Shown here one piece after another: positions 1 through 36,533 of a DNA stretch of 36,533 bases (its first letter is position 1; each line of letters starts with the position of its first letter). The translations under genes were made by a program, and so were the position numbers. A model generated the notes under the pieces. It had not been told where the DNA came from. It saw only the letters and a list, made by a program, of their open reading frames with translations, and did no database searches. The stretch spans positions 1 to 36,533 of the forward strand of contig JAHDCV010000040.1 in the NCBI GenBank assembly GCA_020629695.1. Direction: 5' to 3'. This DNA comes from Acidimicrobiales bacterium. Lineage in GTDB: Bacteria > Actinomycetota > Acidimicrobiia > Acidimicrobiales > SZUA-35.

Positions 1-17
1 CGCCCGACGCCGCGCCG

Positions 18-51
18 CCGGCGCCCTCGCAAGAGGGCGCCGGTGCTTTTT
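18..51 (+). terminator. Intrinsic terminator of a gene upstream of the window
   Basis: A perfect 11-bp stem (18-28 paired with 33-43) closes a GCAA tetraloop and is followed on the plus strand by TGCTTTTT. The T-tract lies only on the plus-strand side. It should therefore end a plus-strand gene located before base 1, which converges on the minus-strand gene ending at 58. It is the only textbook hairpin-plus-T-tract terminator I see in the window. Confidence 0.85.
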
Positions 52-57
52 CGCCGG

Positions 58-1854
58 CTACTCGGTGAACGCGGCCGGCCACTCGATGAGCACGGCCCGG
101 TCGGTCCGGGTCATCTCGATGCCGAGAAGCCCGTCCGGGGTGCTGAGGTAGTTCCAGATCCCGGGCTCGAGCGAGGCGATCTCGGCGTAGCGCCAGTCGT
201 CACCGTCGGTCGACCAGCCGACGAACTGCTCGGATGGGCGGAGGCCGTCGACCTCGACCCGGAGATCGTCCTGCTCGGCCATCACGAGACGTTCGCCGGC
301 AGCGTCGAGGATCTGCACCGTGCCGGCGAGGTCGGTCACGACCCACCCGCCGTCGAACTCCCCGACACCGTTGGGGCGGACGAAGGTCTCGCCGCCGGGC
401 GAGGTGAACTCCAGCCCCCCGGCCACGCTCTGCTCGATGGTCCAACCATCTCGTTCGACCCGGGCGTCCAAGAGGCCCCGCACGATGGAGGGGATGTCCT
501 GCCAGACGACGGCGGCGCCGAACTCGGTCGGGGCGAAGGCGGCGACGGTCGTCGTCTCGGTCGGCACGGGGATCCGCGTGAACGGCCGACCGTCGATCGA
601 CTGGCGGATCTCTCCGTCCGGACCCTGCTCGATCGCCCAACCTCCCGGGAGGGAAGTGGCGGCGCCGTCGAGGTCGGTCTCGGTCCAGGAGCGCCCGTCG
701 GTCGAGCGGTGCGCCGCCCGGCCCAGCAGGTCGCTGACGACGAAGCCGTCGTCGTCGCTCGTGAGCGACGAGGCCCGCCACTCGCCCTGCTCGAACGGCT
801 CGTTGCCGAGCACACCCGGTAGATCGACCGTCTCGAGCCCGTTCTCGTCGGCGACCACGAGTCGATAGCGGGAGCCGTTCACCTCGGCTTCGAGTTCGTT
901 GAGCCCGGCCCGGGTGGTGCCGACCACCTCCGGTTCGATCCCGATCGAGCCGGTCCGGTCGGGGCCGACGACGAAGGTCGAGACCCCGAAGCTTCCGTCC
1001 TGCACCCAGACGACCTCGTCGTCCGGGCCGATCAGGCCGGCGGCACGAGCCGTCGCCGTCAGGTCGACGTGCACGGTGCTGTCGTAGAGGACGGCGGTGG
1101 TCCCGTCGTGGGCGGCCAGGGTGAAGTCCCGGATCACCGTGCGGCTGCCTTCGGGGAAGGCGTCGAGCACGATCTCGTCGCGGACGGCGATCTCCTGCGG
1201 GACGATCCGTTCGGTTCGCCAGGTCGCACCCTCGTCGTCGCTCGTGGCGAGAGCGATCGCGGTGGTCAGGAACGTGCCGTCCACCCCGGGGCGCTCGAGG
1301 CGGGTCCCGGTGTCCGCCCCGGCCACGATCCATCGGTCGCCGTCGACGACGAACTGTGCCTCGGTGACGGGGAGTTCGGCCGCGGAGGTCCAGGTCTCGC
1401 CGCTGCGGACGTTGATCGTGGTGACGCCGTCGAGCTCGGTCAGCGCGACGATGTCGTCGCCGGCGACCGTGACGAACGCGGTGTCGGCCGGCAGGGCGAG
1501 ATCCCGCACCTGTGGCGCCGCGATCTGGCGGGTGGGGGAGAGCACCTCGACCTGCTCCGGGCCGGTGTCGACGCCCCGGAGGCCGACGGCGACGACACCG
1601 ACGATCACGGCGACGGCTGCGGCCGCGGCGGCGAGCCAGCGCGAGGACCGCGGCTGGCGGCGGGCACGGAACGCCGTGAGATCCAGGACCTCGACGTTCT
1701 CGTCGTCGTCGGACGGGCCGGTGTCGAGCCCGTCGATGGCCGCGCGGAGCGTGCGCTCCCAGTCGGCGGTGAGGTCGAGCCGTGTGGGCTCGTCGAAGAG
1801 GGAGGCGAAGCGGCGCTCCTCGTCGGGTGTCAGCTGCAGGGTGTCGTCGTTCAT
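58..1854 (-). CDS. Membrane-anchored Asp-box protein, putative partner of the sigma factor
   Basis: A 598-residue protein with an acidic cytoplasmic N-terminus (1-70), one transmembrane helix (about 73-92) and a large extracytoplasmic part. The outer part carries Asp-box/BNR-like motifs (S-x-D-x-G-x-x-W type) near residues 205-212, 384-390 and 548-554, with a weaker one at 419-425, which suggests a sialidase-like beta-propeller. Its ATG overlaps the stop of the sigma-factor gene by 4 bp, so the two are translationally coupled. The topology (short inside segment, one helix, sensor-like outside domain) and the position fit an anti-sigma factor. However, I see no zinc-binding HxxxCxxC anti-sigma motif, so this role is inferred from context only. 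I do not recognise a named family over the full length. Confidence 0.75.
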   Translation of the reverse strand: MNDDTLQLTPDEERRFASLFDEPTRLDLTADWERTLRAAIDGLDTGPSDDDENVEVLDLTAFRARRQPRSSRWLAAAAAAVAVIVGVVAVGLRGVDTGPEQVEVLSPTRQIAAPQVRDLALPADTAFVTVAGDDIVALTELDGVTTINVRSGETWTSAAELPVTEAQFVVDGDRWIVAGADTGTRLERPGVDGTFLTTAIALATSDDEGATWRTERIVPQEIAVRDEIVLDAFPEGSRTVIRDFTLAAHDGTTAVLYDSTVHVDLTATARAAGLIGPDDEVVWVQDGSFGVSTFVVGPDRTGSIGIEPEVVGTTRAGLNELEAEVNGSRYRLVVADENGLETVDLPGVLGNEPFEQGEWRASSLTSDDDGFVVSDLLGRAAHRSTDGRSWTETDLDGAATSLPGGWAIEQGPDGEIRQSIDGRPFTRIPVPTETTTVAAFAPTEFGAAVVWQDIPSIVRGLLDARVERDGWTIEQSVAGGLEFTSPGGETFVRPNGVGEFDGGWVVTDLAGTVQILDAAGERLVMAEQDDLRVEVDGLRPSEQFVGWSTDGDDWRYAEIASLEPGIWNYLSTPDGLLGIEMTRTDRAVLIEWPAAFTE

Positions 1855-2471
1855 CGTGCGTCTCCGGTCGTGTCGTTGTGGTCTCCTGGGATGGCCTCGA
1901 GCTGGTCGAGCGCCGTGATGGCGGCCCGTTTGGCCCGGGTGGTGCGGCTGCTGACGGTCTTGACGGCGACACCGAGCAGCTCGGCGGTCTCGGCCTCCGA
2001 CAGGCCCTCGAGGTAGCGGAGCACCAGGACCTCCCGGTGCTCCACGCTCAGGCGGCCGAGGACCGCTCCGAGCAGATCGCGTCGTGCGACGGCGTCACCG
2101 GGGCCGGGCTCGGTGCGGCGGGGCTCGAGTTGCACGACCCGCTCCGTCCGACGCCGATGGCGGACGGCCGGGTCGATGATCCGGCTGGCCGTCGTGCGTC
2201 GGGCGATGCGGTGCATCCAGCCGCAGACGGCGTCGTCGTCCCGCACCGTCGGGAACTGCGCCCAGATCTCGAGCAACGCCTGGTTCTGCGCGTCGTCGAA
2301 GTCGGCCTCGTGGCGGCCGACGCCGGCGATCTCGATGCCGGCGGCGATCCGTCGGGCGCATCGCCGAATCAGGGCCATGGCGGCGTCCTGATCGTGCTGT
2401 CGTGCCCGTTCGACCAGCGTCGTCGCCGGGTCGGTTCTTCTGTCTCTGCTCATCGTGATGGTTCCGCTCAC
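1851..2471 (-). CDS. ECF-type RNA polymerase sigma-70 family factor
   Basis: A 206-residue sigma factor. Region 2 lies at about 25-100 (acidic DFDDAQNQALLEIW, then GWMHRIARRTTASR). Region 4 lies at about 136-190, with its helix-turn-helix (LSEAETAELLGVAVKTVSSR) at 157-176. There is no region 1 or 3, so it is an ECF-size factor that would direct RNA polymerase to an alternative regulon. The GTG start at 2471 is preceded by GAGGA about 7 nt upstream. An in-frame ATG at 2453 is a possible alternative. It overlaps the downstream Asp-box membrane protein by 4 bp. Similar pairs usually respond to envelope signals, but the signal here is unknown. Confidence 0.88.
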   Translation of the reverse strand: MSGTITMSRDRRTDPATTLVERARQHDQDAAMALIRRCARRIAAGIEIAGVGRHEADFDDAQNQALLEIWAQFPTVRDDDAVCGWMHRIARRTTASRIIDPAVRHRRRTERVVQLEPRRTEPGPGDAVARRDLLGAVLGRLSVEHREVLVLRYLEGLSEAETAELLGVAVKTVSSRTTRAKRAAITALDQLEAIPGDHNDTTGDAR

Positions 2472-2566
2472 CAGTCCGTCCTCGTGTTGCTCACGTGGAC
2501 TGGTGCAACCGGGGTGGCGAAACCCTCCCGGCGGACGGAGATTTCTTTCGCGGGCCGGTTCGGGCG

Positions 2567-2752
2567 CTAACCGAGGCGGCGTGCGACCCGGTTCAGTCGC
2601 CGGCTGGCGCCCTGGAGCAGACGCTCGACTTCGAGCATCTCGAGCCCGAACTCGTCTTCTTCGTGCAACTGATCACTCATGTCGGACAGGCGGCGCGTCA
2701 GGTCCTCCAGCGACGAGGCGATGGAGGACAGGGCGGCGGGGTCGAGGCTCAC
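2567..2752 (-). CDS. Small coiled-coil protein (61 aa), hypothetical
   Basis: A short gene encoding a highly charged, fully helical 61-residue protein. Leucines recur in heptad-like spacing (SSLEDLTRRLSDMSDQL, then LEMLEVERLLQGASRRLNRV). The C-terminus is Arg-rich. The GTG start at 2752 has a GGAG about 8 nt upstream, and the frame stops with TAG at 2567. The same frame stays open far upstream across hisD on the opposite strand, but composition and the ribosome site place the start here. It is transcribed divergently from hisD. I do not recognise a family. It could be a small regulator or scaffold, but nothing in the sequence decides this. Confidence 0.65.
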   Translation of the reverse strand: MSLDPAALSSIASSLEDLTRRLSDMSDQLHEEDEFGLEMLEVERLLQGASRRLNRVARRLG

Positions 2753-2896
2753 GGCGAATCTCCGTCGAAGCAGCAGGGGGACGCCGGTACCGTACGGATG
2801 CCGGTCCGGTGTCGCACGCTCGGGGTGGGGCACACCACACTCCGCCCGGGGCGTCAGCCATCCACATGCCCCGTCGTCAACACCACGGAGAACGTC
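2753..2896. promoter_or_regulatory. Divergent promoter region between the coiled-coil gene and hisD
   Basis: A 144-bp gene-free stretch between divergent starts. A candidate plus-strand -10 (TACCGT, 2788-2793) and a minus-strand -10 (TACGGT, 2794-2789) overlap within GGTACCGTACGG. If used, hisD would have a leader of about 95 nt and the coiled-coil gene about 30 nt. hisD has a clear ribosome site, GGAG at 2887-2890, six bases before its GTG. I see no attenuator hairpin or leader peptide rich in His codons. Promoter assignment is by motif only. Confidence 0.35.
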
Positions 2897-4222
2897 GTGC
2901 TCAATCGTCTCGATCTCACCGGCCAGGGAACCGACGTCGCCCACCTGCTGCCCCGGCCGACCCTGGACGGCGACGATCCGGTGGCCGTGGTCGCCGAGAT
3001 CATCGAGCGCGTCCGCGCCGGGGGCGACGCGGTCCTGCGGGAGCTGACCGAACGCTTCGACGGTGTGGCACTCGACGACCTGCGGGTGCCGGACGCCGAG
3101 CTCGACGCCGCCGTCGAGGCGATTCCCGACGACCTCAGGGCGGCGATCGAGGCCTCGATCGCCGCGGTCGACACGTTCCACCAGCACCAGCGTCGGACCG
3201 AAGAGGTCATCGAGTCGCCGGGGATGCGGATCCGTGCATACCAGCGTCCGGTCGATCGGGCCGGGCTCTATGTGCCGGGCGGTCGGGCCGAGTATCCGTC
3301 GACGGTGATCATGACGGCCGTGCCGGCCCGGGTGGCCGGGGTCGAGTCGATCGCGTTGTGTGTGCCGCCCGACCGGACGACCGGGGCGGTTGCGACCAGC
3401 GTGCTCGCCGCGGCTCGCCTCTCGGGGGTCGACGAGGTCTACGCCGTCGGGGGAGCGCAGGCGATCGCCGCGATGGCCTACGGCACCGAATCGATCGCGC
3501 CGGTCGATGTGATCGCCGGTCCGGGCAACGTGTTCGTGGCACTGGCCAAACAACAGGTCGCCGGTGATGTCGGCGTGGCGGCGGCGTTCGCCGGGCCGTC
3601 CGAGGTCGTCGTCGTGGCCGACGACACGGCCGTGCCGGCGTTCGCGGCCATCGACGTCATGGTGCAGGCCGAGCACGGTCCCGACGGGCTGGCCTGGCTC
3701 GTCACCTGGGACGAGGCGGTGGCCGATGCCGTCTGTGCGGCGGGGGAGGAGCTGCTCGCCAGTGCTCCCCGTGCCGACGACATCCGGGCGACGCTGTCCG
3801 CCGGTGGCTACGTCGCGCTGGTCGACGGTCCCGAGGCCGCCCTGGCCGTCTGTGATGCGATCGCACCGGAGCACCTCGAGTTCCAGTGCGCCGATGCCGA
3901 GGCGCTCGCCGAGCGCGTGCGCAACGCCGGGGCCATCTTCTGTGGCAACACCGCGCCGGCCTCGGTCGGTGACTACCTCGCCGGGCCCTCCCACGTGCTG
4001 CCGACCTACGGATCGGCCAGGTTCGCGTCGGCGCTGACGGTCGGTGACTTCGTGAAGGACCACCACATCGTGACCATCACCGACGAGGGCATGGCCCGGA
4101 TGGGGCCGCATGTGATCGCCCTCGCCGACGCCGAGGGCCTCGACGCCCACGCCACCTCGATCCGCCTGCGTCTGGATGCAGCGACAGCTCCGGACGCCGC
4201 GGCGAACGACGGGGTCGGTTGA
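2897..4222 (+). CDS. hisD: Histidinol dehydrogenase
   Basis: Catalyses the last two steps of histidine biosynthesis, the NAD-dependent oxidation of L-histidinol to L-histidine. The 441-residue product is the usual length. Zinc ligands align with the E. coli enzyme: Gln257 and His260 (VMVQAEH), Asp359 (SVGDYLAGPSH) and His418. The catalytic pair Glu325-His326 lies in APEHLE. The frame is open upstream to 2495, but the GTG at 2897 has GGAG six bases before it and starts the family-like N-terminus, so I chose it. It is the first gene of the his operon. Its TGA overlaps the hisC ATG by one base (TGATG). Confidence 0.97.
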   Translation: MLNRLDLTGQGTDVAHLLPRPTLDGDDPVAVVAEIIERVRAGGDAVLRELTERFDGVALDDLRVPDAELDAAVEAIPDDLRAAIEASIAAVDTFHQHQRRTEEVIESPGMRIRAYQRPVDRAGLYVPGGRAEYPSTVIMTAVPARVAGVESIALCVPPDRTTGAVATSVLAAARLSGVDEVYAVGGAQAIAAMAYGTESIAPVDVIAGPGNVFVALAKQQVAGDVGVAAAFAGPSEVVVVADDTAVPAFAAIDVMVQAEHGPDGLAWLVTWDEAVADAVCAAGEELLASAPRADDIRATLSAGGYVALVDGPEAALAVCDAIAPEHLEFQCADAEALAERVRNAGAIFCGNTAPASVGDYLAGPSHVLPTYGSARFASALTVGDFVKDHHIVTITDEGMARMGPHVIALADAEGLDAHATSIRLRLDAATAPDAAANDGVG

Positions 4223-5343
4223 TGGGGCGCCCGACCGTTCGTGACGACCTCCGAGCGCTCGAGGGGTACCACTCGCCGCAGCTCGATGTGACGGTGCGCC
4301 TCAACACCAACGAAGCACCCTCCGCGCCGCCTGCGGCGTTCGCCGAAGCGGTGGCCGCAGCGGCGACCGGGATCGAGTGGCATCGTTACCCCGACCGTGG
4401 AGCCACCGAGCTCCGTCGCCGGATCGCCGAGCTTCACTGCACGGCGGAGTCGGACAGCGCTGACGGGGTGCACGTCGACGCGTCACAGGTGTTCGTGGCC
4501 AACGGCTCGAACGAGGTCCTCCAGACCGTGCTCCTGACCTTCGCCGGTCCCGGCCGGACGGTCGCCACCTTCGAGCCGACCTACGCCCTCCACCAGCACA
4601 TCACCCGGTTGGTCGGTGCCACGGGTGTCGAGGGTCGGCGGAACGAGGACTTCACGCTCGACGTCGACGAGATCCGCTCGGTCGTCGCCGAGCACCGACC
4701 GAGCGTCACGTTCCTCTGCTCGCCGAACAACCCGACGGGCATGGTCGATGCACCCGACCTCGTCGATGCCGCCCTCGAGGCCGTCGATGCGGTCGGTGGC
4801 CTCCTGGTCGTCGACGAGGCCTACGGCCAGTTCAATCCCACCTCGGCGATCGGTCGGATCGCCGACGACGTGCCGCTGGTCGTGAGCCGGACCTATTCGA
4901 AGACATGGGCGATGGCCGGCGCCCGACTCGGCTACCTGATCGGGCCGGCGTGGTTGATCGCCGAACTCGACAAGGTCGTGCTGCCGTACCACCTCGACGC
5001 GATGAAGCAGGCGGCCGGCGTCGCCGCGCTCGACTTCGTCGCCGACATGGACGAGCGGGTCGCCGCCATCGTCGCCGAACGCAACCGCGTCTCCGAGACG
5101 TTGGTCGACCTCGGTTGCCACGTCTGGCCGTCGGGCTCGAACTTCGTGCTCTTCCGGCCGCCGAACGGGGACGGAGCGGCGGTGTGGCAGGGCCTCGTCG
5201 ATCGATCGGTGCTCGTCCGCAACACCGCCTCCTGGCCGGGTCTCGACGGATGCCTCCGGGTGACGATCGGGACCGCCGACGACAACACTGTCTTCCTGTC
5301 GGCGCTCGCCGACACGCTGGCTGCCTCCGCGGCCGAATCCTGA
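4222..5343 (+). CDS. hisC: Histidinol-phosphate aminotransferase
   Basis: PLP-dependent class I/II aminotransferase converting imidazole acetol phosphate to histidinol phosphate, with glutamate as amino donor. It has 373 residues. SPNNPTG lies at 167-173, Asp198 (VVDEAY) binds the PLP ring nitrogen, and the Schiff-base lysine is Lys227 in SRTYSKTWAMAGAR. A TTG codon one triplet earlier (4219) is in frame, but the ATG at 4222 overlaps the hisD stop and is the better start. It precedes hisB by a 4-nt gap. Confidence 0.96.
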   Translation: MGRPTVRDDLRALEGYHSPQLDVTVRLNTNEAPSAPPAAFAEAVAAAATGIEWHRYPDRGATELRRRIAELHCTAESDSADGVHVDASQVFVANGSNEVLQTVLLTFAGPGRTVATFEPTYALHQHITRLVGATGVEGRRNEDFTLDVDEIRSVVAEHRPSVTFLCSPNNPTGMVDAPDLVDAALEAVDAVGGLLVVDEAYGQFNPTSAIGRIADDVPLVVSRTYSKTWAMAGARLGYLIGPAWLIAELDKVVLPYHLDAMKQAAGVAALDFVADMDERVAAIVAERNRVSETLVDLGCHVWPSGSNFVLFRPPNGDGAAVWQGLVDRSVLVRNTASWPGLDGCLRVTIGTADDNTVFLSALADTLAASAAES

Positions 5344-5347
5344 AAGA

Positions 5348-6007
5348 GTGACCGTGACCGAATCCAGCACGAGCCGCAGCGCCAGCCTCTCCCGGTCGAC
5401 GAAGGAGACCTCGATCTCGATCTCGATCGACCTCGACGGCACCGGTGTCACCGACATCTCGACCGGTCTGCCGTTCTACGACCACATGCTCGACCAGATC
5501 GGCCGTCACGGCTCGTTCGATCTCACCGTGCACGCCGACGGTGATCTCGAGGTCGACAGTCACCACACCGTCGAAGACACCGCGATCCTGCTGGGGGAGG
5601 CCTTCGCCGAGGCGCTCGGGGACAAGAAGGGTGTGCGGCGCTTCGCGAGCGGGCTCTATCCGCTCGACGAGGCGCTCATCGAGGTCGCCCTCGATCTGTC
5701 GGGTCGACCGTTCTTCGTCTACGAGGTCGACATGCCCGAGTCGATTCCGCTCGGCACCCCGCCGTTCGATCCGCAGCTGGCCGAGCACGTCTTCCAGTCA
5801 TTCGCCACCGCCGCCGGTCTCACCCTCCACATGAGGTCGAGGTCGGGCCGCAACAGCCATCACGTGGTCGAGGCCTCGTTCAAGGGCCTCGCCCGTTGTC
5901 TGCGCGATGCCGTGCGCATCGAAGGTGGCGGTGTGCCATCGACCAAGGGCAGCCTCAGCGTCGCCTCGACCGCGTCGGACGACGGTGCCCCGAGCGGGAC
6001 CGCATGA
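5348..6007 (+). CDS. hisB: Imidazoleglycerol-phosphate dehydratase
   Basis: Dehydrates imidazole glycerol phosphate to imidazole acetol phosphate. This is a monofunctional dehydratase (219 residues) without the N-terminal phosphatase of the enterobacterial HisB, as usual in actinobacteria. The metal-binding motifs are present in both halves: SHHTVED at 71-77 and SHHVVEA at 170-176. FYDHMLDQIGRHG lies at 43-55. GTG at 5348 is close behind AAAGAG, and a second in-frame GTG at 5354 has better spacing to it, so the true start may be two codons later. The stop overlaps hisH by ATGA. Confidence 0.96.
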   Translation: MTVTESSTSRSASLSRSTKETSISISIDLDGTGVTDISTGLPFYDHMLDQIGRHGSFDLTVHADGDLEVDSHHTVEDTAILLGEAFAEALGDKKGVRRFASGLYPLDEALIEVALDLSGRPFFVYEVDMPESIPLGTPPFDPQLAEHVFQSFATAAGLTLHMRSRSGRNSHHVVEASFKGLARCLRDAVRIEGGGVPSTKGSLSVASTASDDGAPSGTA

Positions 6008-6693
6008 CCGCACCACTTCTCGCCGTACTCGACTACGGCATCGGCAACCTGCATTCGGCCCACCAGAGCTTCAACCACGTGGGTGCCGACGCCCGCCTCA
6101 CCGCCGATCCGGCGCTGATCGCCGATGCGGACGCCGTCGTGCTGCCCGGCGTCGGCCACTTCGGTGCCTGCATGCGGGCGCTGCGAGCCTCGGGGCTCGA
6201 CGACATCGCCGTGGCGGCCGCGGCCGACGATCGGCCGTTCATCGGGATCTGTGTCGGCATGCAGTTGCTCTACGAGGATTCGACCGAGGCTCCCGGAGTC
6301 GCCGGGCTGGGGATCCTGCCGGGCACGGTCGATCGGATCGACACCGGCGGCGACGCGTCACTCGTCCTACCCCAGATGCAGTGGAACGAGCTCGACCTGG
6401 TGGGTCCCGGCGTGGACGATCCTCTCCTCGACGGGCTCGAGGCGAGCTGGATGTATTTCGTGCACTCCTACGCCGGGCCCGCCGATCCGGACCTCGTCAC
6501 CTCGACCTGTGCCTACGGCGGTGCGGTGACCGCGTCGGTTCGCCGCGGATCGACATGGGCGACCCAGTTCCATCCGGAGAAGTCGGCCCGAGCAGGCCTC
6601 CGGCTGCTCGCCAACTTCGTCGACCTGGCACGAGACGGCGTCTCGCCCGGCGTCGACGACGCCGTCGCCGCCACCGAAGCGAGCGCCTCATGA
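6004..6693 (+). CDS. hisH: Imidazole glycerol phosphate synthase, glutaminase subunit
   Basis: Class I glutamine amidotransferase that supplies ammonia to HisF in the HisHF complex, which makes imidazole glycerol phosphate and AICAR. It has 229 residues. The triad is Cys83 (GICVGMQLL), His190 and Glu192 (QFHPEKS). The N-terminal LDYGIGNLHS and LPGVGHFGACM stretches are typical. The frame is open further upstream inside hisB, but the ATG at 6004 overlaps the hisB stop (ATGA) and begins the family N-terminus. It overlaps hisA by 4 bp as well. Confidence 0.96.
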   Translation: MTAPLLAVLDYGIGNLHSAHQSFNHVGADARLTADPALIADADAVVLPGVGHFGACMRALRASGLDDIAVAAAADDRPFIGICVGMQLLYEDSTEAPGVAGLGILPGTVDRIDTGGDASLVLPQMQWNELDLVGPGVDDPLLDGLEASWMYFVHSYAGPADPDLVTSTCAYGGAVTASVRRGSTWATQFHPEKSARAGLRLLANFVDLARDGVSPGVDDAVAATEASAS

Positions 6694-7427
6694 AGCTCTA
6701 TCCCGCCATCGACATCCGCGGCGGCAATGCCGTGCGCCTCTACCAGGGCGACTACGACCGCGAGACGGTCTACGGCGAGGATCCGGCCGCCCAGGCGGCC
6801 GCATTCGCCGCCGAGGGGGCGGAGTGGATCCACGTGGTCGATCTCGACGCGGCCCGGTCGGGTGATCCGGTCAATCGTGACGTGATCCGCTCGATCTGCG
6901 CGGCGGTCGACGTGCCGGTCCAGGTCGGTGGTGGGGTGCGTTCCGTCGAGGCCGCCGCGGCGTTGTTCGACCTGGGTGTCGCCCGGGTCGTGATCGGTTC
7001 GGCCGCCGTCGACGACCCGGACCTCGTGCGGGCCGTCGCCGCCGACCATCCGGTGGCCGTCGGGCTCGATGCCCGGGGTGACGAGGTCGCCACTCACGGC
7101 TGGACCGAACGGACGGGACGGACCGTCGGTGACCTCGCAGCCGAGTTCGCCGACGCGGGGGTGGCCGCCCTGGTGGTGACCGAGATCGGCGTCGACGGCA
7201 CGCTGGCCGGGCCGGATCTCGACGGTCTGACCCGACTGCTCGGCTCGACCGAGATCCCCGTGATCGCCTCGGGCGGCGTCGGCACCGTGCAACACCTGCT
7301 GGATCTCGCCGCCGTCACCGTCGACGGGCGCCGCTTCGAGGGCGCCATCTGCGGGCGGGCCATCTACGAAGGCCGGTTCTCCGTCGCAGGCGCCCGAGCG
7401 GCGCTCGACGGTGGGGGTGTGTCGTGA
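6690..7427 (+). CDS. hisA: ProFAR isomerase (HisA)
   Basis: A (beta/alpha)8 isomerase that converts ProFAR to PRFAR. It has 245 residues. The acid/base residues are Asp8 (PAIDIRGG) and Asp127 (VGLDARG), with Thr164 following in LVVT. Phosphate-binding glycines are in QVGGGVRS and VIASGGVG. Many actinobacteria use a bifunctional HisA/TrpF called PriA. Here a separate trpF exists at 20013, so a HisA-only role is more likely, though bifunctionality cannot be excluded from sequence reading. It sits between hisH and hisF with 4-bp overlaps on both sides. Confidence 0.93.
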
Positions 7428-8200
7428 CGGGCCCGACCGTGCGGGTCATCCCGTGCCTGGACGTCGACCGCGGTCGGGTCGTGAAGGGCGTGAACTTCGT
7501 GGGGATCCGCGATGCCGGCGACCCGGTGGAGCTGGCGGCCCGCTATGACGAACAGGGTGCCGACGAGCTCGTCTTCCTGGACATCACCGCGTCGTCCGAT
7601 GATCGGGCGACGACGGTCGAGATGGCCCGTGCCGTCGCCGAGCAGGTCTTCATCCCGTTCACCATCGGTGGTGGCATCCGGTCGGTCGACGATGCCCGAC
7701 GGCTGCTGCGGGCCGGAGCCGACAAGGTCTCGATCAACTCCGCCGCCGTCGCCCGTCCCGAGCTCGTGAGCGAGATCTCCGCCGAGTTCGGTGCGCAGTG
7801 CTGTGTGGTCGCGATCGACCCGCGGCGCTCCGACGCCACACCGTCGGGTTTCGAACTCTTCGTGAAGGGTGGTCGGGAAGCCACCGGCGTCGATGCCGTC
7901 GAGTTCGCCCGCCTCGTCGTCTCGTTGGGGGCCGGGGAGATCATGGTCAACTCGATCGATCGGGACGGCACCCGCGACGGGTTCGACATCGAGATGACGA
8001 GAGCCATCAGCGACGCGGTCGATGTGCCGGTCATCGCATCGGGTGGTGTGGGCGGCGTCGAGGACTTCGCCCCGGGAGCGACCGAGGCCGGCGCGACGGG
8101 CCTCCTGGCTGCATCGATCTTCCACTTCGGGGAGTCGACCGTCGCCGAGGTGAAGCGAGCGCTCGCCGTCGCTGGTGTGCGGGTCCGTCCGCCGGAGTGA
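7424..8200 (+). CDS. hisF: Imidazole glycerol phosphate synthase, cyclase subunit
   Basis: Cyclase subunit of the HisHF synthase, a (beta/alpha)8 barrel of 258 residues. The catalytic aspartates are Asp13 ([14 protein letters not shown]) and Asp132 (VVAIDPRR). The phosphate sites FTIGGGIRS and VIASGGVGG are present. The GTG start overlaps the hisA stop (GTGA). It is the last gene of this operon. hisI, hisE and hisG are not present, so the remaining pathway genes must lie elsewhere. The stop is three bases from the stop of the convergent sulfatase gene. Confidence 0.96.
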
Positions 8201-8213
8201 TCGCTACTCCGGC
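8191..8213. terminator. Hairpin at the convergent stops of hisF and the sulfatase gene
   Basis: A perfect 8-bp inverted repeat (8191-8198 and 8206-8213) with a 7-base loop. The hisF TGA starts on the last base of the left arm, and the sulfatase TAG (8206-8204) starts on the first base of the right arm. There is no T-tract on either side. It could be a bidirectional terminator or transcript-end stabiliser, but it also encodes the last residues of hisF. Confidence 0.45.
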
Positions 8214-9616
8214 ACGGGGGTGTGGTTGAACCTCGTGTGGTGTTCGAGCCCCTCGTAACCGCCCAGACGTTCGATCAGCTCGGCCTGAGCCGCGAACGCG
8301 GCGGCGTCGGCGGCCTCGGGATCGACCCGGGTGCGGAGCAGTCGGGCGAGGAGTGCGACGACGTTCTGGTGGTCGGCGTGGGCGGCGAGGTCGTCGAGCT
8401 CGTCCGGATCCGTGTCCCGATCGAACAGTTGCGGCGGGTGCCCGACGTGTTCGACGTAGGTCCAACGTCCCGTCTGGATCGCGAAGCTCCCGGTGGTGGA
8501 GCCACCGTCGTGGTACTGGCTGAGCACCACCCGATCGGGGTCGGCGGCGCCGGCCAGCTCCACCAGTGAGCGGGTGGTCGAGATGGGGTCCTGCTCGACA
8601 CCGACGACCTCCCGGATGGTCGCCGCCACGTCGGTGAGGCTGGTCGGCGTCTGTTCCACCCGGCCGGCTTCCACGTCGGGGCCGGCGACCACCATCGGCA
8701 CTCCGACCGAGTCGTGGTACAGGTACGACTTGCACCACAGGCCCCGGTTGCCGGCCATCTCGCCGTGGTCGGACGTCGCGATGACCACGGTGCGGTCACG
8801 TCGACCGGTGCGGTCGAGTGCGGCGAGCAGCCGTCCGACGTGCTGGTCGTGCATGGTGACGAGGCCGAAGTAGGCGGCCCGGGCCCGACGGATCTGCTCG
8901 TCGTCGAAGTACTCGTGGTAGGCGAACGACGCCTTCATGTCGGCGACCGCCGGATGGGTCTCGGCGACCGCGGGGATCTCGAGCTCGGCCACACGGGGGT
9001 CGGCGAGATAGGGCTCGACGAAGTCGGCCGGCGCGGAGAGTGGATAGTGCGGCGCCACGAGGCAGACCTGGAGGATCCAGGGGCGGTCACCGCCGCCGTG
9101 TTCGTCGAGCCATTGCTCGGCTCGGGCGACGACACGCTCGTCGTAGCGGGTGTAACGAGTGGGGCCCACGCCGACGTCGGCGGCCAGCTCGGCGGCTTCC
9201 GGGTAGTGGAGCGGCCCGCGTCGATCGAGGCCGAGAACCCAACCGGAGCCGCCGACCACGTGCATCGGCAGGAGCTCCTCGGTGAATCCGTGGTCGTCAC
9301 CGCCCCGGTAGTGGAGCTTGCCGATGCTGACGGCGTGGTGTCCGGCGTCGGCCGAGTCGTGGGCCCAGCCGCGTACGGTGCCGTCATAGGGCTGGGCGGA
9401 GTCCCACGTCCCGATCTCGTGGACCTCTCGTCCCGTCGCCAGCGACGCACGCGCCGGCACACAGATCGGGGATGGGGTCCAGGCCCGGGCGAATCGGGTG
9501 CCGCGTTCGGCGAGGGTGTCGAGGTTCGGTGTTCGCACGATCGGGTGGCCGGCACACCCCAGCATCCGGTGGTTGTGCTCGTCGGAGACGATGAGCAGGA
9601 CGTTCCGGGCGTTCAT
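8204..9616 (-). CDS. Sulfatase (formylglycine-dependent, alkaline phosphatase superfamily)
   Basis: A 470-residue sulfatase that would hydrolyse a sulfate ester. The activation motif CVPARASLATG begins at Cys52, the residue converted to formylglycine. Metal and active-site candidates are Asp12 (IVSDEHN), Asp283-His284 (TSDHGEMAG), Lys296, His190 and Lys100. No signal peptide is visible, so the enzyme is probably cytoplasmic. The substrate is unknown, and similarity of style to choline-sulfatase-like enzymes is only an impression. The ATG at 9616 overlaps the stop of the upstream hydrolase gene (ATGA), so the two form an operon. The frame stays open further upstream inside the hydrolase gene, but that part is out of frame with it and not family-like. 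Confidence 0.9.
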   Translation of the reverse strand: MNARNVLLIVSDEHNHRMLGCAGHPIVRTPNLDTLAERGTRFARAWTPSPICVPARASLATGREVHEIGTWDSAQPYDGTVRGWAHDSADAGHHAVSIGKLHYRGGDDHGFTEELLPMHVVGGSGWVLGLDRRGPLHYPEAAELAADVGVGPTRYTRYDERVVARAEQWLDEHGGGDRPWILQVCLVAPHYPLSAPADFVEPYLADPRVAELEIPAVAETHPAVADMKASFAYHEYFDDEQIRRARAAYFGLVTMHDQHVGRLLAALDRTGRRDRTVVIATSDHGEMAGNRGLWCKSYLYHDSVGVPMVVAGPDVEAGRVEQTPTSLTDVAATIREVVGVEQDPISTTRSLVELAGAADPDRVVLSQYHDGGSTTGSFAIQTGRWTYVEHVGHPPQLFDRDTDPDELDDLAAHADHQNVVALLARLLRTRVDPEAADAAAFAAQAELIERLGGYEGLEHHTRFNHTPVPE

Positions 9617-10278
9617 GCGATGGCGGGAGCGGGCCCGACGATCGCCGCGATGGTGAGCTCGACGACCCGGTCGAGCCCGATCCCGAAGAAGTGGTCGGCC
9701 ATCGGCACCGTCGCCACCGTGGTCGCGGACCATTCGTCGGTGGCTTCGGCGGCAGAGGCCGGCGGCCGGAACTGGTCGTGTTCGGGGCAGATGAGTGTGG
9801 CCGGGCGTTCGTCCGTGCCGGCGACGAAGGTGCTCGGGTCGCCGATGCCGAGCGGGGGAGCGATCGCGATCCATCCGGCGACCGCGGGCCCATCGGTGGC
9901 GAGGCTCACGTCGGCGCCGAACGACCAACCGGCAAGCCAGATCGGGGTGTCCGGCCGTTCGTCGTGGAGGGCCGCGATGGCCGCCTCGACATCGCGCCGC
10001 TCGCCCCGTCCGTCGTCATAGAAGCCTTCCGAACCCTGCACCCCTCGGAAGTTGAACCGGAGCACGTCGACGCCGTGGCCCGGGAGGGCGTCGAACAGGC
10101 GCTGGACCACGGGTGCGTACATCGTGCCGCCGTGCAGCGGATGGGGATGACACAACACGGCGGCCGCGACCGGACTGGGCGAGTGGCGTTGTTCGCATCG
10201 GAGGTCGAAGCCGTCGCGGGTCGTGATCACGCCCCGCACGGAGGGTCGATCGGCGGATCCAGGTCGGCGGGATGACAC
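9613..10278 (-). CDS. Alpha/beta hydrolase
   Basis: A 221-residue alpha/beta hydrolase of the small dienelactone-hydrolase/COG2945-like kind. The oxyanion region is LCHPHPLHGG (42-51). The nucleophile is Ser119 in GWSFGAD, and the acid and base are probably Asp168 (PEHDQF) and His196 (MADHFF). The GTG at 10278 is exactly 6 nt downstream of a TACCGT -10 element and no ribosome site is seen, so a leaderless mRNA is likely and fixes the start. It is the first gene of a two-gene unit with the sulfatase. Ester or thioester substrates are possible; none is indicated. Confidence 0.85.
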   Translation of the reverse strand: MSSRRPGSADRPSVRGVITTRDGFDLRCEQRHSPSPVAAAVLCHPHPLHGGTMYAPVVQRLFDALPGHGVDVLRFNFRGVQGSEGFYDDGRGERRDVEAAIAALHDERPDTPIWLAGWSFGADVSLATDGPAVAGWIAIAPPLGIGDPSTFVAGTDERPATLICPEHDQFRPPASAAEATDEWSATTVATVPMADHFFGIGLDRVVELTIAAIVGPAPAIA

Positions 10279-10283
10279 GCGGC

Positions 10284-10295
10284 AACGGTACCGTT
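10284..10295. promoter_or_regulatory. Palindromic bidirectional -10 element
   Basis: A perfect 12-bp palindrome AACGGTACCGTT contains TACCGT on both strands. On the minus strand it is followed by N6 and the hydrolase GTG at 10278. On the plus strand it is followed by N8 and the Cpn10 GTG at 10303. One double-stranded element can thus be the -10 box for two divergent leaderless transcripts. No good -35 match is seen on either side. Confidence 0.6.
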
Positions 10296-10302
10296 CTGGC
10301 GC

Positions 10303-10656
10303 GTGACCGCAGAATCGTCCAAGGCTGCTTCGAAGGGCAGCGACGCCCGCCTGCCGATCAAGATGCTGAACGACCGGATCCTGGTCTCGATCGAGCGCGA
10401 CGGGGAGCGAACCTCCACCGGTGGGATCCTGATCCCGGCGACGGCACAGGTCGGCAAGCGACTCACCTGGGCCGAGGTCGTCGAAGCGGGTCCGAACGTC
10501 CGGTCGATGCAGATCGGTGACCGGGTGCTGTTCAACCCGGAGGACCGCTACGAGGTCGACGTGGCCGGCCATGACTACATCATCCTGCGCGAGCGCGACA
10601 TCCACGCCGTGGCAGCCGAGCGCCTCGACGAGGGTCACACCGGCCTCTACCTCTGA
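10303..10656 (+). CDS. GroES-like Cpn10 family protein
   Basis: A 117-residue Cpn10-fold protein. After a roughly 20-residue polar extension it begins LPIKMLNDRILVSIE. It has a mobile-loop-like segment STGGILIPATAQVGKRLTW and ends in RERDIHAVAAERL. It matches a conserved actinobacterial GroES-like family seen apart from groEL, and no groEL is next to it. A co-chaperonin role is possible but not shown. The GTG start lies 8 nt after a TACCGT -10 box without a ribosome site, so translation is likely leaderless. It diverges from the hydrolase-sulfatase unit. Confidence 0.87.
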   Translation: MTAESSKAASKGSDARLPIKMLNDRILVSIERDGERTSTGGILIPATAQVGKRLTWAEVVEAGPNVRSMQIGDRVLFNPEDRYEVDVAGHDYIILRERDIHAVAAERLDEGHTGLYL

Positions 10657-10726
10657 GTTCTCCCGTTGACCCATCGCGGGGCGAAAATACGGGCGGCTCG
10701 GCGATGGCGTCGGGCGTTCGTGGGGC

Positions 10727-10732
10727 TACTCT
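10727..10732 (+). promoter_or_regulatory. Probable -10 box (TACTCT) of the HTH gene
   Basis: TACTCT fits TAnnnT and ends 9 nt before the ATG at 10742. No ribosome site is evident in the short interval, so a leaderless or very short-leader transcript is likely. Confidence 0.4.
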
Positions 10733-10741
10733 CGGTGGCTC

Positions 10742-11578
10742 ATGGAGACAGCGGTGACCGGCGGGTCCGCTCTTTCACTGGCGGAGCTCTCACGACGAAC
10801 GGGTCTGTCCCGTTCGGCGGTGCTGCGGCGGTTGCGGAGCGGGGAGATCGATGGCGCATCGCGCCGCGACGACGGACGCTGGGAGATCCCGGAGTCCGCG
10901 GTCGAGGTCATGCTCGACGAGCGTGCGCCGGCCACCGAGGCGACGGACGAGGTCGTCGTCGATGTCGTCGGTGACGACGCGGTGATGGATCTGCGTACCG
11001 ACGCCGAACCCGATGTCAGCGCCGATACCGATGTCGATGTCAGCGCCGATGCCGATCTCGATGTCTCCGACGACACCGAGCCCGAGCCCGAGATCGTCGG
11101 TGCCACCTCCGCCGATGCCGAGATCGTGCCCCCGTCGGCGATCCGAGCCACTGATCTCGACGTCCGCCCGCCGACGCTCGATCTCGAACTCGAGCGTGGG
11201 CTCCGCTCCGAATTGGCCGATGCCCGTCGTCAGGCCGCTGTCGCCGAAGCCGTCGCCTCCGAACGCCTCGACACCATCGAGACACTCCGTGACGCGCTGG
11301 AGACGATCCGCCAGATGCTGCCGGCGGTCGGTGAGGAGCGGGGTCGCTTCGACGCCGTGCCCCTGACCGATGCCGTGCCGTCCACACACGCGGCGCTCGA
11401 CGCCGATGACGACGAGTACGAGCGCTTCGGGCCGGCGGTGTCCCCCGATGCCCCGAGCGAGCCCGCGGTGGTCGTGGAGGCCCGAGACGTCGCCGAAGGC
11501 CAGGAGTGGGTCTGGCAGACGTCGGCGCCGCCGGAGCCGAAATCGGATCTCCTACGTCGGATATTCCGCCGCCGCTGA
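10742..11578 (+). CDS. HTH / acidic linker / coiled-coil protein, hypothetical
   Basis: A 278-residue protein of unknown role. Residues about 10-45 form an excisionase/MerR-like helix-turn-helix (LSLAELSRRTGLSRSAVLRRL, then a GRWEIPESAV wing-like part). Residues 55-135 are a very acidic, low-complexity linker containing DVSADTDVDVSADADLDVSD. Residues about 145-195 are predicted coiled coil (LRSELADARRQAAVAEAVAS). The tail is basic (LLRRIFRRR). It lies between cpn10 and trpE with no overlap. DNA binding is inferred from the N-terminal motif only, and I cannot name the family. Confidence 0.75.
   Translation: METAVTGGSALSLAELSRRTGLSRSAVLRRLRSGEIDGASRRDDGRWEIPESAVEVMLDERAPATEATDEVVVDVVGDDAVMDLRTDAEPDVSADTDVDVSADADLDVSDDTEPEPEIVGATSADAEIVPPSAIRATDLDVRPPTLDLELERGLRSELADARRQAAVAEAVASERLDTIETLRDALETIRQMLPAVGEERGRFDAVPLTDAVPSTHAALDADDDEYERFGPAVSPDAPSEPAVVVEARDVAEGQEWVWQTSAPPEPKSDLLRRIFRRR
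11012..11083 (+). repeat. Three imperfect 24-bp tandem repeats in the HTH gene
   Basis: Units at 11012-11035, 11036-11059 and 11060-11083 each begin GATGTC. The first two differ at two bases and the third is more diverged. They encode the Asp-rich DVSAD-type linker, which probably varies in length between strains by slippage. Confidence 0.7.
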
Positions 11579-11592
11579 GCACGGCACCCTCG

Positions 11593-11598
11593 TAGGCT
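11593..11598 (+). promoter_or_regulatory. Probable -10 box (TAGGCT) of trpE
   Basis: TAGGCT fits TAnnnT and ends 9 nt before the trpE ATG (11608). There is no ribosome site and no leader peptide or attenuator in the 29-bp gap to the HTH gene. Confidence 0.4.
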
Positions 11599-11607
11599 CG
11601 GGCCCCG

Positions 11608-13134
11608 ATGACCACGAGCCGAGACGACTTCCGAGCACTCGCCCGCACCCATCGCGCCGTTCCGGTCGCGAGGGAACTCCTGGCGGATCTGACCACGCCG
11701 GTCGGGGCCTTCCTCCGCTGCGTCGGGGATGAGCCCGGATTCCTGCTCGAGTCGGTCGAGAACGGTGAGCGATGGAGCCGCTACAGCTTCGTCGGGCGTC
11801 GTCCGCACGCAACCTTCGTGTCCCGGAACGGCGTGATCGATCAGCGGGGCGAGCTGCCCGGCGACCCGTTGCCGCTCGACCGTGGGATGCTCGCCGTGCT
11901 CGACGAGTTGCTGCAGCGATTCGCCGCACCGCCCGTGGAGGGACTGCCCCCGCTCCACGCCGGTGTGGTCGGCTACCTCGGCTACGACGTCGTGCGCGAG
12001 GTCGAGCGGCTCCCCGATCGCCCCGACCGCGGTGAGGGCTACGCCGATGCGGTGATCGAGGTCATCGGAGAGCTCGCGGTCTACGACCACTGGCGTCAAC
12101 GGGTCGTCCTGATCGCCGTCGCACTCGTCGACCCCGATGCGGACGACGAGGCGCTCGACGCCGCGTACGACGATGCCGTCGCCCGGTTGGACCAGTTGGC
12201 CGCCGATGGCGCACGCGCCGTCGACGAGCCGATGCTCGCCCCGCCGACCGACGATCCGCCGCCGGAGGTGCGGGCGTCGATGTCGGACGAGCAGTACATG
12301 GCCGCGGTGGAGGTGGCGAAGGAGTACATCCGGGCGGGCGACATCTTCCAGGTCGTGCTCGCGAAACGATTCGATCTCGAACTCGACGCCGACCCCGTCG
12401 ACCTCTATCGGGTCCTGCGACAGATCAATCCGAGCCCGTACATGTACCTCGTCCGCCAGCCCGATCTCACGATCGTCGGATGTTCGCCCGAGCCCCTCGT
12501 CCGGGTCGAGGGGGATCGAGTGATCTCCCGGCCGATCGCCGGCACCCGCCGTCGAGGCCGCACCGATGCCGAGGACCGGCGGATGGCGGCCGAGCTGGCG
12601 GAGGACCCGAAAGAGATCGCCGAACACGTGATGCTCATCGATCTCGCCCGCAACGACGTCGGTCGCATCGCCGAGTACGGCTCGCTCGAGGTGACCGAGA
12701 TGATGACCCTGGAGCGGTACAGCCACGTGATGCATCTCACGTCCCAGGTCGAGGGCACTCGACGCCCCGACGCCTCGGTCGTCGACGTGCTGCGAGCGAC
12801 GCTGCCCGCCGGGACCCTGTCCGGCGCCCCGAAGGTCCGGGCGATGGAGATCATCAACGAGCTCGAACCGACGGTGCGTGGCCCCTACGGCGGTGTCGTC
12901 GGCTACGTGGACTTCTCCGGCAACCTCGACACGGCCATCGTGATCCGGACGCTGCTGTGCTCCGAGGGCCGTGCATCGATCCAGGCCGGGGCCGGCGTGG
13001 TGGCGGACTCCCAGCCCGAGCTCGAGAACCTCGAGTGTTGGAACAAGGCACAGGCGCTGCTCCGAGCGGTCGAGCCGGCGCGTCGCATGACCGCGGCTCG
13101 GCGTGCGGCCAGCGCGCCCGACACCGAGCGCTGA
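11608..13134 (+). CDS. trpE: Anthranilate synthase component I
   Basis: The chorismate-binding subunit makes anthranilate from chorismate with ammonia from a TrpG partner not present here. It has 508 residues, the usual length. The tryptophan feedback motif LLES is at 46-49 and NPSPYMY is at 274-280. Catalytic and Mg-binding segments include PIAGTRRRG (309-317) and EHVMLIDLARND (339-350). The intact LLES and NPSPYMY stretches predict inhibition by tryptophan. The ATG at 11608 stands alone with its own -10 motif. The gene is tail-to-tail with the SGNH hydrolase gene, and its stop lies in a 15-bp tandem duplication. Confidence 0.96.
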   Translation: MTTSRDDFRALARTHRAVPVARELLADLTTPVGAFLRCVGDEPGFLLESVENGERWSRYSFVGRRPHATFVSRNGVIDQRGELPGDPLPLDRGMLAVLDELLQRFAAPPVEGLPPLHAGVVGYLGYDVVREVERLPDRPDRGEGYADAVIEVIGELAVYDHWRQRVVLIAVALVDPDADDEALDAAYDDAVARLDQLAADGARAVDEPMLAPPTDDPPPEVRASMSDEQYMAAVEVAKEYIRAGDIFQVVLAKRFDLELDADPVDLYRVLRQINPSPYMYLVRQPDLTIVGCSPEPLVRVEGDRVISRPIAGTRRRGRTDAEDRRMAAELAEDPKEIAEHVMLIDLARNDVGRIAEYGSLEVTEMMTLERYSHVMHLTSQVEGTRRPDASVVDVLRATLPAGTLSGAPKVRAMEIINELEPTVRGPYGGVVGYVDFSGNLDTAIVIRTLLCSEGRASIQAGAGVVADSQPELENLECWNKAQALLRAVEPARRMTAARRAASAPDTER

Positions 13135-13154
13135 TCAGTCGAGCGCTGATCAGC
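13125..13154. repeat. 15-bp tandem duplication carrying both convergent stops
   Basis: Two copies (13125-13139 and 13140-13154) of CGAGCGCTGATCAG plus one variable base. Each includes the palindrome CTGATCAG. Copy 1 supplies the trpE TGA (13132-13134) and copy 2 supplies the TGA of the minus-strand SGNH gene (13152-13150). Confidence 0.8.
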
Positions 13155-14292
13155 CGAGCGCCCAGCGGCGCTCGATCTCCTCGATCACGATCGCCGCGAT
13201 CCACCTGCTCGCTCGACGCGTGATGTGCACACCGTCGTCCTGGCGGGCGGCTCGTTCGTCACCGGTGGCCGGGTCGGGCCGGCGTGGTGCGAACTCGCCC
13301 GCCTCGTCGGCCAGCAGCGGATCGAGGTCGACGGCGGTCACCCACGGACGGCTCGACGCTTCGAGCCGGACGGCGGCATTGATCTTGTCGGCGACGTCGT
13401 CGCGCTGGTCATCGGCCATCGGTGGCAGCAACAGCCAGTAGAGGTGCACCCCCTCGTAGGCCGTGATGTCCATCATCGCCCCTGCCCGCCGTTGGTACTC
13501 GGCGATCCAGGCGGTCGAGCCGGTGAGGAGTGCCGTGCCGTCGTCGACGCGCATCGACTGGTCGTCGTTGCCCCCGACCATGAACACGATCGCCTCCGGA
13601 CGTTCGGCTTCGCTCGCCATGACCGAGGTGAGCTGGGCTGGCCAGTCGAAGTAGTCGGGGCGGGCGAGACCGGTGGCGATGTGGAAGTCGAGCGCCACCG
13701 TGGCCATGTCGCCGCCGAGGTCGGTGGTGAAGGCCGATCCGACGTACTCACCCAGTGAGTCCCCGCCGACCCAGACACGGAGCGGATCGGTGGGATCCGG
13801 TTGTCGCATGACGATCGGGGCACGCTCCCCGGGGTTCGACGCGTCGGGGAGCGTCACCGCGGTGTCCGGCGGGAGTGTGGCGAGGGTGGTGGTCGGCGAC
13901 TCCGGCTCGGGTCGCTCGATCGACGGCGCCGGCTGCGGCGCGACCGTGGTCGGCGTGGTTGGTGTCGTCGTCGTGGTGCTTCCCGCCAGATCACCCAACA
14001 CGGGCACGACCGTGGTGCTGTCACCGGTCGATCGGCCGAGCAGGGCGTCGATGCCCCGCGCCGGACGATCGGCGCCGACGCGGTTGGCCGCCTCGTCGAG
14101 GCGGGTCGCGGCGGCGACCCAGCGGTCGCGATCGTCGCCGAACTCCATGCGCTCGGCGATCTCGAGGAGCCGACCGGTCGACCCGAGCGCGCCGATGAGG
14201 AGGGCGACGAGCGCGGCGACCCAGATGTGGGCGTCCGGTGTTCCGTGTCGCCGAGCGTCGGCACCGGGGCGGGGGTCGTGTCGGGAGCTCAT
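13150..14292 (-). CDS. Membrane-anchored SGNH/GDSL hydrolase (DUF459-like)
   Basis: A 380-residue protein. One N-terminal helix (about 23-40) is followed by a Thr/Pro-rich linker (105-145, STTTTTPTTPTT) and an extracytoplasmic SGNH domain. Ser179 is in GGDSLGEYVG, Asn242 in GGNDDQS, and the Asp353/His356 pair in DGVH. Such hydrolases are commonly encoded beside MBOAT acyltransferases and move or remove acyl groups on surface glycans. Here the ATG overlaps the MBOAT stop by one base (TGATG), so the pair is coupled. The acceptor polymer is not evident from the sequence. Confidence 0.87.
   Translation of the reverse strand: MSSRHDPRPGADARRHGTPDAHIWVAALVALLIGALGSTGRLLEIAERMEFGDDRDRWVAAATRLDEAANRVGADRPARGIDALLGRSTGDSTTVVPVLGDLAGSTTTTTPTTPTTVAPQPAPSIERPEPESPTTTLATLPPDTAVTLPDASNPGERAPIVMRQPDPTDPLRVWVGGDSLGEYVGSAFTTDLGGDMATVALDFHIATGLARPDYFDWPAQLTSVMASEAERPEAIVFMVGGNDDQSMRVDDGTALLTGSTAWIAEYQRRAGAMMDITAYEGVHLYWLLLPPMADDQRDDVADKINAAVRLEASSRPWVTAVDLDPLLADEAGEFAPRRPDPATGDERAARQDDGVHITRRASRWIAAIVIEEIERRWALG
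13155..13174. terminator. Possible terminator hairpin behind trpE
   Basis: A perfect 8-bp stem CGAGCGCC/GGCGCTCG with a CAGC loop lies 20 nt after the trpE stop, inside the last codons of the SGNH gene. There is no T-tract. It may end or stabilise trpE mRNA, or may simply reflect codon choice for the RRWAL segment. Confidence 0.35.
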
Positions 14293-15725
14293 CAGAACTG
14301 GAAGTAGATGAACGGGGCCACACCGGCCGGGGCGAGGGCGACGACGAGCACGATCCAGGCGCCGCCGGCCAGCGCGACCGGGGTCGGTCCGAGCCGGTCG
14401 ACGGCCGCCCGGACCCGATGGGTCAACTCAGGAGGTGTTCCTTGGGTCAGAAGCGCCACGGCGACCACGCCGGCCACCGCCGGCGTCGTGGCCGGAACCG
14501 CGGCCGCCCGCTCGAACGACGTGAGCATGGTCCACGCGTCGGCGAGCGTCGGCGCCCGGAAGAACACCCAGGCGAAGCACACGACGTGGAAGGTCAGGAG
14601 CCATCGGGCGGCGCCGCCGATGATCGAGAGCTCGGCCACGCTCCGTCGCGTCGGCCGCTCCCGACGGAGCAGTCGTTCCGTCGCGAGCGCTCCGCCGTGG
14701 ATCGCACCCCAGATCACGAAGTTCCAGCTCGCACCGTGCCACAGGCCACCGAGGACCATCGTGAGCATGAGGTTCCGATGGGTCAGGAGCGGACCGCCGC
14801 GGTTGCCGCCGAGCGGGATGTAGAGGTAGTCCCGGAGCCAGGTCGAGAGGCTGATGTGCCAGCGGCGCCAGAAGTCCTGCATCGACACCGCCTGATAGGG
14901 CGAGTCGAAGTTCTGCGGGAACCGGAAACCGAGCAGCAATGCACAACCGATCGCGATGTCGGTGTAGCCGGAGAAGTCGGCGTAGATCTGGATCGCGTAG
15001 GCGTACACCGCGAGCACACGGTCGATCGCGTTGGCCGTGGCCGGTGCCGCGAAGACCCCGTCGACGGCGACCTCGGCGAGGTAGGACGAGACGACCACCT
15101 TCTTGAAGAGCCCCGCACCGATCAACCAGAAGGCGGTGCCGAGCGGGGCCTCGCCGTCGTGGGCGCCGTTGCGTCGCCGATCGGCCAGTTCCGGCAGGAA
15201 GTCGGTCGCCCGCACGATCGGACCGGCGACGAGCTGCGGGAAGAACGCCAGGTAGAGCATCACGTCGGGGAGCGGGGCGGGATCCAGATCCCCCCGACCG
15301 ATGTCGACGACGTAGGAGATCGCCTGGAACGTGAAGAACGAGATCCCGACCGGCAACACGAGCCGGAGCGCCAGGCCGGGGTCGATGCCGAACGCGTCGC
15401 CGACGGCGTCCACGAAGAACCCGTAGTACTTGAACAGACCGAGCAGTGCGAGGTTGGCGGCCACGGCGATCCGGACCCACCACCGTGTGGCCGGATCGCG
15501 ACCGAACCGGGCATCACGGACCATCGCGATGCGGTTGCCGAACCACCAGTTGGCGACACCCGATCCGGCGAGGAGGAAACAGAACCGCCAGTCCCACCAC
15601 CCGTAGAACACGAACGACGCCGCGAGCATCGCGCCGTGCCACGCCGCGGGACGCCAACGAAGGATCCCGTGCAGAGCCAGGACCACCAGGAAGAAGACGG
15701 CGAAGGTGAGCGTCGGGAAGAGCAC
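14292..15725 (-). CDS. MBOAT family O-acyltransferase (AlgI/DltB-like)
   Basis: A polytopic membrane protein of 477 residues with the features of AlgI-type MBOAT enzymes: LFKYYGFF, GISFFTFQAISYVVD, FFPQLVAGPIVR, FSGYTDIAIG and RRWHISLSTWLRDYLYIPLG. The catalytic-histidine region is LGGLWHGASWNFVIWG. It would take an acyl group (often acetyl) from the cytoplasmic side and deliver it across the membrane to a surface glycan, working with the SGNH protein encoded next. The GTG start at 15725 has AGGA four bases upstream. The gene diverges from the YgfZ-like gene. Confidence 0.92.
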   Translation of the reverse strand: MLFPTLTFAVFFLVVLALHGILRWRPAAWHGAMLAASFVFYGWWDWRFCFLLAGSGVANWWFGNRIAMVRDARFGRDPATRWWVRIAVAANLALLGLFKYYGFFVDAVGDAFGIDPGLALRLVLPVGISFFTFQAISYVVDIGRGDLDPAPLPDVMLYLAFFPQLVAGPIVRATDFLPELADRRRNGAHDGEAPLGTAFWLIGAGLFKKVVVSSYLAEVAVDGVFAAPATANAIDRVLAVYAYAIQIYADFSGYTDIAIGCALLLGFRFPQNFDSPYQAVSMQDFWRRWHISLSTWLRDYLYIPLGGNRGGPLLTHRNLMLTMVLGGLWHGASWNFVIWGAIHGGALATERLLRRERPTRRSVAELSIIGGAARWLLTFHVVCFAWVFFRAPTLADAWTMLTSFERAAAVPATTPAVAGVVAVALLTQGTPPELTHRVRAAVDRLGPTPVALAGGAWIVLVVALAPAGVAPFIYFQF

Positions 15726-15790
15726 GAGGTCCTGTCGGTGTCAGCGTGTCGGGCGGAGGCGCCCGCTCCGGTCCTCGAAGGTCATGCTGG

Positions 15791-15796
15791 CATACT
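15791..15796 (+). promoter_or_regulatory. Probable -10 box (CATACT) of the YgfZ-like gene
   Basis: CATACT matches the key A2 and T6 positions of a -10 element and ends 7 nt before the GTG at 15804. No ribosome site precedes that GTG. It supports a leaderless start. Confidence 0.45.
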
Positions 15797-15803
15797 CCCG
15801 GTC

Positions 15804-16673
15804 GTGAGCAGCGGCGCCCCGACCTTCCCGGAATCCTCCATCACCTCCCATCGGCGGGAGATCGAGATCATCGACATCTCGGGCGAGGACGCCACGAGCT
15901 ACCTGCAGGGGCAGATCTCGGCCGATGTCGACGCACTCGCACCCGGCGATGCGGCGTGGTCGATGATCCTCCAGCCGACCGGGCGACTCGATGCCTGGTT
16001 CCGGCTCGTCCGCACCGACGACGGGTTCCGCTGTCTGATCGAGGGGGGAGGCGGTGCCGCGATGCTCGCCCGACTCGAACGGTTCAAGCTGCGGACGAAG
16101 GTCGACTTCGAGCTGCGGACCGTCGCGACCCGATCGTTGCGTGGGCCGTCGCCCGATGTGTGGGCGGACCTGGACGGTGCGATCGACGTCGGATTCGAGA
16201 ACGACCACGGGGCGGAACTCCTGGCGGACATCGACGGCCGGCTTCCCGACGTCGGATCGCTCGACGTGACCGAGATCGACTCGGCAGCCTTCGAGGCCGC
16301 CCGGATCCGGGCCGGTCGACCGCGTATGGGTGCGGAGCTGGACGACCGCACGATTCCGGCCGAGGTCGGCATCGTCGACGCGTCGGCCAGCTTCACGAAG
16401 GGCTGCTACACGGGCCAGGAACTCGTCGCACGGATGGACTCGCGGGGCGCGGAGCCGCCCCGTTCGTTGCGTCTCGTCACGTTCGCCGACGCCGCGCCGC
16501 CGCCCGCGGCCGGCACGCCGCTGGTGGTCGACGGCGCCGAGGTGGGCGCAGTGACGTCGGCATCGGTCGACGATGCCGGTGTCGTGGCCCTCGCCCTCGT
16601 GAAACGCTCGGCCTCGGGGCGCACCGCAGCGGAGATCGACGGCGTCGAGGTCAGTCTGCAGCCGCTTCGCTGA
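15804..16673 (+). CDS. Folate-binding protein YgfZ/GcvT-like
   Basis: A 289-residue protein with the YgfZ signature KGCYTGQE at 199-206, including Cys201. YgfZ proteins bind tetrahydrofolate and help maintain or repair certain Fe-S enzymes. The N-terminal half (DATSYLQGQISADV, ILQPTGRLDAWF) is the folate-binding GcvT-like fold. The frame is open to 14238, but that part is antisense to the MBOAT gene. GTG at 15804, just after a -10 motif, is the sensible start. The 3' end overlaps the convergent histidine kinase gene by 23 bp. Confidence 0.9.
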   Translation: MSSGAPTFPESSITSHRREIEIIDISGEDATSYLQGQISADVDALAPGDAAWSMILQPTGRLDAWFRLVRTDDGFRCLIEGGGGAAMLARLERFKLRTKVDFELRTVATRSLRGPSPDVWADLDGAIDVGFENDHGAELLADIDGRLPDVGSLDVTEIDSAAFEAARIRAGRPRMGAELDDRTIPAEVGIVDASASFTKGCYTGQELVARMDSRGAEPPRSLRLVTFADAAPPPAAGTPLVVDGAEVGAVTSASVDDAGVVALALVKRSASGRTAAEIDGVEVSLQPLR

Positions 16674-18078
16674 GGTCGGCCGGGGCGAGCGGGAGCCGCA
16701 CCTCGAATGCCGTGCCCCCATGGTCGGAGACCGGTGAACGGACCGACACGGCGCCGCCCATCGCCCGGGCGAGCTGCTGGACGATCGCGAGTCCGAGCCC
16801 GCTCGACTGTTCGGCGCGGACAGGGCGGGCCTGGGTGACGTAGAGCCGTTCGAACACGTGGGGGAGGTCGCCGGCGGGGATGCCCGGGCCGTCGTCGACG
16901 ACGGTCAGCACGCCAGTGCCGTCACCGGCCACGTGGGCGGCGACCACGATGGTCGAGGCGGCGAACTTCACCGCGTTCTCGACGAGGTTGGCGACGATCT
17001 GAGCCAGACGGTCGGCATCGGCGGCGACGGGCACGGCGGCGTCGCCGTCCAGGTGCAGCTCGAGGGTGTGGCGTTCGGCGACGGGCGCGAGCCCGTCCAG
17101 GTGCCGCGCCGCGATGGCTCGGAGGTCGACCGTGCGCACGTCGAGGTCGAACTGCCTGGCGTCGAGTCGGGCGAGTTGGAGCAGATCGGAGACGAGGCGT
17201 GTGAGGCGATCAGCGTTGTTCGTGATCACGGCGCCGGCGCGTTCGGGGTCGTCGACGGCGCCGTCGGACAGCGCCTCGCCATAGGCCCGGATCGCCGTGA
17301 GAGGCGTGCGGAGGTCATGGGAGACCGACAGCAGGAACTGTTGCTCGAGTTGGCGGGAACGCTCGAGATCGGCGGCCATCGTGTTGACCGATCGGCCGAG
17401 GTCGGCGACTTCGTCATCGCCGTCGACGGGCACCCGGGCGGCGAGGTCCCCTCCGGCCAACCGGCGGGTCGTCGCCTCGATCGCCTGGATCGGGGCCACG
17501 AACCGGCCCGACACGATGGTCGCCGCACCGACGGCGGCGAGCACGACGATGCCGGCCGAGATCGCGAACCACTGTCGTGCCCGCGGCGTGAGCGGCGTGA
17601 CCCGCTCGGCGAGGATCAGACCGAGGTCGGCGCCGTCCGGCGCCCGCACGCCATCGCCGAGATCGAGACGGATCAACCCGACCACGTCGGCGTCGCGGTC
17701 GTACGAGACCGACTCGCCCGATCCGAACGCCTCGAGGTCGTCGCCGGTCAGGGTGGTCTGGTACAGCGTGTCGAGCAGACGTTGTTCGTCGCGCCGGCCG
17801 GCGAAGTTCGGCAGGGTCACGTCGCCGGCTTCGCTGACGGTCACGACCTCGAGGCTCTGGAAGTCGAAGGCCCGCTGCTGACGTTCGAGTTGGAGGACGA
17901 GGCTGGCCCGGTCGGCCCCGCTCGGCAGGGTCTCGGCGACGGCCTCGACGCGCTCGAGCACGCGGACTCGCGCCTCGGCCCGGGCACCGACCCCGGCCAG
18001 GAGGAGCACGCCCGCGCCGACGAGGACGACGGCGAGCAACGCCAACGCCACGAAGGCGACGATCAGGCGGCGTCGCAC
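16651..18078 (-). CDS. Sensor histidine kinase
   Basis: A 475-residue membrane kinase. TM1 is at 5-29, an extracytoplasmic sensor region spans about 30-168, and TM2 is at about 170-190. HAMP follows at about 190-242. The HisKA domain has phosphoacceptor His254 (SVSHDLRTPL). The ATPase domain has an N box (NLVENAVKF, Asn368), VVDDGPGIP (G1) and SSGLGLAIV (G2). It would phosphorylate the response regulator encoded immediately upstream, whose stop is three bases before this GTG. The sensor domain carries no motif I recognise, so the signal is unknown. Confidence 0.93.
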   Translation of the reverse strand: MRRRLIVAFVALALLAVVLVGAGVLLLAGVGARAEARVRVLERVEAVAETLPSGADRASLVLQLERQQRAFDFQSLEVVTVSEAGDVTLPNFAGRRDEQRLLDTLYQTTLTGDDLEAFGSGESVSYDRDADVVGLIRLDLGDGVRAPDGADLGLILAERVTPLTPRARQWFAISAGIVVLAAVGAATIVSGRFVAPIQAIEATTRRLAGGDLAARVPVDGDDEVADLGRSVNTMAADLERSRQLEQQFLLSVSHDLRTPLTAIRAYGEALSDGAVDDPERAGAVITNNADRLTRLVSDLLQLARLDARQFDLDVRTVDLRAIAARHLDGLAPVAERHTLELHLDGDAAVPVAADADRLAQIVANLVENAVKFAASTIVVAAHVAGDGTGVLTVVDDGPGIPAGDLPHVFERLYVTQARPVRAEQSSGLGLAIVQQLARAMGGAVSVRSPVSDHGGTAFEVRLPLAPADLSEAAAD

Positions 18079-18081
18079 GGG

Positions 18082-18771
18082 TCAGCCGAGCCGGTATCCG
18101 ACGCCACGGACGGTGTCGAGCGGGAGATCGCCGCCGAGCTTCTTGCGGAGTTGGCGGATGTGCACATCGACGGTGCGGATGTCACCGATCCAACCCTCGC
18201 CCCACGCACCGTCGAGGATCTGCTGACGGGAGAGCGCGATCCCGGAGTTGCGGACCAGGTGTTCGAGCAGCGAGAACTCCTGCGCGGCGAGCTCGACGGG
18301 TGTGCCGGCGACCGTCACCTCGCGACGGGCCCCGTCGATCGAGATCGATCCGAAGGTCGCGGCCAGAGGAGCGCTCTCGCCGTCGCCGGCCGGGTCGGCG
18401 CGTTCGCCCCGTCGGAGGATCGCCTTGACCCGGGCGATCACCTCCCTGGCCGAGAAGGGCTTGGTGACGTAGTCGTCCGCGCCCAGCTCGAGCCCGAGGA
18501 TGCGGTCGACCTCGTCGTCGCGGGCGGTGAGGAACATGACCGGGACGTCGGAGAAGCGCCGGAGCTCCCGGCAGACATCGGTGCCGTCGAGCGGCCCGGG
18601 CAGGCCGATGTCGAGCAGCACCATGTCGGGCTGGCGAGCGCGGATGACCTCGAGCGCTCGGTGGCCGTCGCCCGCGATCGATGCGGTCCACCCCTCGCGC
18701 TGGACGTACAGCGCCAGGATGTCGGCGATGTCGGGTTCGTCTTCGACGATGACGATGGTCCGGCTGGTCAC
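18082..18771 (-). CDS. OmpR-family response regulator
   Basis: A 229-residue two-domain transcription factor. The receiver domain (1-120) has the acidic pair Glu10/Asp11, phosphoacceptor Asp54 (LLDIGLPGP), Thr82 and Lys104 (VTKPFSAREV). A winged-helix DNA-binding domain (about 133-229) contains EFSLLEHLVRNSG and ends RTVRGVGYRLG-like. The frame runs far upstream, but the GTG at 18771 begins exactly six bases after a TACGAT -10 box, which supports a leaderless start. It is encoded with the histidine kinase in one operon and divergently from the ABM-domain gene, which it may regulate. Confidence 0.94.
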   Translation of the reverse strand: MTSRTIVIVEDEPDIADILALYVQREGWTASIAGDGHRALEVIRARQPDMVLLDIGLPGPLDGTDVCRELRRFSDVPVMFLTARDDEVDRILGLELGADDYVTKPFSAREVIARVKAILRRGERADPAGDGESAPLAATFGSISIDGARREVTVAGTPVELAAQEFSLLEHLVRNSGIALSRQQILDGAWGEGWIGDIRTVDVHIRQLRKKLGGDLPLDTVRGVGYRLG

Positions 18772-18777
18772 GGCGCC

Positions 18778-18783
18778 ATCGTA
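18778..18783 (-). promoter_or_regulatory. Probable -10 box (TACGAT) of the response regulator gene
   Basis: On the minus strand TACGAT is followed by GGCGCC (N6) and then the GTG start. There is no ribosome site in the short interval. It follows the same spacing rule as trpC, trpF and the DUF389 gene. Confidence 0.6.
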
Positions 18784-18810
18784 GAAGTCGAAGATGAGGA
18801 ACTCATGAAC

Positions 18811-18816
18811 TACCTT
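18811..18816 (+). promoter_or_regulatory. Probable -10 box (TACCTT) of the ABM-domain gene
   Basis: TACCTT followed by N6 and the ATG at 18823. An in-frame ATG at 18805 just upstream instead has GAGGA four bases before it. Two alternative start signals therefore overlap in this 30-bp stretch. Confidence 0.45.
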
Positions 18817-18822
18817 CGCCGC

Positions 18823-19134
18823 ATGTCGAAGATCTCTCTCATCGCCAAGCTGACCTGCGCCGAAGGCAAGACCGAGGAGTTCGAGGCCGCTCTGGCCACG
18901 CTCATCGGTGCCGCCGACGAGGAGCCGGGCCTCGAGGTGTACGCAGCGAACGCCGACACCGGTGAGGAGAACGTGTACTGGTTCTACGAGATCTACACCG
19001 ATGGCGACGCGCTCGGCGTGCACGGCAAGGGTGACGGGATGAAGGCGGCGATGGGCGCCCTCGGCGGGCTCCTGGCCGGCCGCCCCGAGATCATGATGTG
19101 TCGCCCCGTGGTGGCGAAGGGCGTCGAGGTCTGA
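18823..19134 (+). CDS. Antibiotic biosynthesis monooxygenase (ABM) domain protein
   Basis: A 103-residue single-domain ABM/dimeric alpha-beta barrel protein. It starts MSKISLIAKLTCAEGKTEEF and has YWFYEIYTDGDAL in the middle. Members are quinol or polyketide monooxygenases or heme-degrading enzymes, and many have no known activity. I chose ATG 18823 because the family N-terminus begins there and a TACCTT-N6 element precedes it. ATG 18805 with a Shine-Dalgarno sequence is an alternative adding six residues. It is divergent from the two-component genes and precedes trpC by 27 bp. Confidence 0.85.
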   Translation: MSKISLIAKLTCAEGKTEEFEAALATLIGAADEEPGLEVYAANADTGEENVYWFYEIYTDGDALGVHGKGDGMKAAMGALGGLLAGRPEIMMCRPVVAKGVEV

Positions 19135-19149
19135 CCCTGGCCGCGCCCG

Positions 19150-19155
19150 TATCCT
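19150..19155 (+). promoter_or_regulatory. Probable -10 box (TATCCT) of trpC
   Basis: TATCCT, then N6 (GCTGGC), then the trpC GTG. There is no ribosome site, which fits a leaderless transcript. Confidence 0.6.
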
Positions 19156-19161
19156 GCTGGC

Positions 19162-19941
19162 GTGGTCACCACCTATCTCGACAAGATCCTCGAGGCTCAT
19201 CGGCGCACGGCCCGGGCCGACACGCGCCCGCTCGATCGCCTCATCGAGGCCTGTGGCGAGCTCGATGCGACCCGCGGCTTCCGCGACGCCCTGGCGACGG
19301 TCGACGGCTTGGGCGTGATCGCCGAGATCAAGCGACGGAGTCCCTCGAAGGGTGCGCTTCGGCCCGACCTCGATCCGGCGGACTGGGCCCGTTCCTATGA
19401 GTCGGGCGGAGCGACGGCGATGTCGGTGTTGACCGACGTCGACCACTTCGGCGGGTCACCGGACGATCTCCGTGCCGCACGCCACGCCACGTCGTTGCCG
19501 GTGATCCGCAAGGACTTCACCGTGTCGGCCCACGACGTCGTCGACGCACGACGGATGGGCGCCGACGCCGTGCTCCTCATCGTGGCGGCCCTCGACGATG
19601 CGGAGCTGGCCGACTTCCATCAGCTCGCCGTCGAGCTCGGTCTGGACGCCTTGGTCGAGACCCATGACGAGGCCGAGGTCGAACGGGCGCTGAACGTGGG
19701 TGCGACCCTGGTCGGGGTCAATCAACGGGACCTCGTGACCTTCGAGGTCGACACCGACCGTGCGGTGCGCGTCGCGGCGGCGTTGCCCGACGGCGTGGTT
19801 CGAGTCGCCGAGTCGGGTGTGCAGGGTGCCGACGACGCGGGTGTGCTCCGCCGGGCCGGCTACCACGCCGTCCTCGTCGGGGAGACGCTCGTGCGCGCCG
19901 GTGATCCGGCCGAGGCGACCCGAGCGCTGCGCGCCGCCTGA
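19162..19941 (+). CDS. trpC: Indole-3-glycerol phosphate synthase
   Basis: Closes the indole ring by decarboxylative cyclisation of CdRP in tryptophan biosynthesis. It has 259 residues, a monofunctional enzyme. Glu55 and Lys57 lie in IAEIKRRSPSKG and Lys117 in VIRKDFTV. VGVNQRDL and VAESGVQG are the later barrel motifs. The GTG at 19162 sits six bases from a -10 box, so it is probably translated from a leaderless mRNA. trpB and trpA do not follow, unlike in many actinobacteria. trpF is the next gene, 71 bp downstream, with its own promoter motif. Confidence 0.96.
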   Translation: MVTTYLDKILEAHRRTARADTRPLDRLIEACGELDATRGFRDALATVDGLGVIAEIKRRSPSKGALRPDLDPADWARSYESGGATAMSVLTDVDHFGGSPDDLRAARHATSLPVIRKDFTVSAHDVVDARRMGADAVLLIVAALDDAELADFHQLAVELGLDALVETHDEAEVERALNVGATLVGVNQRDLVTFEVDTDRAVRVAAALPDGVVRVAESGVQGADDAGVLRRAGYHAVLVGETLVRAGDPAEATRALRAA

Positions 19942-20000
19942 CCGACGGAGTCCGGGCGACCACCACGGGCAAACGCACCGATGCGATCCCCACCCGGGAG

Positions 20001-20006
20001 TAGGGT
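20001..20006 (+). promoter_or_regulatory. Probable -10 box (TAGGGT) of trpF
   Basis: TAGGGT, N6 (CGAGGC), then the trpF GTG at 20013. There is no ribosome site. Confidence 0.6.
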
Positions 20007-20012
20007 CGAGGC

Positions 20013-20783
20013 GTGTTCGTCAAGATCTGTGGCATCACCTCCGTCGAGGACGCACTGCTCGCCGCGGCCATGGGAGCCGACGCGGTCGGGATGATCTTCG
20101 CCCCGTCGAAGCGGCAGGTGACGGCGTCGGTCGCACGCGACATCGTTCGTCGGCTGCCGCCCGAGATCCTCTCCGTCGGTGTCTTCCGGGACGAACAGCC
20201 CGAGACCGTCGCTCGTCTCGCCAACGAGATCGGGCTCCGGGCGGTGCAGCTCTCGGGTCACGAGTCGGCGAAGCAGACCCGTTGGATCGCCGGTCGGGTG
20301 CCCGGCGTGATCAAGGCGTTCTCCCTGCGCGACCCGGGCCTGGACGACGTGCTCGCCTACGGCCCGATCCGACCGATGGTCGACGGGGCCGAGCCGGGTT
20401 CGGGGCGTCCGATCGACTGGGTCGCGCTCTCTCAGCGCGACGTCGCGCGGCCATTCCTGCTCGCCGGCGGGCTGAACCCCGACAACGTGGCCGAAGCGAT
20501 CGAGATCGTGAAGCCCTGGGGTGTCGACCTGGCCAGTGGTGTCGAGGCCTCACCCGGTCGGAAGGACCCGGTTCTGCTGCGGCGATTCATCGCAAACGTC
20601 CGCGCGGCGGCACCGGCGGACGTCGATCCGGGTGGTGTGGGATTCGACGAACTCGCCTTCGAGGTTCCTGACGGGAGCGGCGCGGTCGAGGTCGAACGAA
20701 CCCTCGCGCCACAACCCGACTTCAGCAGCAGGACACTGGCGACCGACGGTGAGCTCTACGACTGGTCCGAAGATCTCGGTTGA
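20013..20783 (+). CDS. trpF: Phosphoribosylanthranilate isomerase with C-terminal extension
   Basis: Isomerises PRA to CdRP in tryptophan synthesis. The barrel core (1-197) has catalytic Cys6 (MFVKICGIT) and Asp124 in MVDGAEPGSGRPIDW. FLLAGGLNPDNV and GVDLASGVEASPG are typical late-barrel phosphate-site motifs. After the usual end (RRFIANVRA) come about 58 extra residues, acidic and ending ELYDWSEDLG. They match no domain I know and are absent from standard TrpF of about 200 residues. Its existence as a separate gene suggests the genome does not rely on PriA. Confidence 0.94.
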   Translation: MFVKICGITSVEDALLAAAMGADAVGMIFAPSKRQVTASVARDIVRRLPPEILSVGVFRDEQPETVARLANEIGLRAVQLSGHESAKQTRWIAGRVPGVIKAFSLRDPGLDDVLAYGPIRPMVDGAEPGSGRPIDWVALSQRDVARPFLLAGGLNPDNVAEAIEIVKPWGVDLASGVEASPGRKDPVLLRRFIANVRAAAPADVDPGGVGFDELAFEVPDGSGAVEVERTLAPQPDFSSRTLATDGELYDWSEDLG

Positions 20784-20825
20784 GCCGGCCGGAAGCCACG
20801 GGCCCGGTCGCCGGTTGAGCATCGC

Positions 20826-22214
20826 GTGACGATTCGACGAACCTTCGACCTCGTGGTGCTCGGCGGCGGAGCCGGTGGCCTGGCCGCGGCGAGGGAGGCC
20901 CGTCGCCGGGGCGCGTCGGTGGCCCTCGTCAGCGACGGCCCGCTCGGCGGGGACTGCACCTTCACCGGGTGTGTTCCCTCCAAGACCCTGATCGAAGCGG
21001 CGCGGCGTGGCGCCGGACCCACCGACGCCTGGGCCTCGACCCGCCGGGTGGTGGCGCACATCGCTGGATCCGAGTCGGCCGAGGTGCTCCGCTCCGAAGG
21101 GGTCGACGTCGTCGAGGGGCGTGGGGTGCTGGCCGATGCGTCGACCATCGTCGTGGACGACGCGGCGATCACCGCTCGACGGGGGCTCGTGCTCGCACTC
21201 GGCGCGTCCGCTTCAGTGCCGCCGATCCCCGGGTTGCGTGAGGCGGCCTCCGGGCCGGAGGCGCTCGTTCGGACGAACGAGACGTTCTGGGAGCTCGACC
21301 GGCTCCCTGCTCGCCTCGGCCTACTTGGGGCCGGTGCCATCGGATGCGAGCTGGCCCTCGCATGTGCGGCGCTCGGCTCCGAAGTCCACCTGTTCGAATT
21401 GGCCGAGCGGGTGCTGCCACGAGAGGAAGTCGACGTCTCGCCCCTCATCGAGGCGCGGCTGCACTCGGCCGGCGTCGTTTTGCATCTCGGCGCTGGGATC
21501 GAGGCCGTCGAGCCCGTGCCCGGAGGCCTGCGTGTGTCGGGAATCGATGTCGACCGGTTGTTGGTCGCCGCCGGTCGACGTCCCCGTACCGACGGTGTCG
21601 GCCTCGACCAGGTCGGTGTCCGCCTCACCGCAGGCGGGGCCATCGACGTCGGCCCCACACTCGAGACCTCGGTGTCGAAGGTGTACGCCGTCGGCGACGT
21701 GGTCGGCGGACTCCAGTTCACCCATGCGGCCGACGCCATGGGCCGCCTCGCTGCCGGCAACGCGCTGAGCAGCGTCGCTCGGTTCCGGCCGTCCCGGTTC
21801 GATCCGACCACGGTGCCCTGGGTGACGTTCACCGATCCCGAGATCGCCCGGATCGGCGTGACCGAGGCAGAGGCGGCGTCGATCCGGGGTGCGATGGTCG
21901 CCGAGCTCCCCCTCGAGGAACACGATCGGGCCCTGGCTGCGGCATCGACGGACGGGTTCATCCGGATCATCGCCGCGCCCCGCCGTGGGCTCGGCATGAC
22001 CGGAGGGGGGCGGATCGTCGGGGCGACGATCGTCGCCCCCAGGGCCGGCGAGATGATCGCCGAGATCGCCCTGGCGATGCGGCTCGGGGTGTTCACGGGA
22101 CGCCTGGCACAGACGGTGCATCCGTACCCGACCTGGAGCTATGGCATCCAGAAGACCGTCGGGCAGTTCTTCACGACCGTGGAGGGTCGCAGGGCGCGCC
22201 CGCCGCGAGGGTGA
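20826..22214 (+). CDS. Pyridine nucleotide-disulfide oxidoreductase (Lpd/MerA-like)
   Basis: A 462-residue flavoprotein of the dihydrolipoamide dehydrogenase/mercuric reductase group. FAD is bound at GGGAGG (13-18). The redox disulfide is Cys44-Cys49 in GGDCTFTGCVPSK, and the second nucleotide motif is near GAGAIGCELA. The FAD motif VYAVGDVVGG and a dimerisation domain follow, ending HPYPTWSYG, where classical Lpd has a HPTxSE-like stretch. That difference, and the absence of E2 or lipoylation genes, argue against a dedicated Lpd. The electron acceptor is unknown. The start is GTG 20826 with no clear ribosome site. Confidence 0.88.
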   Translation: MTIRRTFDLVVLGGGAGGLAAAREARRRGASVALVSDGPLGGDCTFTGCVPSKTLIEAARRGAGPTDAWASTRRVVAHIAGSESAEVLRSEGVDVVEGRGVLADASTIVVDDAAITARRGLVLALGASASVPPIPGLREAASGPEALVRTNETFWELDRLPARLGLLGAGAIGCELALACAALGSEVHLFELAERVLPREEVDVSPLIEARLHSAGVVLHLGAGIEAVEPVPGGLRVSGIDVDRLLVAAGRRPRTDGVGLDQVGVRLTAGGAIDVGPTLETSVSKVYAVGDVVGGLQFTHAADAMGRLAAGNALSSVARFRPSRFDPTTVPWVTFTDPEIARIGVTEAEAASIRGAMVAELPLEEHDRALAAASTDGFIRIIAAPRRGLGMTGGGRIVGATIVAPRAGEMIAEIALAMRLGVFTGRLAQTVHPYPTWSYGIQKTVGQFFTTVEGRRARPPRG

Positions 22215-22257
22215 TCGAGCCTCAAGTCGAGGCCTCGCCCGGTCGTTACCCACGGGT

Positions 22258-23001
22258 ATGGATCGTCGATCGGAACGTGGCGCCGGTGCCATCGAGTACG
22301 GCCTGATCATCGCGGTGCTCGCCGCCGTCGTCGTGATCGCGCTCCGGAGCACCGGCGACAACACGGACCAAGAGCTTGAATACACGGCGGCCGTCATCGA
22401 GGGTGAGGTGCTCGACAACGGCACCGCCGGTGCGTCGGGTGGTTTCGGTTCCACGAGCGGCGGCGGCGGGGTCGGTGGTTCGGGTTCGGATGCGTCGCAG
22501 TCGTTCGAGGACGACGACGACCGTTTCTACGTGGTCTACGGCGAGGGTGAAGAGATCGGCATCTGGACCGTGGCGGAGGGGTCGGTCGATCCGTTCCGGG
22601 TCGACCAGCCGACGCTCGCGGCGCGATGGCGGGACACGGGCGCCACGGCACCCGACGGGGAGAAGATCCTCGATCTCAACGGCAACGAACCGGGCGCGAT
22701 CGAGACCGAGCTGCGGGTCGCCCGTGGTGCGGACTACACGTTGTCCTTCCTCGTCTCCGAGAACCACTTCTGCCAGGGGTCGACGGTCAGGGACGGCAAT
22801 GCCAAGACCGGTCGGGTGTTGTGGAACGGCCAGGAGGTCCAGACCTTCTCGGCCGACACCGATTTCGGTGAGTTCGAGGTGGTCACCGCCACCCTCCCCG
22901 CCAGCGGCGAGGACCTCGGAACCCTTCGGATCGAGTCCACCTCGCCGGGGTCGTGCGGGCCGGCGATCGAGTCGGCGAGTGTGCAGGTGAAACTGCGCTG
23001 A
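22258..23001 (+). CDS. Type IVb (Flp-like) prepilin N-terminus fused to a DUF642-like domain
   Basis: A 247-residue protein with two parts. Residues 1-30 are a Flp/TadA-type prepilin leader and helix (ERGAGAIEYGLIIAVLAAVV). With cleavage after Gly8, Glu13 becomes the conserved +5 glutamate and Tyr14 follows, as in G/xxxxEY prepilins. A Gly/Ser-rich hinge (57-80) leads to a domain at about 88-246 with DUF642 features (IWTVAEGSVD, LDLNGNEPGAIETEL, YTLSFLVSENHFC, SPGSCGPAIESASV). DUF642 domains are beta-sandwiches often linked to carbohydrates. The product could be a minor pilin displaying an adhesive tip domain. No tad genes are nearby. The frame is open to 22141, but the ATG at 22258 gives the normal short prepilin leader. 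Confidence 0.82.
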   Translation: MDRRSERGAGAIEYGLIIAVLAAVVVIALRSTGDNTDQELEYTAAVIEGEVLDNGTAGASGGFGSTSGGGGVGGSGSDASQSFEDDDDRFYVVYGEGEEIGIWTVAEGSVDPFRVDQPTLAARWRDTGATAPDGEKILDLNGNEPGAIETELRVARGADYTLSFLVSENHFCQGSTVRDGNAKTGRVLWNGQEVQTFSADTDFGEFEVVTATLPASGEDLGTLRIESTSPGSCGPAIESASVQVKLR

Positions 23002-23069
23002 CGGGTTCCGGCGCCGGGACGGCGGCGCCGCATCGGGAAGGGATCGCCCGCGACGGCGGTTTCGCCCAC

Positions 23070-24344
23070 ATGCGCCTCCTGCCCCCGCTGCTCGCTCTGC
23101 TCCTGCTCGCCGCCGCATGTTCGTCCGACGGAGCGCCGGCCTCGTCGGGGCTCGACGTCGAGACCGAGGCGTCGACGACGACCGACGCGGGAGCCGACGA
23201 CGCGACGAGCAGCGTCAATCCGCTGACCGAGGTCGAGACCCCCCACTCGGCGCTGTTCGGCGACCGGAACCACCCCTCGTTCCCGCCCCCGGTCGTGGAC
23301 CCCTCGCTCATCGTGTCGGGAGGGCCGCCGCCCGACGGCATCCCTCCGATCGACGATCCGCAGTTCGTCCCGGTCGCCGAGGCCGACTTCTTCGATGACG
23401 GCGACGAAGCGGTCATCGCCCTGGAGATCGATGGCGAGGCACGGGCGTATCCGATCCGGATCCTCATCTGGCACGAGATCGTGAACGACACCTTCGGCGA
23501 CGTCCCCGTCACGGTCACGTACTGCCCCCTCTGCAACTCGGCCCTGGCCTACGACGGACGGGTCGAGCAGGCCGACGGTTCGTTCGAGACCTTCACCTTC
23601 GGGACCTCGGGATCGCTCTACCAGTCGGCCCTGGTGATGTACGACCGCCAGACGAACTCGTTGTGGGCCCACTTCACCGGCCAGGCCATCGTCGGTCACG
23701 TCGCGGGAACGCGCCTCGATCTGCTTCCCGCTCAGACACTGTCGATCGATCAGTTCGCGGCGCGATACCCCGACGGCCTGGTTCTGACCCAGGACACGGG
23801 GCACGACCGTCCGTACGGATCGAACCCGTACGAGGGCTACGACGAGGAGAACTCCGGACCGATCGGCGGCTTCTTCAACGGTCCGATCGATGAGCGTCTG
23901 GCCTCGAAGGCGAGGATCGTCGGCATCGTCGCCGATGGATCCGGCGGTACCGACGTCGCGGCACCCGCGAGCGCGGCCATCCGGACCGAGACGGTCGAAT
24001 CCGCTGGTGGAGCGCTGGAGGTCCAGGTCGACGGCCGTGCCCTGACCGTCTGGGTCGAGCCGGGACTGGCGTCCGCACTCGAACGATCGGGGGTGGCCGA
24101 CGGGCGCGACGTCGGTGCGACCGGCGTCTTCGTGCCGGTCAGTGGTGAGGGGATCGAGCTGTCGTTCGAGCGGACCGACGACGGGTTCGTCGACGCCGAG
24201 ACCGGATCGATCTGGGACATCACGGGTCGAGCAGTCGCCGGCGAGCTGGCCGGGGACCGACTCGAGCCGATCGTCCACATCGACACCTTCTGGTTCGCCT
24301 GGGCGACCTACCGACCCGACACCGTCCTGCTCGACGGGGAGTGA
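23070..24344 (+). CDS. DUF3179 domain lipoprotein
   Basis: A 424-residue probable lipoprotein. The signal peptide ends LLLAAAC with lipidation Cys17 (Ala rather than Leu at -3, common in GC-rich actinobacteria). A short Thr/Asp-rich linker (33-48) is followed by a DUF3179 domain containing VTVTYCPLCNSALAYDG (Cys152 and Cys155) and FGTSGSLYQSALVMYDR. The paired cysteines could bind metal or form a disulfide. The biochemical role of DUF3179 is unknown to me. The ATG at 23070 starts the signal peptide. It converges on the DUF389 gene with a 16-bp gap in which I see no terminator. Confidence 0.85.
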   Translation: MRLLPPLLALLLLAAACSSDGAPASSGLDVETEASTTTDAGADDATSSVNPLTEVETPHSALFGDRNHPSFPPPVVDPSLIVSGGPPPDGIPPIDDPQFVPVAEADFFDDGDEAVIALEIDGEARAYPIRILIWHEIVNDTFGDVPVTVTYCPLCNSALAYDGRVEQADGSFETFTFGTSGSLYQSALVMYDRQTNSLWAHFTGQAIVGHVAGTRLDLLPAQTLSIDQFAARYPDGLVLTQDTGHDRPYGSNPYEGYDEENSGPIGGFFNGPIDERLASKARIVGIVADGSGGTDVAAPASAAIRTETVESAGGALEVQVDGRALTVWVEPGLASALERSGVADGRDVGATGVFVPVSGEGIELSFERTDDGFVDAETGSIWDITGRAVAGELAGDRLEPIVHIDTFWFAWATYRPDTVLLDGE

Positions 24345-24360
24345 TCCCGGGCGGTGACGG

Positions 24361-26091
24361 CTATGGCGACGTGGTCGTCGTGCCCAGTTCGTCGAGCAGC
24401 TCGTCCGGGCCGACCTCGATGGTGGTCGTGGAGCCGGCTGCGTCCGCCGGATCGTCCGGGCCGCCGTCGACGAACGCATTGCCGTCGTCCGGTTCCGGCG
24501 TCGTGGTCGTCGTGAGCCGGAGCCGCTGGGTGAAGTAGATCTCGATGGCGGCGTCCGGCACGAGCCGGAGGATCGCTTCCTCGAGGTCATCCGTGGCCGG
24601 TGCTCGGGGTCCGACGAGTTCGATGACGGCGGTGAGACCGTCGAACTCGACCGCATCGACGCGGATCGGGAGCTCGTCGGTCGATGCCGCCGCGGCCCAG
24701 GTCGAGGCGAGCTCGGTCAACGAGCGGCGCTGCTCGGCGATCGAGTCGATCGTGGTGGTCGTGGTGTCGGCGTCGGCGCCGTCCAAGGCCGTGGTCGTGG
24801 TCGACAGGCGCGTCCGTTGGATCCACTCGGCCGTGATCCCGCCCGTGTACCCGAGCTCGTCGGTGAGGCGCCGACGCAGATCGTCCACGGCCGGCGGTGA
24901 GGTGGCCGCCGACACGACGAGTTGTACCTCGTTGTCCGTGATGTCGGAGATCTCGAGGTCGAACGCGGCCGCCGAGCTGTATCCGTCCAGTGGGTTCAAC
25001 AGCCACGCCTGCACCACTCCCCGGATCGCCGTGTCCCTGGCCTGCGCGTCCTCGAGCGCCGGATCGATGGTGATCTCGACGGGGGTCTCGGTGGCCCCCT
25101 GGGTCTGGATCCATCGAACCCGGGCCTCGGTGCCGGGGCCGACGATGCCTTCGAGCACGCGGTTCAGTTCGTCATCGGGCGGGGGAGCGGTGGGGCCGCT
25201 CGCAACGATGTCGACGTAGCTCGCCCCGTCCTCGACGACCACACGGACGTCCTCGAGCTCGTCGCTCCCCGGCAGCCAGTCGAGGACCGCATTGCGGACC
25301 TCGGTCCGCTGACGACCGTCGGCTGCGGCCGAGACGCTGGCGACGGCCAGGGGGATCGCGATCGCTGCGAACAGGATCGTGACGAGGAGGCCGCCGAGCA
25401 TCAGTCGGCCCTTGGTCTGTGACAGGCGGCGAGGGGGAACGAACCCGGTCACGAGGAAGACGCCGGTCGCCACGGCGATGATGCCGGCCAGGTTGGCGAG
25501 GTACAGCAACAGTGCGCCGTAGGCCAGGTCGGTCCGGCCGGCCTCGAGCGTCAGACCGACGGCGCCGAGCGGCGGCACGAGGGCCACGGCGACCGCGACA
25601 CCCGGCAGCGAGCTCGAGGCGTTCTTCTGGACCGTGGCATAGGCGCCGGCGGCGCCGGCGGCGACGGCGACCATCAGATCGCGGAGGTCGGGGCTCGTGC
25701 GGGACACGATCTCGTTGGACAGCTCGCCGTCGGGGAGGAATCGTCCGAGGACGAAGGCGAGCGCGATCGAACCGACCGTGCCTCCCGCGACGATCAGCGC
25801 CGAACGTCCGAGATGCCGCGTCAGCGACATGGCGAGCGCCGCAGCGATGCCGAGCACCGGGGTCATCAGCGGCGCGACGAGCATGGCGCCGATCACCACC
25901 GCGGCCGAGTTCGCCGACAGTCCCATGACCGCGATCAGCACCGACAGGCCGAGCATGATGCCGAACTGGGTCAGCCAGCGTTCGTCCCGGCGGAGCGCCA
26001 CCGCGTCCATGACGCGGCGGCGCTCCTCGGGTTCGAGTCCCCGTCGGCGGGCCTCGACGATCCGCTCGCTGAGGCCACCGATCTCGTTCAT
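24361..26091 (-). CDS. DUF389 membrane protein with three extracytoplasmic repeat modules
   Basis: A 576-residue protein. Residues 40-252 hold the DUF389 membrane domain, with about six helices and the motifs NSAAVVIGAMLVAPLMTPV and ALVPPLGAVGL. Residues 262-338, 352-434 and 452-531 are three related modules of about 80 residues. Each starts with a helix containing a W, then two strands and a PPxDDL helix, and ends in a WIQ or YFTQ strand. Modules 2 and 3 are followed by runs of Thr. The tail is Asp/Thr-rich. DUF389 function is not established. The ATG at 26091 follows a TAGAGT-N6 element. It lies 50 bp downstream of the giant adhesin on the same strand. Confidence 0.88.
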   Translation of the reverse strand: MNEIGGLSERIVEARRRGLEPEERRRVMDAVALRRDERWLTQFGIMLGLSVLIAVMGLSANSAAVVIGAMLVAPLMTPVLGIAAALAMSLTRHLGRSALIVAGGTVGSIALAFVLGRFLPDGELSNEIVSRTSPDLRDLMVAVAAGAAGAYATVQKNASSSLPGVAVAVALVPPLGAVGLTLEAGRTDLAYGALLLYLANLAGIIAVATGVFLVTGFVPPRRLSQTKGRLMLGGLLVTILFAAIAIPLAVASVSAAADGRQRTEVRNAVLDWLPGSDELEDVRVVVEDGASYVDIVASGPTAPPPDDELNRVLEGIVGPGTEARVRWIQTQGATETPVEITIDPALEDAQARDTAIRGVVQAWLLNPLDGYSSAAAFDLEISDITDNEVQLVVSAATSPPAVDDLRRRLTDELGYTGGITAEWIQRTRLSTTTTALDGADADTTTTTIDSIAEQRRSLTELASTWAAAASTDELPIRVDAVEFDGLTAVIELVGPRAPATDDLEEAILRLVPDAAIEIYFTQRLRLTTTTTPEPDDGNAFVDGGPDDPADAAGSTTTIEVGPDELLDELGTTTTSP

Positions 26092-26097
26092 CTGCTC

Positions 26098-26103
26098 ACT
26101 CTA
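26098..26103 (-). promoter_or_regulatory. Probable -10 box (TAGAGT) of the DUF389 gene
   Basis: On the minus strand TAGAGT is followed by GAGCAG (N6) and the ATG at 26091. It gives the DUF389 gene its own leaderless transcript within the 50-bp gap behind the adhesin gene. Confidence 0.6.
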
Positions 26104-26141
26104 GGAAACCGCGGCGGTCGGCCGGGTGCATGGCCCCCAGG

Positions 26142-26261
26142 TCAGGCGTCGACCTCCGTCGGACGCCGGCGGCGGGCGAGCCCGATGAGGCCGAGTCCGC
26201 CGATCATGAGGATCAAGGCCATCCACATCGCCCGCTGCGTCGAGCTACCGGTGAAGGCCAG
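26142..26261 (-). other. C-terminal LAFTG cell-wall sorting signal (part of the adhesin gene)
   Basis: Encodes the last 39 residues and stop. LAFTG (codons at 26261-26247) is followed by SSTQR, a hydrophobic helix (WMALILMIGGLGLIGLA) and a basic RRRR tail. The LAxTG form is characteristic of class E sortase substrates in high-GC actinobacteria. Confidence 0.9.
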
Positions 26262-29200
26262 CAGATCGGAGGGCACCGCAACGGTCCCGGCGACGGCATC
26301 GCTGTCGTCTGTCAGCGTCGTCTGGAAGGTGGAGCTGCCGATCGTCGCCAGGTTCTCGATCGAGCCACGGGCCGAGGTGGCGACCCTCGCCGTGATCGAG
26401 ACCGTCGTCGACGAATCAGCGGCGAGGTCGCCGTCGAGCACGCACCCGACCGTCTCGCCATCCGTGTTCGTGGTGGCCGAGCACGTCCAACCGTCCCCCT
26501 CGGCCGACACGTAGCTGAGACCGGTTGGCAGCGGATCGTCGAGAACGACGTCGGTGGCGGCCGAGGGCCCGGTGTTGGTGATCACGAACCGGTAGGTCGC
26601 GTTCTCGCCTGCAGTCAGATCGCCGACGAGCTGCTTGTCGAGGGTCAGCTCTGCCAGCGGCACCTCGGTCGGGTCGTCGTCGCTGTTGTTACGGGGGTCT
26701 CGGTCTGCGGTCTCGGTCGACACTGCCGCGGTGTTGGTGACCCCTGGGGCCGCCTCGGCGCCGACGGCGACGAGGAGGTCGATCGTGAATGACGCACTGG
26801 CGTCGAGTGACGCGAGGTCGCAGGTCACGGTCTGGTCGACGGCGACGCAGGTCGCCGGCCCGGTGGCCGACACGAAGGTCAGCCCGGCCGGCAGCTCGTC
26901 GACGACCTGGACGGCCGTGGCGGTCGCCGGGCCGGCGTTGGCCACCTCGAGGACGTAGAGGGCCTCGGAGCCCACGACGAACTCACCCGTGTGCGACTTG
27001 GTGATCGACAGGTCGGCATCGGGTCGGAGCCCGAAGTCGACGTCCAGGTTGGTCTCCCCGGTTCCGATGATGCCGAGCCACGTGCCATCCACGACGAGAT
27101 CGGGATCGCCGGCGATCGCACCGGAGTCCGGGTCGTAGGTGAGGACGTGGTCTGCCGGCACGGTCGCCTCGATGAGGTCGACCCGAACCGGGCCGGCGGG
27201 CAGGCCGTCGACGCCATAGATCCCACCACCCGAGGTGGTTGTGGTCACCACGATGTCGTCGTCGGTCCCGAGCACCCCATCGCCGCCGGCGAGGGTGATC
27301 TGGACGTCGATGCCGTCGATGCCGACCTCGTCGTCGGCCGGGTCCGGGTTGCCCGTGTCGAGCACACCGTCGGCGTCGAGGTCGATCCACACGGTGTCAC
27401 CGATCTCGGCCGAGCCGCGGTACCCGAAGTCGACGTCGTCCCGGTCGGGTGTCGCGGCATCGAGCGTGGCGTCGGCGGTCGAGTCGAGCCCACCGTCGAG
27501 GTCGTAGGTGGCGACCAGGTCGGCCGGCAGGCTCGCCGGGTCGACCGTGGTGCGGTAGTCGCCGTAGGGCAGGTTGGGCACCGACCAGACGCCGTCGGCG
27601 TCGGTCTCGGTCCGGACGAGCACGTCGTCGGCCGTGCCGAAGACACCGTCGACGCCGGCCCACTCCACGATGAGTTCGACGCCGGGGATCCCCGGCTCGG
27701 CGGGTGTGCCGCCGGTGCCGTCGTCGACGGTCTGATCCCCGTCGAGGTCGAGCCAGACGAGGTCGCCGATCGAGCCGACACCGCGGTAGCCGAAGTCGAC
27801 ATCGGTCCGATCGGTGCCGGTCGCGAGCGACACGGTCGAGGTGTGATCGTCGCCGCCGTCGAGGTCGTGGGTCGGCACGACACCGGCCGGGAAGTCCGGA
27901 TCGGCGGTGTCGACCGTGACCTCGAACTGTCCGGCGGGCAGGTTGTCGAACGAGTAGGTCCCGTCGGCCGCCGTCTCGGTCGTGAGGGTCCGGTCGTCGT
28001 CGCCGCCGGGAGCACCGTCGGGGCCGTGCCACACGAGGGTGATGGTGACACCCGGAAGGCCCGGCTCGAGGGTGCCGGTCTCGGCGTCGAACGGTGTGCC
28101 GTCACCGTCGAGGTCCAGCCACAGCTGATCGCCCAGTGAGGCGGTCCCGGCGAAGGAGAAGTCGACGTCCCGCTTGGACTCACCGGCGCCGAGGGTCACC
28201 TCGGCCGTCGGATCGGGTTCGCCGTCAGCGCCACCGGGAGCGGTGTGCTCGACGTCCCACGTCTGATCGACGAGGCCGAGCGGGAAGTCCGGATCGGTCG
28301 TGTCGACCGTCGTCCGGTAGTCACCTGGCGGCAGGTCCTCGAAGAGGTAGAAGCCCGTCGTGGTCGTCGTCTGCGTGGGGAAGGTGACGTCGTCGGCGGT
28401 GCCGAAGACGCCGTCGAAACCGGCCCACGCGAGGTCGACATCGACATCCTGGAGCTCTTGGTCCTGGCCGGCGAACACGCCGTCGTTCGACCGGTCGACG
28501 TCCCAGAACAGCTCGTCGCCGAGTTCGCCTGCGCCGCTGTACGAGAAGTCCGCGTCGACGTACGAGGTGGTCGTCGGGGTCAACACGATGTCGCCTGAGA
28601 TGTGGGCGGTGCCCACGCCGTTGTCGTCGAAGGTCTGGTCCCAGCCGGCCGATCCGCCAGGAAGGGTCGTCGGGTCGATCTCGACTCGATAGGTGCCCAC
28701 CGGCAGATCGCCGAAGGCGTAGTTGCCGCTCGCGTCGGTCACCTGTGCGGTCACGGTGATGTCGTCGCCGCCGCCGGCGACCCCGTCGGGGCCGAAGTAG
28801 TCGTCGGCGGTACCGATGATGCCGTCGTTGCCCGCCGACAGCAGGTTCACGGTGACGCCGGGGATCCCCGGTTCGAGGCCCTTGGTGGTCTCGTCGCCGC
28901 CGGAGGCGTCGACGTCGTACCAGACGGTCGAGCCGAGCGACGCGGTCGACACCGTGATGGTCACGGAGTCGTCGTCGTCTTCGTCGCCGCCGTTGCCGGG
29001 GGTGGAGTCGGGGTCGTACCGGTCGGTGGCGACCACCTCGGCCCGGTTCGTGATGCTGCCGGCGTGATCCAGGATGACCCGGACGACGAGTTCGGCGCTG
29101 GCGCCGTTCGCGAGCGGCGTGGGCAGGGTCCACTCACCGCTTCCGCTGTCGTACGAGCCGTCGGCCGAGACCGTCGACACGTAGATCAGGTCGCCACCGT

Positions 29201-32200
29201 CGAGGATCTCGTCGACGACGGTGTTGATCGCCGCGTCGGGGCCGTCGTTGGTGACGGTGATGCGGTAGTCGACGGTCTGGCCCTGGATGTACGGGCCGGG
29301 GTCGGGCGTGATGATGGCCTTGTCGAGCCGGAGGTCGGCTTCGTAGATGCGGGCGTCGGCGGTGTCGTCGCCACTTGCGTACGGTCCGTCGGCGCTGCCG
29401 GTGGCACCCGTGGCGTCGTCACCGACGGCGGACGCCGTGTTGGTGTGGTCGACGGTGCCACCCACACCCGGAGCGGTCGTGACCGCGGCACCCGGGGTGG
29501 TGTCGAAGCGGATCTCGAATGTGGCGCCTGCGGCGAGGTCGGCGACGTCGGTCCAGTCGAGCTGGAAGCCCGTCGCGGCGGTCCCGGTGATGGTGGGGTC
29601 GGCCAGCGCCACACAGGTCGGCGTGCAGAGCTGGGCCGAGCTGGCCACGTAGCTCCAGTTCACGGGGAGGGTGTCGGTCACGTCGACGTCGAACAGGCCG
29701 GCGCGGGGTGCGGTGTTGCTGACTTCGATGTGCCACTCGAATGCCTGGCCGATGACGGCTTCGTCGAGTTCGGATCCGTCGGCGACGGTCTTGGCGATGG
29801 CCACGACCGGCACGTCGAGGTCGAGCTGGACGACGTCGGCCGTCACCGCTCCGTTGGTGCCGCCGTAGGTCCGCTCGTTCGTCGAGGTGGCGCGGTCGGT
29901 GGAATCGAGGCCGAAGTAGGTCGGCACGTCGGCGGAGTTGTCCACCGAGTCGCTGGCCGACAGGTTGGCCGAGACGTCGAGTTCGGCGGTGTAGGTCACC
30001 GTGATCGAGTCACCGACGGCGAGCGGGCCGGCGAACGACCACGCCATCGCCGGGTCGGCGAGCGTCCACGCATCGCTGATGCTGGCCGCACCGGTGACCG
30101 GGGTGACGTTGATCAGCTCGGGGCCGGGCTGGTCGGTGATGACGATGTCGTGGGCGGGTTCGGTTCCGGTGTTCTGGATCGTCAGCGTGTAGGTGAACGG
30201 TCCGTCGCCGAGCTCGATGTCGCAGGCGTCGTCGTCGGTCGCACCACCGGTGGCGGCGTGGGTGTCGTCACAGCCGGCGAGGGCGCCGGCGCCGAGGTCG
30301 ACGTCCTTGTCGATCGCCAGCTGCGGCTCGGCGATCGTGATGCTCGTCGTGACCGGACCGTTGGTGTAGGCGAAGGTGCCAGGCAGGTCACCCGCACCGG
30401 TCGGGGTGGTGGTCACGGTGTCGACGAGCATCCAGCCGAGTTCGGCGGAGTTCACGAGCGACTCGCCGGCGGCCACGGCGGTACCGTCGGCCGGCAGGCC
30501 CGTCCCGTCATAGGTGGCACCGACGTGGGTCACGTAGTCGATCGTGACCGTGCAGTCACCACCGCTCGCTGCGACGTCACCGAGGAAGAAGGCGACGTCG
30601 GTCGAGCCGTCGGCGTTGGCGGTGGTGAAGGTCAGACCGGTGTCACCGGTGATCGTGCACGCCGACGAACCGACCATGGACGTGGTCGAGTCGAACTCGA
30701 GGCCGTCCGGCACGGTGTCGATGACCGTCATGTCGTAGACCCGGCCGTCCTCGGGCAGGGTCACGTCGACCTGGAAGGTCACGGTCTCACCGATCGTGTA
30801 CGGCCCGGTGTCCGGATCGAGCACCTTGGTGAGCGTGGCGTCGAGGCTGGCGAGCGACGCCACGGTGATGGTCACGGAGTCGTCGTCGTCTTCGTCGCCG
30901 CCGTTGCCGGGGGTGGAGTCGGGGTCGTACCGGTCGGTGGCGACCACCTCGGCCCGGTTCGTGATGCTGCCGGCGTGATCCAGGATGACCCGGACGACGA
31001 GTTCGGCGCTGGCGCCGTTCGCGAGCGGCGTGGGCAGGGTCCACTCACCGCTTCCGCTGTCGTACGAGCCGTCGGCCGAGACCGTCGACACGTAGATCAG
31101 GTCGCCACCGTCGAGGATCTCGTCGACGACGGTGTTGATCGCCGCGTCGGGGCCGTCGTTGGTGACGGTGATGCGGTAGTCGACGGTCTGGCCCTGGATG
31201 TACGGGCCGGGGTCGGGCGTGATGATGGCCTTGTCGAGCCGGAGGTCGGCTTCGTAGATGCGGGCGTCGGCGGTGTCGTCGCCACTTGCGTACGGTCCGT
31301 CGGCGCTGCCGGTGGCACCCGTGGCGTCGTCACCGACGGCGGACGCCGTGTTGGTGTGGTCGACGGTGCCACCCACACCCGGAGCGGTCGTGACCGCGGC
31401 ACCCGGGGTGGTGTCGAAGCGGATCTCGAATGTGGCGCCTGCGGCGAGGTCGGCGACGTCGGTCCAGTCGAGCTGGAAGCCCGTCGCGGCGGTCCCGGTG
31501 ATGGTGGGGTCGGCCAGCGCCACACAGGTCGGCGTGCAGAGCTGGGCCGAGCTGGCCACGTAGCTCCAGTTCACGGGGAGGGTGTCGGTCACGTCGACGT
31601 CGAACAGGCCGGCGCGGGGTGCGGTGTTGCTGACTTCGATGTGCCACTCGAATGCCTGGCCGATGACGGCTTCGTCGAGTTCGGATCCGTCGGCGACGGT
31701 CTTGGCGATGGCCACGACCGGCACGTCGAGGTCGAGCTGGACGACGTCGGCCGTCACCGCTCCGTTGGTGCCGCCGTAGGTCCGCTCGTTCGTCGAGGTG
31801 GCGCGGTCGGTGGAATCGAGGCCGAAGTAGGTCGGCACGTCGGCGGAGTTGTCCACCGAGTCGCTGGCCGACAGGTTGGCCGAGACGTCGAGTTCGGCGG
31901 TGTAGGTCACCGTGATCGAGTCACCGACGGCGAGCGGGCCGGCGAACGACCACGCCATCGCCGGGTCGGCGAGCGTCCACGCATCGCTGATGCTGGCCGC
32001 ACCGGTGACCGGGGTGACGTTGATCAGCTCGGGGCCGGGCTGGTCGGTGATGACGATGTCGTGGGCGGGTTCGGTTCCGGTGTTCTGGATCGTCAGCGTG
32101 TAGGTGAACGGTCCGTCGCCGAGCTCGATGTCGCAGGCGTCGTCGTCGGTCGCACCACCGGTGGCGGCGTGGGTGTCGTCACAGCCGGCGAGGGCGCCGG

Positions 32201-35200
32201 CGCCGAGGTCGACGTCCTTGTCGATCGCCAGCTGCGGCTCGGCGATCGTGATGCTCGTCGTGACCGGACCGTCGGTGTCGTCGAACGCACCCGGGAGGTC
32301 GCCGCTGCTGCTCGGCGTCGTGGTGACCGTGTCGGTCAACATCCAGCCCAGGTCGGCGGAGTTGGTGAGGGCGTCACCCGCGTCGACGACGACGCCGTCG
32401 GCCGGCGTGCCGGTGCCGTTGTACGTGCTGTCGACATGGGTCGAGTAGTCGATCGTGACAGTGCAGTCACCACCGACGGCCACGACGTCACCGAGGAAGA
32501 AGTCGACGGTCGTCGACCCGTCGGCGTTTGCCGTGGTGAAGGTCAGACCGGTGTCACCGGTGATCGAGCACTCGGCCGACGGCGTGATCGCCGTGGTGGC
32601 ATCGAAGACGAGCCCGTCGGGAACCACGTCGGTCGCCGTGAGATCGAAGACCCGGCCGTCCTGCGGGAGCGTCACGTCGACCTGGTAGGTCACGGTCTCA
32701 CCGATGGTGTACGGCCCGGTGTCCGGATCGAGCGCCTTGGTGATCGTGGCCGCCGGGGTGGTGACGGTGTCGGTCGTGGTGGCCGAGTACGTGGTGCGCT
32801 CACCCGTCGGGGTGCCGGCCATCGAAGTGGCGGTGACGGTCACGCTGTTGGTGATCGAGCCACCGAGCGTGACGGGGTCGTTGACCGTCACCTGATACGT
32901 CAGGCTGGTCGAGCCGCCGACGTCCAGCGAGAGGAGCGACGGTGTGGTCGTGCCGTCCCAGGTGATCGTGCGGCCGCCGACGTCCCAGACGCCACCGTTC
33001 GGGATCGGGAGTACGGGGGTGAAGCGATCGGGAATCGTGTCGACGACCACGAGGTCGTGGGCGACCGAGCCACGGTTCGACGAATGGTCGGGGTTCGTGA
33101 TGGTCAGCGTGTAGTCGAGGGTCTGGCCGGGGGCGACGATGTCGTCGGCGTCGTTCTCGTCCTTGGCGATCTGCGGGTTCGGTTCGACGATCCGCACGTC
33201 GACGTTCGCGCCGTTCTGTGTGATGTTCGAGCCGCTGGCCGTCGCCTTGAACACGAACTGGCCGTTGTTCCGGAGCAGGGTGTTCGCGGTGTTGCCGCCG
33301 ATGTCCTCGACGACGGCGGTGAACGTGATGGTCACGGTGTCGTCGCCGGAGCCAGCGGGGTTCGTATAGGTCGCGGGGAACTCCACCTCGAGCGGATTCC
33401 CACTGTCGAAGACGAAGCCGTTGGCCGGCACGGCGAAGGTGCCGAGGTCGTTGGCGACGCTGGCGGTGATGGTGCCGCTCACGACGGCGAGGCCGGCCGG
33501 CAGATCGTCACGGAAGGCGGCGTCGAAGACCGTCACACCGGCGGGCACGGTGACGGTCGTGGTGTAGACGATCTGCTCGCCGATCGTCGCTTCTTCCACA
33601 CCGGTTCCCGGCGTGCCGAGCTGGCTGTTGCCGGACTCGCCGACCGCCGACTGCTGCACCTTCGTGATCGTCGCACCGGGCGTCGTCACCGTCTCCTGTG
33701 CGGTGGGTCCGGTGGTGGTGACCGTGCCACCGTCGTTGGTGGGGTAGGTGTAGTCGCCGATGTCGGCAGTGTTGACGTAGCTGCGGCCGGCCGAGACCGT
33801 GGTGGGCGCGGTGATGGTGTACGTCCGCGTGGTGCTGGCGCCGGCGTCGAGCGCGAAATCGGGCCAGGTGATGACATCACCCGAACACGTGCCGCTGTCA
33901 GACGGGCCGGCCGTGATGTCGGCACAGGTGAACGGCGACGGCAGCGCGTCGGTCAGGTCGATGTTCTCGACCCGGCCGTAGCCGGCGTTGGTCCCGGCAT
34001 CGGTGATGTTCGCGATCGTCAGCGTGTAGTCGATGGTGTCACCGGCGACGAACTGGCTGGTCGGCGTCGCCTTGGCGAGCGTCAGTTCCGGCGCGATGAC
34101 CTGGAAATTCGACTGGTCACGAAGCGAGACGGCTGTGCCGGCCGTGTTCTGCGTCGTCAGCTTCCACAGGTTGGCCTGGTCGAGGGAGGCGGCACTGGTG
34201 TCCGGTGAGGCGACCACGTCGGCCAGGATCCGGACCGAGAAGGTCCGGTCGGATGTCGAGATCGGGAGGTAGCGGGCACCGTCGATCACGGTTGTGCCGA
34301 TCTCCCAGTAGAACTCGGTGCTGCCGGCGCCGGCCGCCGAGCCGTCGCTCAGGTTGAACGGACCGGCGATGTCGGTGACGTCGTTGCCGGGGTTCGTCGT
34401 CGCCGAGACGAGCTGGAGGGTGTCCGGCAGGAAGTCACTGGCGACGGCGTTGCGCAGCGTCAGGTTCGCCGGGACGATGAACTCGAGGTCGAAACAGACC
34501 TGGTCACCCGGTCGATACGAGAACGGCGCATCGGCGACCTGATCGGCCTCGACGTACGTCGCCGTGGCGCAGTCGAGTGTGGCGCCGGGCGCCGCGGGCA
34601 CCGCGACGGTCTTCGAGATACTCGGGTTGCCGGCGGTCTGGCTTGCCGACGACGTGTCGGGGTCGGGCTGGCCGTCCGCCTCGTCGGCGGGGATGCCGGC
34701 GATCAGCAGATCGTCCGCCGTCATGGAGACGGTGTTGGTGAAACCGTCGGCGGTCACGACGGGTGCGTCGGACAGGAAGTTCTCCTGGTACGACTCCCGG
34801 ACCTTCGACGGGAAGGTGATGACGTGGGTGTCCGAGGCGCCGAGCGAGACGGCGTCGTCCCAGAAGATGGTGTAGGAGCCGTCGGCGTTCTCGGTGACCG
34901 ACGTGTACGGCTGCGACGGGTTCATGCCGTTCGGATCACACTCGGCCTGCTGGTCGGCGGCGTTCTCGTAGTTGACCGGTCCCATCGGGCACTGGCCGTC
35001 GGGCAGGGTGTCGGTCACGTCCACGTTGGTGGCCGTCCGGTACTCGGAGGTCGAGATGGTGAGTGTCCAGGTCGCGGCCGCGAGCTGGGTGATGTCGGCG
35101 TTGTCGACCGACTTGATGATCCGGATGTCCTCGGCGATCACCTGCTCGTAGGCGTCACTCGTGACGGGGTTGGCCGCCCCGGAGGCGAATGGACCGGTGT

Positions 35201-36317
35201 AGCTGCCGGAGGCCAGGGCGTAGTTGCGGAGAAGCTGCTCGTCGGTCGTCTCGGGGCCCGAGTTGTTGTCGAGGTTGGCGATCTGGCCGCCCGTGGTGTC
35301 GGGGGTCGCCCCCGACCAGGTCTCGGTGTTCTCCCGGATCGGGATACCCGCGGCGTACTGGATCGTGAACGTCTGGCCGGGGGTCAGGTTGCCGATGTCC
35401 CAGACGACGTGGGTGTAGACGGCGCTCGGGAGCGGACCGGCGCCGTCGGGGTCGACGGTGATGGTCTCGACGGTGGTCGGCGCGGGGCAGTCGGCGGTGA
35501 TGTCGGCCGTCGAGACATCCAGGCGCGGTGCGCCGCTGTATTCGACGTTGTTGCCGGTGAAGGTCGGGGCGTCGGTCGTGTTGTCGACCGTGCCGCAGCC
35601 GAGGAACTCGAGGCCGGCCGGCAGCCAGTCCTCGACGGTGATCGAGTTGGTGGCGTTGGCCGGGTTGTTCTCGACGGTGAGCGTGTACACGGTGGCGTGG
35701 TCGTGCACACCACGCATGAGCTCGTCCTCGGGGCTCGGCTCGGACTTCTCGAGCAGGATCGCGGTCACCTCGGTCGAGCTCGAGCCGGTACCGGAGCCGG
35801 TGTTCGGGTTGAGGGCGAACGAGTCGGGCAGCGGAACGACACGCGGATCATCGCTCGTGTACGCCGTTGCGGAGACGGCGAAGTCGGCGCCGACGGGCAG
35901 CGTGGAACCGTTCGTGGTCACGTCGAACTCGATCGTGATGGGTGCGGAGGGCTGCGAGTCGTTGACGTTGACGAAGTACAACGTCGTCTCGCCGGCGCCC
36001 GGCCCGGACTCGATGGTCGGCGTGCCGGCGGTCGATGACCCGGGGGTGTAGCTCACCCCGGCCGGCAGGACGACCACGATGCCGGTGTTGTAGCCGGGTG
36101 TCGCCGTGCTGTTGTTGGCGGTCACCGAGATGGTGCCGCCCTCACCGACGAGGACTTCGTCCGGAGCGGTGACGCTCACGTCGAGGTTCGGTGCGGCGGC
36201 CGCCGGCGAGCCGGTGACCGCCAGGGTCGCCCCGCTCAGGAGCGAAGCGAGGAGCGTGAGGGCGATGAACGGGCGCAATGCACGGTTGGAGCGCAGGCGC
36301 GATGTGAGGGTCCGCAT
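26142..36317 (-). CDS. Giant secreted, cell-wall-anchored DUF11/SdrD-B adhesin
   Basis: A 3391-residue surface protein. The Sec signal peptide is 1-42 (RPFIALTLLASLL, cleavage near SPAAAA). About 15 DUF11-like Ig-fold domains follow to about 2455, each opening with an xxIxK-type strand and containing a xDxLPxG loop. Five SdrD B-like domains follow (about 2457-3096). They begin SLGSTVWYDVDASGG, ELGDELFWDVD, SLGDQLWLDLD, SIGDLVWLDLD and EIGDTVWIDLD, and have Asp-rich, probably Ca-binding loops. Two more DUF11 domains lead to a sorting signal: LAFTG (3353-3357), a hydrophobic helix and RRRR. A class E-type sortase encoded elsewhere would anchor it. Residues 1349-1818 and 1986-2455 are identical copies. 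The ATG at 36317 has GGATGAGG just upstream. Confidence 0.93.
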   Translation of the reverse strand: MRTLTSRLRSNRALRPFIALTLLASLLSGATLAVTGSPAAAAPNLDVSVTAPDEVLVGEGGTISVTANNSTATPGYNTGIVVVLPAGVSYTPGSSTAGTPTIESGPGAGETTLYFVNVNDSQPSAPITIEFDVTTNGSTLPVGADFAVSATAYTSDDPRVVPLPDSFALNPNTGSGTGSSSTEVTAILLEKSEPSPEDELMRGVHDHATVYTLTVENNPANATNSITVEDWLPAGLEFLGCGTVDNTTDAPTFTGNNVEYSGAPRLDVSTADITADCPAPTTVETITVDPDGAGPLPSAVYTHVVWDIGNLTPGQTFTIQYAAGIPIRENTETWSGATPDTTGGQIANLDNNSGPETTDEQLLRNYALASGSYTGPFASGAANPVTSDAYEQVIAEDIRIIKSVDNADITQLAAATWTLTISTSEYRTATNVDVTDTLPDGQCPMGPVNYENAADQQAECDPNGMNPSQPYTSVTENADGSYTIFWDDAVSLGASDTHVITFPSKVRESYQENFLSDAPVVTADGFTNTVSMTADDLLIAGIPADEADGQPDPDTSSASQTAGNPSISKTVAVPAAPGATLDCATATYVEADQVADAPFSYRPGDQVCFDLEFIVPANLTLRNAVASDFLPDTLQLVSATTNPGNDVTDIAGPFNLSDGSAAGAGSTEFYWEIGTTVIDGARYLPISTSDRTFSVRILADVVASPDTSAASLDQANLWKLTTQNTAGTAVSLRDQSNFQVIAPELTLAKATPTSQFVAGDTIDYTLTIANITDAGTNAGYGRVENIDLTDALPSPFTCADITAGPSDSGTCSGDVITWPDFALDAGASTTRTYTITAPTTVSAGRSYVNTADIGDYTYPTNDGGTVTTTGPTAQETVTTPGATITKVQQSAVGESGNSQLGTPGTGVEEATIGEQIVYTTTVTVPAGVTVFDAAFRDDLPAGLAVVSGTITASVANDLGTFAVPANGFVFDSGNPLEVEFPATYTNPAGSGDDTVTITFTAVVEDIGGNTANTLLRNNGQFVFKATASGSNITQNGANVDVRIVEPNPQIAKDENDADDIVAPGQTLDYTLTITNPDHSSNRGSVAHDLVVVDTIPDRFTPVLPIPNGGVWDVGGRTITWDGTTTPSLLSLDVGGSTSLTYQVTVNDPVTLGGSITNSVTVTATSMAGTPTGERTTYSATTTDTVTTPAATITKALDPDTGPYTIGETVTYQVDVTLPQDGRVFDLTATDVVPDGLVFDATTAITPSAECSITGDTGLTFTTANADGSTTVDFFLGDVVAVGGDCTVTIDYSTHVDSTYNGTGTPADGVVVDAGDALTNSADLGWMLTDTVTTTPSSSGDLPGAFDDTDGPVTTSITIAEPQLAIDKDVDLGAGALAGCDDTHAATGGATDDDACDIELGDGPFTYTLTIQNTGTEPAHDIVITDQPGPELINVTPVTGAASISDAWTLADPAMAWSFAGPLAVGDSITVTYTAELDVSANLSASDSVDNSADVPTYFGLDSTDRATSTNERTYGGTNGAVTADVVQLDLDVPVVAIAKTVADGSELDEAVIGQAFEWHIEVSNTAPRAGLFDVDVTDTLPVNWSYVASSAQLCTPTCVALADPTITGTAATGFQLDWTDVADLAAGATFEIRFDTTPGAAVTTAPGVGGTVDHTNTASAVGDDATGATGSADGPYASGDDTADARIYEADLRLDKAIITPDPGPYIQGQTVDYRITVTNDGPDAAINTVVDEILDGGDLIYVSTVSADGSYDSGSGEWTLPTPLANGASAELVVRVILDHAGSITNRAEVVATDRYDPDSTPGNGGDEDDDDSVTITVASLASLDATLTKVLDPDTGPYTIGETVTFQVDVTLPEDGRVYDMTVIDTVPDGLEFDSTTSMVGSSACTITGDTGLTFTTANADGSTDVAFFLGDVAASGGDCTVTIDYVTHVGATYDGTGLPADGTAVAAGESLVNSAELGWMLVDTVTTTPTGAGDLPGTFAYTNGPVTTSITIAEPQLAIDKDVDLGAGALAGCDDTHAATGGATDDDACDIELGDGPFTYTLTIQNTGTEPAHDIVITDQPGPELINVTPVTGAASISDAWTLADPAMAWSFAGPLAVGDSITVTYTAELDVSANLSASDSVDNSADVPTYFGLDSTDRATSTNERTYGGTNGAVTADVVQLDLDVPVVAIAKTVADGSELDEAVIGQAFEWHIEVSNTAPRAGLFDVDVTDTLPVNWSYVASSAQLCTPTCVALADPTITGTAATGFQLDWTDVADLAAGATFEIRFDTTPGAAVTTAPGVGGTVDHTNTASAVGDDATGATGSADGPYASGDDTADARIYEADLRLDKAIITPDPGPYIQGQTVDYRITVTNDGPDAAINTVVDEILDGGDLIYVSTVSADGSYDSGSGEWTLPTPLANGASAELVVRVILDHAGSITNRAEVVATDRYDPDSTPGNGGDEDDDDSVTITVSTASLGSTVWYDVDASGGDETTKGLEPGIPGVTVNLLSAGNDGIIGTADDYFGPDGVAGGGDDITVTAQVTDASGNYAFGDLPVGTYRVEIDPTTLPGGSAGWDQTFDDNGVGTAHISGDIVLTPTTTSYVDADFSYSGAGELGDELFWDVDRSNDGVFAGQDQELQDVDVDLAWAGFDGVFGTADDVTFPTQTTTTTGFYLFEDLPPGDYRTTVDTTDPDFPLGLVDQTWDVEHTAPGGADGEPDPTAEVTLGAGESKRDVDFSFAGTASLGDQLWLDLDGDGTPFDAETGTLEPGLPGVTITLVWHGPDGAPGGDDDRTLTTETAADGTYSFDNLPAGQFEVTVDTADPDFPAGVVPTHDLDGGDDHTSTVSLATGTDRTDVDFGYRGVGSIGDLVWLDLDGDQTVDDGTGGTPAEPGIPGVELIVEWAGVDGVFGTADDVLVRTETDADGVWSVPNLPYGDYRTTVDPASLPADLVATYDLDGGLDSTADATLDAATPDRDDVDFGYRGSAEIGDTVWIDLDADGVLDTGNPDPADDEVGIDGIDVQITLAGGDGVLGTDDDIVVTTTTSGGGIYGVDGLPAGPVRVDLIEATVPADHVLTYDPDSGAIAGDPDLVVDGTWLGIIGTGETNLDVDFGLRPDADLSITKSHTGEFVVGSEALYVLEVANAGPATATAVQVVDELPAGLTFVSATGPATCVAVDQTVTCDLASLDASASFTIDLLVAVGAEAAPGVTNTAAVSTETADRDPRNNSDDDPTEVPLAELTLDKQLVGDLTAGENATYRFVITNTGPSAATDVVLDDPLPTGLSYVSAEGDGWTCSATTNTDGETVGCVLDGDLAADSSTTVSITARVATSARGSIENLATIGSSTFQTTLTDDSDAVAGTVAVPSDLLAFTGSSTQRAMWMALILMIGGLGLIGLARRRRPTEVDA
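28954..30361. repeat. 1408-bp direct repeat, copy B (in the adhesin gene)
   Basis: Identical, in all stretches compared, to 30865-32272 at an offset of 1911 bp (637 codons, frame preserved). It encodes residues about 1986-2455: three DUF11-like domains starting after the conserved GPVTTSITIAEPQ and ending in the DDDDSVTITV stretch. Divergence is abrupt at both edges. Confidence 0.9.
30362..30864. repeat. 503-bp diverged part of the adhesin repeat unit
   Basis: Lies between the two identical blocks and encodes one DUF11-like domain (ATLTKVLDPDTGPYTIGETV start). Its counterpart just beyond 32273 (ATITKALDPDTGPYTIGETV start) is roughly 70 percent identical in protein by eye. The full repeat unit is thus four domains, of which only three are homogenised. 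Confidence 0.75.
30865..32272. repeat. 1408-bp direct repeat, copy A (in the adhesin gene)
   Basis: The partner of 28954-30361 and the N-terminal-side copy in the protein (residues about 1349-1818). Silent positions also match, so the copies are recent or maintained by gene conversion. Confidence 0.9.
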
Positions 36318-36469
36318 GCCTCATCCGTCGGCCCCCGGGGTCGACCGATGAGACGGATTCGTGAGATATCCGGGTGATTCCCCCTAGTTGAGAAGGTGAG
36401 GCCCGCGGTTCAGGTCCGCAGGATCACCCAGGGTATGGGCCGGACGGGCCCCTCTTGGACGACCCGCGT
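36318..36469 (-). promoter_or_regulatory. Upstream region of the adhesin gene
   Basis: A 152-bp gene-free gap. On the minus strand a TACCCT (36435-36430) fits a -10 box and would give a leader of about 105 nt. An imperfect 7-bp hairpin (36402-36408 with 36416-36422) without a T-run could act as a weak terminator for the preceding gene. A 5-bp stem lies at 36437-36451. Nothing here is strong. Confidence 0.25.
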
Positions 36470-36533
36470 TCAATCCGAGGCTCGGTTCATCCCCGAAATG
36501 AGGGCCCGCATCGACGCGGTGACGATGTCGGTG
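36470..36533 (-). CDS. leuA: Probable 2-isopropylmalate synthase, C-terminal end (partial)
   Basis: The minus-strand frame entering at the window edge encodes 20 residues, TDIVTASMRALISGMNRASD, then TGA. This resembles the end of the LeuA regulatory domain, where sTDIvxASxxAyxxAlNR is usual. LeuA condenses acetyl-CoA and 2-ketoisovalerate in leucine synthesis. Only the tail is visible, so the call rests on a short match. The gene runs in the same direction as the adhesin, 152 bp upstream of it. Confidence 0.55.
   Translation of the reverse strand, partial: TDIVTASMRALISGMNRASD

What the first reader, a model, noticed from the sequence alone, without database searches (positions are those of the whole stretch)
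22258..23001. Flp-type prepilin leader fused to a DUF642-like domain
The first 30 residues satisfy the G/xxxxEY prepilin rule (Gly8 cleavage, Glu at +5, Tyr at +6) and the hydrophobic helix is intact. After a Gly/Ser hinge comes a domain with clear DUF642 hallmarks. Flp pilins are normally 50-80 residues with no globular domain, so this would be a pilin subunit that displays a beta-sandwich, perhaps glycan-binding, module. I know of no described system built this way.
Basis: partly seen in the sequence, partly recalled or inferred. Interest (0 to 1): 0.65.

Follow-up and report, generated by a model that had tools for sequence, protein, structure and literature searches.

The report
Flp pilin carrying a sugar-binding-type module
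An actinobacterial genome encodes small pilus-subunit starts joined to a domain shaped like known sugar-binding modules, which suggests that these bacteria decorate their thinnest pili (Tad/Flp pili) with interchangeable glycan-binding heads, a trick so far described only for other pilin types.

Summary
The 247-aa ORF at 22258-23001 has a Flp prepilin leader (Pfam Flp_Fap, E 2.9e-7; G-1, E+5, Y+6), a Gly/Ser linker, and a DUF642 domain (Pfam 2.7e-4, below cut-off; NCBIfam choice-of-anchor C 7e-12). It is under purifying selection (dN/dS 0.22, even over all parts). The full two-part architecture recurs in nine genes of five genomes from three families of one order, three of them in this genome. 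The same genome encodes a Tad locus (flp, CpaB, TadZ-like, TadA, TadB, TadC), a prepilin peptidase and TadE/TadG minor-pilin operons; one such operon holds another Flp leader fused to a ricin-B-like lectin. In the same class the DUF642 module is also joined to a canonical N-methyl type IV pilin. The fold matches CBM35/36/6 modules, from a weak model. Best reading: a modular Flp minor pilin that displays a glycan-binding module on a Tad pilus. This extends the known 'modular pilin' idea (S. sanguinis PilB/PilC; KilN/TadG tips) to Flp pilins. Incorporation into a filament and glycan binding are inferred, not shown. New variant of a known kind.

The parts
22258..22281 (+). Prepilin leader M1-G8 (MDRRSERG), predicted cut after Gly8
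   Evidence: Sequence; E6 R7 G8 A9 invariant in nine homologues
22282..22362 (+). Flp-type N-terminal helix (residues 9-35), E+5 Y+6
   Evidence: Pfam Flp_Fap residues 4-35, E 2.9e-7; hydrophobicity
22363..22503 (+). Linker (residues 36-82), Gly/Ser-rich in its second half
   Evidence: 13 Gly and 7 Ser of 47 residues; dN/dS 0.24
22504..22998 (+). DUF642 / choice-of-anchor C domain (residues 83-247), CBM-like jelly roll
   Evidence: TIGR04362 E 7e-12; DUF642 E 2.7e-4; fold matches CBM35/36/6 from a low-confidence model
20826..22214 (+). Upstream neighbour, pyridine nucleotide-disulphide oxidoreductase; syntenic in the genus-mate, probably unrelated in function
   Evidence: Pfam, synteny
23070..24344 (+). 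Downstream neighbour, DUF3179 protein; probably unrelated in function
   Evidence: Pfam, synteny

Best explanation
The gene encodes a modular Flp-type minor pilin. Shown by sequence: an Flp prepilin leader and helix, a flexible linker, and a DUF642/choice-of-anchor C domain in one selected protein. Inferred: the prepilin is inserted into the membrane and cut after Gly8 by the genome's A24 peptidase; its helix packs into the Tad pilus (at the tip, or sparsely along the shaft), driven by the TadA ATPase; and the linker lets the CBM-like DUF642 domain stand off the filament and bind a polysaccharide or glycoprotein. Several paralogues and other Flp-lectin genes would give the pilus interchangeable binding specificities.
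For: Domain hits. Two paralogues in the same genome and an orthologue under purifying selection. Nine genes in five genomes of three families. Tad locus, peptidase, and TadE/TadG operons in the same genome. An Flp leader + ricin-B-like protein sits inside a TadG-TadE-TadE operon. TadE fused to an F5/8C galactose-binding domain lies about 7 kb from a tandem pair of Flp-DUF642 genes in G305. The same DUF642 module is joined to a canonical N_methyl pilin in G793. CBM-like fold.
Against: The gene is an orphan: it is not linked to tad genes here, and its neighbours differ between genomes outside the genus. One paralogue has Gln instead of Glu at +5. The structure model is weak (pLDDT 53). No sugar-binding residues could be assigned. 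No evidence of expression or filament incorporation.
Confidence: 0.55

Rival explanations
1. The Flp-type leader serves only as a membrane anchor: processed (or not) by the prepilin peptidase, the protein stays in the cytoplasmic membrane and the linker carries a glycan-binding domain into the cell wall. It never joins a filament, much as archaeal sugar-binding proteins use class III signal peptides.
For: Orphan gene not linked to tad genes; long linker; the domain family is named for its varied anchors and matches all members.
Against: Invariant ERGA leader motif and Flp_Fap match go beyond what a simple anchor needs. Other Flp-leader fusions sit in TadE/TadG operons. The module is also grafted onto a canonical pilin elsewhere.
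Confidence: 0.25
2. The module binds the cell's own wall polysaccharide and acts as a brake or tether of the Tad pilus base in this presumably single-membrane bacterium, not as an adhesin for foreign surfaces.
For: The genome is of an actinobacterial group and encodes giant surface proteins ending in LAFTG, a membrane helix and an Arg-rich tail as in sortase-anchored proteins; CBM-like fold.
Against: Several divergent paralogues and different modules (DUF642, ricin-B-like, CBM-like) fit varied targets better than one fixed self-target.
Confidence: 0.1
3. Ordinary Sec-secreted or type II membrane DUF642 protein; the Flp resemblance is a chance similarity of a hydrophobic N-terminus.
For: Stand-alone DUF642 proteins with ordinary signal peptides exist in the same order (G1017).
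Against: Eight of nine members match Flp_Fap independently; ERGA invariant in sequences 26-80% identical to the window protein; no AxA-type site after the helix, where Gly33 is invariant.
Confidence: 0.05

Closest known systems
Modular type IV pilins PilB (vWA) and PilC (lectin) of Streptococcus sanguinis
   Same: Pilin N-terminus with a grafted binding module not specific to pilus biology, used for adhesion (PMC8179133, PMC10191384)
   Different: Those carry the N-methyl class III signal IPR012902; the published survey was limited to IPR012902 and the paper never mentions Flp. Here the graft is on an Flp helix without a pilin globular domain.
KilL/M/N tips of Myxococcus and TadE/F/G tips of Tad pili
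   Same: Tad system, minor pilins with modular C-terminal domains forming variable tips (PMC12075869)
   Different: The modular parts there are KilL/M/N or TadE/F/G minor pilins; the Flp members there (KilK, KilO; KilO 59 aa) are described as adapters without such a module.
Flp/Fap pilins (Flp1, Caulobacter PilA)
   Same: Leader, cut site, E+5/Y+6, hydrophobic helix
   Different: Canonical ones are about 60 aa (also in this genome); here 247 aa with a globular domain.
DUF642 / choice-of-anchor C proteins
   Same: Same domain, all nine members match TIGR04362
   Different: Relatives in the order have Sec signal peptides or large multidomain contexts; here the anchor is an Flp pilin helix.

Membership tests
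Flp/Fap pilin (PF04964) | Leader ending in Gly, E+5 (Y+6), hydrophobic helix, Flp_Fap profile match | tested here: met
   E 2.9e-7, slightly below cut-off; 33.1 bits, over the cut-off; 8 of 9 members
Flp/Fap pilin (PF04964) | Short protein of about 50-80 aa without globular domain | tested here: not met
   247 aa with a DUF642 domain; so not filed as an ordinary Flp major pilin
Flp/Fap pilin (PF04964) | Assembled into a filament by Tad machinery | not testable with these tools
   Machinery present in genome; assembly needs experiment
DUF642 / choice-of-anchor C (PF04862, TIGR04362) | Profile match over the domain | tested here: met
   TIGR04362 E 7e-12 over res 82-241 (45.9 bits; curated cut-off 120 not reached), PF04862 2.7e-4; paralogue P0003 PF04862 4.7e-9, over the cut-off
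[quoted passage not shown]
Modular type IV pilin | N_methyl / IPR012902 signal | tested here: not met
   Flp_Fap and weak Class_IIIsignal instead; only G793's separate protein has N_methyl
Tad system in the genome | TadA, TadB, TadC, CpaB/RcpC, TadZ, Flp, prepilin peptidase, TadE/F/G | tested here: met
   C110 locus, C117 peptidase, C51/C18/C94 minor pilins
Carbohydrate-binding module (CBM35/36/6 fold) | Jelly-roll fold | tested here: inconclusive
   Z 10.6, rmsd 2.3 over 105 residues to CBM35, but model pLDDT only 53
Carbohydrate-binding module (CBM35/36/6 fold) | Measured sugar binding | not testable with these tools
   Needs a glycan array

The most novel reading that the evidence does not exclude
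Tad pili of these actinobacteria carry a swappable set of Flp-based lectin subunits (DUF642, ricin-B-like, other CBM-like modules), so that an Flp subunit, until now seen as a bare helix, is a general display platform with binding specificity set by which modular Flp is built in.
Probability: 0.35. Interest if true: 0.72.

Novelty: new variant of a known kind. Interest (0 to 1): 0.55.

Why it matters
Tad/Flp pilins are thought of as the minimal pilin, a single helix with no head. Flp subunits with grafted binding modules would explain how Tad pili of single-membrane bacteria gain specific adhesion, would extend the modular-pilin principle to type IVc pili, and would offer a simple natural scaffold for displaying protein modules on the thinnest pili.

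Tried and rejected
Sequence search of PDB with the single protein and with a DUF642-domain profile gave no significant DUF642 relative. AlphaFold on the full protein with two sequences failed (pLDDT 39); the domain alone gave a weak model (pLDDT 53). A search for conserved operon partners failed: neighbours are housekeeping or unrelated genes and differ outside the genus. Considered and rejected: spurious ORF (dN/dS 0.22); an upstream start at 22141 (overlaps the preceding gene; the orthologue supports 22258). Papers on DUF642 with pilin: none in the held library. The large genome searches scored only six candidates per genome, so absence elsewhere is soft.

Full report
What is there. The ORF at 22258-23001 encodes 247 residues. 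Residues 1-35 are an Flp-type prepilin leader and helix (Pfam Flp_Fap E 2.9e-7), residues 36-82 a linker that is Gly/Ser-rich in its second half, and residues 83-247 a DUF642 domain (Pfam E 2.7e-4, below the curated cut-off). The bacterial subfamily model TIGR04362 (choice-of-anchor C) matches the same part at 7e-12. Comparison with the syntenic orthologue in a genus-mate (JAHDBV010000001.1, an Acidimicrobiales metagenome-assembled genome) gives dN/dS 0.22, with little difference between leader+helix, linker and domain.

It is a family. The same genome holds two more genes of the same build (C65, C102; 39 and 36% identity). The genus-mate holds two. The order-level search adds a tandem pair in G305, one gene in G064 and, with a different Pro/Thr-rich linker, one in G203. 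That makes nine genes, five genomes, three families. In the leader, E6 R7 G8 A9 are invariant over sequences only 26-80% identical to the window protein; eight of nine match Flp_Fap and nine of nine match choice-of-anchor C. Paralogue P0003 has Gln at +5. Searches of the family, order, class and phylum (about 400 genomes each for the last three) found no other full copy, but those large searches scored only six candidates per genome.

Machinery. Contig C110 of the same genome carries canonical 60-aa Flp genes, RcpC/CpaB, a ParA-like TadZ candidate, TadA, a TadB with a VWA domain and a TadC. A single A24 prepilin peptidase is on C117. TadE-like and TadG-like genes occur on C51, C18 and C94. A strong type IV/II-type ATPase match, with a second beside it, is on C75, so a second pilus type is probably present too.

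Related grafts. On C51 an Flp leader is joined to a ricin-B-like domain (weak Pfam match, E 0.0015) between a TadG-like and two TadE-like genes, all on one strand; the genus-mate has the counterpart. On C18 an Flp-like leader carries a Thr/Pro-rich tail ahead of TadE genes. In the genus-mate an Flp leader is joined to a domain without a Pfam match that by eye resembles a CBM. In G954 an Flp leader is joined via a Thr-rich linker to another unknown domain. In G305 a TadE protein ends in an F5/8C galactose-binding domain. In G793, same class, DUF642 follows a canonical N_methyl pilin, with both parts over the Pfam cut-off. The repeated use of one module on different pilin scaffolds is the strongest argument that the fusion works as a pilin graft rather than a chance anchor.

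Fold. The domain model is weak (pLDDT 53). Even so the best structural matches are almost all carbohydrate-binding modules (CBM35, CBM36, CBM6; Z 10.6, rmsd 2.3 over 105 residues; Foldseek E 5e-5). This supports, but does not show, sugar binding.

Mechanism. Shown: gene reality, two-part build, recurrence, machinery in the genome. Inferred: cleavage after Gly8, filament entry through the helix, display of the domain on the linker, glycan binding. The chief rival is that the protein stays in the membrane as a tethered surface lectin; the orphan position of the gene keeps this open.

Known background. Modular pilins with grafted modules are established for N-methyl pilins (PMC8179133; its survey used IPR012902 and does not mention Flp; review PMC10191384). 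[quoted passage not shown] I found no paper on Flp pilins with grafted domains in the held library, which lacks most subscription journals. So: new variant of a known kind.

Noticed in passing
window 26142-36317 (-): Giant 3391-aa surface protein with DUF11 and SdrD_B repeats ending in LAFTG, a membrane helix and an Arg-rich tail (sortase-type sorting signal); contains a 300-nt repeat at 28947 and 30858 (99% identical, 1911 apart).
   Followed up: partly
L098 5616-11546 (-): In the genus-mate a 1977-aa SdrD_B/DUF11 protein, also ending LAFTG plus membrane helix, sits between the Flp-DUF642 gene and the DUF3179 gene, where the window has no gene.
   Followed up: partly
L131 about 5333-5950 (-) (G000:C51): Flp leader fused to a ricin-B-like lectin domain inside a TadG-TadE-TadE operon; counterpart in L135 from about 2949 (+).
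   Followed up: partly
L130 13762 to about 18900 (+) (G000:C18): Flp-like leader with Thr/Pro-rich mucin-like tail, followed by TadE- and TadG-like genes and a second TadE pair.
   Followed up: no
L023 5914-7935 (-): TadB-like platform protein fused to a von Willebrand factor A domain in the Tad locus.
   Followed up: no
L186 (G793:C104, gene about 38954-39800, -): Canonical N_methyl type IV pilin joined to a DUF642 domain.
   Followed up: partly
L025/L125 (G000:C35) and L122 (G064:C27): Flp leader with a conserved tail of about 75 aa containing WRAAW...TR..W(I/V)ADRD motifs, in genomes of two families; function unknown.
   Followed up: no
L068 (G061:C90): 536-aa protein with an N-terminal hydrophobic segment resembling PilX-type minor pilins (by eye, no Pfam match) and a C-terminal DUF642 domain.
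   Followed up: no
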